From Thalassolituus maritimus (GTDB lineage Bacteria > Pseudomonadota > Gammaproteobacteria > Pseudomonadales > Oceanobacteraceae): a DNA stretch of 64,000 bases. The position numbers and the translations under genes are program-made. Where the stretch lies: positions 62,001 to 126,000 of the forward strand of contig NZ_FTOH01000001.1 of assembly GCF_900156675.1 (NCBI RefSeq). The letters run 5' to 3'. The notes under the pieces were generated by a model that ran no database searches, had not been told where the DNA came from, and saw only the letters and a list, made by a program, of their open reading frames with translations. Below are positions 1 to 64,000 of the stretch, piece after piece (the first letter of the stretch is position 1; each line of letters begins with the position of its first letter).

Positions 1-1443
1 TGCAACTGACTCTGTCTGGTAAAACGGGCTGACATGAACTTCTTCAGCGTGACCGAGTGGATTCAGAGGGTCTGAACGGCCGCTGACAGCACCTGCAAGC
101 GCGATGATTCCGTAGGCAAAAACACCTACTGCCACCGGTTTAATCAGGCGCTGAGGTCCTTCGCTGGCAGTATTCAGTGCACCTGCCGAAACGCCCGCGC
201 CGACGGCGAGTGCGCCCCACAAGCCCAATACGATATATCCGGGTAATAATCGGCTGACCAACCAGATCGCCACACCAATCAGCATGATGCCGAACAGATA
301 CTTAATACGCTCCATCCACATTCCGGCTTTCGGTAAAACGCTGGCTCCGGTAGTACCGAGGACAATTAATGGCGTTCCCATGCCGAAGCCGAGCGCGAGC
401 AGGGCAAGTGCTCCGCTTGTGGCATCACCTGTGGTGCTCAGATAGGCGAGCGCACCGGCTAACGGTGCAGACACGCATGGCGAGACGACGAGTGCCGATA
501 AGACGCCAATAATAAATACGCTGCCAGCCTGGCCACCGCTCTGTTTCTGGCTGGCTGCGTTCAGGCGATTACGTATGCCCGAGGGTAGTTGCAGCTCATA
601 CACACCAAACATGGACAGCGAGAGCACGATAAAAAAGATCGCAAAACCGATGAGTACAGGTGGACTCTGCATCATGGCCTGTACGTTGGCACCGGCGCCC
701 AGCAAGCCTACGGTCAGGCCCGCGGCGGCGTAGGTAATGGCCATGCCGGTTACATACAGAAAAGAGAGCCAGAAGCCCCGGCCGGCACTGGTTTTGCCAC
801 CACCCAGTACAACACTGGTAAGGATGGGAACCATAGGCAGTACGCAGGGGGTGAATGTCAGGCCCAGACCGAGCAGAAAGAAGATACCAATGACCGCGGG
901 TAGCGAGCGGCCAGAAAAGAAAGAGTCGTCGCTGCTGGCGGATGACTGGCTGCTGGAAATCGCACTATCGCCGGTGCTGGCTGCATCAGTGATGGGGTTG
1001 GCGATGGGGTTGGCGATGGGGTCAGTAATGACGACTTCACTGGTCTGCGGTGGGTAACACAAGCCCGCATCGGCGCAGCCCTGATAATGGAGAGTCGCGG
1101 TTCCGGGTGTCAGGCTGGCGGTGTCAAAAGAGACTTCCAGTTCACCGTAATAGGCGACGATGTCACCAAAGGCTTCATCGTATTTCTCTTTGCCGTCTTT
1201 AGACCAGGTGGCAGGGTCAAGTCGCACCGCCCCCTGAGTCAGATAAATACGGTGTTCATAAAGGTAGTAGCCGTCGGCACTGTTCCAGCGAGCGTTAACC
1301 TTGCTTTTATCTGAAGCTACGTCGAGAGGAAAGGCTCGTTCGACAGGCAGGAAATCATCCGAACCGCCGAGGCCATCCAGCAGACCGGAGTGCGCCGGGA
1401 TGCTGGTAATAAACAACAATAGCCAAAGTCCCGCGCGCATCAT
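1..1443 (-). CDS. dsbD: Thiol:disulfide interchange protein DsbD, 5' part (gene runs off the left edge)
   Basis: DsbD carries electrons from cytoplasmic thioredoxin across the inner membrane to periplasmic DsbC, DsbE-type and related thiol proteins. My translation of the minus strand gives a signal peptide, then the N-terminal periplasmic domain with its redox pair in GCADAGLCYPP, a Ser-rich linker, and the membrane domain. The two membrane cysteines lie in TFTPCVLPMVP and VVSPCVSAPLAG, as in the family. The C-terminal thioredoxin-like domain lies beyond position 1. Two consecutive ATG codons occur; I chose 1443 because GGAG sits 11 bases upstream. The start lies 16 bases after the ispB stop, so the two genes are probably cotranscribed. 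The linker holds a 12-base tandem repeat encoding ANPI units. Confidence 0.95.
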   Translation of the reverse strand, partial: MMRAGLWLLLFITSIPAHSGLLDGLGGSDDFLPVERAFPLDVASDKSKVNARWNSADGYYLYEHRIYLTQGAVRLDPATWSKDGKEKYDEAFGDIVAYYGELEVSFDTASLTPGTATLHYQGCADAGLCYPPQTSEVVITDPIANPIANPITDAASTGDSAISSSQSSASSDDSFFSGRSLPAVIGIFFLLGLGLTFTPCVLPMVPILTSVVLGGGKTSAGRGFWLSFLYVTGMAITYAAAGLTVGLLGAGANVQAMMQSPPVLIGFAIFFIVLSLSMFGVYELQLPSGIRNRLNAASQKQSGGQAGSVFIIGVLSALVVSPCVSAPLAGALAYLSTTGDATSGALALLALGFGMGTPLIVLGTTGASVLPKAGMWMERIKYLFGIMLIGVAIWLVSRLLPGYIVLGLWGALAVGAGVSAGALNTASEGPQRLIKPVAVGVFAYGIIALAGAVSGRSDPLNPLGHAEEVHVSPFYQTESVA

Positions 1444-1459
1444 GTGATCTGTTACTCCG

Positions 1460-2428
1460 TCAGGTGGTTCGTTCTACTGCAATGGCTGCCAGTGCGGCGA
1501 GAGCGTCGCGTGCGCCTGATGCTGGTAAGTTTTCCAGATGTTTCTGAGCGCGGTCGCGACACGCAATGGCCTGTTGGCGCGTATAGTCGAGAGATCCACA
1601 GCTTTTCACAACACGCAGGACTTCGTTCATGTCATCCAGTCCTCCTTTACGAATAGCATTGCGTATAAGCTGTCGGTCTTCTTCATTTGCATGTGCCATG
1701 GCGTGAATCAGGGGCAGAGTGGCTTTCCCCTCGGCGAGATCGTCACCAACGTTCTTACCCATCTCTTCAGCATCACCTTCGTAGTCGAGCACATCATCAA
1801 CCAGCTGAAAAGCCATGCCCAGTTCTTTACCGTACTCTTTAAGGGCAGTGCGATCCGCGTCACTTAATTCGAGCAGTGCCGCCGCTGAATGGGTAGAAGC
1901 TTCGAACAACATGGCGGTTTTGCCGTGGATGACTTCCATGTACTGAGTTTCAGTAGTGTCGGGGTTTTTGACGTTGGTGAGCTGCATGACTTCGCCTTCT
2001 GCAATGACGCAGGTGGCGTTAGAAAGTATCTCCATGACCGGCATAGAGCGTAGCTCGACCATCATTTCGAAAGCGCGGCTGTAAAGAAAGTCACCGACCA
2101 GAACGCTGGGAGCGTTGCCCCAGCGGGCATTGGCAGTTGGGTTTCCGCGGCGCATATCAGACGTGTCAACGACGTCATCATGAAGCAATGTCGCGGTATG
2201 CAGGAACTCAATCACAGTGGCGAGTTTCACTGCGTCAGCATCGGCACGATCGAATGCTTTCGCTGTCAGTAGGACAAGAAGGGGGCGGATACGTTTTCCG
2301 CCACTGCTGACGATGTATTCGGCGATTTTTTCAACCAGAGGAACTCGGCTCTCGAGCTGCTCGTGGATCAGCTTGTCGACGGCCTGAAACTCGTCGTTAA
2401 CCGTGGCAAGTACGTCTTTGATATGCAT
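1460..2428 (-). CDS. ispB: Octaprenyl/polyprenyl diphosphate synthase
   Basis: Trans-polyprenyl synthase that extends farnesyl diphosphate with isopentenyl diphosphate to make the ubiquinone side chain; cytoplasmic. Both Asp-rich motifs are visible: DDVVD after LHTATLLH (first) and QLVDDVLDYEGD (second), along with GGKRIRP near the N-terminus. The open frame extends upstream to 2518, but family members begin near MHIKDVLATVNDEF, and the longer start would run into the promoter at 2460-2488, so I place the start at 2428 (322 residues, normal length). It is divergent from rplU, the arrangement seen in E. coli and Pseudomonas. dsbD follows directly. Confidence 0.95.
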   Translation of the reverse strand: MHIKDVLATVNDEFQAVDKLIHEQLESRVPLVEKIAEYIVSSGGKRIRPLLVLLTAKAFDRADADAVKLATVIEFLHTATLLHDDVVDTSDMRRGNPTANARWGNAPSVLVGDFLYSRAFEMMVELRSMPVMEILSNATCVIAEGEVMQLTNVKNPDTTETQYMEVIHGKTAMLFEASTHSAAALLELSDADRTALKEYGKELGMAFQLVDDVLDYEGDAEEMGKNVGDDLAEGKATLPLIHAMAHANEEDRQLIRNAIRKGGLDDMNEVLRVVKSCGSLDYTRQQAIACRDRAQKHLENLPASGARDALAALAAIAVERTT

Positions 2429-2459
2429 GGATTCGGGTGCCTGCTTTATAATGCAACGA

Positions 2460-2488
2460 ATGCTAGGGAGGCCGACCCGCCCTGTCAA
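2460..2488 (-). promoter_or_regulatory. Predicted sigma-70 promoter of ispB
   Basis: Read on the minus strand, TTGACA (2483-2488) is separated by exactly 17 bases from TAGCAT (2460-2465). The -35 is a perfect consensus match and the -10 matches in four of six positions. It lies just upstream of the chosen ispB start at 2428. Confidence 0.7.
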
Positions 2489-2508
2489 GAAAAAGGCCTG
2501 TTCCATAC

Positions 2509-2537
2509 TTGCGGCCAAAACAGGAGTGCGGTATAGT
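2509..2537 (+). promoter_or_regulatory. Predicted sigma-70 promoter of the rplU-rpmA operon
   Basis: TTGCGG (2509-2514), 17-base spacer, TATAGT (2532-2537), followed by a GC-rich discriminator (ctcgcgcc). A GC-rich discriminator is typical of stringently controlled ribosomal-protein promoters. It is back to back with the ispB promoter and leaves a leader of about 170 bases before rplU. The rest of the gap from 2538 to 2716 shows no gene. Confidence 0.6.
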
Positions 2538-2716
2538 CTCGCGCCCCGAAATTACGCTCCCTGCCATATGGACGCCAGAGTGCTGCCAATAGAAGCAGGC
2601 TTAAGTAGCGAGAGGGAAAGGCAGTGCGAAAGACTGGCGCTATGGCGTCAGTAGCGGCGACAAAGGCCACGCACTGAAAAGTCATGCACACTAAGTGCTA
2701 GCGGAGAATTACAGTT

Positions 2717-3028
2717 ATGTACGCTGTAGTAGTCACTGGCGGTAAGCAATACCGTGTTGAAGAAGGTCAGACTCTGAAAGTTGAGAAACTGGAAGTAGCA
2801 ACTGGCGAAAACGTTGAACTGGAAAAAGTTCTGCTGATTGGTAACGGCGACGATGTTAAAATCGGCGCTCCAGTGGTTGAAGGCGCTAAAGTAACAGCTG
2901 AAGTTGTTAATCACGGTCGTCACAAGAAAGTGAAGATCATGAAGTTCAAGCGTCGTAAGCACCACATGAAGCAGATGGGCCACCGTCAGTGGTTCACTGA
3001 ACTGAAAATCACCAGCATCGCTGGCTAA
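2717..3028 (+). CDS. rplU: 50S ribosomal protein L21
   Basis: Structural protein of the large ribosomal subunit that contacts 23S rRNA. The 103-residue product has the family length and the L21 signature: [14 protein letters not shown] at the N-terminus, the basic [13 protein letters not shown] stretch and a C-terminal ITSI. The start is preceded by GGAG at 2702-2705. rpmA follows after 79 bases on the same strand, the standard L21-L27 operon. Confidence 0.98.
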
Positions 3029-3107
3029 ACACTAATTTCAGAGGTCCGCGCGGTCAACACCGCCGCATCCGCAGTGTTGCAGTGACCTCGCAGCTAGGAG
3101 TAAAGCA

Positions 3108-3368
<261 letters not shown>

Positions 3369-3389
3369 TTGCACCGGAATATGCTGATG

Positions 3390-4653
<1,264 letters not shown>

Positions 4654-4689
4654 CTCGACAAAAGACTAATCCGTGCCGGACAGTAACGC

Positions 4690-6718
<2,029 letters not shown>

Positions 6719-6753
6719 TTCTGATCTCTGGCTCGCATTGAGCTTAAGGTAAA

Positions 6754-6795
6754 GGGGCTGTAGCTGTTGACAGCCCCTGCTTATATCCGGATAAT
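6754..6795 (+). promoter_or_regulatory. Predicted strong promoter of rpsT with an overlapping inverted repeat
   Basis: TTGACA (6767-6772), 17-base spacer, GATAAT (6790-6795): a near-consensus sigma-70 promoter. The -35 lies inside an inverted repeat, GGGGCTG (6754-6760) with CAGCCCC (6771-6777). That repeat could be a weak kdsA terminator (it lacks a T run) or a protein site. Confidence 0.65.
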
Positions 6796-6873
6796 TCCGG
6801 CCCTCTCTGGGTACCTACACACAAGCGCGTAGATTCCCGACTAAAGTTAATAACCGAATTTGAGGAGCCGACT

Positions 6874-7140
6874 GTGGCAAATTCCGCTGGTTCTCGTAAA
6901 CGCGCCCGTCAGGCTATCAAACGTCGTGCCCGTACTATGGCACTGCGTTCTATGGTGCGCACTTATGTTAAGAAAGTTAATGCCGCCATCGAAACTGCTG
7001 ACTACGAGCAGGCTCAGGCTGCGTTTACTCAAAGCAAACCTTACATCGACAAGTCTGTGACTAAAGGCATCATGCACAAGAATGCTGCTGCCCGCATCAA
7101 GAGCCGTCTGAACACTAAGGTTGTCGCTCTGAAAGGTTGA
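6874..7140 (+). CDS. rpsT: 30S ribosomal protein S20
   Basis: Binds 16S rRNA early in small-subunit assembly. The 88-residue product starts ANSAGSRKRARQA after the initiator and is rich in Arg, Lys and Ala, as usual. The start codon is GTG with gaggag seven bases upstream; a rare start codon also occurs in the E. coli gene, where S20 represses its own translation. It has its own promoter and terminator, so it is a single-gene unit pointing toward murJ. Confidence 0.97.
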   Translation: MANSAGSRKRARQAIKRRARTMALRSMVRTYVKKVNAAIETADYEQAQAAFTQSKPYIDKSVTKGIMHKNAAARIKSRLNTKVVALKG

Positions 7141-7158
7141 TACCTGCTTCAGATCGAA

Positions 7159-7187
7159 GAAAAAACCCGCCAACGGCGGGTTTTTTT
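7159..7187 (+). terminator. Rho-independent terminator after rpsT
   Basis: Stem cccgcc (7166-7171) with ggcggg (7175-7180), extended by an A run before and seven T after. It is a strong terminator lying between rpsT and murJ. Confidence 0.92.
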
Positions 7188-7222
7188 GTGTATAAATATC
7201 GCATATCCGCACGGAAACGCTT

Positions 7223-8791
7223 ATGTCCGCTACGCCTGAATCCGGCCCAGAGGCGAAAAGCAGCAGTCTGCTCCGCTCATCATCCATTGTCAGTGTTATG
7301 ACCCTGCTGAGTCGGGTTCTGGGGCTGGCGCGCGATGTTATTGTGGCTCAATACTTCGGTGCGCGTGCGGATGCATTTTTTGTCGCCTTCAAGATTCCGA
7401 ATTTCTTTCGCCGCCTGTTTGCCGAGGGGGCGTTCTCGGTAGCCTTTGTACCGGTCTTGAGTGAATATCGGACACAGCGAGCCTTCGATGAAGTGCGCTT
7501 ATTAGTCGCCCGGGTTTCGGGTGTTCTGGGTATGGCACTTTTAGGTGTCACCTGTCTGGCCGTGCTTGGCGCCGATTATCTGCCCTGGGTATTTTCTCCG
7601 GGTTTTCGCAGTGACCCCGAAAAGTTCGCCCTCACAGGCGATCTGCTGCGTATCACCTTTCCTTATCTGTTTTTTATATCGCTCACGGCCTTTGCGAGTA
7701 GTGTGCTTAATGCCTACGGGCGCTTTGCAGTGCCGGCCTTCACGCCGGTTATTCTGAATGTCACTTTGATCGCTGCTACGCTTGGCTTCACGGATTACTT
7801 CGAAGAGCCGCTATACGCTCTGGCATGGGGTGTTTTCTTTGCCGGACTGTTCCAGTTTATGTTCCAGCTGCCTTTTATTGCGCGCATGCGCCTGCTGGTT
7901 TTGCCTTCCGTAAAACCGAAAGATGAAGGTGTGCGGCGCATTGGTAAGCTAATGGTACCGGCGTTGTTTGGTGTGTCCGTCAGTCAGATCAATCTCTTGT
8001 TGGATACTCTGCTGGCGTCTTTTCTCGAGGACGGCAGTGTCAGTTGGCTTTATTACTCAGATCGCTTGAATAACCTGCCCTTGGGGGTGTTTGCGATTGC
8101 TATCGGCGTGGTCATTCTTCCGGCACTGTCGGGTAAGCACGCGGCTGCAGACAAAGAGGCGTTCTCCCGAACCATCGACTGGGCAGTTCGTATGGTGTTT
8201 ATGATAGCGACGCCTGCTGCTCTTGCTTTGGTGCTTCTCGCAACGCCTCTGATGGCGACGATCTTCTATTACGGTGAAGTCACGGCTTACGACGTCGGTA
8301 AGATGACTCTGAGTTTGCAGGCATACGCGGTTGGCTTGCTGGCCTTTATGATGATCAAAGTTCTGGCGCCGGGCTACTACGCCCGTCAAGATACGAAAAC
8401 ACCAGTGAAAATTGGTATTCAGGCTATGGTCGTGAATATGGTGTTGAATCTGGCACTGGTGTATCCACTGCAGCACGCTGGTCTTGCATTAGCGACCTCG
8501 TTGGCTGCTTATTACAACGTCTTCATGCTGTACCGCGGACTGCGTAAAAGTGGGGTGTATCAACCACAGTCGGGTTGGTTGAAGTTCATGCTGATTCTCT
8601 TGTTGGCTAACTCGGCTCTGGCCGCCGTATCTGTATGGTTGATGGGGGCTCCGGGAGACTGGTTAACCTGGAAGACGATGCAACGAATAGGTTGGCTGTC
8701 TGTGCTGGTTGGGGCTGGTGTGGTGGTGTATTTCGCCGTAATGACAGCGGCAGGGTTGCGTCTGCGTCATCTCCGCGGCGAGCTGTTCTGA
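7223..8791 (+). CDS. murJ: Lipid II flippase MurJ
   Basis: Inner-membrane transporter of the MOP superfamily that moves lipid II to the periplasmic side for peptidoglycan assembly. The 522-residue protein has the expected series of about 14 hydrophobic segments and the conserved N-terminal region: SRVLGLARDVIVAQ, then ADAFFVAFKIPNF and RRLFAEGAFSVAFVP. The order rpsT-murJ-ribF-ileS is the same as in Pseudomonas. It starts 35 bases after the rpsT terminator, so its promoter must be close to or inside that gap. Confidence 0.96.
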   Translation: MSATPESGPEAKSSSLLRSSSIVSVMTLLSRVLGLARDVIVAQYFGARADAFFVAFKIPNFFRRLFAEGAFSVAFVPVLSEYRTQRAFDEVRLLVARVSGVLGMALLGVTCLAVLGADYLPWVFSPGFRSDPEKFALTGDLLRITFPYLFFISLTAFASSVLNAYGRFAVPAFTPVILNVTLIAATLGFTDYFEEPLYALAWGVFFAGLFQFMFQLPFIARMRLLVLPSVKPKDEGVRRIGKLMVPALFGVSVSQINLLLDTLLASFLEDGSVSWLYYSDRLNNLPLGVFAIAIGVVILPALSGKHAAADKEAFSRTIDWAVRMVFMIATPAALALVLLATPLMATIFYYGEVTAYDVGKMTLSLQAYAVGLLAFMMIKVLAPGYYARQDTKTPVKIGIQAMVVNMVLNLALVYPLQHAGLALATSLAAYYNVFMLYRGLRKSGVYQPQSGWLKFMLILLLANSALAAVSVWLMGAPGDWLTWKTMQRIGWLSVLVGAGVVVYFAVMTAAGLRLRHLRGELF

Positions 8792-8843
8792 TCAGTGTTA
8801 AACCGCTATAATCCGTGCTTTTAATTTTGCAGCGGTATCTGTG

Positions 8844-9815
8844 ATGCGCCTGATTCGTGGCCTGCACAATCTGAACGCCAGTTTGCCCGTCGATTTCGAT
8901 GGTTGCGTCGCGACCATCGGGAATTTTGATGGTCTTCATCTTGGCCATCGCCGTATCCTGGAGTCACTGCAAAAGGTATCAGCAGAGGAAGGTAAGCCTA
9001 CTCTGGTGATGATGTTCGAACCTCAGCCTAAAGAGTTCTTTGCGCCTGATCTGGCGCCACCGCGTCTGGCAGGGTTTCGCGATAAGTTTCAGGATCTACG
9101 CGACGCTGGCATTGATTATCTTCTGTGCCTGCCATTCAACGAATCACTGCGAAGTATGTCTGCTGCTCAGTTTATCCAGAGTATTCTGATCGACGGCATT
9201 CAGGTGAAGCACCTGATTGTCGGGGATGATTTCCGTTTTGGTTGCGATCGCAGTGGTGATTATGCCGCACTGGAGACCGCTGGTAAGGTGTCAGGGTTCA
9301 GTGTTGACGATACCCCAACGCATGAAATCGCAGGTGATCGGGTAAGTAGTACCCGCGTTCGCAAAGAGTTGGCCCGTGACAATTTACCGATGGCTGCGGA
9401 GCTGTTGGGGCGTCCATATCAGATGTCAGGCCGTGTAGCCTATGGTCGCCAACTGGGGCGGACGCTGGATACACCGACAGCTAATGTGCTGATTAAACGT
9501 AGCCGACTGCCGATGACCGGTGTGTACGCAGTGCACCTGATTGAGCAGGAAGGCGGTGAGGAATACATCGGCGTAGCTAATCTGGGTGTAAAGCCGACGA
9601 TCAGTGGTGAACCTGAGCCATCATTGGAAGTCCACGTGTTTGGTTTCAGTGGAAACCTGTACGGTAAACACCTGACCGTCTCTTTTATGCAAAAGATTCG
9701 TGATGAAATGAAATTCGACGGACTTGATGCGCTCAAGTCTGCAATAGACTCTGATAAGAAAGCGGCGCGGGCATATTTTGCTTCGCGACCGGATTCTTTC
9801 CGATTTGACCGATAA
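8844..9815 (+). CDS. ribF: Bifunctional riboflavin kinase/FAD synthetase
   Basis: Converts riboflavin to FMN and then FAD. The N-terminal nucleotidyltransferase domain shows [15 protein letters not shown] and later VGDDFRFG and SSTRVR. The C-terminal flavokinase domain shows [14 protein letters not shown] and GVYAV. The length of 323 residues is normal. A GTG at 8841 precedes the ATG at 8844; the ATG matches the family start [10 protein letters not shown]. It precedes ileS by 47 bases and probably belongs to the ribF-ileS-lspA-fkpB-ispH operon. Confidence 0.97.
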
Positions 9816-9862
9816 CAGGCCGCGCATTAACGCAGCAGGCCCCTGACGCAATCAGTGAATTT

Positions 9863-12760
9863 ATGAACGATAAAGTGGAAAGCCAATACAAACCGACATT
9901 GAACCTGCCGGATACAGAATTTCCAATGCGTGGAAATCTGGCAAAGCGTGAGCCTGAAATGCTGGCGCGCTGGGAAGAAATTGGTCTGTACCGCAAAATC
10001 CGTGAAGCACGCGCAGGACGGGATAAGTTTATTCTGCATGATGGCCCTCCGTACGCGAACGGCAATATTCACATCGGTCACGCAGTTAACAAGATTCTGA
10101 AAGACGTCATCATCAAGTCCCAGACGCTGAGCGGTAAAGATGCGCCGTATATTCCGGGTTGGGACTGCCATGGTCTGCCGATTGAACTGAAGGTTGAAGC
10201 TAAGGTCGGCAAAGTCGGTGAGAAGGTCAGCGCCAGCGAGTTCCGCCAGCATTGTCGTGAATACGCGGCTGAGCAGGTTGATGGTCAGCGCAACGATTTC
10301 AAACGCTTGATGGTTCTGGGTGACTGGGAAAACCCATACCTGACCATGGACTTCAAATTTGAAGCCGACATCATCCGCACCCTTGGCAAGATCATTGATG
10401 CCGGACACCTGCACAAAGGCTTCAAGCCGGTTAACTGGTGTTCTGACTGTGGCTCTGCGCTTGCTGAAGCCGAGGTTGAATATCACGACAAGAAATCCGT
10501 CGCGATTGACGTGAAGTTCACCTTCCCGGATACGCAGGCGATTGCTGGTGCATTCAACGTCGATGTCGACAAGCCAGTCAGCATTGTGATCTGGACCACA
10601 ACACCTTGGACCTTGCCTGCTAACGAAGCGGTATCTGTTCACCCTGAACTGGAATACTCACTGGTTCTGCTGAAAGAAGCGGACGAAGTTCTTCTGCTGG
10701 CTACGGACCTCGTAGATGATGCTGCTCAGCGTTATGGTCTGGATGCGGATGGTTATGAAGTCCTGGGCACTGCAAAAGGTAAAGCTTTTGGTCAGACGCC
10801 TGACCAGAGTGAAGCGCCATTTAAAGTGAAGCATCCGTTTATGCCGGGTAAAGAGGGCGGCGACAAGTTCGTGCCTGTGATCACCGGTGAACACGTGACG
10901 GCCGACTCTGGTACGGGTTCCGTTCATACTGCGCCTATGCACGGTGTGGATGACTACGTTGTCTCGAACGTTTACAGCGTTAAATCTGACGAAATGCTGG
11001 TTGATTCGCAGGGTAATTTTATCGCCAACCCAGCGCTCGAAGCGCTCGAACTGACCGGATTAAGTACGGCAGATAAAGGTAATTTCCGTGTACTGGGCAT
11101 TCTGAATGAGCGCGGTGCTCTGGTGAAAAAAGCCAACATCACGCACAGCTATCCGCATTGCTGGCGTCACAAAACGCCGATTATTTTCCGCGCGACGCCA
11201 CAGTGGTTTATCAGCATGAATCAGGCAGGCCTGTTGGATCAGGCGATGGACGAAGTGGAAAACACCGTCGAGTGGCGTCCGTCCTGGGGCAAGGCGCGCA
11301 TCGAGGGCATGATGAACGATCGCCCGGATTGGTGTATCTCGCGTCAGCGTACCTGGGGTGTGCCGATTGCGTTGTTCGTGCACAAAGAAACCGCCGAGCT
11401 GCATCCGCGTACGCCGGAGCTGATTGCTCAGGTAGCAGAGCGTGTTGAAGGCGCTGGCATTGATGCCTGGTTTGATCTTGATCCGGCGGAACTGCTGGGT
11501 GATGAAGCGGGTCAGTACGATAAGGTCGTGGATACGCTGGATGTCTGGTTTGACTCTGGTGTGACGCACACGGCGGTCTGTATGGCGCGCGATGAGCTGG
11601 AAATGCCTGCGGACTTGTATCTGGAAGGTTCTGACCAGCACCGTGGTTGGTTCCAGTCATCACTGCTGACCAGCGTCGCAGCCTATGGCAAAGCACCCTA
11701 CAAAACAGCACTGACTCACGGCTTCACCGTTGATGGTCAGGGCCGCAAGATGTCCAAGTCGATCGGTAATACGGTCGAACCTCAGAAGGTTATTAATCAA
11801 CTGGGCGGCGACATCCTTCGCTGGTGGGTAGCGGATACCGACTATTCAGGCGAGATGACGGTTTCTGATGAAATTCTGAAACGCAACGCCGACTCCTATC
11901 GCCGCGTACGTAATACCTGCCGCTTCCTGTTGGCGAACATTAACGGCTTTAATCCTGCGACGGATATGGTTTCTGCCGATGAGCTGTTGCCACTGGATGC
12001 CTGGATGGTCAGTTACACAGAGCGACTACAGGAAAAAGTCATCGCGCTTTACCACAACTACGATTTGAAAACGCTGACTAAGACGCTGATGAATTTCTGT
12101 GTGTCTGAGTTGGGTGCCTTCTACCTTGATGTAATTAAAGACCGTCAGTACACCTGTAAAGCTGATAGCCTGCCACGTCGCAGTGCGCAGACGGCGCTTT
12201 ATCATGTTGCTGAGGCGATGGCGCGCTGGATTGCGCCTGTACTGTCTTTCACCGCTGAAGAAATCTGGAGCGCATTACCTGCGCCAGTGAGCGGTGAGCG
12301 CGAAGAGTCAGCTCAGCTTTCCGAGTGGTACGCAGACTTTCCGCAGATTGCCGCATCCGAGTTTAATGATGCTTACTGGCGCTCCGTCATGGAAGCCAAA
12401 GAAGCGGTCAACGGCGCGTTGGAAAAAGCACGCAGTGAAAAACGCATTGGTGCATCTCTGAGTGCTGAAGTCGTATTGTTTGCTGCTGACGAGCTGAAAG
12501 CCAAACTGGATCGCTTAGGTGACGAATTACGCTTTGTACTGATTACCTCGGGTGCCGTTGTAAAACCTCTGAGCGAAGAGGGTGGCGAAGCGACCGACCT
12601 TGATGGTCTTCGCGTTGCTGTTATGGCATCCGACGCTGAGAAATGTGAACGTTGCTGGCATCACAGTGAGACGGTGGGTAGCGACGATCGTCATCCAACC
12701 TTGTGCGGCCGTTGCGTCGAAAACGTTGAGGGTGACGGTGAAGTCCGTCATTACGCCTGA
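9863..12760 (+). CDS. ileS: Isoleucyl-tRNA synthetase
   Basis: Charges tRNA-Ile; class Ia enzyme with a valine-editing domain. The HIGH motif is at residues 70-73 (NIHIGH) and KMSKS at 629-633. The editing region includes [13 protein letters not shown] and [12 protein letters not shown]-terminal zinc ribbon (CERCWH and later CGRCVENV) marks the bacterial type. The length of 965 residues is normal. Its stop overlaps the start of lspA by one base, so the two are translationally coupled. Confidence 0.98.
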
Positions 12761-13275
12761 TGACTGATTCAAGTGCTGTAGCGGACAGCGGACGTTCGCC
12801 GCTGATCTGGTTATGGTTAGCCGTGCTGGCCGTGGTACTGGATCAGGTGACCAAAGTGACTGCGGAGAACATGCTGACCTACGCCCAGCCGGTATACATT
12901 CTGCCTGTTCTGGACTTTACCTTACTCTACAACCCTGGTGCGGCTTTCAGTTTCCTGGCGGATCAGGCGGGGTGGCAGCGCTGGTTCTTTACGATTATCT
13001 CGGCGGGCGTCTCAGTTATGTTGCTCGTGTGGCTGGCCAGACTTCCGCGAGGAAGTGTCTGGTTGCCTATTGCGCTGACGCTGATACTCGGTGGCGCCGT
13101 GGGCAACCTGATTGACCGGGTATTGTATGGGCATGTCGTCGATTTCATTTCGGTGCACTGGAACAACAGTTACTTCCCTGCATTTAATATCGCCGACTCC
13201 GCGATTACATTAGGCGCGATTATGATGGCGCTTGATGTGATTCGGGAAATTAAAGAAGAGCGGGCGAAAGCCTGA
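12760..13275 (+). CDS. lspA: Lipoprotein signal peptidase (signal peptidase II)
   Basis: Inner-membrane aspartyl protease that removes signal peptides from diacylglyceryl prolipoproteins. Four hydrophobic segments are visible. Conserved blocks are [27 protein letters not shown] and [11 protein letters not shown], which carry the two catalytic aspartates. The length of 171 residues is normal. It overlaps ileS by one base and is followed by fkpB after 56 bases, the classical ileS-lspA-fkpB-ispH order. Confidence 0.97.
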
Positions 13276-13331
13276 CATCTGCGTACTAACGCTGCACCTC
13301 CATAGTGTGTGGCCCATTAAAAGGTGTGAAT

Positions 13332-13775
13332 ATGTCTCTCGGAATTATTGCTGACGGAAGTCGGGTAAAACTGCATTTTGCCTTGCGTCTGGCAGATGGG
13401 CAGGAAGTGGACTCCACCTTCAAAAATGACGCGGCTGAACTCTCGGTAGGTGATGGAAACTTACCCGAAGGCTTTGAAGAATGTCTGATCGGTTTAACCA
13501 CGGGTGATCACAAGACTTTTACCGTGCCGCCCGAAAAAGCATTCGGGCAACCAAACCCGCAGAATCTTCAGGATATGAAACGCTCCGATTTTCCGGTGGA
13601 TATGCCGGTGGCGCCAGGTTTGATGGTGTCATTCGCAGATGCTCAGGGGGCTGAGCTTCCTGGCGTAATCAGCTCTATTGAAGGTGACTACGTTACCGTT
13701 GATTTCAATCATCCGCTGGCAGGAAAAGAGCTCCATTTTGAAGTTCAGATTCTCGAGGTGAAGGATGCAGATTAA
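13332..13775 (+). CDS. fkpB: FKBP-type peptidyl-prolyl isomerase, SlpA/FkpB type
   Basis: Cytoplasmic peptidyl-prolyl cis-trans isomerase and chaperone of the SlpA subfamily. The FKBP core is interrupted by an insert-in-flap domain. Visible segments are [30 protein letters not shown], the flap region around KAFGQPNP, and [15 protein letters not shown] at the C-terminus. The frame is open from 13305; aaggtg precedes the ATG at 13332, giving 147 residues. It overlaps ispH by 11 bases, which implies coupled translation. Confidence 0.94.
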
Positions 13776-14709
13776 GCTCGCTAATCCACGCGGTTTCTGC
13801 GCTGGTGTTGATCGGGCGATCGATATCGTTAATCGCGCACTGGAACTGTTTGAACCGCCTATCTATGTTCGCCACGAAGTTGTCCACAATAAGTTTGTAG
13901 TGAATGATCTGCGTGATCGAGGTGCTATATTCGTCGACGAGCTGGATGAAGTGCCAGACGATAATATCGTTATTTTTTCAGCTCATGGCGTCTCTCAGGC
14001 TGTGCGTAAAAATGCAGCCGACCGCGGTCTTAAAGTATTTGATGCGACCTGCCCGCTGGTAACTAAGGTTCACCTTGAGGTGACCCGCTACAGCGCTCTC
14101 GGCCGAGAGTGCATTCTTATCGGCCATAAAGGGCACCCGGAAGTCGAGGGTACCATGGGGCAGTACGACTTCAGCAAAGGCGGAAATATCTACCTTGTTG
14201 AAGATGAAGAGGACGTTGAGGCTCTCGAGGTCAAAGATCCTTCTGCTCTATCATACGTAACTCAGACAACATTATCGATGGATGATACTGCCCGGGTTAT
14301 TGATGCACTGCGTGCGAAGTTTCCTGAGATTACCGGGCCTCGGAAAGACGACATTTGTTACGCCACACAAAACCGCCAGGACGCCGTTAAAATCCTCGCG
14401 TCTGATTGTGACCTGATGCTGGTAGTGGGTTCGCCCAACAGCAGTAACTCCAACCGTCTCCGTGAGCTCGGTGAGCGTATGGGGGCTAAAGCTTTCCTCA
14501 TCGACAATGCTTCCGAAATTCAGGCTGAATGGCTCGAGGGCGTTAAAGCCGTTGGCATTACTGCAGGTGCTTCCGCTCCGGATGTTCTGGTTAAAGAAGT
14601 CGTTGCTAAACTGGTATCACTTGGTGGCGAAGAGCCTGAGGAATTGCAGGGCCGAGAAGAGAACGTGGTTTTCTCGTTACCGAAAGAGTTACGCATGACC
14701 GAAGTGTAA
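13765..14709 (+). CDS. ispH: 4-hydroxy-3-methylbut-2-enyl diphosphate reductase
   Basis: Last step of the methylerythritol phosphate pathway: an iron-sulfur enzyme that makes isopentenyl and dimethylallyl diphosphate. The three cluster cysteines are in [22 protein letters not shown] and [10 protein letters not shown]. Other family blocks are VVHNKFVV and [11 protein letters not shown]. The length of 314 residues is normal. The start overlaps fkpB and the gene ends the operon, facing the minor-pilin operon across a shared terminator. Confidence 0.98.
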
Positions 14710-14729
14710 GTCGATATTTCTCTGGTAAT

Positions 14730-14760
14730 AAAAAACCCGGCTAGTGCTGGGGTTTTTTAT
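14730..14760. terminator. Bidirectional terminator between ispH and pilE
   Basis: The stem cccggc (14736-14741) pairs with gctggg (14746-14751). It has an A run on its left and a T run on its right, so either strand reads as hairpin plus U tract. The convergent ispH and pilE end on either side. Confidence 0.85.
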
Positions 14761-14776
14761 TTGTTCATCTGAAAGA

Positions 14777-15202
14777 TTACAGCTGCTTTTTAACGGTGTC
14801 GGTGCCATCGATAAGAAGTTCTGATCTACCTATCGTATTAACAACAATATCGCCGTCTTCAGCCTGGTCATCATTACCCTCAGCGATTAGCTCAACGCAA
14901 ATCGCCAGACTGACTGTATTTCCATCGTCGTCCGTACATTGTCTTGCGCTTATGCTGTAGAAAGTACTATCCAGGTTGTCGGCGTCCAGCCCGAGTGTAG
15001 TGAGATCTGCAGCGTATTGTCTGTTCGCCAGAAAATACCGCTCCTGAGCATTCAGGAGTAACTGGAGGCGATCGTAGGCGGTAGACCGATTCCCCTGTTG
15101 CACCCAGTTCTTATAAGAGGGCAGTGCAACAGAGGCCAGGATGCCGACGATGGCGACAACAATCATTAGCTCAAGTAAGGAGAAACCCGCTCTTCTCGAC
15201 AT
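14777..15202 (-). CDS. pilE: Type IV minor pilin, PilE-like
   Basis: Minor pilin thought to sit in the pilus tip or priming complex. The prepilin peptidase site is RRAG followed by FSLLELMIVVAIVGIL, with Glu at mature position 5 and the long hydrophobic helix. The C-terminal part contains one Cys pair (QCTDDD and AICVEL). At 141 residues it is the usual length. It is the last gene of the operon; its ATG overlaps the pilY1 stop by one base. In Pseudomonas the same gene sits next to ispH. Confidence 0.9.
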   Translation of the reverse strand: MSRRAGFSLLELMIVVAIVGILASVALPSYKNWVQQGNRSTAYDRLQLLLNAQERYFLANRQYAADLTTLGLDADNLDSTFYSISARQCTDDDGNTVSLAICVELIAEGNDDQAEDGDIVVNTIGRSELLIDGTDTVKKQL

Positions 15203-18200
15203 TATTCTTCTTTCCAGTAGTTGAACTTAAAGGTGTCGCATGAATTTGTGAAGCTGGAGCTGAGTGTCGTGCCAGACAAAATATCATAGGTGTAGTCTTC
15301 ACAGTCACAATCAGCTGGATTGTTGATACAGTCTTTTTCACCGTTTTCACCTGTGTTTCCATTCCATCCACCTCCAGTGATGGTTGGATCAGGTTTCAGC
15401 CTGGGGACTTCACCGCGACCTTCGGGCGTCTCATCCTGCGCATCGCACTCGTCACCACATTTAGCCTTAGCTGCTGCAGTGATTGCCAGTGTGAATGTTC
15501 TCGAAAAACCAAGGTTGCCTGAGCATTGTGCAGCGTCCAGGTCACTTGTTGGAGCAAACGTATTGAATGTGGTGATTTCGCTTAATGTTAATGACGGACT
15601 CAGCACTTTTTCACCACTATTCGTGAGTGATACTACCCAACCATTACTGCTACCGGTTGGACTGGAAGCCTCATCTGTTCCCCATTCTGCGAGATCTGAC
15701 GATAGCAGGGTTGTGTACGTCTCTGGGGCCACAATACCATGCGGATCTTTAATCAGATAGAACTTGTCATTCACTCCGGTATTTAGAGGGTGCGCTCGAT
15801 ATCCTGAACCAATACTGATCAGAATATAGTTCTCATCGCCTTCTTCAAAATACGCTATATCAGGTTTGTTGTAGAAGCGTCGGTTGCCGGACAGACCATC
15901 GACATCACTGGTGTTGATATCGGCAATAATGCCGCCGGTTGCAGAGAACGTTTCAGTATCGTTGAAATCAAATCTCCAGATGCGACCACCGACATCTGCT
16001 GCGTAAAGGAGATCAACCGTGCCATTCGCATCAACATCAATGGGGGTTACGTCTGCTGCGAAGCTACTTGTCATTTTCTCATCCATTCCGGACACGTCTT
16101 CAAGTGCATTCCACAGTACTTCCCCAGTCTCCGCATCAATCATGTAGATAGTGTTTCCGATGTCATGAGTAATGCGGGTCTCAGGGCCAGTCAGGTTCGT
16201 TCCATCTTCGTCCGGGTCATAACCGCCACCTGCAAAAAGAACTACCTTTTGAGTATCTTCATAATTTACCAATCCTGGGCGCAGTGCAGACCATGTCTGC
16301 CCAAGTGAGCTATACCCGTCACTGACGGCAGGTGCGTTTTTGGTAATTGAATCCGTGTATGGGCCATGTTGTTCCCAGGCCAGTTCAGGGTTGTAGGGAT
16401 CAGAAACGTCGAATGCATAGTAACTATGTCCACCGCGGCGGAGGCCTACGTAGAGGTAGATAGTTTCTTCCCCATCTACAGTACCATTGTAATTGGTATC
16501 GTTATGCCAATAGGTGATTGGACCGTCGATACCATAAATTTTCTCTGCATAGCCGTTATCTTCACCGTCTACGTAGAACAGAGGGTTTCTGAGAACTTCC
16601 CGTGGGATCAGAGAGAAAACTTCCTTACCGTTTTCAGTATCGAAAGCATGCAGGTAACCACTGTTTGTACCTACATAAACGATCTTTCTCTCGTCTGCAT
16701 AGTTAATCACCACTGGACGACTATGAATTGGATCTTCGATTTCGAGTCGTGCTGTATCGTCAGCATTTTTACCGGTTATCCACTTGGCAAGTCGCTGCTT
16801 AGCACTCAGGTTAAGGTCAGGCAGCGATAACAATGAGTCGTCCTGCAATAGCTCCAGGCCGAGAACATCGTCAGACAGCGCTAGGATGCTTTGTTCGGTC
16901 AAAGCCTGAACTGTGCTTCCTGAAGTTGTGAGAATATTACGTGCCTTGTCACCAAGACGCTCAGCGGCTCCGCCTTTGCTCACCTCGGCACCGTCAATAG
17001 TATCGCTCCAGTAACTGACCGCCGTTTCATTAAAGTACCCCGAATCCGGGTCTACTGCAGGATTTCCGTACCTGTCGAGAACGCCTTGTGAGCTAACACT
17101 ATAGCGCTTCAGGTTACCGCTCCAGGTGCCGTCCTCTCGTGGTTCAAATACCGCGTAATACAGTTCATCGCTGAGTTCGAGGCTATTGTATGAACTCACT
17201 GCAATCGCGGGAGAGGTGAAGGTTGCTGGATCGCTCAGAACATCGCCGGCGAGCTCCTGAGTGAAAGATTCAACAAGGTCTTCATAGTTGTCGGCAAGAT
17301 AGAATTTACCGCCACCTGCTTCGGCAATATCTTCTAATTTCTGCTTAGCCGTCTCATCGGCTGAAATAAAGCCACCAATAGTGCTTACAGTAATATTCTG
17401 ACGACCGATGATATCGTCTCTGTGGTCGTAGTTATTCAGGTAATAAGCCAGCTCCTCTGCGCACTCACCACCAATATTGCTTGAAGTTTCGCAGTAGTAA
17501 TTGAGGTAAGTAGCTGAGCCCAATGTTTTACCAGAGATCAGAGCCTGGATGTCGCTGCTCGCATTGTCATACCCAGATGGCGCACCATCACTGAAATAAA
17601 CAATCTTGGTTGATGGTTCACAGCCATCGAACTCGGGAGCATTGTAGGTCCAGCCTGTGCGTGAGCCAGATGAGCTACTGGTACCGACAACTTCGAAGTT
17701 TCCAGTGGCACCGTTATTGTATCTTATAGCTTCAATGATACCGGGATTAGCTGGGTCGTTTTCATCACGCCAGTCTGGGTCGATAGGGTCGTACCAAGTA
17801 GCATAATGTGCAGACTTTCCATACTTGACATTACCACCACTAAGATAGCGGTAAGCCTCATACAAACTCTGTTCAATAGGTGTGCCACCCAAGGCATCGT
17901 AGGAGTCGATAGCAGAGTCAAAATCGTCTCCAAGCTCGGTGACAGGGGTCATCGGAAGATCAACGTATGCACCGTCACCATTTTTCCAGCCGCTTGAGTA
18001 ATAGAAGCTATTGAAGCGCATCAGCGCAACACTCTTATTTGGCGAAGACATGGCGCCGACAACATCTTTCGCTGCCTGTTTCACCACATCAATCCGCATA
18101 ACTTTTTGCTGATTACCAAGGTCTGAACCGCGGTAATTCAGATAGTTACCTGACCAGATCACATTGTAGGTGGAATTATCCCAGTCATAGGAGGTGTCGG

Positions 18201-18822
18201 TGTAATCCCAGACAAAACAGGGAAGCCAGCCGCCTCCAAGCAGGCAGGCTCCACGGACGCGTCGTGTGTTGGTGTATGGGTAGCTGAATTCTGTCCACCC
18301 TGCTGCATTAACAAGGTAGTCATAATTCGAGCCGCCGTAGTTGTAATCCCCTGATTCACGACACTGGAGGATGGAGCCGCTGGCAGTACTGACGTCTGAG
18401 CCTTCCCAGCCATGACCCGGCTCAAAGAATGAGTATGTATTAGAGCTGAAGCCGGAGTTTACAATATCATTATTAATTGCACCTGAACTGGAGCAGTTCA
18501 GGGCGCTCAGTGAAATTTCGTTAGCCTTAATAGCGGCTACTTCACTGTTAGTCAGTGCCTGAATATCACCAACACTCTCACTGCGGTACAGGTAATAGGA
18601 ATCGGCTGCGAAACCATAGGCCTCGTAGGTCACTGATGGATCATAGGGCGGTGTATCTGTGTCATTCGCCCAAGCGGACATACTGCCTGAGGTATCCATA
18701 ATCAGAAGAATATTCTCATTACCGGCGCCGCCTCCGCCGGTGAAAATTTCAGTATCATCCGCCCTAGTAACGGAACTAATAACGAGGAGCGATGCTATTA
18801 CAGCGTATTTAGAAATCGTCAT
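15202..18822 (-). CDS. pilY1: Type IV pilus tip adhesin/biogenesis factor PilY1
   Basis: PilY1 associates with the minor pilins at the pilus tip and works in adhesion, surface sensing and pilus extension. A signal peptide (about residues 1-21) is followed by a von Willebrand factor A-like domain with the MIDAS start DTSGSM at 43-48. The C-terminal PilY1 beta-propeller covers roughly residues 680-1100, with repeated VYVGTNSGYLHAFD-like strands. Two EF-hand-like calcium loops are visible near residue 775 (DTNYNGTVDGEE) and residue 928 (DVDANGTVD). The Cys-rich tail (six Cys near the end) is unusual. The length of 1206 residues fits the family. Confidence 0.93.
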   Translation of the reverse strand: MTISKYAVIASLLVISSVTRADDTEIFTGGGGAGNENILLIMDTSGSMSAWANDTDTPPYDPSVTYEAYGFAADSYYLYRSESVGDIQALTNSEVAAIKANEISLSALNCSSSGAINNDIVNSGFSSNTYSFFEPGHGWEGSDVSTASGSILQCRESGDYNYGGSNYDYLVNAAGWTEFSYPYTNTRRVRGACLLGGGWLPCFVWDYTDTSYDWDNSTYNVIWSGNYLNYRGSDLGNQQKVMRIDVVKQAAKDVVGAMSSPNKSVALMRFNSFYYSSGWKNGDGAYVDLPMTPVTELGDDFDSAIDSYDALGGTPIEQSLYEAYRYLSGGNVKYGKSAHYATWYDPIDPDWRDENDPANPGIIEAIRYNNGATGNFEVVGTSSSSGSRTGWTYNAPEFDGCEPSTKIVYFSDGAPSGYDNASSDIQALISGKTLGSATYLNYYCETSSNIGGECAEELAYYLNNYDHRDDIIGRQNITVSTIGGFISADETAKQKLEDIAEAGGGKFYLADNYEDLVESFTQELAGDVLSDPATFTSPAIAVSSYNSLELSDELYYAVFEPREDGTWSGNLKRYSVSSQGVLDRYGNPAVDPDSGYFNETAVSYWSDTIDGAEVSKGGAAERLGDKARNILTTSGSTVQALTEQSILALSDDVLGLELLQDDSLLSLPDLNLSAKQRLAKWITGKNADDTARLEIEDPIHSRPVVINYADERKIVYVGTNSGYLHAFDTENGKEVFSLIPREVLRNPLFYVDGEDNGYAEKIYGIDGPITYWHNDTNYNGTVDGEETIYLYVGLRRGGHSYYAFDVSDPYNPELAWEQHGPYTDSITKNAPAVSDGYSSLGQTWSALRPGLVNYEDTQKVVLFAGGGYDPDEDGTNLTGPETRITHDIGNTIYMIDAETGEVLWNALEDVSGMDEKMTSSFAADVTPIDVDANGTVDLLYAADVGGRIWRFDFNDTETFSATGGIIADINTSDVDGLSGNRRFYNKPDIAYFEEGDENYILISIGSGYRAHPLNTGVNDKFYLIKDPHGIVAPETYTTLLSSDLAEWGTDEASSPTGSSNGWVVSLTNSGEKVLSPSLTLSEITTFNTFAPTSDLDAAQCSGNLGFSRTFTLAITAAAKAKCGDECDAQDETPEGRGEVPRLKPDPTITGGGWNGNTGENGEKDCINNPADCDCEDYTYDILSGTTLSSSFTNSCDTFKFNYWKEE

Positions 18823-18832
18823 TTTTGACTCC

Positions 18833-19321
18833 TTAGTTCGCGTTGTTAAAGGTCTTGATTTTGAAACCCATTAACTGATTGGAAGAGAATCTTTCAGTCT
18901 GGTCTTTCGAATTGGCAGTAAGCTCGAAGTTTATCCAGCTTGATTTGCCGGAAGTTGATCCCTTCATAAGGCTATTGTTAAGGCCAGTGCCGATCATGTT
19001 GGTTACTTTTACTGAGGTCTCAACGCTACCAATTTTGGTTCCCGCAGTTTCAACCAAAGGCTCCAACTCTTCTGAAGTTCCATTGGCTACTTTCGTACGT
19101 GCATTATGCAGGGGGGCAGATGTCAGCTGCTTGTCCTGGAATACGCTGAACTGGCTTTTCAATTCGCGGTTGGTTGTCGTAAAAACCTCCTCGCGGATCT
19201 GAAAGTTGTTAACAATTTTTAGCTGAGTCGTTGACCCCTGCAGGCTGACCACCGCGAGTAAGGTCACTGCAGTGAGCATGCCGATACTGACTATCAGTGC
19301 ACTACCTTTCTGACTTTTCAT
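18833..19321 (-). CDS. pilX: Minor pilin PilX
   Basis: PilX is a GspK-like minor pilin of the tip complex. After a short basic leader, KG is followed by SALIVSIGMLTAVTLL, with no Glu at mature position 5, as is common in the PilX/GspK group. The frame is open further upstream, to 19438, but the start at 19321 overlaps the pilW stop by four bases (ATGA) and gives the usual short leader, 162 residues. It lies between pilW and pilY1. Confidence 0.85.
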   Translation of the reverse strand: MKSQKGSALIVSIGMLTAVTLLAVVSLQGSTTQLKIVNNFQIREEVFTTTNRELKSQFSVFQDKQLTSAPLHNARTKVANGTSEELEPLVETAGTKIGSVETSVKVTNMIGTGLNNSLMKGSTSGKSSWINFELTANSKDQTERFSSNQLMGFKIKTFNNAN

Positions 19322-20175
19322 ATCGCGGAATCCTCTCTCAAGTTCATGAGGGCTGTGGTTGTTGTAAACACCTGCCTGGCAACTCTGTCGGTGACATCCA
19401 GTGGTTGTGAGTCCAATACCTGAATCTGTTTTCTCCACGGGCTACCAGCACTTTCCTCTGCTGCGCGCGTAGTTATTGCCAGGCGTACAGAGTAAATACG
19501 ATTCCAGCTGTCTACCTGATCAGCGTTTACGTACTGTCTTACGGCCAGAACCTCCTTGCTGTCAGGAGGTCTGTCGCTCTCGCCATAGAGTGCGTGTATT
19601 GATAACACTCCTGATGCCAAAGACTGGGCGTTACCGAAGCCTGCTCCTGCAGCTCTGATAGTGCCATTTTCGTCGTATGTCTGGCATCGAAGATTACTCA
19701 ACCCGTTAACTTCTTCGACCCAGTATGCATCGACGACAACAACATCCTCTACGATTGCGTTGCCATCAGTATCTGTTAATTCGGCCCCTGCACACGACAC
19801 TGGCACAGGGTCCCCAGCTTCTTCAGCCGCTTCAGCAACACGCCGAATCGCAATTCTGTCGCCAGTACCATTACTAACTTCACGGCTGCACAGGAAGTCA
19901 TCAACAGCAGCGCAGAGCCCGGGGAATGGGTCAAAACCACTTGTCACGTCCGGGCTGGGGTTAAAACCCGCCCTGAGAATTTGCCTGTGCAAATAGTCCG
20001 CAACGAAGCGCCCCGTATCTTGTGTATCGCCCAGGGTATCTGATGTTGAGGCTGCGCGGTTACTGGCGATCAGAATACCGCCAATGGCATAAATCAGAAT
20101 GGTGCTCAATAACAGAGATATCATCAGTTCGACAATCGTAAAACCGTTCTGGCGCGAGTGGTTAATGATCTTCAT
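19318..20175 (-). CDS. pilW: Minor pilin PilW
   Basis: Minor pilin with the prepilin site NG followed by FTIVELMISLLLSTIL, Glu at position 5, and a globular domain of about 250 residues. PilW is the largest of the four core minor pilins and is related to GspJ; the 285 residues here fit. Its start overlaps the pilV stop by four bases and its stop overlaps the pilX start, so the whole block is translationally coupled. Confidence 0.88.
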   Translation of the reverse strand: MKIINHSRQNGFTIVELMISLLLSTILIYAIGGILIASNRAASTSDTLGDTQDTGRFVADYLHRQILRAGFNPSPDVTSGFDPFPGLCAAVDDFLCSREVSNGTGDRIAIRRVAEAAEEAGDPVPVSCAGAELTDTDGNAIVEDVVVVDAYWVEEVNGLSNLRCQTYDENGTIRAAGAGFGNAQSLASGVLSIHALYGESDRPPDSKEVLAVRQYVNADQVDSWNRIYSVRLAITTRAAEESAGSPWRKQIQVLDSQPLDVTDRVARQVFTTTTALMNLREDSAI

Positions 20176-20756
20176 GGTCTGAATACCACCGTATATGACT
20201 CTCTCTGCTGATCGAGTAGCTCACCATCTTCTTTATAGTAAACGGCATTGCCGTCTGCATCTGTACCGCTGGTACGGGAAGTCCAGCTGATGGTGATATT
20301 GTATACATCACCATCTACGGTGCTGATGAGCAGACCTGGCTCGACAATATTTGATGCAGAACTACTCATTTCTGTGGAGCCCAGGACGGCAGATGTACCA
20401 CACAGGGCTTCCCATACATCAAATTGTGCAAGCGTCTGGTTGGTACAGTTTGCCGCAGGTTCTTGCTGGACAGCATCACTGAATGTTGAAGCGCAGAGGA
20501 GTAGGTTGTCAGGCATGTCTTCACAGCGAAGTTCAGCATCACCCGGATTGAGATATGAATCGATGCCTGCGCCGTTTGCGCGCATACGGTTCATCAGATC
20601 ACTGGCAACCCAGATCGCATGGCTTCGGTTACCACTGTCTGAAACTGCCCGGATCGACTCCAGCTGAAGGGCGCTTAAGCCCAACAAACCGACCGTTGTT
20701 ACGGCGAGTGTGACGAGTACCTCCCAGATACCCAGCCCTTGCATATAATATTTCAT
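20172..20756 (-). CDS. pilV: Minor pilin PilV
   Basis: Minor pilin related to GspI. The leader MKYYMQG is followed by LGIWEVLVTLAVTTVGLLG. If cleavage is after MQG, the mature protein starts with Leu and has Glu at position 5. The usual residue 1 is Phe or Met, so this is an atypical prepilin site. The C-terminal part includes NITISWTSRT and four or more Cys. I chose the ATG at 20756 because it overlaps the upstream pseudopilin stop by four bases; a longer frame to 20831 lacks a leader-like start. Confidence 0.85.
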   Translation of the reverse strand: MKYYMQGLGIWEVLVTLAVTTVGLLGLSALQLESIRAVSDSGNRSHAIWVASDLMNRMRANGAGIDSYLNPGDAELRCEDMPDNLLLCASTFSDAVQQEPAANCTNQTLAQFDVWEALCGTSAVLGSTEMSSSASNIVEPGLLISTVDGDVYNITISWTSRTSGTDADGNAVYYKEDGELLDQQRESYTVVFRP

Positions 20757-21220
20757 TGGCAATCTACCGCTGTTCTGATGATCTGACCTGAGATCATCAA
20801 TTGAAAGGATGCGTCTCGCGAGCCTGTGCATCCTGAAGTACTGATATTGATTGTCCCCGGCGTCGTGATAGAGCCAGTAGGGGAGAAAGTTACACGATTC
20901 AGGTTGTCAGGGGAGGTAATGGTTACGCCAGTATCCAGGGCACCCCGCTGTTTGAGCACATCTCCAGTCGATTGAGAAACAACCTCCCAGCCGTTACTTA
21001 TATCGTTGTTTCTTTCCTGAAGACTCACAGTATCGCCCTTCGTTACCGCATGGCTTCTTGCATACGTGAGGTCCATTTCAAACAGAGCAACCACACTGCG
21101 AGCGGTACCATTCGCATTGAGAGTGCGGAATGACGGCACGGCAACGGCAACGATAATCCCAAGAATCGATATCGCTATAATCATCTCTACTAACGTGAAA
21201 CCGTGATCGCGTGTTCTCAT
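20753..21220 (-). CDS. GspH/FimT-type pseudopilin (FimU/FimT group)
   Basis: A 155-residue pseudopilin with leader MRTRDHG and FTLVEMIIAISILGIIVAVAVPSF. The GspH/FimT domain follows, with ARSHAVTKGDTVSL and the C-terminal Cys pair (SGCTGS and AVDCQ). It directly precedes pilV with a four-base overlap, the position of fimU in Pseudomonas, so it may be the true FimU equivalent. The second copy upstream is similar in type but longer. Confidence 0.85.
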   Translation of the reverse strand: MRTRDHGFTLVEMIIAISILGIIVAVAVPSFRTLNANGTARSVVALFEMDLTYARSHAVTKGDTVSLQERNNDISNGWEVVSQSTGDVLKQRGALDTGVTITSPDNLNRVTFSPTGSITTPGTINISTSGCTGSRDASFQLMISGQIIRTAVDCQ

Positions 21221-21359
21221 TATGCTGCTCTGTGCCCACTCAGAAAAAGCCTATTCTACACTATGAGATAGTATTAACTTCGTGCGCTGGTTCCGAATGC
21301 GCTCAGATAAACGGCAGGAATTCCGAACTCAACGGAGCTGGCTGGCGCGAACAGTCATA

Positions 21360-21941
21360 TCAGGTGCAGTCAACGGGGTCTCCACTACTGGATTCTACCA
21401 GTCCGTCGTCGTCCTGATCCTTCCCCATGCGGATCCTTCCTGATCCAGATATGATGATGGTTGCTGATAAATTCGGGGTGCTTCTGAGACAGACTTTCAT
21501 CGTTCCATTTCGACCAAAAGCACTACCTGAGGGATAGAACATGACTGCGCTTGATCTGTTGAAATCGCGTATCAGGTTTGAAGAGTCTCCGGAGAGTGCA
21601 GGCAATACTTTGATAATAACTTCATTCTCATCCAGTGACCCACTCCTGTCCGTATCCGCAAAAATACTGAGGCTGTTGCTCCATTGATCCGAGCAGTTGC
21701 CCAGGTTGTCCAGCGGACACAGACTCACAGCCTCTCCTCGATACACCGCCATTGACCGACTGAGTGCGACGGCCCGGTGCAATGCTGATACCTCTGCCTC
21801 GAACTGGTTGCGTTCGATCAGTGCTCCCATTGCTGGTAGTCCGACTCCAAGGAGTATTCCGCTGATCGCCACCACGACCAGCAACTCAAGTAAGGTGAAG
21901 CCTTTGATGGTATTCTGTACCAGTATTGTTCCGGTGTTCAT
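21360..21941 (-). CDS. GspH/FimT-type pseudopilin with an EF-hand loop
   Basis: First gene of the minor-pilin operon in the reading direction. The leader ends KG and is followed by FTLLELLVVVAISGILLGVGLP. A GspH/FimT domain follows (HRAVALSRSMAVYRGEAVSL). Residues 96-107 (DTDRSGSLDENE) match a canonical EF-hand calcium loop at positions 1, 3, 5, 6, 9 and 12. A second, less perfect one (DQDDDGLVE) lies near residue 175. At 193 residues it is longer than a typical FimT. A gap of 139 bases separates it from the next pseudopilin. Position suggests fimT. Confidence 0.82.
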   Translation of the reverse strand: MNTGTILVQNTIKGFTLLELLVVVAISGILLGVGLPAMGALIERNQFEAEVSALHRAVALSRSMAVYRGEAVSLCPLDNLGNCSDQWSNSLSIFADTDRSGSLDENEVIIKVLPALSGDSSNLIRDFNRSSAVMFYPSGSAFGRNGTMKVCLRSTPNLSATIIISGSGRIRMGKDQDDDGLVESSSGDPVDCT

Positions 21942-21960
21942 CCCTGAACCCCCATTTGAT

Positions 21961-21984
21961 TAATATGTAACCGGTTACCATATC
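21961..21984. promoter_or_regulatory. Palindromic operator-like site upstream of the minor-pilin operon
   Basis: GTAACCGGTTAC (21967-21978) is a perfect 12-base palindrome, extended imperfectly by ATAT on one side and CATAT on the other. The AACCGGTT core resembles operators of LacI/GalR-family repressors. It lies 26-37 bases upstream of the first pseudopilin start, where a bound protein would block transcription or early elongation. No LacI-type gene lies in this window. Confidence 0.5.
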
Positions 21985-22090
21985 AGTTGAAATGGGGAGC
22001 GCACTCAGGCGCTTTTCGTATTTTGGTACGGTGTTTCTGCACTTATAGGGGGCTGTGTCAGAGGCCGTCTAATCATCTTGATGATAACGG

Positions 22091-23443
22091 CTAATCAATG
22101 GCGAGCTTTTTCAATCTGTATCTTAACGCACGAAAGCTGATGCCAAGGCGCTCTGCCGCGGCGGTTTTGTTCCAGCGGGTCGCGTTCAAGGCCTCTTCAA
22201 TTGCTTCCCGTTCCAGTCGTTCGAGGTACCCTTCCAGGTCACCGACGGCTTCACTATTGGAGTGATAGCCACCTTGCGGCGTTTCCGGTTCAAAACTCAG
22301 GTCGCTTAGTTGAATCTCTTCGCCCTCCATGAGCGTAAAGGCTCGTTGAAGTATGGCGTCGAGTTCGCGGGTGTTTCCAGGGAAGTCGTATTCGCTGATA
22401 GCCTGCAATGCCTCATCAGAGACCGATACTTCGGGCATATCCCATTGGCTGGCATAGGTCTGTAGCAGGTGGGTGGTGAGCTGCGGGATATCTTCACGGT
22501 GAGTGCGTAATGGTGGCACGCTGAGGTGTACTACGCGAATGCGGAACAGCAGATCCTGGCGGAAATGACAAGCACTTGCCAATGCCGGCAGGTCTGCGCT
22601 GCTGGCACTGATAATACGGACGTCCAGATCCTGTTCTTGTGCGTCATGCAATGCCCTGACTTTCTTGTCTGTCAGGAGTTGCAGAAGTTGAGCCTGGAAT
22701 TCCGTACTGAGATGTTCGATGTTATTCAGAAACAGCGTGCCCAGATTAGCGTTCTGGACAAGGCCATGATGCAGAGTACCGCTGTCGTCGCAGTAGCCGA
22801 ATAGGGTTGCAGCGGCGTTCTCGTCCTGAAGGGCGTCGCAGTTGACCGTTATAAAAGGATGAGTCGCTCGCGTACTGAGCAGGTGAATAGCTCGGGCAAT
22901 GCCTTCTTTACCGGTACCATATTCGCCCTGAATAAATACCGGTGCCTGGGTACGGCCGACTTTGCGCAGTGTCGTGCGCAACTCTTTCATTGGGCTGGAG
23001 TCACCAATAATCAGGTTGGTGCACTGTTCCGGGAGTGTGCCCGTTACTTTTGACAATCGTAATGCAGCTGTCGCCAGATTTCGCAGCTGTTGAATATCCA
23101 GCGGCTTGGCTACGACATCGAAAGCGCCCGCTTTAAGGGCGTTCACACCGACTTCCATATTGCCGAATGCGGTGATCATTGCGACCGGCATATCAGGATA
23201 GTTGCGATTGCAGTGATGGATTAGTTGAACACCATCACCATCAGGTAATTTCATATCCGTGATGCAGAAATGGAAATTTCTCGATTCAAGCAATGCCATG
23301 GCTTCAGTGACATTGGCAGCCTGCTCGCATTGGATGTCTATGCGCTCCAGTGCCATGCCTATCAACGCGCGAATATCCTGCTCGTCATCGACAATCAGTG
23401 CGCATAAGTCCGGCAACATCGCTGTGGTTTTCCTGTCTGTCAT
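22091..23443 (-). CDS. pilR: PilR-like response regulator with a degenerate AAA+ domain
   Basis: NtrC-type architecture: receiver domain (Asp63 in ITDMKLPD), AAA+ domain (about 145-370), and a Fis-type helix-turn-helix at the C-terminus (NKTAAAERLGISFRALRYRL). PilR normally activates sigma-54 transcription of pilA with PilS. Here the Walker A motif is intact (GEYGTGKE, 173-180). However, the GAFTGA sigma-54 contact loop is replaced by YCDDSG (217-222), and the Walker B acids are Asn240-Asn241 (TLFLNN). The arginine-finger region (FRQDLLFRIRV) remains. It can probably bind DNA but is unlikely to remodel sigma-54 holoenzyme. Order and position next to pilS support the name. Confidence 0.85.
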   Translation of the reverse strand: MTDRKTTAMLPDLCALIVDDEQDIRALIGMALERIDIQCEQAANVTEAMALLESRNFHFCITDMKLPDGDGVQLIHHCNRNYPDMPVAMITAFGNMEVGVNALKAGAFDVVAKPLDIQQLRNLATAALRLSKVTGTLPEQCTNLIIGDSSPMKELRTTLRKVGRTQAPVFIQGEYGTGKEGIARAIHLLSTRATHPFITVNCDALQDENAAATLFGYCDDSGTLHHGLVQNANLGTLFLNNIEHLSTEFQAQLLQLLTDKKVRALHDAQEQDLDVRIISASSADLPALASACHFRQDLLFRIRVVHLSVPPLRTHREDIPQLTTHLLQTYASQWDMPEVSVSDEALQAISEYDFPGNTRELDAILQRAFTLMEGEEIQLSDLSFEPETPQGGYHSNSEAVGDLEGYLERLEREAIEEALNATRWNKTAAAERLGISFRALRYRLKKLAID

Positions 23444-23500
23444 CGTGGCCTTGTATTATTCATGAGTTGAATTGACGCTGGTGTGACATACGCCGCAGTT

Positions 23501-25012
23501 TTACGCGCATTTCATGTCAATCGAAAAGCGCGCTCCTGGATGGTTACCAATAAACTCTATCGTTGCCTGGTTGGCCTGACACAGTTCGCGACATAAATAG
23601 AGCCCTAAGCCGGTACCGTCGTGCTCAGTCGTGCTGAAAGGCTCAAACAGTCTCGATATCTGGTTCTCGGCTATGCCGAAGCCATTGTCTGTGATTTCAA
23701 TGGATACGCTACTCCCGGACTCTGACAGTATACGTAAGACTACTTCAGCATCCTGCTCCCGGGCCTTCCTGGCATGGCGCAAGCCATTCTGACATAGGTT
23801 AGTCAGGACTTGATTCAGATGATCCGGGTCAAACAGTACTGTTAAATTGCTGCTGGTATCACAGGAGAACTTCAGACAATTCTCACCACTGGCGTGATGG
23901 AAGTTCTGGCAAAAGTTCTGCACGTAACTATGTATTTTTACAGGTGCTGAAGCGGGGCGCTTGCCTCGAGAGAGCTGTAGGATGTCCCCGATAATCCGGT
24001 TAATTCGTTGGCTGTTGTTCTCAATTATCGCAGTCAGTTTTTTATCTTCAGCGGGGAGGTGATCAGATTCGTCCAGAAGTTGTGCGGCCTGATTCAGTGC
24101 TGAAAGTGGGTTACGTATTTCATGGGCAATACTAGCGGTCAGGCGACCTAAGGATGCCAGTTTGGCTTGCTGAACTTCCGCTGAGAGGCGTGCTTCGTCT
24201 TCAATGAGCAGTAAAAAATCGTCATCTGGTCCATCGGTCTCCAGACGTGTGACGGTCAGGCCCTGCAGTTTTCCCTGGGGGCTGGCATGAGACGGCGCTG
24301 CCATGAGCCATTCAGGTACTGCGGCACCGGGTTGCAGCTTAAACCAGGAGGTCGCAGTGTCATTAATAAACAGAATCTGTTTGTCTTTCGTACAGGCAAT
24401 GATGCCGTCGGGCAGTTTCATCAATGCCTGCTGACTCAGACGCTGCAAACGCTGGACGTCGCGGGCATTGTCCTGAGCGAGGCTGAGTGCCGCATTGATC
24501 CGGTGGGATAGCAGCTGAGTTAACCAGGCGAGAGCAAAGCAGATGCCCCCATACACACCGGTATTGGCTGTATCCCTGATGCCAAACTCGCCCGGTGCGA
24601 TATGTTCTGTATAGATGACTGCAAGACTGAGCCAGGCAGCAACGCTGTACCCCAGTATGCCCGGGGCGAGAAGGTTGGCCATAACGACTGGAATCAGCAA
24701 CAGGCTTGAGAAGCCGGCAGTCAGTCCGCCTGATGCGAACATCAGGCCGGTCAGCAGCGCTGTTTCGAGAAACAGGTAAGTGGTAGCACCCTGCGAATCG
24801 GTTGTCCGGGTTATTAGGGCGACGAAGACCGCGGCTGCAAGCACATAAAGCGATGAAAGAACGAGAAAGAGGTGGGGAGCCTCTTTACCAACGATGACGT
24901 CCATTGAATCGAGACCGTCGACGACGACAATCGACAAAGCAAGAATCAGCGAATAGTAGCTGTATAGCGACAGCAGGCGACTGCCCCGTCCGATGGAAAT
25001 TGGATGATTCAT
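23501..25012 (-). CDS. pilS: Sensor histidine kinase PilS
   Basis: Membrane sensor kinase partner of PilR that controls pilin expression in Pseudomonas. Six hydrophobic segments occupy roughly residues 15-170, followed by a PAS-like linker. The HisKA motif is SIAHEIRNPLSALNQ. The HATPase domain shows NLCQNGLRHA (N box), DNGFGI (G1) and GTGLGLYLC (G2). All kinase motifs look intact, in contrast with the altered PilR. The frame is open to 25072; I prefer the ATG at 25012 (MNHPISIGRGSR), giving 503 residues. It is divergent from nadE with an 84-base gap. Confidence 0.88.
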   Translation of the reverse strand: MNHPISIGRGSRLLSLYSYYSLILALSIVVVDGLDSMDVIVGKEAPHLFLVLSSLYVLAAAVFVALITRTTDSQGATTYLFLETALLTGLMFASGGLTAGFSSLLLIPVVMANLLAPGILGYSVAAWLSLAVIYTEHIAPGEFGIRDTANTGVYGGICFALAWLTQLLSHRINAALSLAQDNARDVQRLQRLSQQALMKLPDGIIACTKDKQILFINDTATSWFKLQPGAAVPEWLMAAPSHASPQGKLQGLTVTRLETDGPDDDFLLLIEDEARLSAEVQQAKLASLGRLTASIAHEIRNPLSALNQAAQLLDESDHLPAEDKKLTAIIENNSQRINRIIGDILQLSRGKRPASAPVKIHSYVQNFCQNFHHASGENCLKFSCDTSSNLTVLFDPDHLNQVLTNLCQNGLRHARKAREQDAEVVLRILSESGSSVSIEITDNGFGIAENQISRLFEPFSTTEHDGTGLGLYLCRELCQANQATIEFIGNHPGARFSIDMKCA

Positions 25013-25096
25013 TGGTCTTTCATTGGTCTTCCGGTTTGCGTCCTGACGCGTATTTCCAGACAATACGCGCATTACTGAAGAGAGTACCCCCAGACC

Positions 25097-26731
25097 ATGT
25101 CCAAGTCACTGACTGCCACCCTGAAAATTGCGTTGGCGCAATGTAACTTTCACGTCGGCGATATCCCCGGCAATACGGCGAAAATTATAGAAGCAGCCAA
25201 GAAAGCTGCCGACGATGGTGCTCAGCTGATTGTATTCAGTGAACTCGCTCTGTCGGGCTATCCGCCCGAAGACCTGCTGATGCGTCCAAGTCTTGAGCCC
25301 CGTATCAACGAGGCGTTGAGAGAAGTCGCTGCGGTCAGTCATGACATCGCTATCGCGGTCGGTTACCCAGTCACCAGGGATAATCGTCTCTATAACTGCG
25401 CAGGGGTCTGGTCTGAGGGTGTTTGTCTTGGAGAGTATGCCAAGCAGGAGCTACCGAACTATCAGGTCTTCGATGAAAAACGCTACTTCTCAGCCGGTAA
25501 AGACGCCAAGGTGATAGAGCTACATGGCGTTAAACTGGGGCTTACCGTGTGTGAGGACATATGGTTCGATGCGCCGATAGCCATGGCTGCCGACGCCGGA
25601 GCCGATGTCATCCTGAACCTCAATGCCTCTCCGTTCCATAGCGGTAAACAGCAGGAACGCATCGACCTTATTAAGAAGCATACATCCCAGCACAAATTGC
25701 CGGTTCTCTATGTGAATCAGTCGGGTGGACAGGACGAACTGGTGTTCGATGGCAGTTCATTTGCCGTGAATGCTGCGTCTGAATGCGTGCTTCAGATGGC
25801 CTCCTGGCGGGAGGATCAGGCCTACGTGATGTTCGAACAAGGCGAGTTACGTGCTGAGTCTGAATCGCGGGAAGCGCGGGAAGATGGTCTTGCCAGCCTG
25901 TACAACGCTCTGGTCGTTGGCGTTCGTGACTATGTGAATAAAAACCGCTTTCCAGGGGTTGTACTTGGTCTTTCCGGTGGGATCGATTCAGCCCTGACGC
26001 TCGCCGTTGCCGTTGATGCGCTGGGGCCAGAACGTGTGCGTGCTGTGATGATGCCATTTACTTATACCTCTGGTATGAGCAAAGAGGATGCGGCGCTGCA
26101 GGCTGAGGCCATGGGAGTTAAGTATCAATCTATTTCGATTGAACCTATGTACCGTGAATTTATGTCTGCGCTTGCCCCGGACTTCGAGGGCCTGAAGGTC
26201 GACACCACCGAAGAAAATCTTCAGTCCCGTTGTCGCGGTGTGTTGTTAATGGCGCTATCGAATAAGACGGGCTACATGGTTCTGACAACCGGCAACAAAA
26301 GTGAAATGGCAGTCGGTTATGCGACGCTCTATGGTGATATGGCTGGTGGCTATGGTGCATTAAAAGACGTGTATAAAACCAAAGTCTTTGCCCTTGCCGA
26401 GTACCGGAATTCTATTTCACCTGTGATCCCTCAGCGTGTGATCGACCGGCCCCCTTCCGCGGAGCTTGCGCCTGATCAGGTCGATGAAGACAGCCTGCCA
26501 GCCTACCCTGTGCTGGACGATATTCTGGAGCGGTACATCGAACACGATGAAAGTGCAGAACAGATCATCACGGCCGGACATAACCGGGAAGACGTGATGC
26601 GGGTAGTGCGGCTGGTGGATGTGAACGAGTACAAGCGTCGTCAGGCGCCGATCGGTGTCCGGGTCACCCGACGCGGCTTTGGTCGTGACCGTCGTTACCC
26701 TGTGACAAACGGTTGGAAGGCGGGGATCTGA
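25097..26731 (+). CDS. nadE: Glutamine-dependent NAD+ synthetase
   Basis: Converts nicotinic acid adenine dinucleotide to NAD+ with glutamine as nitrogen source. The N-terminal nitrilase-type amidase domain contains the catalytic triad region (FSELALSGYPPEDLL, then Lys in KQELPNY and the Cys in GLTVCEDIWF). The C-terminal synthetase domain has the PP-loop LGLSGGIDSAL near residue 297. The length of 544 residues matches the two-domain form of proteobacteria. It is divergent from pilS and stands alone on the plus strand. Confidence 0.97.
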   Translation: MSKSLTATLKIALAQCNFHVGDIPGNTAKIIEAAKKAADDGAQLIVFSELALSGYPPEDLLMRPSLEPRINEALREVAAVSHDIAIAVGYPVTRDNRLYNCAGVWSEGVCLGEYAKQELPNYQVFDEKRYFSAGKDAKVIELHGVKLGLTVCEDIWFDAPIAMAADAGADVILNLNASPFHSGKQQERIDLIKKHTSQHKLPVLYVNQSGGQDELVFDGSSFAVNAASECVLQMASWREDQAYVMFEQGELRAESESREAREDGLASLYNALVVGVRDYVNKNRFPGVVLGLSGGIDSALTLAVAVDALGPERVRAVMMPFTYTSGMSKEDAALQAEAMGVKYQSISIEPMYREFMSALAPDFEGLKVDTTEENLQSRCRGVLLMALSNKTGYMVLTTGNKSEMAVGYATLYGDMAGGYGALKDVYKTKVFALAEYRNSISPVIPQRVIDRPPSAELAPDQVDEDSLPAYPVLDDILERYIEHDESAEQIITAGHNREDVMRVVRLVDVNEYKRRQAPIGVRVTRRGFGRDRRYPVTNGWKAGI

Positions 26732-26796
26732 ATCTTTTCCGGCTGTCAGGATAACGCTACAGTCATTGGCTGCGTGGTAGGGGCGAGAAGAGCGGC

Positions 26797-26822
26797 ATGT
26801 GCGCCATCTCTGGCGCACATGC
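26797..26822. terminator. Perfect 10-base-pair hairpin between nadE and the desaturase gene
   Basis: catgtgcgcc (26797-26806) pairs perfectly with ggcgcacatg (26813-26822) across a six-base loop. No T run follows on either strand, so it may be a hairpin that stalls or protects transcripts rather than a standard terminator. It lies between the convergent 3' ends of two genes. Confidence 0.5.
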
Positions 26823-26846
26823 AGCACTCACTGAGCTAATAACTCA

Positions 26847-27932
26847 CTAGGCAGCACGCTCATTCAAACGATTCGCGCGCTTAAACGTCCCCATATCATT
26901 GAATCGAATACCGTGACGGCGGAGCACTTCATGGGATTCCTTCTCGCCTAAATGGCGAATATAGAAGGGATCACGCACTACAAAATGGTGGATCGCGTGA
27001 GTGCTGCCAAAGTTAAAGCAGAACAGTTGCAGTGGAATTAAATACCACTTATTCATCACCTGACATTGCTCATGAATAATCCCCGGCGTGTTGTCACCAA
27101 AGTAATGCATATTCGATGAAATAAAGTGCAGACAGAAAGTACGCAGCACGTTAGGTGCAATCAGGATAACAACGGTCGCAGTTACCCAGGCTTCCTGGGC
27201 CAGCAGCCATTGGGGCCAGTCAATTGTCGCTCCCAATGCCCAGGCAATGCCATTAGCCAGGTGAAATAGCACGAAGCCATGCCAGATGGTGTAACAGATA
27301 TAACCGACAGGGTTAAAACTGAGCGCACCGATAATTCTTAAGTTTTTAATGTCTGTTTTATTGATTTTACCTTGCTTCAGTAACTTTTTCGGCACGACGA
27401 AGTACTTCCCAGCGCGCAGATAAAAAGCCAGCATGTTGTCGCCGACCATCAGGAAACGCTTCCAGTCCCATTTTTCGCCGTTGGTAATACCGCGTTCTTC
27501 CAGATCTGTTTCTGTGCCCGACACTTTGTGGTGATGCAGGTGTAGGTAGCGACGAATCCATGGGTTCTGGGTAAGGGGACGTGCAAGGTAGACACCTGCC
27601 ATCATCAAGTGATGCCATACAGGCTGCTTACGGAAGTACATGTAATGGATCAGGTCGTGCTCCAGTTCATGCAGCAGTGATGTCCAGAACGCACTTAATA
27701 CGATGACCAGCCAAGCCGGCATGATGCCTTCCATCCAGAGTACGCCGTTCAGAATCATCCCGGCAATACTGACCAGAAAAATGCCCATGCCGACGGCATT
27801 CTGGTGCTTAACCAGAAACGGATGACGAGCTCGAACCTTGTCGCTCACCTGCATCAGTTCTTTCTGAATCTGACGATCCTTAGCACGCAGTGCCTGAAAG
27901 CGTTCGCTGTTTTTATCCGTGGTATCAGTCAT
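26847..27932 (-). CDS. Membrane fatty acid desaturase
   Basis: Di-iron membrane desaturase that would insert a double bond into an acyl chain. The three His boxes are visible: HELEHDLIH, HLHHHKVSG and HAIHH. Hydrophobic segments lie between them. An open frame continues to 28328, but that part overlaps the divergent AraC gene and is not protein-like; GGAG lies eight bases before the ATG at 27932, giving 361 residues. It is divergent from an AraC regulator, which may control it. The exact substrate position is not readable from sequence. Confidence 0.85.
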   Translation of the reverse strand: MTDTTDKNSERFQALRAKDRQIQKELMQVSDKVRARHPFLVKHQNAVGMGIFLVSIAGMILNGVLWMEGIMPAWLVIVLSAFWTSLLHELEHDLIHYMYFRKQPVWHHLMMAGVYLARPLTQNPWIRRYLHLHHHKVSGTETDLEERGITNGEKWDWKRFLMVGDNMLAFYLRAGKYFVVPKKLLKQGKINKTDIKNLRIIGALSFNPVGYICYTIWHGFVLFHLANGIAWALGATIDWPQWLLAQEAWVTATVVILIAPNVLRTFCLHFISSNMHYFGDNTPGIIHEQCQVMNKWYLIPLQLFCFNFGSTHAIHHFVVRDPFYIRHLGEKESHEVLRRHGIRFNDMGTFKRANRLNERAA

Positions 27933-28047
27933 ACTTGTACTCCAAACTCGTGGCCCGGCAGACGTACACAGGCCTTTGATTACATACTGGAGAGAAACCT
28001 GTTTCCATGCTTTGCACTCACCGCCAATCAGTTGACCGGAGACGCCA

Positions 28048-29058
28048 ATGACTGAGCAACCCAAAGCGGTGGCCATGTTTCTGCGCCCGCTGGCCAATCT
28101 GCTGCAACAGCATGGTGATGATCCTGCGGCCTTGTTTGCGGAGTATGGTGTCTCGGTAGAAGATACGTTTAACCCGGAGGTCTGGATCAGTGTGGATGCG
28201 ACCTCTGCCTTACTGACGGCTGCTGAAAATCGTCTCCAGGATCCTTCTCTGGGCATCAATATGGCCCGCCGCAGTGAATATTCTGCATTTGGTGGTTTGG
28301 GTCTGGCACTGTCTGCCGGTGGTAGCATGCTGAGTGTTCTGCAGCGTCTTGCTCGTTACCAGAGGCTGATCAGTGACGCGGTTCAGGCTGAACTGGTGGT
28401 TGAAGATACGACCGTGTGCGTGCAGTTTCGCCCTTCAAGCGGGCACGTGCCTCACCCGCAGGGAATACAGTATGTGATGTCCAGTCTGATGCGATTAGTC
28501 AGACTCAGGGTAGATCCGGCGTTGAACCCTCTCGAAGTTCATGTGGCACATCATGACGACGATTATTGCGCCTCGATGGCCCGCTACTTTCGTGTGGCAC
28601 CAACCAGAAGCGATTACTACGGTCTGACCTTCGACCGGAAGCAGGCAGCTGCCGAGCTTCACTCCAGCGACAACCAGATGGTTGCCATGCTCGAAGCAAC
28701 ACTGAATGAGCGACTCGCTGCGCAGGAAAAAGGCTCACTTGTGATTCAGCTATCGCTATGGCTCGAGGGGCAGCTTCCCGAAGGCGAGCCCAGCTTGTCC
28801 GACGCTGCTGAGCACTTTCACATGAGTGTGCGTAGTCTTCAGCGACGTTTGACTGATGAAGACCTGAGTTGGAAAGCACTGCTCGAAAAAACGCGTCGGA
28901 CGCTGGTGGAGCGTCACCTGGCACTGCCCGGTACTACCATCACACAGCTGGCGTTTATGCTCGGCTTTTCAGACGTCAGTGCCTTTTCCCGCGCTTTCAA
29001 AAAATGGTACGGCGTGTCGCCCACCCAGTTTCGAGCGTCTGAAAAAAACAAAGAATGA
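28048..29058 (+). CDS. AraC-family transcriptional regulator (OruR/ArgR-like architecture)
   Basis: A 336-residue regulator with an Arabinose_bd-type N-terminal domain and a C-terminal double helix-turn-helix. The domain pattern shows SLSDAAEHFHMSVRSLQRRL and the signature GFSDVSAFSRAFKKWYGVSP. The N-terminal half (for example SALLTAAENRLQDPSLGI) fits regulators that respond to small organic ligands. It is divergent from the desaturase with a 115-base gap, so regulation of that gene is the simplest inference. Confidence 0.9.
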   Translation: MTEQPKAVAMFLRPLANLLQQHGDDPAALFAEYGVSVEDTFNPEVWISVDATSALLTAAENRLQDPSLGINMARRSEYSAFGGLGLALSAGGSMLSVLQRLARYQRLISDAVQAELVVEDTTVCVQFRPSSGHVPHPQGIQYVMSSLMRLVRLRVDPALNPLEVHVAHHDDDYCASMARYFRVAPTRSDYYGLTFDRKQAAAELHSSDNQMVAMLEATLNERLAAQEKGSLVIQLSLWLEGQLPEGEPSLSDAAEHFHMSVRSLQRRLTDEDLSWKALLEKTRRTLVERHLALPGTTITQLAFMLGFSDVSAFSRAFKKWYGVSPTQFRASEKNKE

Positions 29059-29068
29059 CGCAGTTGTG

Positions 29069-30427
29069 TTATCGGCGGTTGCGCGTCATGTTACGCAACG
29101 ACCGCATACTGGCATGCAGATCCTGACGTGTTGGGTTATTACGCACTACCTGACCTAGCAGACGAAGCGCTTCGTCGTATTCACTTTGCTCAATGTGTGC
29201 CTGAGCTCGCCCAAGCAGGGCTCGCTCTTCGAGGTCAGGCAATACCTCGGCGCGCTGATAATACATAATGGCTTGCTGATAACGCTTCTGGTCTCTGAGA
29301 AGGTCTGCCAGAGTAATAAGTGCATCCCCCAGCGTTGGATCATTTCTGAGTGCCGATTTCAGTGCTTTTTCTGCACCAGAGTGATTGCCGGTTTCAATGT
29401 CCATTCGCGCTTTACTGATAGACAGTGAAGCCTGTGCCTTAGCCGGAATTCCACTATTTCTACTGGCTCGTAGTAATGTCTGAAGTTGATCCCATTGTTG
29501 CTGTTGGGCAAGCCAGGCGGCGGTCTGGATAACAGCTTGCTGCTGTTGCTCTGTCATGGATGGGATCATTATTTTACCGGACGTCAGTAATTGCACAGAC
29601 CGTTCAACGCTACCGTGGTTCAGATGCAGTTGTGCCGCAATGATGAGATTTTCGGCCTTGTCTTCGCCAAGGCTGATCGCACTTTCAAGGCTGCTCAGCG
29701 CCTGCAGAGGCTTACTCTGGCGCAACGCGATCTGGCTTCGCAGCATCCACAGCTCTTTACTGGAAGATTGTTTCTCTAGCAGTTGTTCGGCAAGAGCCTG
29801 CGCCTGGGGCAAGGCTTCAGCACGGGTCAGGGCGTACAGCAGCCCACGCGCCCACTCCTCATTATCGGCATCGAGAAACAGGGCCTGTTGGTAACCAGAA
29901 ATTGCCGAAGATGCCATGCCTTCGCGTAGATTGAGGTAAGCGAGCTGACCATATAATTGAGCACTCTGGTCACCCAGCTCAATTGCTTTCTGCAGGTGTC
30001 GTCGAGCGAGCTTGCTGTTGTCCGTTCGCAAGTAGGCGAGCCCAAGGCTTCGTTGTGATGCAGCAAAATCAGAGTGGCTTTCAACGGCTTTTTTCAGGTG
30101 AACAATAGCCTGTTGATCTTTCCCGTTAGCAAGTAATATCTGACCACGCAATAAGCTGAAAGCAGCGCTGTCATCTGAACTGCTACGTTGATTTAAGGAA
30201 CGCTCAGCGGCGTCATAATCCGCTTGCTGAAGTGCCGGCTGGAGGTCTCTAAGATAGCGCCGCTCATCGTCGGTAAGCTCGGTCGCCTGCGAGCTCTGAT
30301 TATCGATAAGAAAAGACCAGGATGGCTCTTCCAGTGACAACGCTAACTCCGGTAATGCCCCATGCACATTACTGAAACTGATCGTCAGTGCTGAAAATAT
30401 CAGTGACAGGTGTAAGTACTTAAACAT
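29069..30427 (-). CDS. Tetratricopeptide-repeat protein at the end of the TonB2-type operon
   Basis: A 452-residue protein with a signal peptide (about residues 1-23) and many TPR-like repeats from about residue 80 to the end, such as AASQRSLGLAYLRTDNSKLA. A TPR gene closes the TonB2 clusters of Vibrio and relatives after tonB2. The gene lies eight bases downstream of tonB and is presumably cotranscribed. A periplasmic scaffold or stability role in the TonB complex is inference. It is convergent with the AraC gene. Confidence 0.85.
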   Translation of the reverse strand: MFKYLHLSLIFSALTISFSNVHGALPELALSLEEPSWSFLIDNQSSQATELTDDERRYLRDLQPALQQADYDAAERSLNQRSSSDDSAAFSLLRGQILLANGKDQQAIVHLKKAVESHSDFAASQRSLGLAYLRTDNSKLARRHLQKAIELGDQSAQLYGQLAYLNLREGMASSAISGYQQALFLDADNEEWARGLLYALTRAEALPQAQALAEQLLEKQSSSKELWMLRSQIALRQSKPLQALSSLESAISLGEDKAENLIIAAQLHLNHGSVERSVQLLTSGKIMIPSMTEQQQQAVIQTAAWLAQQQQWDQLQTLLRASRNSGIPAKAQASLSISKARMDIETGNHSGAEKALKSALRNDPTLGDALITLADLLRDQKRYQQAIMYYQRAEVLPDLEERALLGRAQAHIEQSEYDEALRLLGQVVRNNPTRQDLHASMRSLRNMTRNRR

Positions 30428-30435
30428 AATAATTC

Positions 30436-31101
30436 TCAGGATTTGATATCAATCGGCCAGATAAAACGAGCCCGAACTTTTTGGCCGCCTTTATTGGGTG
30501 GCGTAAAGCGACTGCGCTTAATTAATCGGTTAATTTCGTTGTTCAGTTCTGGATACGGATTTTCTACGATGCGATTCAATGTCAGTCGGCCGCCTTCGTC
30601 GATCGTTACTTCGAGTTTCAGACTGACCTCTATAATTCCGCGGCGGCGAAGGCTACTCGGAAAAGTAATGCTCGGTCGCGTCAGGAGTTTCGGTAAACCA
30701 TCGAGTTCATCGAGATTAAAAACATCCAGGTCTGGCGCCATGGTGTCGAACACGGGACTCTGCGTTTCTATTCGCGGTGCATCGGGTTTCGCCAGAGTGA
30801 TTTCTGCCGGCACCTCGATATCAGGTATGGACGGCCCTGCACCAGCAGCGCTGACATCCAGAGGAATATCGACCTGCGGCTGAGTTACGGGCTGAGGCGG
30901 CGGTGGCGGTGGTGGAGGTAAGGCAATATTAATATTGCGTACTTCCAGAGTGGGTTCTGCCAGCTCCGGCAAGCGTTGGCCAATAAGCAGAATGGCCAGA
31001 GTTACAAGGAGAACCAGAGCACCTGTCGCAGATGCCAGTGCCTGCCGACGCCAGTGAACGCCAGCGAATAAGGAGCCAATACTTTGTTGCAGCTTCATCA
31101 T
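30436..31101 (-). CDS. tonB: TonB energy transducer (TonB2 type)
   Basis: Transfers proton-motive energy from ExbB/ExbD to outer-membrane receptors. The protein has one N-terminal membrane helix (LASATGALVLLVTLAILLIG) and a Pro-rich stretch that begins with eight prolines. The C-terminal TonB domain includes SSLRRRGIIEVSLKLEV and LNNEINRLIKRSRFTPP. At 221 residues it fits the short TonB2 class. It sits downstream of exbD with a nine-base gap. Confidence 0.92.
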   Translation of the reverse strand: MMKLQQSIGSLFAGVHWRRQALASATGALVLLVTLAILLIGQRLPELAEPTLEVRNINIALPPPPPPPPQPVTQPQVDIPLDVSAAGAGPSIPDIEVPAEITLAKPDAPRIETQSPVFDTMAPDLDVFNLDELDGLPKLLTRPSITFPSSLRRRGIIEVSLKLEVTIDEGGRLTLNRIVENPYPELNNEINRLIKRSRFTPPNKGGQKVRARFIWPIDIKS

Positions 31102-31110
31102 GATGTGTAT

Positions 31111-31539
31111 TCAGGGCTTAAGGGCTGCGATGCTGACGTGCTTGGCACCCGCCAGTTTGGCTTCATCGATAACCGCCAGCAGTCGCTCAGCTTCAACTAA
31201 ACGATCCGCTTGAATAACGACTGGCTTGCCTTCGGCCGCTGAGCTTTGATTACCATTCTGTTGCGCTTGAGAAACAACCGACCTGACGCCGGCAATGCCG
31301 ATGTTACTGCCGTCGTAAATCACTTCACCTGAATCTGTAACGGCAATCAGGATGATACTCTGCTCCAGTGTTGTCGCAGAGACTGCCTGTGGCTTATCCA
31401 CTTCTACGCCGGTCTCGCGGACAAACACTGTGGTGACAATAAAGAAGATTAAAAGAATAAAAACGACATCAATCAGGGGAGACATATCGATCCCTTGAGG
31501 TGCTTGCTGTTCAAGGCGATGCTGCAGGCGACTTTGCAT
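31111..31539 (-). CDS. exbD: ExbD-type biopolymer transport protein
   Basis: Proton-channel component paired with ExbB. The signature PLIDVVFILLIFFIVTTVF holds the conserved Asp of the single membrane helix; the C-terminal periplasmic domain includes GKPVVIQADRLVEAERLLAVID. The frame extends to 31578 but overlaps exbB; I chose the ATG at 31539, four bases after the exbB stop, with gaggg upstream, giving 142 residues. Confidence 0.92.
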   Translation of the reverse strand: MQSRLQHRLEQQAPQGIDMSPLIDVVFILLIFFIVTTVFVRETGVEVDKPQAVSATTLEQSIILIAVTDSGEVIYDGSNIGIAGVRSVVSQAQQNGNQSSAAEGKPVVIQADRLVEAERLLAVIDEAKLAGAKHVSIAALKP

Positions 31540-31543
31540 CCCA

Positions 31544-31903
31544 TCAGCCCTCTTTGCGTTGTTTACTGAGTAGCGCACTGTGTATCAGCCACGCAGGAAC
31601 CGCACAAAGCAGGCCGAGCTGCGTCGTTAATAGTGCGTCGCCAATACCGGCACTGAACAGTTCAGTTCCGGTAAACCCGTATTGCATGGCGGTGAAGCTC
31701 TCGAGCAAACCAATGATGGTGCCCAATAAACCGAGTAGAGGCAGAATGCTGATAAGAGTAGGGCTGATGCAGTTGTCGCAGTCACGCTCCTCTGAAGGTG
31801 CAAACCAGAGTGCAGCGAGTCGCTGATAACAGATCAGTGCTACTGTGAGAATTATCCAGCAGATAACGCTGCCAGAGAGTTGAGATATCAGGTCGCTTGT
31901 CAT
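31544..31903 (-). CDS. exbB: Short ExbB/TolQ-family proton channel protein
   Basis: A MotA/TolQ/ExbB-family protein of only 119 residues. Three membrane helices are visible (about 10-28, 47-66 and 92-112), with the conserved GLLGTIIGLLESF and TTQLGLLCAVPA. Typical ExbB2 proteins are about 170-180 residues, so the cytoplasmic loop here is much shortened. The start overlaps the ttpC-like stop by four bases. The second MotA/TolQ-type protein upstream may supply the missing cytoplasmic part. Confidence 0.88.
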   Translation of the reverse strand: MTSDLISQLSGSVICWIILTVALICYQRLAALWFAPSEERDCDNCISPTLISILPLLGLLGTIIGLLESFTAMQYGFTGTELFSAGIGDALLTTQLGLLCAVPAWLIHSALLSKQRKEG

Positions 31904-33237
31904 GCCGGTGCTACCTCATTGGTTGCTGTTGTCTGTGATCGCGATGTTGTGTCTTTTCCGCTCGGATTTTTCCCCTCGTCCTGGCTGAGGAGGACGGCAA
32001 AGTTTTCGAGCGACAGGTAGTACGAGCGCGCACGACGTGAAAGTAGTGAATGAACAACCAGCGCCGGAATCGCGACCACTAAGCCAAGCTCCGTGGTGAT
32101 TAACGCCTGCGAAATACCACCCGAAACAACTTCTGGATTGCCCGAGCCAAACAAGGTCATCATGCGGAAGGTTTCAATCATGCCGCTGACCGTCCCAAGC
32201 AAACCAAGAAGGGGAGCCACTGATGCGGTAATCGCGATAGCGGTGAGTCGCTTTTCGAGAATTAGTCGGTCCTGCTGAAGCTGCAGAAATAGCTGGTCGT
32301 CGCGTTCTCTGGCAGAGCCTGATATTTGCGCTGTTTCAAACAGACGTTGCTGCATGCTCTCACGATCAAACAGCGGCTCATTTTTCTTAAGGGCGTTGCG
32401 CAGCGCCGCAGGCGTATAGCTGACAACCGCCGGCAAACGCAGTAGTTGCACGGCTTTGATTATGCCGATAACCAGAGCAATCAATGCAAATAGGAGGATA
32501 GGCAGTGCCCAGATGCCACCTTTCTGTAAATGGTCCAGCAGGCTCTCATCCGGAATCTGATCAAACTGGCTGAGGCTTGGATCAAACGCGAGAGGGCTTT
32601 CTTTTCCCTCGCGCAGTTGTTCAAGCGCGTCTGCAACAGATACCTCGGAGGCTTTCACGACCTGCCACTCTCCTCCAGTTTCGGCAATACTGAACGCCCG
32701 GCTGTTATGAAGAGCCCAATGCACTGGACCCAGGCTGAGTTTCTGTGCGTCTGTGACAGTGCCATCAGGCAGTGCCAGTTCAATGGGTGTGAAATCAGGT
32801 TCGAGCCAGCGCTCACTGGCGGAAGCAATGCTATTGATCGCGCTCAATTGCTCTGCGAATGTTCCCGGCTCGGTATTTCCTTGTTGTCGCAAGAACTGTT
32901 GTACCAGATTGCTCTGGTAGTTCCGCTGGTTTGTCCATTTCGCGAGACGCTCTTCCAGCGCACTTAACGACAGGTTACGTTCGTCTTCCAGACGGCGTGC
33001 TGCGGCAGTTTGCTTATCAAGCTCACGGACTGAGCGTTCAAGCTGGCCAATGTTACGAGCCAGTTCTGCACGATCCCGGCTGATGCTCTGTTCCGTTTTA
33101 TTCAGCGATGCCTGAGCCGCGCTGATACGTTTCTGCAGGTCTGCTTCAATGTCAGAAGCATAAGTAGCAGGCGCTGACAGCATTAGTGCTGCCAAGCAGG
33201 ACACAGAAAACTGTTTGATGGTCTGTTTAGTTTTCAT
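31900..33237 (-). CDS. TtpC-like MotA/TolQ/ExbB-family protein of the TonB2 system
   Basis: A 445-residue protein with a signal peptide, a periplasmic coiled-coil region (about 30-125), a first membrane helix near residue 240, and a C-terminal TolQ/ExbB domain (LGLLGTVSGMIETFRMM then TTELGLVVAIPALVVHSLL). In Vibrio, TtpC is the extra protein needed for TonB2-dependent iron uptake and has the same place in the operon: DUF3450, ttpC, exbB2, exbD2, tonB2, TPR. Overlaps with both neighbours show tight coupling. Confidence 0.88.
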   Translation of the reverse strand: MKTKQTIKQFSVSCLAALMLSAPATYASDIEADLQKRISAAQASLNKTEQSISRDRAELARNIGQLERSVRELDKQTAAARRLEDERNLSLSALEERLAKWTNQRNYQSNLVQQFLRQQGNTEPGTFAEQLSAINSIASASERWLEPDFTPIELALPDGTVTDAQKLSLGPVHWALHNSRAFSIAETGGEWQVVKASEVSVADALEQLREGKESPLAFDPSLSQFDQIPDESLLDHLQKGGIWALPILLFALIALVIGIIKAVQLLRLPAVVSYTPAALRNALKKNEPLFDRESMQQRLFETAQISGSARERDDQLFLQLQQDRLILEKRLTAIAITASVAPLLGLLGTVSGMIETFRMMTLFGSGNPEVVSGGISQALITTELGLVVAIPALVVHSLLSRRARSYYLSLENFAVLLSQDEGKNPSGKDTTSRSQTTATNEVAPA

Positions 33238-34042
33238 GGTCAGTCGTTTCCTGGTGTGCGGAAATTGAGTTCGCCGACACTGGGTCGCCCGATGCTAGGG
33301 ATACTGGTAGTGCAATTGACTGTGCCGGAGATTGTTTTTCAGTGATGGCGATCGCGGTAAGGATATTTTCTGCGGAAATATCGTCACGGAAGGTCCAGCG
33401 CCAGAGGCCATTATCAACGTGACCGACGCCTCGATAACTACCATCACTGCTGGCAAACCACGCCTGTGAAAGTCCCAGATATAACTGTTTGACCAGAATT
33501 TCTTCACCCGTCGATGGCTCAGTCAGACGCATACTGTGCAGTGTTGTGCGCTCGTTGAATTCTTTCATGCGGCTCAGACGCGCCAGTTGAAGGCGTAACT
33601 GATTACTGCTTTCTTCGTTCGCTTCGCTGTTCCAGTCATTCTGTAGCGGCGGTGGCAACCTTGGTTCAAGGGCATCAAGACGCATTGCCAGCGCTTTAAT
33701 GAGCTTATCTGTCTCCGCCTGTTGTACTTCGAGGGTGGATTGCTGCTCCATTAAGGCTTCGCGCTTCTGATCAACTTCGTCGCTTTTTTCATCCCGACGC
33801 TGAAGCATTTCTGTTAGCTGTTTCTTTTCGGCCTGTAGCAGGTCAATCCGTTGTTCTACCAAGGGTTTTTGTGACCGCCACTCGCTGACTAAACGACTTT
33901 TCTGTTGTTCGGTCTGGAGCCATTGTTGGGTAAGAGCATCGATCTGTTCAGCTCGAATATCCGCAATAACACACGGAGCTGTAGATAAGAATATCGTTGC
34001 CAGTAGCCAACGATGTGCGTGTGGAAGAATGCATCGGTTCAC
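33227..34042 (-). CDS. DUF3450 family periplasmic protein
   Basis: First gene of the TonB2-type operon. It encodes 271 residues: a signal peptide (cleavage after VIA), a long coiled coil (about 30-115) and a globular C-terminal domain with QLYLGLSQAWFASSDG, the hallmark segment of DUF3450. The biochemical role is unknown; its constant association with TonB2 clusters suggests a periplasmic partner of TtpC. Its stop overlaps the next gene by 11 bases. It is divergent from a TonB-dependent receptor, with an AT-rich Fur-like site in the shared 194-base gap. Confidence 0.88.
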   Translation of the reverse strand: MNRCILPHAHRWLLATIFLSTAPCVIADIRAEQIDALTQQWLQTEQQKSRLVSEWRSQKPLVEQRIDLLQAEKKQLTEMLQRRDEKSDEVDQKREALMEQQSTLEVQQAETDKLIKALAMRLDALEPRLPPPLQNDWNSEANEESSNQLRLQLARLSRMKEFNERTTLHSMRLTEPSTGEEILVKQLYLGLSQAWFASSDGSYRGVGHVDNGLWRWTFRDDISAENILTAIAITEKQSPAQSIALPVSLASGDPVSANSISAHQETTDHEN

Positions 34043-34135
34043 AGGGTTACCCGCAGAATTTCAGAGGAGCTTGGTGTCAGTAATGGCTCGCATTATGCCC
34101 GCTTGGTAAAGTATTGCCAATAAATATCTAAATAA

Positions 34136-34156
34136 AAATGATTTGCAATTACATTT
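34136..34156. promoter_or_regulatory. Candidate Fur-like dyad between the TonB2 operon and a siderophore receptor
   Basis: AAATG (34136-34140), 11 bases, CATTT (34152-34156). The AATG-N11-CATT frame matches the outer part of the extended 7-1-7 Fur box, but the central bases match poorly. The same frame occurs upstream of the second receptor and of the PepSY operon. It sits between two divergent iron-uptake units, so one site could serve both. Confidence 0.5.
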
Positions 34157-34236
34157 CTTTGCTCTTAAAGTCCCCTCCCGCTGCCAAAGAGCAGACCTGA
34201 GATTTTTATTACCTGGTTGAAACATTGGGGAAGACA

Positions 34237-36453
34237 ATGAAAAAGAACATGAACATGCAAAACTTTAAACGCAGCGCGCTGGCGCTTGCAGTCACTGCGG
34301 CTTTGCCACTGCACGCTGCTGAGGAACCACGCGAGCTGCCAGTCACTGAAGCTGCTGCTTCCGAAGAGCAGGGGTATAAGGTTGATAAAGCGTCTTCTCC
34401 AAAATTGACGCAGCCTGTTGCAAACACACCTAAGACAATCAATGTGATCTCGGGTGATGTGCTGGAGGATCAGGGTGTGACCAGCCTGAATGATGCACTG
34501 CGTAACGTCGCTGGTGTGTCTACTTTCGGCGGCGGCGAAGGCGGTGGTGGTGTTATTACCGCGAACGATAAGGTAACCATTCGTGGATTTGATGCACGCT
34601 CAAGCATTTACGTGGATGGTATCCGTGATGTTGCAGGTTACAGCAGGGATCTCTTCAACTACGAGCAGGTAGAAGTCGTTAAAGGTGCAAGTGGTAGCCT
34701 GGACGGCCGCTCGACGGGTGGTGGTAGTGTCAACCTGTCTACGAAAAGAGCGAAGCAGGATACTTTTGCTTCTGTTAGTGCAGGGTATGACAGCTTCGAT
34801 ACTAAGCGTGTAAGCACAGATGTTAATCAGCAGCTGACCGAGTCTCTCGCCGGTCGAGTAAACCTTCTATACACCGATGGCGGTGATACCTTCGATAACG
34901 GCGAAGAGAATTATGAAACCATCGCTGGTGGTGGCTCAGTTCTGTTCAATATCGGTGAGAAAACAGACATCACCTTCGATGTCCTGCTGATGGAGCAGGA
35001 TAATGTTCCGGTACTTGGTCTCCCGTTTGTGACTGAAAGCGCGGCGGAAGCAACGGGTCTTGCGGAAGGTCCGATTGATTCTGATGGCTGGGATAAAGTT
35101 TACACAGTCAAAGGTCGTGACTACGAAGAAATCAGCACCCGTATGTTCACGCTGACTCTGGATCATGAAGTGACGGATGGTTTTGCGCTACGAAGCCAGA
35201 CCCGTTTGGGAACCAACGAGAAAGAATCGGTTATTGGACGTCCGTGGTGGGGATCGGATGGCGACAACAGCTTGTTGAACGCAACCAGGCTTCAAGCGAT
35301 CGACGAGAAAAATGAATTGTTCGTGACCCAGCTCGACGGTATTTTCAGTGTCGGCAACGATACTGTGTCGCAGGACATCGTTGTTGGGGTGGAATACGCA
35401 AAAGAGAAAAAAACAGCCTACGGTCTGGATAGTAATTTCACCTATTACGATGGCGCAGGCAATGAACTCGCTAACCCGGCTATCGACCCGGTTAACTACT
35501 CAAACGATATCTCGGCGAGCGGCAGCGTAGAGCGCAACGGTAACAACAATACGGGTGAAGCTTCGACGCTTGCATTCTATGTACTGGATACCATCAAGAT
35601 TGCCGATACCGTACAGGTCGATCTGAATGCCCGTTATGATAATTTCGAGATTGAAGGCGAAGCCTGTGGTCGTCGCAGCGGCTGCGCAGATGGCTTGGAT
35701 GCAGAGGAAGGCTACTTCAGCTATGGCGCGGCGGTAAGCTACATGCCAACAGAAAATGGTACCGTGTATATTGGCTATAGCAATGCGCAGCAGCCTCCGG
35801 GTACCGAGCTGGCTTTGAGCACCGCCGAAGAGCAAAATGAACTTGAGCCTGAATCTGCGAAAACTATTGAACTGGGCACCAAGTGGGAACTGCTCAATGA
35901 TGGCCTCATGCTGAGCGCGGCTATTTTCCAGACCACGAAAGATGTCGTTGATTCTGAGCGCGTAGATGTCGACGGTGAAACCGTGACAAATTACTACGTG
36001 ACTGGCGAACAGCAAGCCAAGGGCTTTGAGCTAGGCGCTGTAGGTAGTATCACTGATAATCTGTCTGTTTCTGCAAACTTCGTTAAACTGGATACCGAAG
36101 TGACACAGGATCTGACGGCGGAATCTGAGGGTAACGGCCTGCAAGGTTCTCCGGATAAAACTGCGAACCTTTGGGTTTCCTACGCGGCAATGGAAGATAA
36201 ACTGAACGTCGGTGGTGGTCTGAACTACAACTCAGGTGAGACTTTCTGGCGTCGTAACACTGCTTACTTCGAAGTTGACCCATACACAACCGCGTATCTG
36301 ATGGCATCATATCAGGCGACGGATGATCTGAAAGTTCAGTTGAACATCGATAACGTGACCGACAAGGAATACGTTACTGACTACAGTGCGAAGGGTCACT
36401 TCCGCCCTGGAGCACCACGTAGTTTCGCGTTGAATGTAAAATACGACTTCTGA
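34237..36453 (+). CDS. TonB-dependent siderophore receptor
   Basis: Outer-membrane beta-barrel receptor for a ferric siderophore, of the FhuA/Fiu-like class. A signal peptide ends near HAAEE. The plug domain shows TPKTINVISGDVLEDQGV, NVAGVSTF, VTIRGFDARSSIYVDGIRD and VEVVKGASGSLDGRSTGGGSVNL. The barrel ends in the consensus Phe (NVKYDF). A TTG at 34225 opens the frame, but ggggaag before the ATG at 34237 favours the latter, 738 residues. The adjacent PKHD hydroxylase is a common partner of catecholate receptors. The ligand cannot be named from sequence. Confidence 0.93.
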   Translation: MKKNMNMQNFKRSALALAVTAALPLHAAEEPRELPVTEAAASEEQGYKVDKASSPKLTQPVANTPKTINVISGDVLEDQGVTSLNDALRNVAGVSTFGGGEGGGGVITANDKVTIRGFDARSSIYVDGIRDVAGYSRDLFNYEQVEVVKGASGSLDGRSTGGGSVNLSTKRAKQDTFASVSAGYDSFDTKRVSTDVNQQLTESLAGRVNLLYTDGGDTFDNGEENYETIAGGGSVLFNIGEKTDITFDVLLMEQDNVPVLGLPFVTESAAEATGLAEGPIDSDGWDKVYTVKGRDYEEISTRMFTLTLDHEVTDGFALRSQTRLGTNEKESVIGRPWWGSDGDNSLLNATRLQAIDEKNELFVTQLDGIFSVGNDTVSQDIVVGVEYAKEKKTAYGLDSNFTYYDGAGNELANPAIDPVNYSNDISASGSVERNGNNNTGEASTLAFYVLDTIKIADTVQVDLNARYDNFEIEGEACGRRSGCADGLDAEEGYFSYGAAVSYMPTENGTVYIGYSNAQQPPGTELALSTAEEQNELEPESAKTIELGTKWELLNDGLMLSAAIFQTTKDVVDSERVDVDGETVTNYYVTGEQQAKGFELGAVGSITDNLSVSANFVKLDTEVTQDLTAESEGNGLQGSPDKTANLWVSYAAMEDKLNVGGGLNYNSGETFWRRNTAYFEVDPYTTAYLMASYQATDDLKVQLNIDNVTDKEYVTDYSAKGHFRPGAPRSFALNVKYDF

Positions 36454-36481
36454 TCTTCTCAGTTCAGCCGTTGAAGAAGAG

Positions 36482-36502
36482 CCGGGCATATGCCCGGTTT
36501 TT
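36482..36502 (+). terminator. Rho-independent terminator after the siderophore receptor
   Basis: ccgggcatatgcccgg (36482-36497) is a perfect 16-base palindrome followed by five T. It separates the receptor from the hydroxylase gene, so some read-through or a separate promoter is needed for the latter. Confidence 0.85.
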
Positions 36503-36544
36503 CCGTGTATATAGATGAAGAAAATAACTGGATAAGGTAATCAT

Positions 36545-37225
36545 ATGCTGATCCGTATTCCCGAATTTATCAGTAAAGTTCAGGTCGCTGAGTGTCGCGC
36601 ACTTCTTGAAAATGCCGACTGGGTAAACGGCAGTGTGACGGCCGGTCATCAGGCTGCTTTAGCAAAAAATAACTTACAGCTTCCTGAAGATTCGCCGGTT
36701 GCCCGTCAGCTGGGGGATTTTATTTTGGCAACGCTCGGGCAATCTCAGGAAGTTCTTGCCGCAGGACTTCCCAATAAAATTTATCCTCCCATGTTCAATT
36801 GCTATCAGGGTGGTGGGGAGTTTAACTATCATGTCGACAACACCATACGTCGCGTTGCCGGTACGGCGGTTAAAATCCGTACTGATGTATCGATGACATT
36901 ATTTCTTTCAGAGCCCGATGAGTATGAAGGCGGTGAATTAATTATTCAGGACACCTATGGCGACCAGAGGGTGAAGTTTTCTGCCGGAGATATGGTTCTT
37001 TATCCTTCGACCAGTTTGCACAAGGTGACCCCAGTAACCGAAGGCCGGCGCTTTGCCTCTTTTTTCTGGATGCAGAGTCTGGTTCGCAGTGATGAACAGA
37101 GGCGCCTGCTGTACGATCTGGATAAAAGTATTCAGGCACTGACTCAGGAAAACCCCGAAAATCCGGAGTTAGTGCGATTAGCAGGGGTATATCACAATCT
37201 ACTGCGTCAATGGTCAGAAACTTAA
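36545..37225 (+). CDS. piuC: PKHD-type Fe(II)/2-oxoglutarate hydroxylase, PiuC/YbiX family
   Basis: Non-heme iron dioxygenase family found next to catecholate siderophore receptors (PiuC with PiuA in Pseudomonas, YbiX with Fiu in E. coli). Metal ligands are His96 and Asp98 (YHVDN) and His159 (LHKVTPV); Arg168/169 (GRRF) is placed to bind 2-oxoglutarate. The length of 226 residues is the family length. Its substrate is not established. Its stop overlaps the convergent FMN-enzyme stop by four bases. Confidence 0.93.
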   Translation: MLIRIPEFISKVQVAECRALLENADWVNGSVTAGHQAALAKNNLQLPEDSPVARQLGDFILATLGQSQEVLAAGLPNKIYPPMFNCYQGGGEFNYHVDNTIRRVAGTAVKIRTDVSMTLFLSEPDEYEGGELIIQDTYGDQRVKFSAGDMVLYPSTSLHKVTPVTEGRRFASFFWMQSLVRSDEQRRLLYDLDKSIQALTQENPENPELVRLAGVYHNLLRQWSET

Positions 37226-38298
37226 GCGGGCTGCCAAAGGCACTCTGTCGTGATATCGGACAGGGTTTCACAACCGCACAATGCCATCGTCAGCTCCAGT
37301 TCGTCCCGCAATAATCGAATTGTATGAGCAACACCCAGGGCTCCAGCAGTAGCAAGTGCATACATAATAGGGCGGCCAATCATTACGGCATCTGCGCCCA
37401 GTGCCAGCGCCTTAAAAATATCAGTGCCACGACGGATGCCACTATCCACGATCAGTGGTATTTCACCATTGATGTGTTTTGAGATCAGCGGAAGGACTTC
37501 AATTGGAGAGGGTAGGGTGTCCAGAGTCCGGCCGCCGTGGTTCGATATCACAATACCATCCAGCCCCGTTTCAGCAGCCATGATGGCGTCTGCAGGATTT
37601 ATGATGCCTTTCACGAGTAGTGGGAGTCTGGTCTGTGACTTCAGCCATTCAATATCTTTCCAGGTTGGCGCACGACTCATAAGGCCCTGAAAAACATGGC
37701 TCTCTCCGGCATTGCTCTGGGGTATTTCTTTTGACGGGCAATTTACGGCACTAATGCCATCGGGTAAGCGAAAGCCACTCCGCTGTTCCCGGTTACGCAG
37801 TCCATTAATGGGGGCGTCTACCGTAACGACAATTGCCGAAAAGCCACTTTGCTCTGCTCTCCTGACCAGTTGCAGTGTCTGTTCAGCGCTGTTCTGAAAA
37901 TACAGTTGAAACCACTTTGGTCCGGCGGCACTGCGTGCGACGTCTTCAATGGTAGAGCTCGACAGCGTACTCAGGACAAACAGCGCGTCCTGGGCAGATG
38001 CTGCTGCTGCAGAAGCCAGTTCTCCATCTGGGTGTGCGAGTTTCTGATAAGCCACAGGGGCCAGCAGGATTGGGTGCTGTAGAGAGTGGCCAAGAAGGTC
38101 CAGTCGGGTGTGTCCGGCACTGACATCGACCAGAGTTCGATTGAGTATTTTCAGTTCGGCGTAGGCCTGCTCGTTGCCACGGGCGGTGTGCTCATCAGCC
38201 GAGGCGCCGTAAATATAAGCCCAGGCCTGAGGTGGTAGTGCTTGCTGTGCATGGCGCTCGTAGTCTTTGAGGCAGGCTATGTCCGGGGGAATGCTCAT
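37222..38298 (-). CDS. FMN-dependent alpha-hydroxy acid dehydrogenase/oxidase
   Basis: TIM-barrel flavoenzyme of the lactate/glycolate oxidase family, 358 residues. Family blocks include ILLAPVAYQKLAHPDGE, VVTVDAPINGLRNREQR, LLVKGII, ISNHGGRTLD (catalytic His and Arg), DSGIRRGTDI and IGRP. It lacks a signal peptide, so it acts in the cytoplasm or at the membrane. It lies between two TonB receptor genes on the opposite strand, which suggests an iron-linked role, for example oxidation of a siderophore-derived hydroxy acid; this is inference. Confidence 0.88.
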   Translation of the reverse strand: MSIPPDIACLKDYERHAQQALPPQAWAYIYGASADEHTARGNEQAYAELKILNRTLVDVSAGHTRLDLLGHSLQHPILLAPVAYQKLAHPDGELASAAAASAQDALFVLSTLSSSTIEDVARSAAGPKWFQLYFQNSAEQTLQLVRRAEQSGFSAIVVTVDAPINGLRNREQRSGFRLPDGISAVNCPSKEIPQSNAGESHVFQGLMSRAPTWKDIEWLKSQTRLPLLVKGIINPADAIMAAETGLDGIVISNHGGRTLDTLPSPIEVLPLISKHINGEIPLIVDSGIRRGTDIFKALALGADAVMIGRPIMYALATAGALGVAHTIRLLRDELELTMALCGCETLSDITTECLWQPA

Positions 38299-38332
38299 AG
38301 GTTACTCAATAATGCTAATTGGTATCAAGTAT

Positions 38333-38353
38333 AAATGTAAAGGATTTGCATTT
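38333..38353. promoter_or_regulatory. Candidate Fur-like dyad upstream of the second TonB receptor
   Basis: AAATGTAAA (38333-38341) and TTTGCATTT (38345-38353) form a 21-base inverted repeat with one mismatch. This gives the frame AAATG-N11-CATTT. It lies in the 110-base gap between the divergent FMN-enzyme and receptor genes, 56 bases before the chosen receptor start, and could control both. Confidence 0.55.
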
Positions 38354-38408
38354 GTAGGTGCACCTAAATACCATGCGCGAAAATTTTCCCCCATCCAGGA
38401 TGATAGTG

Positions 38409-40751
38409 ATGAAGTTCCGAAGTCAGATATTCCCTATGAGTGCGCTCGCCGCTGCGGTTGTTGCTTCTCTCTCTGCCACAGCAGAAGAGCAGACCATTGA
38501 ACTGGATAAGTTTGTCGTTACGGCGGCAGGCTACGAGCAGAAAGTGGTTGATGCTCCTGCCAGTATCTCTGTAATCACTCAGGAAGATCTGCGCTCACGC
38601 CCGTACGTCACACTCCTGGATGCGGTACGCGAACTGGAAGGTGTCGACATCGGTGAGACCCGGGATAAAACGGGCCAGGGCACTATTTCGATCCGTGGTA
38701 TGGGAGCAGATTACACTCTGATCCTGATTGATGGTCGTCGTCAGAATAACCACGGTGATATCTATCCGAATAATTTCGGTGGTAATCAGTTCAACCACAT
38801 TCCACCGATGGATGCGATCGAACGTATTGAGGTTATCCGCGGGCCAGCGTCTACCCTATACGGAGCGGATGCTCTGGGCGGTGTAATCAACATTATCACC
38901 AAGAAGGTGACCGATGACTGGACAGGTTCTGCAAGTATCAGCCGCACTTTCCAGGAATACGACGAGTACGGTGCGGATACCACGGCTGACTTCAGTGCGG
39001 CAGGCCCGTTAATTGAAAATGTTCTTGGTATGGAACTGCGTGGCAGTATTTATAAGCGTGATGCATCAGAGCCAGAGTACGACTCAGTCACCGACCCGAG
39101 CGGTGTTGAACAAACACGTTCTCTCGGTTTCGGCGGTGGCGGTAAAACCCCCGATAACAAAAATCAAAGTATCGGCATCGGTTTTAACTGGAATATGGCC
39201 GATAACCAGAGCCTGACGTTCGACTACGACACGTCGAAGCAGGTTTATGATAATGAACCTCTGGCGGATGGTGGCTTCAGTGTGGGAACGGTAGATAGCA
39301 TTGATACCATTTGGCGAGCCTCGGGCGGCGCCGTGCAGCCTCGGGTTGGATATGCTAAGGACCAGGAGTTTACCCGCGATCAGTGGGCGATTTCACACGA
39401 GGGCAGCTGGAGTTTTGGTAAGAGCCTGGTGTCTCTGCAGAATATCGAGACTAACAACAACGGTCGCACTTTACCCTTCTCTGTGTCAGAACGTCAGTTG
39501 CTGCAGGAAATGTACGATGGTACGGGTGATTACGCAGGCCTGAGTGAAGACGAGCGCCGTGCGATTGCCGAAGACACTTTCTTGCCTCGCCCTCAACGAA
39601 CCATGGAAAGCAGTCAGTATACGCTGGATGCCAAGCTTGAAATTCCGGTCGAAGACCTGGCTGGCGATCACTTGATTGTCGTCGGTGGTCAGTACATTGA
39701 TGCCGAACTGACCGACGGCGTATTCGGTCGCGAAGATGGTGCTTCCAGTGGTGTATCCGATTTCACCACGTATTCTCTGTTTGCAGAAGACAGCTGGACC
39801 ATGGTGCCCGACTTTACGCTGACTGCGGGTCTGCGTTACGACGATCACGATGCTTTCGGTAGCAATGTCAGCCCCCGCTTGTACGCTGTATACAGCCTGA
39901 CGCCTGAGTGGACGCTGAAAGGCGGTGTGAGCAGTGGTTATAAAACTCCAAAAACAACCGATCTTTACGACGGCGTAACCGGCTTCGGTCGTCAGGGTAC
40001 CATGCCGTTTGCGGGGAACCCGGATCTTGAGCCGGAGAAAAGCCGCAATACCGAAGCCGCGATCTATTGGGAGTCGATGGAGAATCGCCACAGCTTTAAC
40101 GCGACCATTTTCCACAATCGCTTCGAAGATAAAATTGCCCGTGGTGACTCAGTACAGACTTGTACTCAGACGGGCGGCGAACGTCCTTGTGTGAATCTTG
40201 GCGAGTATGAAGACTTGGGTTACGACTCCTGGGCGCAGGTGATTAATATCGATGATGCTCTGATTCGCGGCGCTGAAGTCGCTGGTCGTTTCCAGATCAT
40301 TGATGCACTGGCTGTGCGTGGGAACTACACCTACACCGACAGCCGTCAGCTTTCTGGTTCGCAGGAAGGACAGCCGCTGACGAATACGGCGGAGCACATG
40401 AGTAATGTCACTCTCGATTGGGATGTGAATACTAAGTTGAATGTGCAGCTGACCAGTGAGACGCGCTCGGCTCGCTTCCGCGGCGTAGATGATGATAACG
40501 ATCCTCTGTACTACAAGGATTATCGCGTACTGCACCTCGGCGCAACCTATGCGGTGAATAGTTACTTCAGTGTGTATGGCCGCGTTAATAATCTGCTGGA
40601 TCAGGACTTCACCACCTATAGCGTGCGCTACGATGATGCGAATGATGATGGCGTTTTCGATGCGGGTGATGATGAAGTTACTTTCGAAGACGATTACAAC
40701 AACAAAGACAAGCGTCGTAACCTCTGGGTAGGTCTGAACGTACGTTTCTGA
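38409..40751 (+). CDS. TonB-dependent receptor (FepA/CirA-like plug)
   Basis: Outer-membrane receptor of 780 residues. A signal peptide ends near ATAEE, and a TonB-box-like DKFVVTAAG follows. The plug shows VEGVDIGETRD-like sequence, ISIRGMGADYTLILIDGRRQ and IERIEVIRGPASTLYGADALGGVINIITKK, which is typical of the FepA/CirA/BtuB class. The barrel ends LNVRF. Near the C-terminus an acidic segment (DDANDDGVFDAGDDE) resembles an EF-hand loop. Starts at 38358 (GTG) and 38400 are possible; agga sits best before the ATG at 38409. Confidence 0.92.
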   Translation: MKFRSQIFPMSALAAAVVASLSATAEEQTIELDKFVVTAAGYEQKVVDAPASISVITQEDLRSRPYVTLLDAVRELEGVDIGETRDKTGQGTISIRGMGADYTLILIDGRRQNNHGDIYPNNFGGNQFNHIPPMDAIERIEVIRGPASTLYGADALGGVINIITKKVTDDWTGSASISRTFQEYDEYGADTTADFSAAGPLIENVLGMELRGSIYKRDASEPEYDSVTDPSGVEQTRSLGFGGGGKTPDNKNQSIGIGFNWNMADNQSLTFDYDTSKQVYDNEPLADGGFSVGTVDSIDTIWRASGGAVQPRVGYAKDQEFTRDQWAISHEGSWSFGKSLVSLQNIETNNNGRTLPFSVSERQLLQEMYDGTGDYAGLSEDERRAIAEDTFLPRPQRTMESSQYTLDAKLEIPVEDLAGDHLIVVGGQYIDAELTDGVFGREDGASSGVSDFTTYSLFAEDSWTMVPDFTLTAGLRYDDHDAFGSNVSPRLYAVYSLTPEWTLKGGVSSGYKTPKTTDLYDGVTGFGRQGTMPFAGNPDLEPEKSRNTEAAIYWESMENRHSFNATIFHNRFEDKIARGDSVQTCTQTGGERPCVNLGEYEDLGYDSWAQVINIDDALIRGAEVAGRFQIIDALAVRGNYTYTDSRQLSGSQEGQPLTNTAEHMSNVTLDWDVNTKLNVQLTSETRSARFRGVDDDNDPLYYKDYRVLHLGATYAVNSYFSVYGRVNNLLDQDFTTYSVRYDDANDDGVFDAGDDEVTFEDDYNNKDKRRNLWVGLNVRF

Positions 40752-40771
40752 TCAGAGATCAGAATGAATAG

Positions 40772-40797
40772 AAAAGGGCCAGATGGCCCTTTTTTTA
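40772..40797 (+). terminator. Rho-independent terminator after the second receptor
   Basis: aaaagggcc (40772-40780) pairs with ggccctttt across the loop agat and runs into seven T. It separates the receptor from the PepSY-type operon. Confidence 0.9.
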
Positions 40798-40813
40798 CGG
40801 ACGGATATCATCT

Positions 40814-40844
40814 TTTGATAATGCATAGAAGTGTCATTATCAAA
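40814..40844. promoter_or_regulatory. Perfect inverted repeat with Fur-like arms upstream of the PepSY operon
   Basis: TTTGATAATG (40814-40823) and CATTATCAAA (40835-40844) are perfect 10-base arms around 11 bases. The TGATAAT unit is exactly the Fur half-site. The AATG-N11-CATT spacing is the same as at the other two sites. The repeat ends 79 bases before the first start codon of the operon. Confidence 0.7.
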
Positions 40845-40923
40845 TAAAAATACTTCTCATTAGCTAGTCGTTTGTTAGTATTCTGTTCGTTCGCTGAGCG
40901 GCTTCTTTTCTTTGGATGTTGTC

Positions 40924-41520
40924 ATGTTTTCTCGATTTATCCCAGGCACATTACGCCAGTGGCACTGGGTCAGCTCGGCTGTTTGTCTGGTGGGCATGAT
41001 TCTGTTTGCATTCACTGGAATCACCCTTAATCACGCAGCCGATATTCCAGCAGATCCTGAGCGCACAACGGTAGAAGCAGAACTGTCACCGGGAATGCTC
41101 AGTGCAATTCAGAATCGCTCAGACGGTCCATTGCCTGTGGCCGTTCGTCGGTGGTTGAACGATGAACATGATATTTCCACGCCAGATAGTCATGCCGAAT
41201 GGGATGAATATGAAGTTTACCTCGGCATGCCCAAGCCTGGCGGCGATGCCTGGCTGAGTATTGATCTGGAGACTGGCAGTTTTATCTATGAAGACACAGA
41301 TCGCGGGGTGATTTCCTATCTCAATGATCTGCACAAAGGTCGGAATACCAATACCGCTTGGTCTTGGTTTATCGATATTTTTTCTGTGCTTTGTCTGGTT
41401 TTTTCTCTGAGTGGATTATGGTTGCTCGCTCGTTATGCCAGACAACGCCCGAGTACCTGGCCACTTGTGGCATTCGGCGTTATTGCACCCATTATTTTAC
41501 TTGTTCTCGCTGCGCACTAA
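40924..41520 (+). CDS. PepSY-associated membrane protein
   Basis: A 198-residue inner-membrane protein with an N-terminal helix (about 15-35) and C-terminal helices (about 143-165 and 175-197). The central segment is PepSY-like (LSIDLETGSFIYEDTDRG, then YLNDLHKGRNTNTAWSWFID). Small PepSY membrane proteins of this kind occur in ferric-siderophore reductase operons, where they may bind heme and pass electrons to the periplasm. The frame opens at a TTG at 40912; ATG 40924 has ggat upstream. It is the first gene of a four-gene operon. Confidence 0.82.
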   Translation: MFSRFIPGTLRQWHWVSSAVCLVGMILFAFTGITLNHAADIPADPERTTVEAELSPGMLSAIQNRSDGPLPVAVRRWLNDEHDISTPDSHAEWDEYEVYLGMPKPGGDAWLSIDLETGSFIYEDTDRGVISYLNDLHKGRNTNTAWSWFIDIFSVLCLVFSLSGLWLLARYARQRPSTWPLVAFGVIAPIILLVLAAH

Positions 41521-41530
41521 GGAGTCGCTT

Positions 41531-42052
41531 ATGAAATTAATTACATCCGGACTGATGGCGGTTGCTACTTTCGCATCATTTGCGCAGGTGCAGGCAGCTG
41601 ATCTTTCTGTCTCTATCGAGATCCCAGAGTTAGATGTCGCTGAATACCACAAGCCTTATGTCGCCGTTTGGATTGAAGATGATCGTAATCAGGTCGTCAG
41701 TAATCTGGCCGTTTGGTACGACGTCGATATGCGCAATGCCGAAGGTGAAAAGTGGCTGAAAGATATGCGTCAATGGTGGCGTCGTAGTGGCCGCTCTCTG
41801 GAGATGCCGGTTGATGGCGTCAGCGGTGCGACTTATGGTCCGGGCGCTTACGAGCTGGAGTTTACGCCTGGCAAGGCACCTCTCGCAGACCTCAAGCCTG
41901 GCGACTACCGCCTGCGTGTTGAAGCAGCACGGGAAGTCGGTGGCCGCGAACTGATCAACATTCCTTTCAGCTGGCCTCAGAGCAGTGAAAAGAAACTTGA
42001 AGAACAGGGTAGCTCTGAATTGGGCGCTATCGAACTGACCATCAAACCTTAA
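41531..42052 (+). CDS. DUF2271 family periplasmic protein
   Basis: A 173-residue protein with a clear signal peptide (cleavage after VQA). The mature part has segments typical of DUF2271: KPYVAVWIEDDRNQVVSNLAVW and DGVSGATYGPGAYELEF. The function is not established. It lies 10 bases downstream of the PepSY gene, has aaggag before its start, and is followed by the DUF4198 gene after 10 bases. Constant association with a flavoreductase and a TonB receptor points to iron or metal uptake. Confidence 0.85.
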   Translation: MKLITSGLMAVATFASFAQVQAADLSVSIEIPELDVAEYHKPYVAVWIEDDRNQVVSNLAVWYDVDMRNAEGEKWLKDMRQWWRRSGRSLEMPVDGVSGATYGPGAYELEFTPGKAPLADLKPGDYRLRVEAAREVGGRELINIPFSWPQSSEKKLEEQGSSELGAIELTIKP

Positions 42053-42062
42053 GGAAATGCAG

Positions 42063-42887
42063 ATGAAAATGAACGTATTAAAGCCTCTTTTACTAGGGGC
42101 TCTTGTTGCCGGAACTCTGTCCGCGGAAGCTCATCGCGCCTGGATTCTTCCACAGGAAACACAGCTTTCGGGTGAGGATCGCTGGGTCGGTTTTGAAGCA
42201 GCAGTGTCTAACGATATATTTGTCGCGAACTATCACGCCGTTCGCTTCAATGACCTCACAGTGCTACAGCCAGACGGCGATAAGAGCGAAGCGGAAAACC
42301 TGCATACCGGTAAGTACCGTACTGTCTTCGACGTAAAACTTGAGGACGAAGGCACGTATAAAATTTTCACAGCGAGCAATGGTATGCGCGCTATGTGGGA
42401 AGAGGACGGTAAACGTCGTATGTATCCTGGCCGTGGCGAACAATATACCGAAGAAGGCTTTGCTGAGAACGTTCCTGAAAAAGCGGACAAGCTGCGTGTA
42501 ATGCAGTCTTCACGTCGTATGGAAACGTTCGTAACGCTTGGTGGGCCGACCACTGAAACGCTGCAGCCAACGAATAAAGGGCTGGAGCTTGTGCCAGTAA
42601 CGCATCCGAACGATCTGTATTCCGGTGAGCAGGCGACTTTTAAGTTTCTGATTGATGGTGAGCCTGCTGAAGGCGCTGAACTGACCGCCATTCGTGAAGG
42701 AACCCGTTATCGCAACAGTCAGGATGAAATCAGTGCCGTTGCAGACAAAAAAGGCGAGGTTAAACTCAATTGGAAAGGTGCTGGCCGCTACTTTATCGAA
42801 GTCGAATATAAAGACGATAAAGCGAAGAAACCGGCCACGGAACGCACGGGCTCATACGTGACTGTGCTTGAGGTCTTACCGGACTGA
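42063..42887 (+). CDS. DUF4198 family periplasmic protein
   Basis: A 274-residue exported protein; the signal peptide ends near AEAHRAWILPQ. DUF4198 proteins begin the mature chain with a His, as here (AHRAWILP), which suggests metal binding at the N-terminus, as in other cupredoxin-like or NikK-like binding proteins. The C-terminal half includes VTHPNDLYSGEQATFKFL and GRYFIEVEYKD. The annotated frame opens at 42057; the ATG at 42063 has better spacing to aagga. It is the third gene of the operon. Confidence 0.82.
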   Translation: MKMNVLKPLLLGALVAGTLSAEAHRAWILPQETQLSGEDRWVGFEAAVSNDIFVANYHAVRFNDLTVLQPDGDKSEAENLHTGKYRTVFDVKLEDEGTYKIFTASNGMRAMWEEDGKRRMYPGRGEQYTEEGFAENVPEKADKLRVMQSSRRMETFVTLGGPTTETLQPTNKGLELVPVTHPNDLYSGEQATFKFLIDGEPAEGAELTAIREGTRYRNSQDEISAVADKKGEVKLNWKGAGRYFIEVEYKDDKAKKPATERTGSYVTVLEVLPD

Positions 42888-42890
42888 TTT

Positions 42891-44267
42891 ATGTTGACGG
42901 TGGCTCCTTACATTCAGGCCGGAGCTCTTTTTCTGGCCTGGGTAGCTTTTACATTCTGGTGTTATCGACAAGTGATAGCGCGAAGTATCGAAGTAAGGGA
43001 GCACACCGATGCCGATACCATTGTCGCTTTTGCGAGTGAGAGTGGCTCTGCTGAGTCACTTTCGCAGCAACTGGTTAAAATGTTGAGAAGCCAGGGCGCG
43101 AAGGTACTTCACCTGCCACTTAATCAGGTCACGTCTGAACGGCTGACTAAGTCACGCTCTCTGTTCGCGATTGCAAGTACCTACGGTGAGGGCGACGCGC
43201 CAGACAATGGTCGGTTTTTTATTCCTTCCATAAAAAAAACGACAGCCTGCTATCCAGAGCTGTGCTTCTCGATTCTCGGCCTGGGGGATACAAGCTATGA
43301 GCATTTCTGTGGCTTCTCCTACGATATCAATACAATTCTGCTTGAGCGTGATGCTCAGGTGCTGGCGCCTCTGGTGGCAGTAGATCGCAATGATCCCGAA
43401 ACGATTGCATCCTGGTTTGCTCAACTCGCAGAGGCTGGCGTGATTCATTCTGATCAACTTAGTGCGATGGAGTTTTCGGATAGAGCGCCAGTCAATCCTC
43501 ATTACTCGCTGACCTTTAAAGGCCGTCGCCATCTCAATTCCGGAAGCCTGGGAGCTCCAATATTTGAGGTGACACTGGAGACCCTGAACCAGTTCAGCTG
43601 GCAGGCGGGGGATATAGTTCAGCTGCATATGAAAGGGCAGATTCGCGAATACAGTATTGCTAGCATCCCCGAGGAATCTGAGCTGATGCTGCTGGTTCGC
43701 GAACAGAATCATCCGGATGGCACCCGAGGCCTGGGGTCTGGCTGGTTGTGCCACCAGGCGGCTACTCTCGATAGTGTTGATGTTTCGATACGCTGTAATC
43801 CGTCTTTTCACTGCTCCGCAGACGTTGAGAAACTCATTTTGGTTGGAAATGGCTCTGGTCTGGCGGGCCTGAGGGCCCACCTGAAAGCAAGAGAATTGTC
43901 TGATCAACATGACAACTGGCTGATATTCGGAGAGCGTTCTCCACTGTTTGACCGACACTGGGATGACCAACTGACCGCTTGGTATGAATCCGGACACCTT
44001 TCTTATTTTAACCGGAGTTATTCCCGCGCTGAGTCTTCTGAGTTGGCCTCAGTAGCTGGTGAAGCAAGCGTGGGCTATGTTCAGGATGTTGTTGCAGAAA
44101 ACAGCGAGCGGCTCACACGTTGGGTGAATGCCGGGGCCACGATTCTCGTATGTGGAAGCCGCGACGGTATGGCTCAGGATCTGGATCACCAGCTTTGCAC
44201 TATATTAGGCGGTGATCAGGTGGAAGCTTTGACGGCAGCGGGACGCTACCGTCGGGATGTCTATTAG
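42891..44267 (+). CDS. Membrane-anchored flavodoxin-NADPH reductase (sulfite reductase flavoprotein-like)
   Basis: A 458-residue diflavin-type reductase. One N-terminal helix anchors it. A flavodoxin domain follows (FASESGSAESLSQQL and STYGEGDAPDNGRFF), then a ferredoxin-NADP reductase-type FAD/NADPH module (YSIASIPEE, LILVGNGSGLAGL and ILVCGSRDGMAQDL). It could pass electrons from NADPH to the PepSY membrane protein for reduction of ferric chelates. It closes the operon four bases after the DUF4198 gene. Confidence 0.87.
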   Translation: MLTVAPYIQAGALFLAWVAFTFWCYRQVIARSIEVREHTDADTIVAFASESGSAESLSQQLVKMLRSQGAKVLHLPLNQVTSERLTKSRSLFAIASTYGEGDAPDNGRFFIPSIKKTTACYPELCFSILGLGDTSYEHFCGFSYDINTILLERDAQVLAPLVAVDRNDPETIASWFAQLAEAGVIHSDQLSAMEFSDRAPVNPHYSLTFKGRRHLNSGSLGAPIFEVTLETLNQFSWQAGDIVQLHMKGQIREYSIASIPEESELMLLVREQNHPDGTRGLGSGWLCHQAATLDSVDVSIRCNPSFHCSADVEKLILVGNGSGLAGLRAHLKARELSDQHDNWLIFGERSPLFDRHWDDQLTAWYESGHLSYFNRSYSRAESSELASVAGEASVGYVQDVVAENSERLTRWVNAGATILVCGSRDGMAQDLDHQLCTILGGDQVEALTAAGRYRRDVY

Positions 44268-44279
44268 GTCAGCGTATCA

Positions 44280-46154
44280 TCAGCCTGCTTCGTCTAATTG
44301 CTCTGAGCGCGTAACCTGATTGCGGCCGTTCTCTTTGGACTGATACAGGCAGGCATCAGCAACGCTTAATAGTTTCTCTTCCAGTCCGGGTTGCGACGGG
44401 ATGGTGCATGCGACACCGATGCTGATGGTCATGTTTTTGCTCTGATTACCTTGAGTCACGGTTGTTTTTTCAAATGCTGATCTAAGTATTTCGCCAACCT
44501 GAGCAGCGCGTTCTTCAGTTGTTTTAGGCAGGACAACAACGAACTCTTCACCACCATAACGGGCGGCAAATGCCCCCGGCATAGTGACCACCTTGCGGAT
44601 AAGTTGGGCGGCACGTACCAGACACAAATCACCAAACGCATGGCCATAATTATCGTTCAGCTTTTTGAAAAAATCGATATCGACCATCATGACACTGATC
44701 GGGTGCTGGTCTTTGTATGATTGCTCGTAGTGGTCACGGAAAACCTGATCAAAGTATCGGCGGTTAAAAAGCTTGGTCAGGCCGTCGGTCACACTTAACT
44801 CTTCAAGTCTGCGGTTGGCTTTCTCCAGCGCCGAAGTACGTTCTTTAACCTTATTGTCCAGCTCCTGATTCATGGCGACCTGCATATCAAGAAGCTTAGT
44901 CTGAGAATTAATCCTCAGCTCTTTCTCCTGATTCATCTTATCTGCAAAGGCGATGGAAAGGAGTGAAAGTTCCGCAATAAAGCCAATCGCAAAGGCATGG
45001 TTTCCGAGCTCTGTCGCTGGAATCTTGCCGGTCATATCCAACAGGTACCAGCCTATGAAAACCAGATGCGCAAACCAGGCGATAGTGAACAGTCGAGCTG
45101 ACTTCATCCCCATGACCCAGCCTTTTATGCCGATGTAGAGAGCACAGACAACGCCAAACAAGGCAATGGAGTGACCGAGCTTAACAATCAGACTGTAGGG
45201 CACAGTGAAGCTCGCAATCGACATGACGATCAGGGTGAATAGCATCAGGTATGCAACCGAACGGTCCAGTACAGAACCGAAGTTCTTCAGGTCGATAAAT
45301 TTGAGCACAAAGGCCATGGCGGTAAGTTGAACAAACGGTGCCAGAAAGGCGATGACCTGGTTATTTACGCCGGGTCTGTCACCCCAGAAATACTGCTCAC
45401 CAAAGCCAAACATAGTTGCCTGCATGACACCGGCACTGAGAAGGTACAGTACATAAAGAATGTACGAGCTTTCTGTGAGTGAGAAGTACAGGAACAGGTT
45501 ATACAGCGCCATGATGGCGATAATTCCAAGAAAGGCGCCAGCCCAGAGATAGAGCAGCTTTTCTTCTTCAGCGGCTTCCTTGTAGCTCATCAGGTCCAGT
45601 GGCATCAGCAGCGGGCCGGGTGTAGATATCCGGATGTAGATTTCCTGCTCATCGGCGCTCGCATCGTCAAGCGGGAACCAGAAGGTTCGCTGATCAATAG
45701 GGCGACTATCAAATGGCAGCTGGTCACCTGCTGAGAAGTGACGGATCATTCTTCCACGCTCAAAAAGGTAGAAGTCGACGTAGTCATGATGTGGGTAGTT
45801 GAGGCGCACAATGGGTTGCCCGAAGGCTTCAGACACGCCGGCAAGGCGTACTCTCGCCCAGACCGGCTGGCTGGTTTGCCCGAGGTTGTTGTTAATGTTC
45901 TGGCGGTGGTGCCAGTCTTCTTCCGGACGCACGAGTATTTCGTCCAGCGTTTCTCCGTTCCGCTCTGATACGAACTCGAGTAGCGGTAAGAGACTGACTT
46001 TGTCACCGGTGAAATGGACGGTTTCGATGGCGTGAGCCCGGTGTGCCAGAAGAGCGGCAATCAGAATCGTCAGAGACAGCAGTGCCTGAAGGCAATGAAT
46101 TAGCAGACTGTGTCGCTGACCACGCGACTCTGGATGTATTTTTGGAATTGGCAT
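44280..46154 (-). CDS. Diguanylate cyclase with 7TM-DISM sensor, paralogue 1
   Basis: A 624-residue membrane protein: signal segment, periplasmic 7TMR-DISM extracellular domain (about 60-200), seven helices of the 7TMR-DISM_7TM domain (about 205-400), coiled coil and GGDEF domain. The active-site motif is GGEEF near residue 533, so cyclic di-GMP synthesis is likely. No RxxD inhibitory site precedes it. The frame opens at 46217 with TTG; I chose ATG 46154, because its MPIPKI matches the MPVPSI start of the neighbouring paralogue. Confidence 0.9.
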   Translation of the reverse strand: MPIPKIHPESRGQRHSLLIHCLQALLSLTILIAALLAHRAHAIETVHFTGDKVSLLPLLEFVSERNGETLDEILVRPEEDWHHRQNINNNLGQTSQPVWARVRLAGVSEAFGQPIVRLNYPHHDYVDFYLFERGRMIRHFSAGDQLPFDSRPIDQRTFWFPLDDASADEQEIYIRISTPGPLLMPLDLMSYKEAAEEEKLLYLWAGAFLGIIAIMALYNLFLYFSLTESSYILYVLYLLSAGVMQATMFGFGEQYFWGDRPGVNNQVIAFLAPFVQLTAMAFVLKFIDLKNFGSVLDRSVAYLMLFTLIVMSIASFTVPYSLIVKLGHSIALFGVVCALYIGIKGWVMGMKSARLFTIAWFAHLVFIGWYLLDMTGKIPATELGNHAFAIGFIAELSLLSIAFADKMNQEKELRINSQTKLLDMQVAMNQELDNKVKERTSALEKANRRLEELSVTDGLTKLFNRRYFDQVFRDHYEQSYKDQHPISVMMVDIDFFKKLNDNYGHAFGDLCLVRAAQLIRKVVTMPGAFAARYGGEEFVVVLPKTTEERAAQVGEILRSAFEKTTVTQGNQSKNMTISIGVACTIPSQPGLEEKLLSVADACLYQSKENGRNQVTRSEQLDEAG

Positions 46155-46221
46155 TCCGGACCCTGTACTTCCCCGAATATTATCTATTAAAGCTAGTTCA
46201 GATTGGGGCAGAGTCAACGAC

Positions 46222-48093
46222 TCAGGACCCGGTATTACGTAGGAATGCGACCTGGTTCCGGCCGTTACGTTTCGCGGTGTAAAGCAGGCTGTCTGCGGCT
46301 TGCAGAAGTTTTTCCCAGGCCGAGCGGTCGACGGGCTGCTCGACAGTCAGGCCAACACTGATCGTCATTATCTTCTCGTTGGCGCCATCGGTTACTTTGT
46401 GGCGTGCGAAGGCCAAACGTAAAGCTTCTGCTTTGTTCTGTGCTTCTTCCGGGCTGGCATCGGGCAGAATCACGACAAACTCTTCGCCACCGTAGCGTGC
46501 ACAGATCGCTTCCTGACCGGCGACCACATTGCGGATCAGACGGCCAGCATCTATCAGGCACAAGTCCCCGAATCGGTGACCGAAGTTATCGTTGAGCTGT
46601 TTAAAGTGATCAATATCGATCATGAGTACGGCCAGAGGTTTACCGTCCCGGCAGGCCTGAAGGTAGGCTTTTTCATACAGTTCATCGAAGTGGCGGCGAT
46701 TGAATAAGCCTGTCAGGCCGTCGGTCGTACTCAGTATTTCCAGACGTCGGTTGGCTTCTTCCAGCTCACTGGTACGTAAACGAACCTTTTCTTCCAGTTC
46801 TGCGTTCATGGCCACCTGAACGTCCATAAGTTTGCTTTGACTTCGTAATCGTAGTTCACGTTCATGGTTGATTCGGTCAGCAAACGCGATAGAAAGCAGC
46901 GCCAGCTCTATGACCGAACCAAAGGCCAGAATGTGTTCTCCAAAAGGACTGGTTGGCAGTATGGAAGCAAGCTCCAGCAAATACCATGCAATAAAGATCA
47001 GGTAGATAAACCAGGCCATCGCGAACAGGCGAGCGTAGGGGACCCGCTTCCGCCAGCCGATAATTCCGATATAGAGACCGCAACACACACTGACCGCACC
47101 GGTAACGTTGACTACGGTCAGGAAGCTTGCGTACTCCATAAATGGAGCCCCGGTGACCAGCAACCAGGAGTAAATAAGAAGAACCGTTCCTGCGACCCGT
47201 TCAAAACGGCCGAAGTTCTCGTACAGGCGGATAAAGCGGATAACGAAGGCAACAGCAGTGCCTTGCATCAGCGCGCTACTCAATGCGACTGCAAAGTTAT
47301 TGTCGAACAGAGACGTGTCTGGCCAGAAGTACTGATACCCAAGCCCCTGAAGAGTTAACTGGTGTAGCCCGACACTCGCCATATACACGAGATAATAGAT
47401 GTAAGCTGTATCGCGCAGAGAGCCTGAAATAAAGGCATTGTAGGCGAACATGATGAGCAGAATACCGAAGTAAATGCCAAGGGCCATCGATGTATTACGA
47501 TCCTGGAGTTTGCTCTCAGCACCGGTGACCAGGCTGAAAGGGATCAGTAGTGGACCTGGAGTGCTGATGCGGAAATACACCTTAGCGTCTGTCGACTGAT
47601 TCAGCTTTTCAAGAGGAAACAGAAACGTTCGTTGGTCGACAGGGCGGGAGTGAAAGCCACGTTGGTCGCCGGTATAAAAGCTCTGTACCACACCCGATTC
47701 AGATACCAGAAAGACATCGACGAAATCGTAGTGAGGGTAACCGAGTAGTAAGTAAGCGCTGTCTGCCTTCAGATTATTCGTGCTCGTAAGATCAACGCGG
47801 AACCAGGTGGTACCATAGTCGCGCCCCAGGCTTCGGCTGGTTTGAGGAACACCAGACCAGCGGCTGTTGGGCAATGCCATGATTTCCGACAAGCTGTCTT
47901 CACCGGAGCCCGGCTGGACCTGAACAACATAACTGGAAAGCGAGATCTCATCCGTCAGCTGCTGCAGGTCGAGTGTCCGTATGTCACTGGCGTGCGATTG
48001 AACGTTGAACATCAGTAACAAGCAGGCGACAACCAACCCAGCACTCAATTGTACTGCGTGGCGTGATCCCCTGATGATGCTCGGAACTGGCAC
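46222..48093 (-). CDS. Diguanylate cyclase with 7TM-DISM sensor, paralogue 2
   Basis: A 623-residue protein with the same domain order as the preceding one: signal segment, 7TMR-DISM extracellular domain, seven helices, coiled coil and GGDEF domain with GGEEF at about residue 533. Long stretches are nearly the same in both, including TDGLTKLFNRR versus TDGLTGLFNRR. They clearly come from a tandem duplication. The start is GTG with aggag nine bases upstream. The two genes are 67 bases apart and probably cotranscribed. Confidence 0.9.
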   Translation of the reverse strand: MPVPSIIRGSRHAVQLSAGLVVACLLLMFNVQSHASDIRTLDLQQLTDEISLSSYVVQVQPGSGEDSLSEIMALPNSRWSGVPQTSRSLGRDYGTTWFRVDLTSTNNLKADSAYLLLGYPHYDFVDVFLVSESGVVQSFYTGDQRGFHSRPVDQRTFLFPLEKLNQSTDAKVYFRISTPGPLLIPFSLVTGAESKLQDRNTSMALGIYFGILLIMFAYNAFISGSLRDTAYIYYLVYMASVGLHQLTLQGLGYQYFWPDTSLFDNNFAVALSSALMQGTAVAFVIRFIRLYENFGRFERVAGTVLLIYSWLLVTGAPFMEYASFLTVVNVTGAVSVCCGLYIGIIGWRKRVPYARLFAMAWFIYLIFIAWYLLELASILPTSPFGEHILAFGSVIELALLSIAFADRINHERELRLRSQSKLMDVQVAMNAELEEKVRLRTSELEEANRRLEILSTTDGLTGLFNRRHFDELYEKAYLQACRDGKPLAVLMIDIDHFKQLNDNFGHRFGDLCLIDAGRLIRNVVAGQEAICARYGGEEFVVILPDASPEEAQNKAEALRLAFARHKVTDGANEKIMTISVGLTVEQPVDRSAWEKLLQAADSLLYTAKRNGRNQVAFLRNTGS

Positions 48094-48503
48094 TTAATCG
48101 TGCTCCTTATTGTTAGATTCTGAGCTGCTCTACACGTGGTAAAACTCAGCTTCTTGATGCCCAGAATAGCCTCAAGTGGCAGCAAAGTAGTGCATACAAG
48201 TCACAATCTATCTTATTGACCGGGAAATTTACCTTTCATTGACGGGTGTCTATCTGGCTGGGTGTTGAGCATTGCAAGAAGAGTAAAGGAACTGTTGAAT
48301 ACAGGTGGGCCTGGATTGGGGGGTTACGTCGTGGCGATGACTAGTAACCACGAATCGGGCTCAAGAGGATAAGGTTAAAGCGAGGAGTAATGCAATTAAG
48401 TGAGACGACTATGAGTGGAGAGAAAGCCAGACCGCTCATACAGTCTCCTGCAGAGAGTGTCCGCTAGAGTCTGGCCAGGCAGTCAGGCGATTTATGACGT
48501 TAA
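48094..48503. other. Intergenic stretch between a diguanylate cyclase and the TSUP gene
   Basis: About 410 bases with no supported gene. It holds the promoter region and ribosome-binding site (aggag near 48107) of the minus-strand cyclase. No clear hairpin terminator or repeat is visible. A plus-strand frame from 48415 overlaps the TSUP gene antisense and looks like a shadow. Confidence 0.6.
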
Positions 48504-49334
48504 CTACAGCGAGAGTTGTACCAACATACGTAACCCGGTAAACAGCAGAACAATGGCAAAGATTTTTTTGAGCAATCCCGCATCAAGTGATGAGGCAAGC
48601 CGGGCGCCCACGGGTGCGAACAGTACCGTCAACGGCACTATGCAGATAAAGCCGATCAGGTTGACTAAACCAAAGGTGCCAACGGGTGCATCTTCTGGGG
48701 CCGCACCTAGTAAAAGCATCACCAGTGCGCCTGGCAAAGCAATAATTAGCCCGATTGCCGCTGCCGTTCCCACGGCTTTATGTGCTGGGTAGTTAAACAG
48801 CGTAAGCAGTGGTACAGAAAGTGTGCCCCCTCCTATCCCGACCATCGCACTGAAAAAGCCGATTGACGATCCCATAACGGCCTGGCCGCCAGAATTGGGT
48901 AATCCCGGGAACAATGCGGGCTTTCCTGCTCTGAACAACATGTTCAGTGCCGCAAGTGTTGCAATGATACCGAACAGGAGGGTCAGCCAGTCGCCGTCTG
49001 CGCGAGTTACCAGCCAGCTTCCTGCCAGAACACCCGTCAGGATAAACAGACTCCAGCGTTTAAACAGATCAAGATCTACATTGCCAAGCCGGTGATGTGA
49101 GCGGATTGAACTGATGGAGGTGGGAATGATCGTTGCGAGTGAAGTGGCTGTCGCGACTAACATGGCTGAGTCGGCCGAAACGCCAAATCCCTGAAACAGG
49201 AAATACAGCACAGGCACAATCACAATACCACCGCCCACGCCCAGCAGCCCAGCAAGAATTCCAGCGAATACCCCTGTCACTACTAATGCCAGAATGGTCA
49301 TCAGATGACCCGACATAAATTCAATAATATTCAT
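48504..49334 (-). CDS. TSUP family (TauE/SafE) membrane permease
   Basis: A 276-residue inner-membrane permease with about eight helices in two repeats, each carrying the GVGGG-type motif (GLLGVGGGIVIVPVL and MVGIGGGTLSVPLL). Family members move sulfite, sulfoacetate, taurine-derived or other small organic anions. Its ATG lies two bases after the stop of the methionine synthase gene, so it is translationally coupled to it. A role in exchanging a sulfur or methyl compound for that pathway is inference. Confidence 0.87.
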   Translation of the reverse strand: MNIIEFMSGHLMTILALVVTGVFAGILAGLLGVGGGIVIVPVLYFLFQGFGVSADSAMLVATATSLATIIPTSISSIRSHHRLGNVDLDLFKRWSLFILTGVLAGSWLVTRADGDWLTLLFGIIATLAALNMLFRAGKPALFPGLPNSGGQAVMGSSIGFFSAMVGIGGGTLSVPLLTLFNYPAHKAVGTAAAIGLIIALPGALVMLLLGAAPEDAPVGTFGLVNLIGFICIVPLTVLFAPVGARLASSLDAGLLKKIFAIVLLFTGLRMLVQLSL

Positions 49335-49336
49335 GT

Positions 49337-50365
49337 TTAATCCGCCAGTTCTCTGCGAATGATCTCTGCGCCAGCCGCCAGAGCCTGCAACTTCTGACGC
49401 GCAATCTCCCGTGAAAGAGGGGCCATGCCACAGTTAGTGCAAGGATAAATCTTATCGGCATCGGCGTATTTCAGTGCTTCACGAAGCGTCGCTGCGACTT
49501 CTTCTGGCGTTTCAATCGTATCGGTTGCTACGTCGATGGCGCCCACCATAATCTTCTTACCCTTAAGTAGAGTCAGAACTTCCATCGGAACACGGCCGTT
49601 GTGGCATTCCAGCGAAACAATATTGATGCTGGATTTCTGGATCGCGGGAAACGTTGTTTCGTAATGACGCCACTCAGCCCCGAGCGTCTTTTTCCAGTCG
49701 GTGTTGGCTTTAATGCCATAGCCATAACAGATATGCACAGCGGTCTCACAGGTCAGACCTTCCGTCGCCCTTTCCAGCGCTTCGATACCCCAGTCATTAA
49801 CCTCATCGAGGAATACATTAAAAGCCGGTTCATCAAACTGAATAATATCAACGCCGGCCGCCTGTAACTCGCGAGCTTCCTCATTCAGAGCCTTGGCGAA
49901 CTCGAATGCGAGTGTCTTACGATCCTGATAGTAATCATCGTAGAGGGTATCAACCATGGTCATAGGTCCGGGTAGAGCCCACTTAATCGGTTGATCTGTT
50001 TGACTACGCAGGAACTTAGCGTCTTCAACAAATACCGACTTCTGACGACTTACTGGCCCAATCACTCCAGGTACGCTGGCGTCGTAACGGTCGCGGATAC
50101 GCACCGTTTTCTTATTCTCAAAATCGACGCCGCTCAGGTTTTCGATAAAGGTGGTCACAAAGTGTTGGCGGGTCTGTTCGCCATCACTGACGATATCGAT
50201 ACCCGCGACAGTTTGTTCCTGAAGTGAGACGCGCAGCGCATCCTGCTTCCCATTGAGGAGCGCTTTACCTTCGAGTTTCCATGGCGACCAGAGTTTCTCG
50301 GGTTCAGCTAACCATGTGGGTTTAGGCAGGCTACCTGCCGTTGACGTTGGAAATAGCTTTTTCAT
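49337..50365 (-). CDS. mesD: Core (folate-independent) methionine synthase, MesD type
   Basis: A 342-residue MetE C-terminal-type barrel without the N-terminal folate-binding half. Zinc-ligand segments are visible: HICYGYG, SLECHNG and YPCTNCGMAPL. It is paired with a DUF1852 gene, 54 bases upstream. That pair is the signature of the MesD/MesX system described for aerobic bacteria such as Acinetobacter, in which homocysteine is methylated without a folate-binding domain. The methyl donor is not established, to my knowledge. It is followed within two bases by a TSUP permease. Confidence 0.88.
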   Translation of the reverse strand: MKKLFPTSTAGSLPKPTWLAEPEKLWSPWKLEGKALLNGKQDALRVSLQEQTVAGIDIVSDGEQTRQHFVTTFIENLSGVDFENKKTVRIRDRYDASVPGVIGPVSRQKSVFVEDAKFLRSQTDQPIKWALPGPMTMVDTLYDDYYQDRKTLAFEFAKALNEEARELQAAGVDIIQFDEPAFNVFLDEVNDWGIEALERATEGLTCETAVHICYGYGIKANTDWKKTLGAEWRHYETTFPAIQKSSINIVSLECHNGRVPMEVLTLLKGKKIMVGAIDVATDTIETPEEVAATLREALKYADADKIYPCTNCGMAPLSREIARQKLQALAAGAEIIRRELAD

Positions 50366-50419
50366 TGTTAGCTCTGTTGTTAAGTCTATCGTTGGCTCTA
50401 TCTGAATACAGGTAACGGA

Positions 50420-51394
50420 TCAGGTGAAATCGGCTGACCATTTTTCAAGAATTTTCTGGTACGGTTTAATGAAGTTTTCCTCAGCGAACCTGCCCTGTTT
50501 AATCGCCAGTTGGCTGCGTTCGTCGCGGTCATACACAACCTGAGTAAGTGAGTGGTCACTGTGTGTCAGGTCAGGTTGGTACTCGTACCCGGCGGCCGAG
50601 TTAGCGTTATAAATTTCAGGTCGATAAATTTTCTGGAAGGTTTCCATGGTGCTGATGGTGCTGATCAGTTCCAGGTTCGTGTAGTCCGTAAGCAAGTCAC
50701 CGATAAAGTAAAATGCCAGCGGAGCGACACTGTCTGGTGGCATAAAATAGCGGACGTCGAAGCCCATCTTGCGAAAGTATTGTTCTGTCAGCGAGGTTTC
50801 ATTTGGAGTGTATTCAACCCCAAGAACCGGATGCTGGTTTTCAGTGCGGTGATACGTTTTGGTGTCTGAAACACTGAGGCAGACAACCGGTAGTTTGCTG
50901 AAATTCTCTTTGTACGTATCGGACTTAAGAAAGTCTTTAAATAGCTTGCCATGCAGTTCACCAAAGTCGTCAGGAATACTGAATTGTTTCTGGCCGGCAT
51001 TGTATTCACGAAGCAGTACGCTGAAGTCATAGTCACGCACGTACGATGAAAAGTTATTACCGACGATCCCTTCGATACGCTTACTGGTCTTGTGATCGAT
51101 AATATTAGTTTTCAGTATCTCGATAGAGGGGAAGCCGTGGCCATTGCCCTCGACATCAATATCGACAGAAATGATTTCGAGCTCAAGCGAGTAGCGGTCG
51201 CCACGTGAGTTGTCCCATGGAGCCAGAGCATTAAAGCGACGATCAATCATTCGCAAGGCGCTGCGCAGGTTTTCTTCGCGTTGCTCACCCCGAGCAAGGT
51301 TAGCGAAGTTAGTGGTGACGCGTGTGGCATCAGAGGGCGTGTAATCTTCATCAAAGATCACACGCTTGATCGTGTATGAAAAACCGTTACTCAT
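50420..51394 (-). CDS. mesX: DUF1852 protein MesX, partner of MesD
   Basis: A 324-residue protein that starts MSNGFSYTIKRVIFDEDYTPSDATR and shows the family block SIEILKTNIIDHKTSKRIEG. DUF1852 members are the obligate partners of MesD methionine synthases. No classical cofactor motif is obvious. GGAG is nine bases before the start. The gene is first in the mesX-mesD-TSUP operon, and a LysR regulator lies upstream on the same strand. Confidence 0.88.
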   Translation of the reverse strand: MSNGFSYTIKRVIFDEDYTPSDATRVTTNFANLARGEQREENLRSALRMIDRRFNALAPWDNSRGDRYSLELEIISVDIDVEGNGHGFPSIEILKTNIIDHKTSKRIEGIVGNNFSSYVRDYDFSVLLREYNAGQKQFSIPDDFGELHGKLFKDFLKSDTYKENFSKLPVVCLSVSDTKTYHRTENQHPVLGVEYTPNETSLTEQYFRKMGFDVRYFMPPDSVAPLAFYFIGDLLTDYTNLELISTISTMETFQKIYRPEIYNANSAAGYEYQPDLTHSDHSLTQVVYDRDERSQLAIKQGRFAEENFIKPYQKILEKWSADFT

Positions 51395-51503
51395 GGCTGC
51401 GTATCTCCCGTTTCCCAGGTTCAGTGTTCGATGTCATTGTTCCGAAACTGGCTGATAACCGTCTCGGATGCGATCTGAGAGCACGTTTTACGCTGTTTTA
51501 TGC

Positions 51504-51543
51504 ATGAGTAAAATTGATTTTATATAATCAATGTATGAGTAAA
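51504..51543. promoter_or_regulatory. Repeat-rich promoter region upstream of mesX
   Basis: The direct repeat ATGAGTAAA (51504-51512 and 51535-51543) flanks the inverted repeat ATTGAT (513-518 of this kilobase) and ATCAAT (527-532). The region is very AT-rich within the 238-base gap between mesX and the LysR gene. It is a good candidate for the regulator's target, but the protein that binds is unknown. Confidence 0.45.
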
Positions 51544-51632
51544 TATAATGAAATGATGGGCGGCGAGGACACCTTGCCCACTATGACTGTGGAAATGGTC
51601 GTATACCGAAGTAGAGTAGATTACTCATTGGC

Positions 51633-52532
51633 TCAGCCGGAAAACGGGTGCTCATAATCCTTCGCGAGATCAATAAAGGCCTTCAGGTAACCGATCTCCT
51701 CGTCGCCTTCACGGGTTCCGAGATAGATCTGCTTCGCGATGCCCTGTTCTCCGAGGCGGACAACGTCGAGTGGCAGTTTTTGGCAGTATTCTTCCGCTAA
51801 CCAGCGAGGCAAAGCGGCTACACCGCGCTGACAGGCGACCATTTGCAGCATGATCTCGGTGGTCTCGCTGGTTTTATGCTGCTTTGGTACGACGCCGGCA
51901 GGCGTCAGAAACTGTGAGTAGATATCCAGACGGTCGGTGGCGACGGGGTAGGTCAGCAAGACCTCATTGCGTAAGTCTTCAGGCTCCGCGAATGGCTGAT
52001 TCGTGAGAGCATGATCTTTGGGCACTACAAGTACCTGCTCATAATCGAACACCGGGGTAAAGCTCAGGTTACTTTTGTAAAAGGGGTCAGGGGTAACCAG
52101 CAGATCAATTTCATAGTCGAGCAGGGCACCGACGCCGCCGAACTGGAATTTCTGTTTAACATCGACATCCACATCCGGCCATGCATCCAGAAACGGAGAC
52201 ACTACCTTCAGGAGCCACTGGTAGCATGGGTGACATTCCATCCCGATACGCAGAGTGCCACGCTCCCCCATAGCCATCTGCTTCAGTTTATCTTCGGCGT
52301 GAAAGAGCAGAGGCAGCACCCGGTTGGCGATGTTGAGCAAGTACCGGCCTGCCTGAGTGAGTCTGAGACTGCGACCCTCGCGAAGCCAGACAGGCGTTCC
52401 CAGGTTGTCTTCGAGTTTGCGCACCGTATGACTGAGTGCGGACTGAGTGACGCACAGCTCTCTGGCAGCGGCCGTCAGTGAGCCATGCTCTTCGACGGCC
52501 TGAATGATTCTGAGATGACTACGTTCGATCAT
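51633..52532 (-). CDS. LysR-family regulator, MetR-like
   Basis: A 299-residue LysR regulator with the N-terminal winged helix-turn-helix (AVEEHGSLTAAARELCVTQSALSHTVRKLE) and a C-terminal ligand-binding domain. MetR, which uses homocysteine as co-inducer, shows the same SALSH-type recognition helix and the IGMECHPCYQWLLKV segment, so a MetR-type function is likely. It is transcribed toward mesX and away from the flavin reductase gene. A palindrome at 52572-52590 lies 40 bases before its start. Confidence 0.85.
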   Translation of the reverse strand: MIERSHLRIIQAVEEHGSLTAAARELCVTQSALSHTVRKLEDNLGTPVWLREGRSLRLTQAGRYLLNIANRVLPLLFHAEDKLKQMAMGERGTLRIGMECHPCYQWLLKVVSPFLDAWPDVDVDVKQKFQFGGVGALLDYEIDLLVTPDPFYKSNLSFTPVFDYEQVLVVPKDHALTNQPFAEPEDLRNEVLLTYPVATDRLDIYSQFLTPAGVVPKQHKTSETTEIMLQMVACQRGVAALPRWLAEEYCQKLPLDVVRLGEQGIAKQIYLGTREGDEEIGYLKAFIDLAKDYEHPFSG

Positions 52533-52571
52533 AGCTTATCCATCTAATAATGAGGAAAAGTAATTGAATGG

Positions 52572-52590
52572 TGAAAATATACCATTTTCA
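52572..52590. promoter_or_regulatory. Palindromic operator between the LysR gene and the flavin reductase gene
   Basis: TGAAAAT (52572-52578), five bases, ATTTTCA (52584-52590): perfect seven-base arms. It sits between two divergent starts, the usual place for a LysR autoregulatory site. The TGAA...TTCA ends resemble MetR sites, but the spacing is six bases longer than the reported TGAA-N5-TTCA. Confidence 0.6.
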
Positions 52591-52704
52591 TTCATCAAAC
52601 GAGTTTTCTAAGCTTATCCCTATCAGAAGTCATAGCCCGGAAGTGGGCACCGAGGACCTGCTTAATTAGTGCTAACAGGCCCTAACAACGTGAGTGGATG
52701 AATA

Positions 52705-53487
52705 ATGAGTGAAGTGGCCGCAGTAGAAGTACCAGAACGATATTCCCTTGAGTGCCGGGTAGCGAGTGTACGCTTCCTTAACCGGGGGACATTCCAGGTG
52801 GAACTGGAATCGTCGACAGGTGCTGCCCTACGCTATATCGCTGGCCATTATTTACAGTTGAATATCGATATTGATGGGCAGGCTCACTCTTTGTTTTACT
52901 CGGTCGCTAATCGACCTGACAGTAAACAACCGGGCAGGTTACAACTCTTCATACAGAACGGCAGTCTGTTCACCGAGAAGCTGTTACGCCGCCTTGTGCA
53001 AATTTGTGGCCGCCAGGAACACCTGACCGTGGCACTGCCAATGGGGCGCGCGTTCTTACAAAGCAACCTGAAAAAACCCCATCTGCTGGTCGCGGCAGGG
53101 TCGGGGATATCAAAAATAAAATGCCTGGCCGAAGAAATAGTGGCACGAGATCCGAGTGCAGACGTCAGAGTGTATTGGTCCAATAAGGATATTGATGACT
53201 TCTACCTGCTCGAAGAATTCCGGGAATGGGAAACTCAGGGCGAAAACCTCAGTTTTACACCCATACTCGAATCTGAACATCCAGAGTGGAACGGGCGTAC
53301 GGGATTTATTTTCGAAGTCATTCAGGAAGACCAATACGTCTCAGATAATACAGTCGCTTACCTCTGTGGATCGCCTCGAATGGTGTATGGCACTATTGAT
53401 CAGCTGGCACCGTATGGGCTAACTGAAGCGAACTGCTACTCTGATGTTTTTGAGTATGCGCCGCGGGATAAGCGGGTTGCGGTGTGA
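52705..53487 (+). CDS. NAD(P)H-flavin reductase (Fre/LuxG-like)
   Basis: A 260-residue ferredoxin-NADP reductase-type enzyme without an iron-sulfur domain. The flavin-binding motif is FYSVANRP and the nucleotide-binding region is LLVAAGSGISKIKCL, with CGSPRMVYGTID near the C-terminus. Such enzymes supply free reduced flavin to oxygenases. It is divergent from the LysR gene and close to mesX-mesD. A role in supplying reduced flavin to an oxygen-dependent step of MesX is inference. Confidence 0.85.
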   Translation: MSEVAAVEVPERYSLECRVASVRFLNRGTFQVELESSTGAALRYIAGHYLQLNIDIDGQAHSLFYSVANRPDSKQPGRLQLFIQNGSLFTEKLLRRLVQICGRQEHLTVALPMGRAFLQSNLKKPHLLVAAGSGISKIKCLAEEIVARDPSADVRVYWSNKDIDDFYLLEEFREWETQGENLSFTPILESEHPEWNGRTGFIFEVIQEDQYVSDNTVAYLCGSPRMVYGTIDQLAPYGLTEANCYSDVFEYAPRDKRVAV

Positions 53488-53596
53488 TTGCTACGGGCAA
53501 TTATGCGAAAAGAAATCGGGAATAGGATGAGTTTAGAATTGTGATCGTCAGACAAATAAAAAGGCCCCGGACGGAAACAGAGACGGGATTGCACTC

Positions 53597-53748
53597 GGCA
53601 CATCCATGTGCCTCGCCCTTCGGGCAGCGGAGTTGTGCAAAACGGCTATCCTGCCGTTTTGAGAACCCCGAACTATGAAGGGTTCATAATTCCGCCGCAC
53701 CAAATAAAAAGCCCCCAGTGCAGCGCACTGAGGGCTTATTATTTGGTG
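53597..53748. repeat. Chain of five hairpins (extragenic repeat-like element)
   Basis: Consecutive perfect or near-perfect hairpins: GGCACA/TGTGCC (53597-53612), GCCC/GGGC (53615-53625), AAAACGGC/GCCGTTTT (53639-53660), GAACTATGAA/TTCATAATTC with one mismatch (53670-53692), and a three-part stem from CACCAAATAA (53698-53707) to TTATTTGGTG (53739-53748), with an inner CAGTGC/GCACTG stem. The last stem is followed and preceded by CCA-like ends. It has the look of a dispersed extragenic repeat or a tRNA-linked terminator block, at the border of the island. Confidence 0.65.
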
Positions 53749-53753
53749 GAGCT
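53744..53753 (-). other. tRNA-like 3' tail at the island border (possible attachment-site remnant)
   Basis: The minus strand reads AGCTCCACCA, identical to the 3' end of bacterial tRNA-Ala, followed downstream by a hairpin and T-rich run like a tRNA terminator. The rest of a tRNA is not there. Tyrosine integrases often target tRNA 3' ends, so this may mark an integration or deletion scar. Ten bases are a short match, so the call is weak. Confidence 0.35.
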
Positions 53754-53754
53754 T

Positions 53755-53889
53755 ATGGAAAGTGACTTAAACCAATTATTCACTGATTTGGCTAGAATTG
53801 AGAGTATCTTGCAAGACACTTCATTAGGGAAAGGAACAAGACCATTCGAGCCAAAGACAAGTCGCTACATGGCCAAGGATTTTTACTGA
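53755..53889 (+). CDS. Small hypothetical protein, 44 residues
   Basis: A short frame starting MESDLNQLFTDLARIES and ending KTSRYMAKDFY. GGAG lies four bases before the ATG, within the tRNA-like tail. No family is recognised. The composition is protein-like (amphipathic helix at the N-terminus), but it may also be the end of a gene cut by the rearrangement at this border. The following 308 bases to 54197 show no further gene. Confidence 0.35.
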   Translation: MESDLNQLFTDLARIESILQDTSLGKGTRPFEPKTSRYMAKDFY

Positions 53890-54197
53890 TGTTAATGAAA
53901 GCTATCAATATTTATTATGTGATATAGATTAACTATTTAATGTTGGAGCAGTGCCATGAAGTTAGGTTTTGGAAGTGGTGTCCGAAATCTGACGCGTTTC
54001 TATCGTTACTATTAGTAATTAGCAATCACACTAAGGCGCTAGTGGTCTAATAAGCTCGGCGTATATGGCCGAGACTTTCCGTTAGTACACTGCGAGCTAT
54101 GCAAATAAAGCTCTTCAACCCTTGAGTGTTTCCCTTTATGGTAGGCATGAAGTTCACACGAACAATTGAATACCATCTATTCAAAGGGAGAAACACG

Positions 54198-54503
54198 ATG
54201 GCTAAATGGGCAGATTATTTGATTTCAGCAGTCCGGTATAATGCCGATCATACTCATATCAGCCAACTTAAAGCACATAAAGATAATGATGACACCGTTG
54301 GCATAGGGGAAGTATACGAACGTCAAGCTATAGTGGATGCGATCAATAATGGTACATCCTTTATAACTGTCTTTAAGAATTCTAGTGGTAATTGGGCTAA
54401 AGGACAAAAAGTATATGTGATTAAAGTTCAGGGTGTTAGTTACTTGAAAACTGTTGATAACGGTAAGGAGGAAGATAACTTAGAAAATTTACCTGAGTTC
54501 TAG
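54198..54503 (+). CDS. DUF3892 family protein
   Basis: A 101-residue protein whose start MAKWADYLISAVRYN and the following DDTVGIGEVYERQAIVDAI and KVYVIKV segments match DUF3892. The function is unknown; members are small, cytoplasmic and common in accessory DNA. A frame opens at 54126, but GGAG is before the ATG at 54198. It lies 48 bases upstream of the 547-residue membrane protein on the same strand, so the two may be cotranscribed. Confidence 0.75.
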   Translation: MAKWADYLISAVRYNADHTHISQLKAHKDNDDTVGIGEVYERQAIVDAINNGTSFITVFKNSSGNWAKGQKVYVIKVQGVSYLKTVDNGKEEDNLENLPEF

Positions 54504-54551
54504 TTGTCAATGACACTAATGGCTAGTCGAGAATTGATGATTGTGAGATAA

Positions 54552-56195
54552 ATGGACAGCATGGAAATACGGCAGTTTAACTGTTTTTATAATTATGCTA
54601 TTGGGTTGAATCTGACAGAAGTTGATTTGGTAAAAACATCCAAAAACCTCCTAAAATCAGGGTTTACTAAGGCTATCTGTTTTTCAGATCTAAAGGCTAT
54701 ATACATAGACGAGGATGGCAAGTCGCAAGTTGAGTGGATTAGACCTGAAGGCCGTCAGTGGGATTCAAGTTGGAATATTAAGTTTAGTGATAAAGTTCCA
54801 TCGGATATTGTTCATGATTTGGCATATTGCTTGGAATTATCATTTCAAGAGCAACGCATTGAAGGTGTTGAGTCCAAAAGGTCGCCCCTATATTTAAGGG
54901 CGGCATTGCCTCCAGTAGTTCTTGTAAAGGATGACGAGGAAACAGTGTTATTTCCTTGGCTGAAGATATACTCAGATGGAGTGATGATCCTTAGTTTCCA
55001 AATCGATTCATCGTTGGAAGGTATGGATGAATCGGACTTCATTAAGAGCGTTGTAAATATTTTTCAACGCTACTTTGATCAAATATTTGTTCATGGTGAG
55101 CTTCAAAGACTTGATGCGGAATTACTAATTCCAGAAGCATTTACCTCAGATCTTTCTTTGGGTGGTCAGAAGATAAAAGGATGGCGTTCAACTCGATTGA
55201 TAAAAAAACTTCGTGCCGAGAGCCGCAGAAAGCTAGATGAATCACTTGCTAGTGAGGGAAGGGAATTCGAGGTAGGCGATGAATTGTGGCTTCTGCATCA
55301 TATTGCTTGTGCGGATGATGAAGATGGATGGGAATCCACTTTCGACTTATGTCGATCAATATATGTTAATGCTATAAGCAGTCTCGTGGCATCCACGAGT
55401 AAAGATGATCGGGCGAATTCGGGCGAGTTGCTGATGTGGCAAGGAAGACCGTCAGTATCCATAATGCGGTTCAAAGATCAACCTGATAATAAGCAAGACT
55501 TATATAAAAAATTCGGCTTATCAATGTCTCGTTTTTTGATGCGTTCTCAAGGTTCTACAAACCCTGTTGAATTGCCACCAGATTTAAGAATTTTTGATGA
55601 CTATGCACTCCACGGCAATCGTGCACTCCTTATATGGACGTGGTTGAGAGAAAGTAATTCACCGGATGATGCTTGGGAAGAGAGAAATACCGGAGCAAGA
55701 GTCTTTGAAAATCAAGCCCGCGCTGAACATTTTGAATACCTTAATCTGAAAATCGCTCGAGCCTGCGCCGTCGCATGTTCTCCATCAAGTGATGAAAGCT
55801 TAATTGCAGCGTACAAAGTACTGTCGTCAGTAGAATCTACTTTACATACGTCTAGTCAAGCAGGTGAGATCATTGATGCAGTAAATTACTTATTGGAATC
55901 TGTCGGAACCAAAAACTTGATTACAGATGCTAAAGAGCGAGCACGCTGGCATCTCGATGAGCGCCGCTATTTAAATGATAAAAGTAGATCTCATATAGAT
56001 CGCTGGTTAGCAGTACTGTTTGGGTTTATTGGATCTACAGGTCTTGCGGATCTTGTCATACATCCTTATTTGAAGGGTACTTTTACAAAATGGAGTGACT
56101 TCCAGCTTGGTCTCAGTGCATTCGTATTAGCACTGCTTACTGTTGGTGTGTTTGTGTTCGTTATCGAAGGTGTTAACAAATTGTGGTCAAAGTAA
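54552..56195 (+). CDS. Unrecognised 547-residue protein with two C-terminal membrane helices
   Basis: I do not recognise this protein. The N-terminal 450 residues are soluble and acidic. A pair of hydrophobic helices lies at the C-terminus (about 487-505 and 518-540), followed by a short tail. Upstream of the helices is a charged, helical stretch (AKERARWHLDERRYL). The layout of a large cytosolic domain and a terminal helix pair recalls CorA-like and membrane-associated defence effectors, but no catalytic motif is visible. Base composition is AT-rich compared with the core genome. It follows the DUF3892 gene. Confidence 0.7.
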   Translation: MDSMEIRQFNCFYNYAIGLNLTEVDLVKTSKNLLKSGFTKAICFSDLKAIYIDEDGKSQVEWIRPEGRQWDSSWNIKFSDKVPSDIVHDLAYCLELSFQEQRIEGVESKRSPLYLRAALPPVVLVKDDEETVLFPWLKIYSDGVMILSFQIDSSLEGMDESDFIKSVVNIFQRYFDQIFVHGELQRLDAELLIPEAFTSDLSLGGQKIKGWRSTRLIKKLRAESRRKLDESLASEGREFEVGDELWLLHHIACADDEDGWESTFDLCRSIYVNAISSLVASTSKDDRANSGELLMWQGRPSVSIMRFKDQPDNKQDLYKKFGLSMSRFLMRSQGSTNPVELPPDLRIFDDYALHGNRALLIWTWLRESNSPDDAWEERNTGARVFENQARAEHFEYLNLKIARACAVACSPSSDESLIAAYKVLSSVESTLHTSSQAGEIIDAVNYLLESVGTKNLITDAKERARWHLDERRYLNDKSRSHIDRWLAVLFGFIGSTGLADLVIHPYLKGTFTKWSDFQLGLSAFVLALLTVGVFVFVIEGVNKLWSK

Positions 56196-56250
56196 GTCTT
56201 TGCTAGCAAAAAAGGGCTGTTTGCTTCAATAGGAGACTAGTGTTCTGTCA

Positions 56251-56280
56251 TTAAAAAAGCCCACACGAATGTGGGCCTTT
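56251..56280. terminator. Terminator-like hairpin downstream of the 547-residue gene
   Basis: gcccaca (56259-56265) and tgtgggc (56270-56276) with loop cgaa. The T run is weak on the plus strand (ctttg), but six A lie before the stem, so the minus strand reads as a better terminator. The rest of the 56196-56498 gap shows only the aaggag of the MerR gene. Confidence 0.6.
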
Positions 56281-56498
56281 GAATTCTAGCCACTCTGAGG
56301 GGAGGCTTACGCCCACGTTCTCTATGATTTTCTGATTGGTTATTAAGAATATCAGCAAATTATCTAGAGTATGGCCGTTTGGTAAGGCAAATTATTCTGT
56401 TGTTTTAAAGTAGCGCTAGCAAACGGAGCCCATGAGGTAGTATTTTTATATGATCTGGCAGAAATGTTGATCCTGACCGAAGATAAGGAGTAGTCACA

Positions 56499-56870
56499 GT
56501 GAATGTATCGGAATTTTCAAAGCATATGGGCGTAAACCCTCATACCGTAAGGTACTATGACAAACTGGGTTTATTAGATGACGTCTACCGCCTTCCTAGT
56601 GGTCACAGGTATTTTCAGGAGAAAGATATTGCTTGGTTTGAGTTTATCCAGAGATTGAAGGGAACAGGCATGCCGATTGAGAAGATACGAATATATGCAG
56701 CATTGCGCAAAGAAGGTAAAAAAACTCTTGCCTCGCGGCAGGACATGCTTAAGGAACACTCAGCCAAGCTTCAACAGAAAATCCAAATCGAGCAACAACA
56801 CCTTGTAAAGCTGAATGATAAAATTAACCTATATCAATGCGCACTAGACGGGAAAATATCGCTTGACTGA
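56499..56870 (+). CDS. MerR-family transcriptional regulator
   Basis: A 123-residue regulator with the MerR helix-turn-helix (VSEFSKHMGVNPHTVRYYDKLGLL), the wing segment SGHRYFQEKDIAWFEFI and a coiled-coil dimerisation helix. There is only one Cys, near the C-terminus, so it is not a metal-sensing type like MerR or SoxR. The start codon is GTG with aaggag eight bases upstream. The gene immediately downstream is its probable target. Confidence 0.88.
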   Translation: MNVSEFSKHMGVNPHTVRYYDKLGLLDDVYRLPSGHRYFQEKDIAWFEFIQRLKGTGMPIEKIRIYAALRKEGKKTLASRQDMLKEHSAKLQQKIQIEQQHLVKLNDKINLYQCALDGKISLD

Positions 56871-56926
56871 GAGTTTACTCTAAAGCTTAGCCTTGAGGAT
56901 ACGGTAGAACAATCAATGGTGAGGCG

Positions 56927-57457
56927 ATGGCCAACAATTCAGATAAGCCCAATGAACTACGGCGTAATTTTCTAAGAATGTCGGCGATTCTGGTCGCTAG
57001 TTCCTACGGAAATCTCCTCCTAAACGGATGTTCAACACTACTGAACTCAACTCTATTGGAGAAAAAAATGAATAATGGCATGAATGATAGATATACACGT
57101 GGCTGGCAAAAACTCAAAGAAATCGACGGAGATGCTGGAGAAAAGGTTATTGAATCTCTGAAAGATATTGCTCCAGATTTAGGTCGCTACACAATAGAAT
57201 TTCCTTTTGGGGATGTCTATAGCCGGGAGGGTTTAGATTTAAAATCACGCGAAATTGCAACTGTCGCGGCTCTTTCGGCCATGGGTAATGCTACACCTCA
57301 ATTGAAAGTGCACATTAATGCTGCACTTAACGTTGGTTGCAAGCCTGATGAAATCGTTGAGGTTATTATTCAGATATCTGTTTATGCAGGATTTCCAGCG
57401 GCATTGAACGCGGCTACCGTAGCCAAGTCAGTATTTATAGAGCGTGGTATAATCTAA
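56927..57457 (+). CDS. Carboxymuconolactone decarboxylase family protein with Tat/lipoprotein-type leader
   Basis: A 176-residue protein. The N-terminal part has a twin-arginine-like RRNFLRMSA followed by a hydrophobic stretch and a lipobox-like LNGC, so it may be exported and lipid-anchored. The carboxymuconolactone decarboxylase (AhpD-like) domain follows (LDLKSREIATVAALSAMG, HINAALNVGCKPDEIVEVI). The AhpD-type CxxC pair is missing, with only one Cys in the domain. It lies 56 bases after merR on the same strand. Such MerR-CMD pairs are common and are usually linked to stress or quinone-type compounds. Confidence 0.82.
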   Translation: MANNSDKPNELRRNFLRMSAILVASSYGNLLLNGCSTLLNSTLLEKKMNNGMNDRYTRGWQKLKEIDGDAGEKVIESLKDIAPDLGRYTIEFPFGDVYSREGLDLKSREIATVAALSAMGNATPQLKVHINAALNVGCKPDEIVEVIIQISVYAGFPAALNAATVAKSVFIERGII

Positions 57458-57590
57458 ATGAAGTAGATACCATTGAGCACTGTGGATAGTCATTCTGTTG
57501 AAGGGCAGACTGATGCCGAACAATTAACTGCGTTGAGTAGTTTTGGCTGCCAGTTCAGTTCCTATTTGGGAGCTGAACCGCGTGTATCTT

Positions 57591-58202
57591 TCATAACTCC
57601 AGCCCCAGATAAAGAGCCTTGATCTCGTCTGGCAGGATGCAAAGATAGTCCAGTGTCTGGGCTTCCGTGGCGTGGCCAAAGGCTCGCATGAGCAAGGCCA
57701 CGTTCGCGTTGTTGTGAATGCGCTGGTGGTAGCCCCATGTCTTTCGCAGGCTGTGACTGCCGAAGTTGCCTGATAGGCCAGTCTCGCGACACCACGACTT
57801 AACCAAGCGGTTAACCGCCGATACAGACAGAGACCTCCTGCCGCGCTGTGACAGAAACAATGGGGCTGTGGCCGTGCTGCGACAGGGATGGAGCGTAAGC
57901 CAGCTCTGAATAGCATCCACCGCTACCGTATTCAAAACGGCCATACGGTATTCATTGGTCTTTTGCTGCTTGATGTCCAAAATATCACCCGCTTTCAGGT
58001 GATCTACCTGCCCCACGGTCAGTGATAGCAACTCACTGGCACGATAGGCTGTGTTGATCCCTAATGTGAACAAGCAGAGATTGCGGGGGTGGCCGTACAG
58101 ATGCGCTCTGATGGCGGCAATGGCCTCAAATGATCGGATTGGTTGAACCTTGATGGATGAACCTTTGCGGGGATGGTTATCGTTACGCCCCTTGGTCATC
58201 AT
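57591..58202 (-). CDS. Short tyrosine recombinase/integrase
   Basis: A 203-residue protein that consists of the catalytic domain alone. All active-site residues are present: Arg54 (TAYRASELL), Lys81 (QQKTNE), His150-x-x-Arg153 (HSLRKTW), His177 (FGHATEAQT) and Tyr186 (LDYLCIL). The usual N-terminal SAM-like core-binding domain is absent, as in other short integrases carried by gammaproteobacterial islands. Two ATG codons occur at 58202 and 58199. It lies inside the island, not at its border. Confidence 0.9.
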   Translation of the reverse strand: MMTKGRNDNHPRKGSSIKVQPIRSFEAIAAIRAHLYGHPRNLCLFTLGINTAYRASELLSLTVGQVDHLKAGDILDIKQQKTNEYRMAVLNTVAVDAIQSWLTLHPCRSTATAPLFLSQRGRRSLSVSAVNRLVKSWCRETGLSGNFGSHSLRKTWGYHQRIHNNANVALLMRAFGHATEAQTLDYLCILPDEIKALYLGLEL

Positions 58203-58411
58203 GGTGATGTTCTTTCCAAGTGAAATGTCTGGACTTAATTTGTCTTGTCAACTTCTATTTGAAAGTTGGCATAATCAGAATTTCACTTATTAATCAATGT
58301 GGTAGCAAGGGTCTGGATTGACAGTGTGTGTGGCAGTGCTGACCCAGACGCCTTGCTGATTACTCAGTTACTATACCTTTATCAACTTTCAAATATTTCT
58401 TAAAGAGTTTT

Positions 58412-58732
58412 TTGTTATATGCAGGACTGGCCGTAGCCGTTTCTAACGCAGCCTATGCCGAAAGTTTCACAGCCAAAGACTTCCTAAAGCTGAATGAAGC
58501 TCACCAGAAATTTTGGATTGAAGGCGCCATAGATATGACTGGGCTTGTCATCTCAACGGGTGGCAACAAGCAAAAAGGTCGGTGTGTTTTTGAGTGGTAC
58601 TACGGCGATAAACATGCTGAACGGAACAGTTTAATTTTGGCCAGCATGAAGAAGTACCCAGATGTTCCACCTAATGCAATCATGGTCGCATTAATTGAAC
58701 GCGGTTGTGGCTCTTTAAAAGCTAAAGGATAA
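58412..58732 (+). CDS. Small exported protein of unknown function
   Basis: A 106-residue product with a short signal-peptide-like start ending SNAAYA, followed by FTAKDFLKLNEAHQKFWIEG and a Cys pair (GRCVFEW and ERGCGSL). The start codon is TTG with AAAGAG five bases upstream; no ATG is available in the frame. It lies next to the short integrase and resembles small exported proteins carried beside such integrases; I cannot name a family. Its 3' end overlaps the convergent gene by 18 bases. Confidence 0.6.
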   Translation: MLYAGLAVAVSNAAYAESFTAKDFLKLNEAHQKFWIEGAIDMTGLVISTGGNKQKGRCVFEWYYGDKHAERNSLILASMKKYPDVPPNAIMVALIERGCGSLKAKG

Positions 58733-59434
58733 ATCTGGCGCAATGACAGGTTTCATGGATTGCTCAAGGCTCGTTTCTTTCCTTACCTCGTTATCCAATG
58801 ACTCCTGAAGGTCTAATGCGTCCTGTGTTAATTCATGTATTCGCTCAATAGATGCAGGATTATTCTCGTCGGTTAATTCCTCACGAATTTCAACAAGACG
58901 ACCTGATTTGGCATTGACCTCACCATACCGGCTTTGAGCATTTGTGAGATTTTCTTTGCTGGCAGAATACTCTTCCCATGTCGGCGCATTGTCATCCCAG
59001 ACAAGAGATTCAGCTATCTCAGCAGGAAGAGGTTCTCCGTCCTCTGTATAGACATTGCCATCTTTATCGCAAAACACCTTTGTCCCATCTGTCGTTGTTG
59101 TCGCTTGTTTCAGTAGATCGTTATAGCTTGTTTCTGCTGCGGACAAATCATAACTGGCTTGAATTAATGCCTCATAAACGGCATTTTCAGCTCTATTGAC
59201 CGCATCCATGGCACTTTCCCATGCTGCGCGGTAGACTTCATTGAACATCATTTGCTCGAAAGCGGATTTCTTACGCTTTTCATCTGCTGCCGCTTCTTGG
59301 CGTCCATGTTCAAATCCGAAACGCTGAATGCGGCCAACATCGTTGCCCATCAATTCGTTATGATAGTCATCCAGATCCTTTTCACGGCGAAGGTCAGTTT
59401 CGGCTTTTTGGATGGTGTCTTGATCGGAGCTCAT
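58715..59434 (-). CDS. Coiled-coil protein of unknown function
   Basis: A 239-residue acidic protein with long helical and probably coiled-coil segments (roughly 20-105 and 160-225). There is a small DKDGNVYTEDGE turn near the middle that could bind a divalent cation. No family is recognised. The frame opens with a TTG at 59452; ATG 59434 has gagagg upstream and is preferred. Its upstream region holds two adjacent palindromes. It is convergent with the small exported protein. Confidence 0.65.
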   Translation of the reverse strand: MSSDQDTIQKAETDLRREKDLDDYHNELMGNDVGRIQRFGFEHGRQEAAADEKRKKSAFEQMMFNEVYRAAWESAMDAVNRAENAVYEALIQASYDLSAAETSYNDLLKQATTTTDGTKVFCDKDGNVYTEDGEPLPAEIAESLVWDDNAPTWEEYSASKENLTNAQSRYGEVNAKSGRLVEIREELTDENNPASIERIHELTQDALDLQESLDNEVRKETSLEQSMKPVIAPDLSFSF

Positions 59435-59463
59435 CGCGCACCTCTCAAACAAGACGTGCGGCG

Positions 59464-59516
59464 AAAAGCTATAGCTTTTATACCAGTGTTTTTGACACAG
59501 TTAAAAACACTGGTAT
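59464..59516. repeat. Two adjacent perfect palindromes upstream of the coiled-coil gene
   Basis: AAAAGCTATAGCTTTT (59464-59479) is a perfect 16-base palindrome. It is followed at once by 14-base perfect arms (59480-59493 and 59503-59516) around a nine-base loop. They lie 30-82 bases upstream of the minus-strand start. They could be a double operator or a hairpin in the leader RNA. The remaining gap to 59737 has no gene. Confidence 0.6.
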
Positions 59517-59698
59517 TGCTTTGTAATTTCAAGTGATCAAGCCCCATTGCCCCACCTATCCGATTAAATCTATAGTTGTATTTTATGCGCATGTATTTAA
59601 CAAACCGTTAATCGGAGAAACAAAGCAGACAATATGAAGCCGGTAGTGGCGTATGTTGGATGATAATGTCGCAACGCCTTGGCGTTTCCTTATCGCGC

Positions 59699-59730
59699 AA
59701 AAAAGTCAGGGCTGAACATGGCCAGCCCTG
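59699..59730 (-). terminator. Rho-independent terminator of ardA
   Basis: On the minus strand, cagggctg and cagccctg (59723-59730 and 59707-59714) form an eight-base stem followed by ACTTTTTT. It lies just after the ardA stop at 59738. Confidence 0.88.
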
Positions 59731-59737
59731 ATAAAAA

Positions 59738-60247
59738 TCAATGGTTACTAAAAATATGCACCTCGTCGTGTGCTGTCTCTATAGTGTAGATATCACCTGA
59801 CATTTTCCAGTCACGCCCCATGCGCTCGTAATCAATATAATATTGCAGGTGTTCAGGCACTGAGCTTGTTTCACAGGTGAACTGTTCTGCGTAATCAGCC
59901 AACGAAGAAAAACAGCCGTGATAATTGTTTTCCAGTACCTTCGAGGCTTCCTCAATGTCGTAGATGTTCAATAGCTCTGCACCAAGAGTTCCATGCTCCT
60001 CTATAAAACAAGCGATATTGTGAGCGCGTTCCAATCCTTCCCACTCACTTAATCTGACACTCTCAAACCCTTCGTAATCATGAATGGCGTATTCTTCGGC
60101 CATTTCTATTGGGCTTGATTTCAGCATATTACTGACCTGCTCTTGAATGTCATCAAGCTCTTTCGTGGCATCAATCCAAACACCATGTAAATACCCGCTG
60201 CTATATGCCGCCAAACACGCCACATAAATTCTGATTTCTTCGCTCAT
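59738..60247 (-). CDS. ardA: Antirestriction protein ArdA
   Basis: DNA-mimic protein that blocks type I restriction enzymes and helps mobile DNA enter new hosts. The 169-residue product begins MSEEIRIYVACLAAYSSGYL, with the family's LAAYxxGxLHGxWIDA block. It is strongly acidic and ends with the characteristic DYERMGRDWKMSGDIYTIE segment. tttgatctttaaaaaaac and a tgctcct-type ribosome-binding site lie upstream. The gene marks this stretch as plasmid- or ICE-derived. Confidence 0.93.
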   Translation of the reverse strand: MSEEIRIYVACLAAYSSGYLHGVWIDATKELDDIQEQVSNMLKSSPIEMAEEYAIHDYEGFESVRLSEWEGLERAHNIACFIEEHGTLGAELLNIYDIEEASKVLENNYHGCFSSLADYAEQFTCETSSVPEHLQYYIDYERMGRDWKMSGDIYTIETAHDEVHIFSNH

Positions 60248-60649
60248 TGTCTGCTCCTTTGATCTTTAAAAAAACACATCCCCTTTTGGGGTTGAAAACC
60301 CAAGAAAAAGGAGCGAGAGCAGCGAGCGTTAAATCGCATGTTTTACCGGAATCCAGACAGGGGGAACCGCCCAGCCTGCACAAACAACGTGCGGAAGGCT
60401 GGGGGATGTCTTGATGGAGGTAAGTTATGTGATATTTTTAGGTCTACCCAAAAGGGGAAAACCTGATAAACCGGCGAGCATGAATATGCTCACTATCATT
60501 ATTTACGGGGCGTTGCGGGGTGTCCCCGCTTGAAGGGGTGATGGAAGACGCCTCTGGCGGCTGCAATAAGGGGAAGGCTTTTCCCTTTATAGAGTTTATA
60601 TCTTCTTTCGTCCAAAAGCGGACTTTTAACGCTCCGTTAAAGGCGAGCC
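60248..60649. other. Non-coding, hairpin-rich leader upstream of ardA (possible mobility locus)
   Basis: About 400 bases without a supported gene. They contain GAGCAT/ATGCTC (60476-60491), GCGGGG/CCCCGC (60515-60529), CCCC-TTTT-GGGG near 60275, a repeated gcgag unit and a TTTTAACG/CGTTAAA pair near 60625. Such GC-rich hairpin clusters upstream of ardA in mobile elements often hold the leading-region promoter or transfer origin. No relaxase gene is in the window, so oriT is only a suggestion. Confidence 0.4.
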
Positions 60650-61252
60650 TTAATTTTTAGTGGACTCAATTGAGTCTGTATTTTTTCTCTGTACTTCTAA
60701 CATATCTATCACTTTGTCAGCAGCTAGCACGTAGTCCTGTGCGGCACCAACGGTAGGTTTAACTCTTGCGTGCGCCACACGATTCCTCAGTTCATAAAGC
60801 TCCATAACTAGTCGTTTTGTTTCGTCAGAGAGCAATTCAGACGAGACTATCGATTTATAAACGCTGCTAATACTTTCTAACGGATCGACAACTAAGCCCG
60901 TTTGCTTGCCCAAACGAAACAGGGCTCCATCTATTCCCGTCCAGGCTTCTATAATCATCCCAGCGGGGTCATTTCGAGCACCAATTAGTTTGGCTATAGC
61001 TTCTTTCTCGTCTGTAGGCTTTTCTATTTTTGTGGTGCTTCCTTTAAGGAATTGGCCAGAAAGCTTTTCTGAGTTGGCGAGAGCCTGCCTAGCGTCCATT
61101 TCAAATTCAGCCTCAACTGGCCCCGCCTTCAATTTTCTAAGATACGGAATCAAATTCGACACTTGGCGACGAAACGTCACCCCTAAGACTAAAATAACTA
61201 CTGGCCAAGCAAGAGAATCAATAACTTCACTCGTAAACGTCAACCAATCCAT
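60650..61252 (-). CDS. Membrane-anchored protein with a HEPN-like RX4H motif
   Basis: A 200-residue protein with one N-terminal helix (about 13-28) and a mainly helical cytosolic part. Near the C-terminus, residues 156-161 read RNRVAH, which fits the RX4-6H motif of HEPN nucleases (LYELRNRVAHA). Helices flank it as in HEPN folds. HEPN domains are common RNase effectors in toxin-antitoxin and anti-phage systems. The gene lies between ardA and an SMC-like ATPase on the same strand. RNase activity is unproven. Confidence 0.6.
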   Translation of the reverse strand: MDWLTFTSEVIDSLAWPVVILVLGVTFRRQVSNLIPYLRKLKAGPVEAEFEMDARQALANSEKLSGQFLKGSTTKIEKPTDEKEAIAKLIGARNDPAGMIIEAWTGIDGALFRLGKQTGLVVDPLESISSVYKSIVSSELLSDETKRLVMELYELRNRVAHARVKPTVGAAQDYVLAADKVIDMLEVQRKNTDSIESTKN

Positions 61253-61409
61253 TTATATGACCTTTTCATTACACTCTGTCTGATGAAACCCAGCAGTTTA
61301 CTAGAAGGTAGCAGTATTTCCCGAAAGTAGACGAATACCTTCTAATTCTGACCGCCAAGAATTTTATAGCATGTTAAATATAATCAGCCTACTGCCAAAA
61401 GAGGGCGTT

Positions 61410-63161
61410 CTAAGCTAGATTAGTCATTTCTATTGTTTCATTAATTAGTTCTTCATGATTACCATCATAAGGTGATAAAAAAGATCTTTCTGAATTTCCA
61501 TCGCCTATTTGAATAATTTTGGAAGAACCATTGAAAAAATTATCATTTACTAGGTTTATATTATTTGATGTTGTCTCATCGTCTTTTGCATGTGATAGAG
61601 ATTCTGAGACAGAAAATATTGTCTGCGTATCCTTTGGTGAATGCTTATTGATGAATTTAAATATTGTTATGCGGTTACCTTCATCGATATCCTCTTTCAT
61701 GACAGCATCGAGCAAAAAAGGGAAACGATGTATGCCTTGAGTTTTAGAAATTAGTTTGTTCAATGCAAAATGATATCCCATGACAGCTTTATGCAGTTCA
61801 ACTCCTTGGCATGGGAAGGAATTAATTTTATATAGCAATCTATGCCGTGATTCATCAAAAGAGCTCATACCAAGGTCTGTAAGACAGTCATGAAAATACG
61901 TCGAAAACAATTTTTCTTTATTATTTCTCGACTCTTCAATGTTTTCATCTTCTCCAATATCTGCAATATCATCAAGGACTCCAATTAGCTCGGTGTTCTT
62001 ATTGGAGATGGCCGAGTCAATATTTTTAAGAAGCGTCATATTGGATTTATGATCTAGCCATGTGTCGAAGGTGAGCGATGAATTTTCAGATAAGTAATTT
62101 TTAATAACAGCATACTTGCTTTCTATAATTCCATTTACCTTTTCAATCTTGTTCGAAGCGGAGTTTATCTGTGACTGCAAGTCTGTGATTTTTGCTTTTA
62201 CTGATGCAATTTCACTAACAGTATCATTTAAGTCTTGCTGATGGTTATATATAGCCTCAAAGGAGCTTGGTAATGTTTGAACGCAAACCGGACATGTATC
62301 TATTTCAGGCCTTTGACTAGCGGTGTTTCGCTTAACTCGCTTTAGAACAATTTCTCTAGTTGAAGCCAAACTTTTTCTATTACAAAGCTGAATGTGATGA
62401 TCCTCTTCTCTTATCAATATTCCTCTGAGCTCGGAATACTCTTTAAGATACTTCGTCGACTCACCTTTAAATTCTTCATCTAACAATTTAGATAGTTGTA
62501 ATTGATCATTATTGCTTTTCATTGTTTCAAAAAAATCAATCTCGCTTATGATTTCGGACTTTTTCTTTAATAGCTTGTGTAGCAAAATCCGGTCAATATC
62601 GGTAGTCAGACCTAAGAAATAATCGAGGTAGTCAAATTTGAAGTTCTTATAAAAATTTAACCCGCTGAAAGACTCTCTTAAATATACCCATCCTACAGAT
62701 TGGGATATGTAGTAAGGCAATAACATTACTTCTAATGGAGCTTCTTTTAACTCATTCTTACTCTCCAGAGCTAGGCTGAAGTTAAATATAGAAGATATTT
62801 CTTTTTTTAATTTTATATGTTCATTAGAATTGTCTGAGTTTATACCATCAAATCTAAGCGCCCTTTTTCCCTCTTCATATAAATAAAAAGATTGATCGTC
62901 TCTAATAAATGTAAATGATGTTTTCTCATCATTTTTATGCACTTCTAAGTCAAGCCGAAAAATTAACTGCTCACTTAAAATTTCTTTTAGCTTTTCATTT
63001 CCGTCATTAATTCCTAGATTGTAAATAATTGACTGGATCAGGGTGCTTTTCCCAGAAGTATTCTTTCCTTTTATAATATTAATGCCTTCGCTAAAAGTGG
63101 TGTAGAAATACTTTCTGTGAACTTCCGAAAAGACTAACAGGCTTTTAAACTTAACTATCAT
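61410..63161 (-). CDS. SMC/Rad50-like ATPase of a probable defence system
   Basis: A 583-residue P-loop ATPase. Walker A is GKNTSGKST (32-40). Coiled coil lies on either side of a zinc-hook-like CPVC (about 289-292), and the Walker B-like segment FPFLLDAVMKED is near residue 484. The size and order fit short SMC-like proteins of ABC-three-component or Lamassu-like systems rather than housekeeping RecN or SbcC. Its start overlaps the stop of the upstream gene by four bases. The DNA is very AT-rich. I cannot name a subfamily. Confidence 0.7.
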   Translation of the reverse strand: MIVKFKSLLVFSEVHRKYFYTTFSEGINIIKGKNTSGKSTLIQSIIYNLGINDGNEKLKEILSEQLIFRLDLEVHKNDEKTSFTFIRDDQSFYLYEEGKRALRFDGINSDNSNEHIKLKKEISSIFNFSLALESKNELKEAPLEVMLLPYYISQSVGWVYLRESFSGLNFYKNFKFDYLDYFLGLTTDIDRILLHKLLKKKSEIISEIDFFETMKSNNDQLQLSKLLDEEFKGESTKYLKEYSELRGILIREEDHHIQLCNRKSLASTREIVLKRVKRNTASQRPEIDTCPVCVQTLPSSFEAIYNHQQDLNDTVSEIASVKAKITDLQSQINSASNKIEKVNGIIESKYAVIKNYLSENSSLTFDTWLDHKSNMTLLKNIDSAISNKNTELIGVLDDIADIGEDENIEESRNNKEKLFSTYFHDCLTDLGMSSFDESRHRLLYKINSFPCQGVELHKAVMGYHFALNKLISKTQGIHRFPFLLDAVMKEDIDEGNRITIFKFINKHSPKDTQTIFSVSESLSHAKDDETTSNNINLVNDNFFNGSSKIIQIGDGNSERSFLSPYDGNHEELINETIEMTNLA

Positions 63162-64000
63162 GATACTATATTCCTTGTCTCCACATATGCAGCAATAATA
63201 ACGAAAGAAACTAATATTTTATCTAATTGTGTTTGATGCATTTGATGAAATTTTTCGTTGATTTTTTTTATGCAGCTGACATCGGAGTAAGATAAATCAT
63301 CTATGTCTCTATTATCATTCACGAAGTGGTATATTTTTTGAAATTCTACTTGTTTTAAATCCTTAAAATAGTCAAAGCAGTTATTGAGAATTTCAGCATA
63401 ATTCCTTCCCTTGCTAATTGGTATTCTTAGAGCCTCAGACAATTCTTGAGCATTATCTCTCCAAAGTTTGAATGCCTTAGATTTACTGCATATGACATTG
63501 ATTGCTTTGAGTATATCTTTTCCATACACTCTCTTTGACTCGTCTAATAATTTGCTAGTGCCACCTTGATTATATACAGTTTCGACTTGTCTAAATAATT
63601 TCAGGAGAAGATCAAGGGCTGCACTAGGATCTGATACTTTATCTTTAAAGAGATCGGATATCATTCCGATCAATTGATTCTGCTGGGCTTTATCTGTGTT
63701 TCCAATATCTATATATCTAAAGCTTACTTTCTCAAGCTGACTAGTCTCATAGGTGAAGTGTTTAAGGTTGTTTAGGATATTACCCTGTATCTTGCTGTGA
63801 AGATCACTATAGAAGGCAACAAGATTATTCTCTCTGACGATTTCACTATATTTTTTTTCGCTCTTTTTCTTGCAGCCACAATTCAGCTTGACACTCTTAT
63901 TTGTTAAAAACGTTAGACCTTGAGAGTAATCTTCACTCTTATCTATAATATCCTTGTCTAGATCATGACCGACTAAAGTCATTTTGGCGATGATTTCAGC
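63158..64000 (-). CDS. Partner of the SMC-like ATPase, C-terminal part (gene runs off the right edge)
   Basis: The frame is open to the end of the window (…AEIIAKMTLVGHD), so the start is probably outside and the Met at 63982 is likely internal. The visible 280 residues are mainly helical, with a Cys-rich spot (LNCGCKKKSEKKY). No family is recognised. A four-base overlap with the ATPase gene shows coupling. In ABC-three-component systems the upstream gene encodes the effector with a C-terminal adaptor domain; this part could be such an adaptor. Confidence 0.55.
   Translation of the reverse strand, partial: AEIIAKMTLVGHDLDKDIIDKSEDYSQGLTFLTNKSVKLNCGCKKKSEKKYSEIVRENNLVAFYSDLHSKIQGNILNNLKHFTYETSQLEKVSFRYIDIGNTDKAQQNQLIGMISDLFKDKVSDPSAALDLLLKLFRQVETVYNQGGTSKLLDESKRVYGKDILKAINVICSKSKAFKLWRDNAQELSEALRIPISKGRNYAEILNNCFDYFKDLKQVEFQKIYHFVNDNRDIDDLSYSDVSCIKKINEKFHQMHQTQLDKILVSFVIIAAYVETRNIVS

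Follow-up and report, generated by a model that had tools for sequence, protein, structure and literature searches.

The locus under study lies in a window of 64,000 nucleotides (the whole stretch of DNA that was analysed) from a genome that is 99.93% complete (G000), and comprises pilR and the adjoining pilS, with the following features.

22091..23443, minus strand: pilR, encoding an NtrC-type response regulator of 450 amino acids (ORF, Pfam domains, orthologues in relatives)
23075..23398, minus strand: receiver domain of PilR, residues 16-123 (Pfam, alignment, re-translation)
23255-23257, minus strand: phospho-acceptor Asp63 of PilR (re-translation)
22904..22930, minus strand: Walker A of PilR, QGEYGTGKE, residues 172-180, including Lys179 (alignment, re-translation)
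22778..22795, minus strand: lost L1/GAFTGA loop of PilR, now YCDDSG, residues 217-222 (alignment, re-translation)
22721..22726, minus strand: lost Walker B of PilR, now Asn-Asn, residues 240-241 (alignment, re-translation)
22541..22561, minus strand: R-finger region of PilR, RQDLLFR, residues 295-301, kept (alignment, re-translation)
22361..22378, minus strand: sensor II of PilR, GNTREL, residues 356-361, kept (alignment, re-translation)
22106..22174, minus strand: Fis-type helix-turn-helix of PilR, residues 424-446, nearly as in intact PilR (Pfam, alignment, re-translation)
23501..25072, minus strand: pilS, encoding a sensor kinase with a PilS-type transmembrane domain, HisKA and HATPase (ORF, Pfam)

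We identified the gene as pilR because it was the best match among relatives and had pilS next door. Its product matched Response_reg, Sigma54_activat, AAA_lid_14 and HTH_8 of Pfam, all above cut-off, and has the parts that define a PilR, namely a receiver with its phospho-acceptor Asp, an AAA+ core and a Fis-type helix-turn-helix. As for the hallmarks of a sigma-54 activator, Walker A, the R-finger and sensor II are in place, and two are missing: the Walker B Asp-Glu pair and GAFTGA, the element by which NtrC-type activators contact sigma-54. Where orthologues carry GSFTGA or GAFTGA the window protein has YCDDSG, and its alignment with intact orthologues, which read FGHxKGSFTGAxxDKxG...GGTLFLDE from the loop to Walker B, placed a deletion of four residues directly after the changed loop. 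Re-translation of the window confirmed both replacements reported by the first-pass annotation (YCDDSG at residues 217-222 and Asn-Asn for Asp-Glu at 240-241), and its statements that Walker A, the receiver Asp and the Fis-type helix-turn-helix are present (Pfam, alignment) and that pilR adjoins pilS (at 23501-25072, with kinase domains by Pfam) also held. Having lost GAFTGA and retained its DNA-binding domain, the protein belongs with the GAFTGA-less NtrC-type regulators. An AlphaFold2 model (mean pLDDT 88.7, 35 sequences) predicted a folded AAA+ core in which a short hairpin, residues 216-226, replaces the loop, and the nearest full-length solved fold to this model was that of NtrX, followed by NtrC1, LuxO, VpsR and FleQ. 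Downstream of pilR on the same strand, a pilus gene cluster (15202-21941; ORFs, Pfam) holds two GspH/FimT-like pilins, a PilV-like protein, a PilW-like protein and a 1206-aa ORF, which we take to resemble PilY1.

Our family set comprised 44 genomes, 40 of which had a PilR orthologue, and we read all 40. The loop was absent from nine (G000, G008, G001, G005, G002, G003, G015, G011 and G063), each with pilS beside pilR. On a tree built from the receiver, helix-turn-helix and PilS columns, leaving out the AAA+ domain, the losses mapped to four distinct branches: a clade of six same-genus genomes (support 100), whose sister is the intact same-genus G006; G015, which lies outside the clade holding G006 and groups with that clade with support 95; G011, paired with intact G014 (support 94); and G063, paired with intact G062 (support 100). 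The orthologue alignment proposed by the first-pass annotation thus showed a shared loss: of the seven same-genus genomes with a PilR, six have it, and it arose independently in three further lineages. A switch away from sigma-54 would, on this tree, have occurred at least four times in the family. The Walker B acids were gone from eight of the nine loop-less proteins; that of G063, which has GGMIPDR for its loop, an intact Walker B DE and in-frame codon substitutions with no frameshift, apparently represents an early stage of loss. Among the 80 named loci listed of 462 in a wider scan, two lacked the loop by text pattern, those of G002 and G011; for order-level relatives, the PilR sequence was read in 4 of 21 genomes. 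The wider scan also turned up a PilR from Halopseudomonas pertucinogena with EAFTGA in place of GAFTGA and an intact Walker B.

A sequencing error or frameshift was rejected as the source of the change, given the full-length frames, the in-frame codon changes and the differing replacement sequences of nine genomes. More broadly, several relatives have been assembled as drafts or from metagenomes, which would suit a sequencing or assembly artefact, but the occurrence of the loss in nine independent genomes, including the single-contig genome G015, makes such an artefact vanishingly improbable.

The pattern of substitution in the loop-less proteins spoke to their state. Two relatives with PilRs 93% and 92% identical to that of the window showed a loss of this kind with their reading frames at full length, and across the receiver, AAA+ and helix-turn-helix regions these three genes differed at synonymous sites in proportions of 0.55-0.81, versus 0.010-0.060 for amino-acid-changing differences. 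All nine loop-less PilRs were full-length frames. Over residues 205-245, their agreement with the intact-family consensus was 0.32 (n=9), as opposed to 0.87 for intact proteins; agreement in the receiver was 0.69 versus 0.72 and in the helix-turn-helix 0.85 versus 0.87, and elsewhere in the AAA+ domain the sequence had drifted (0.51-0.58 versus 0.72-0.78). The change in loop-less PilR is local. Within residues 205-245, non-synonymous differences were 0.07-0.14 among G000, G008 and G001 and 0.165 for the pair of G062 and G063. Six intact pairs gave 0-0.061. In the receiver and AAA+ domains dN/dS was 0.015-0.06 in pairs for which it could be computed, the highest intact pair reaching 0.10. The DD, D, T and K positions of the receiver were kept in all nine orthologues, as was the Walker A Lys179. 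Judged by these sequence comparisons, loop-less PilR is not a dead gene. Because the Walker A Lys is kept throughout, nucleotide may still be bound, and because the Walker B acids are absent from eight of the proteins, hydrolysis of ATP by these eight is unlikely.

We then turned to pilA, which sits between nadC and pilB. The PF00114 pilin model did not match pilA in the window genome, and the gene was therefore assigned by similarity and by its position next to nadC and pilB. To score the sigma-54 element we scanned 260-300 nt upstream of pilA for the 10 positions of TGGCAC-N5-TTGC, with GG-N10-GC fixed. Five of the 31 intact genomes (G056, G058, G025, G029 and G057) were excluded, their pilA not having been found or fetched, and three genomes in which no PilR was found were kept out of the comparison (G007, G004 and G060, with scores 0, 7 and 9; G004 is 80% and G060 71% complete). 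Where pilin genes stood in tandem (G016 and G020) we used the first, which has the palindrome described below upstream, the second genes scoring 8 and 6. All 26 intact-PilR genomes with pilA found had the element (9/10 in 25 and 8/10 in one), and it was counted in none of the nine loop-less genomes, eight of which scored 0, 4, 5 or 6. The ninth, G011, had an 8/10 match 253 nt upstream of the start codon, beyond the palindrome and out of the old -24 register, and in a longer stretch G015 gave a score of 7 at -288; in dinucleotide shuffles a score of 9 was reached in 59 of 11400 and a score of 8 in 362 of 11400. The upstream region of the window genome's own pilA scored 5/10 and so does not qualify as a sigma-54 target promoter. 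The first-pass annotation had pointed to -24/-12 elements before pilA as a thing to look for, and the answer was absence in the window genome and all nine loop-less genomes and presence in all 26 intact ones examined.

The association between promoter and PilR loop was strong with G011 counted as lacking the element (Fisher p = 1.4e-8) and under stricter counts (p = 1.4e-7 at threshold 9, and 3.8e-7 at raw threshold 8). To allow for the non-independence of relatives, we distributed four losses randomly over the 66 branches of a tree of 34 genomes (leaving out G022, whose PilR is truncated at a contig end and for which no pilS was fetched). The nine observed tips were reproduced in 2 of 400000 trials, or in 3 of 400000 when weighted by branch length. 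In G063, the missing pilA promoter had been noticed before its PilR was read. Comparison of the pilA promoter of G062, TTGGCACACTCTTCGC, with that of G063, TTGGCACACTTTCTTC, revealed that the -12 half alone is gone in G063, and TTGGCA, the -24 half, is retained by every one of the nine loop-less genomes. Together, these results establish that the pilA promoter lost its sigma-54 element together with the PilR loop, in four lineages.

What had not been lost was a palindrome upstream of pilA, GTGAC-N7-GTCAC, which matched at 9 or 10 of 10 positions in each of the nine loop-less genomes and is presumed to be the PilR site. In these genomes its centre lay 110 bp from the -24 box in seven (including all six of the same genus), 109 in one and 112 in one; the spacing was 111-112 in intact G006, G014, G031, G064, G027, G061 and G062, and ranged from 82 to 151 in other intact genomes. 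Among the six same-genus genomes, 9 of the 10 half-site positions were invariant, compared with 7 of 40 positions directly upstream. Genome-wide in the window genome, the loose pattern was not enriched (6 places, compared with 15 per strand for a backwards control), and a form with an AT-rich half centre occurred at 3 places, compared with 1 control match.

The same-genus genome G007 (95% complete, leaving some room for a missed pilSR) had neither pilR nor pilS that we could find, and its pilA upstream region had no -24/-12 element (there being no -12 box) and no palindrome. Where the regulator is gone, the palindrome is gone too, and G007 appears to be the end point of the process. This genome favours a reading in which decay is in progress, pilA being constitutive and PilR a relic heading for the loss already seen there, as do the drift of the AAA+ core outside the loop (0.51-0.58 versus 0.72-0.78) and the precedent of pathogenic Neisseria, whose pilE became constitutive after losing sigma-N control (PMC6755734). 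A relic, however, would hardly be expected to match intact PilR in its receiver and helix-turn-helix, to keep full-length frames in six species whose PilRs are down to 57-58% identical, or to preserve half-sites at 9/10 invariant positions against 7/40 upstream at a spacing of 110 in all six same-genus genomes, and we regard ongoing decay as quite unlikely.

Sigma-54 itself is still present: rpoN was found in 54 of the 55 genomes searched, including all eight loop-less ones in that search (G063 lay outside it), and loss of rpoN was rejected as the cause for those eight. The window genome encodes five other strong sigma-54 activators, all with Walker A, GAFTGA or GSFTGA, and LDE, and all intact non-orthologues of PilR. 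The first-pass annotation had also suggested looking for a second, intact PilR; none was found in the window genome, and a second PilR was rejected as an explanation, the five other activators not being PilR. Perfect -24/-12 elements stand 22-56 nt before glnA, fliL, pseB and a sensor-kinase gene, the last near two of the five intact activators. Exact matches to -24/-12 were not in excess genome-wide (13, compared with 12 for the backwards pattern), so the count is uninformative and only the four named sites are useful. With rpoN and five intact activators at hand, and with the R-finger and sensor II kept in the window genome's PilR, loop-less PilR might in principle serve sigma-54 by a cryptic route, for example in mixed rings with an intact activator. 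The pilA promoter has no -12 box in nine genomes of four lineages, however, and we consider any such route very improbable.

We therefore asked what could read pilA now. All nine loop-less genomes have TTGC-N17-TGG-CAnACT, in which an extended -10-like element overlaps the old -24 box and which is weak against the sigma-70 consensus. A sigma-70-like TTG-N16-TTGG register was shared by every loop-less genome (nine) and every intact genome of genera g1, g5, g7 and g8 (11). Genera g2, g3 and g6, in which no loop loss was seen, had it in register in none of their 15 intact genomes, with one out-of-register match in G009. A consensus scan of the window genome's pilA upstream region picked TTGGCA-N16-CATTAT (9/12, with a mean of 0.3 in shuffles), and both candidate sigma-70 promoters use the old -24 box. 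The weak sigma-70-like promoter persists in G007.

Our preferred explanation, which we hold to be probable, is that PilR has become a PilS-controlled, palindrome-bound regulator of pilA that is decoupled from sigma-54 and works with the sigma-70 polymerase. The proposal of the first-pass annotation that the protein regulates by a mechanism other than sigma-54 is supported by the sharing of the loss, the lack of a second PilR and the missing -24/-12 element. In the mechanism that we envisage, PilS would phosphorylate PilR, as the intact receiver and kinase suggest, and PilR would bind its old palindromic site upstream of pilA, as the conservation of that site suggests. The L1 loop and Walker B acids of PilR would have decayed and, in step, the pilA promoter would have lost its -12 box, with a housekeeping polymerase of the sigma-70 type presumably reading pilA from a promoter overlapping the old -24 box and PilR modulating this polymerase by contact from the old upstream site. 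The switch would have happened without loss of rpoN in the genomes tested. At pilA, PilR is more likely to be an activator than a repressor, because its site lies upstream at a constant spacing and the promoter is a weak one. Counting against this explanation, a sigma-70 activator would not usually be sited as far upstream as the palindrome, at ~125 bp.

The three places with an AT-centred palindrome in the window genome were pilA, a gene encoding a REC-PAS-GGDEF protein and an AraC-type regulator gene. We take the REC-PAS-GGDEF gene for FimX; its fetched part has no EAL domain. In G000, G008, G001, G005 and G002 the palindrome stands 31-32 nt before TATAAT of this FimX-like gene, and intact G006 has a weaker copy in the same place. 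The site was not seen in G003, in which the stretch with a palindrome-like match held no FimX match, and the gene was not found in the stretches fetched near rpoN from G007, G015, G017 and G023, so the site is known only within the genus. The AraC-type site recurs in G008, G001, G005 and G003, a few bases before a TATA-like box, and was not seen at the AraC-type gene of G002; in G007, none of the pilA, FimX-like and AraC-type sites was seen. PilR probably regulates the FimX-like gene as well, a tentative assignment in which it would act likewise from a palindrome just upstream of the TATAAT promoter. Because the loose palindrome is not enriched and because no FimX-like site was seen in G003 and no AraC-type site in G002, a regulon beyond pilA is tentative. 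At the AraC-type gene (G000:C18:532896), the palindrome lies inside a strongly conserved block, GGTAACAGGTGAC...GTCACCCG, in five loop-less genomes. At the FimX-like gene of G002, it is extended to a long perfect inverted repeat, TGACAGCATGTGAC...GTCACATGCTGTCA, which may have a role as a hairpin.

These sites bear on a different account, in which PilR is now a repressor or looping factor, the sigma-70 promoter of pilA firing by itself and PilR lowering or timing its firing from upstream, perhaps with the participation of weaker half-sites nearer the promoter. Because the same weak promoter persists in G007, which lacks PilSR, the pilA promoter may need no PilR, as this account would have it; the AraC-type palindrome, a few bases before its TATA-like box, is in a position suiting repression; and the GAFTGA-less NtrC of Caulobacter represses sigma-70 genes, although it also activates glnBA (PMC10274813). 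The pilA site, however, lies far upstream at the spacing of its sigma-54 relatives, and the FimX-like site just upstream of its promoter, both activator-like places. We consider repression or looping possible but rather unlikely, and continue with PilR as a putative activator acting through the sigma-70 polymerase.

How the same switch could have recurred is addressed by a reading that we put forward tentatively, at somewhat below an even chance: the ancestral PilR would have worked in two modes, activating pilA through sigma-54 and regulating the FimX-like gene through sigma-70, and the ancestral pilA promoter would have been composite, its -24 box doubling as part of a sigma-70 promoter. Pre-adapted in this way, the loop and the -12 box could therefore be lost together four times with the regulator kept. 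The restriction of the TTG-N16-TTGG register to g1, g5, g7, g8 and the loop-less genomes suggests such a composite promoter, and the presence of the FimX-site core in intact G006 points the same way. If true, the family would be a repeated natural experiment in the conversion of enhancer-binding proteins to sigma-70 regulators: G063 (Walker B intact) would represent an early stage, the window, G015 and G011 late stages, and G007 (pilSR gone) an end point. FleQ, a near fold to the window PilR model, combines both modes in one protein; unlike FleQ, the window protein would be left with the non-sigma-54 mode only. In Pseudomonas, FleQ is an NtrC-type protein that also regulates outside the sigma-54 mode (PMC10723142).

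In pilS-pilR gene order, domain order, receiver, helix-turn-helix and the position of pilA between nadC and pilB, the system resembles known PilSR systems, among which PilR of Pseudomonas aeruginosa, Xanthomonas and Kingella acts through sigma-54 (PMC6058289, PMC8657755), but it differs from them in that the window PilR has no GAFTGA and no Walker B acids and its genome's pilA no -24/-12 element. The NtrC proteins of Caulobacter and Rhodobacter capsulatus, which have lost GAFTGA and are reported to act on sigma-70 promoters (PMC10274813), are likewise two-component response regulators without the loop; they differ in being another orthologue with other targets, and in the present case the loss is recent, occurred four separate times, has close intact sisters for comparison and is matched at the promoter. 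A proper GAFTGA is also absent from VpsR of Vibrio cholerae, TyrR and DhaR of E. coli, HupR of R. capsulatus and YplP of B. subtilis (PMC3162934). VpsR is among the nearest solved folds to the window PilR model, but unlike the window protein none of these is a PilR, and PilR is not mentioned in that paper. In Neisseria, pilin control, which in commensals depends on sigma-N and a response regulator, has shifted to sigma-70 in the pathogens (PMC6755734, PMC6528607), and in meningococci rpoN is broken and Npa truncated (PMC6755734); unlike in that Nps-Npa/pilE system, rpoN stays in the genomes tested here, and both the regulator and the site that it presumably binds have been retained.

In the part of the literature covered by our search we found neither a GAFTGA-less PilR nor a repeated co-loss in protein and promoter. 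GAFTGA-less NtrC-type regulators are a kind already known, to which the repeated, matched loss in PilR and the pilA promoter belongs. GAFTGA loss is known from single, old, scattered proteins, which has made a sigma-54 activator's change of role hard to study. The PilR losses are recent and repeated and have intact sisters, and at a single target gene the regulator can be compared directly with the promoter. For annotation they carry a warning, in that the presence of rpoN, pilS and pilR does not imply sigma-54-controlled pili.

Two further elements were evident in the upstream regions of pilA. In regions including L173 at ~6100-6210, a conserved AAAAANGTGA is followed by an AAGCCC-N7-GGGCTT inverted repeat, just before the -35-like TTGC; this block is found in intact and loop-less genomes alike and is a possible site of another regulator. 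Many pilA leaders, both intact and loop-less, also have a small inverted repeat, GTCAT-n5-ATGAC, after the -24 box.
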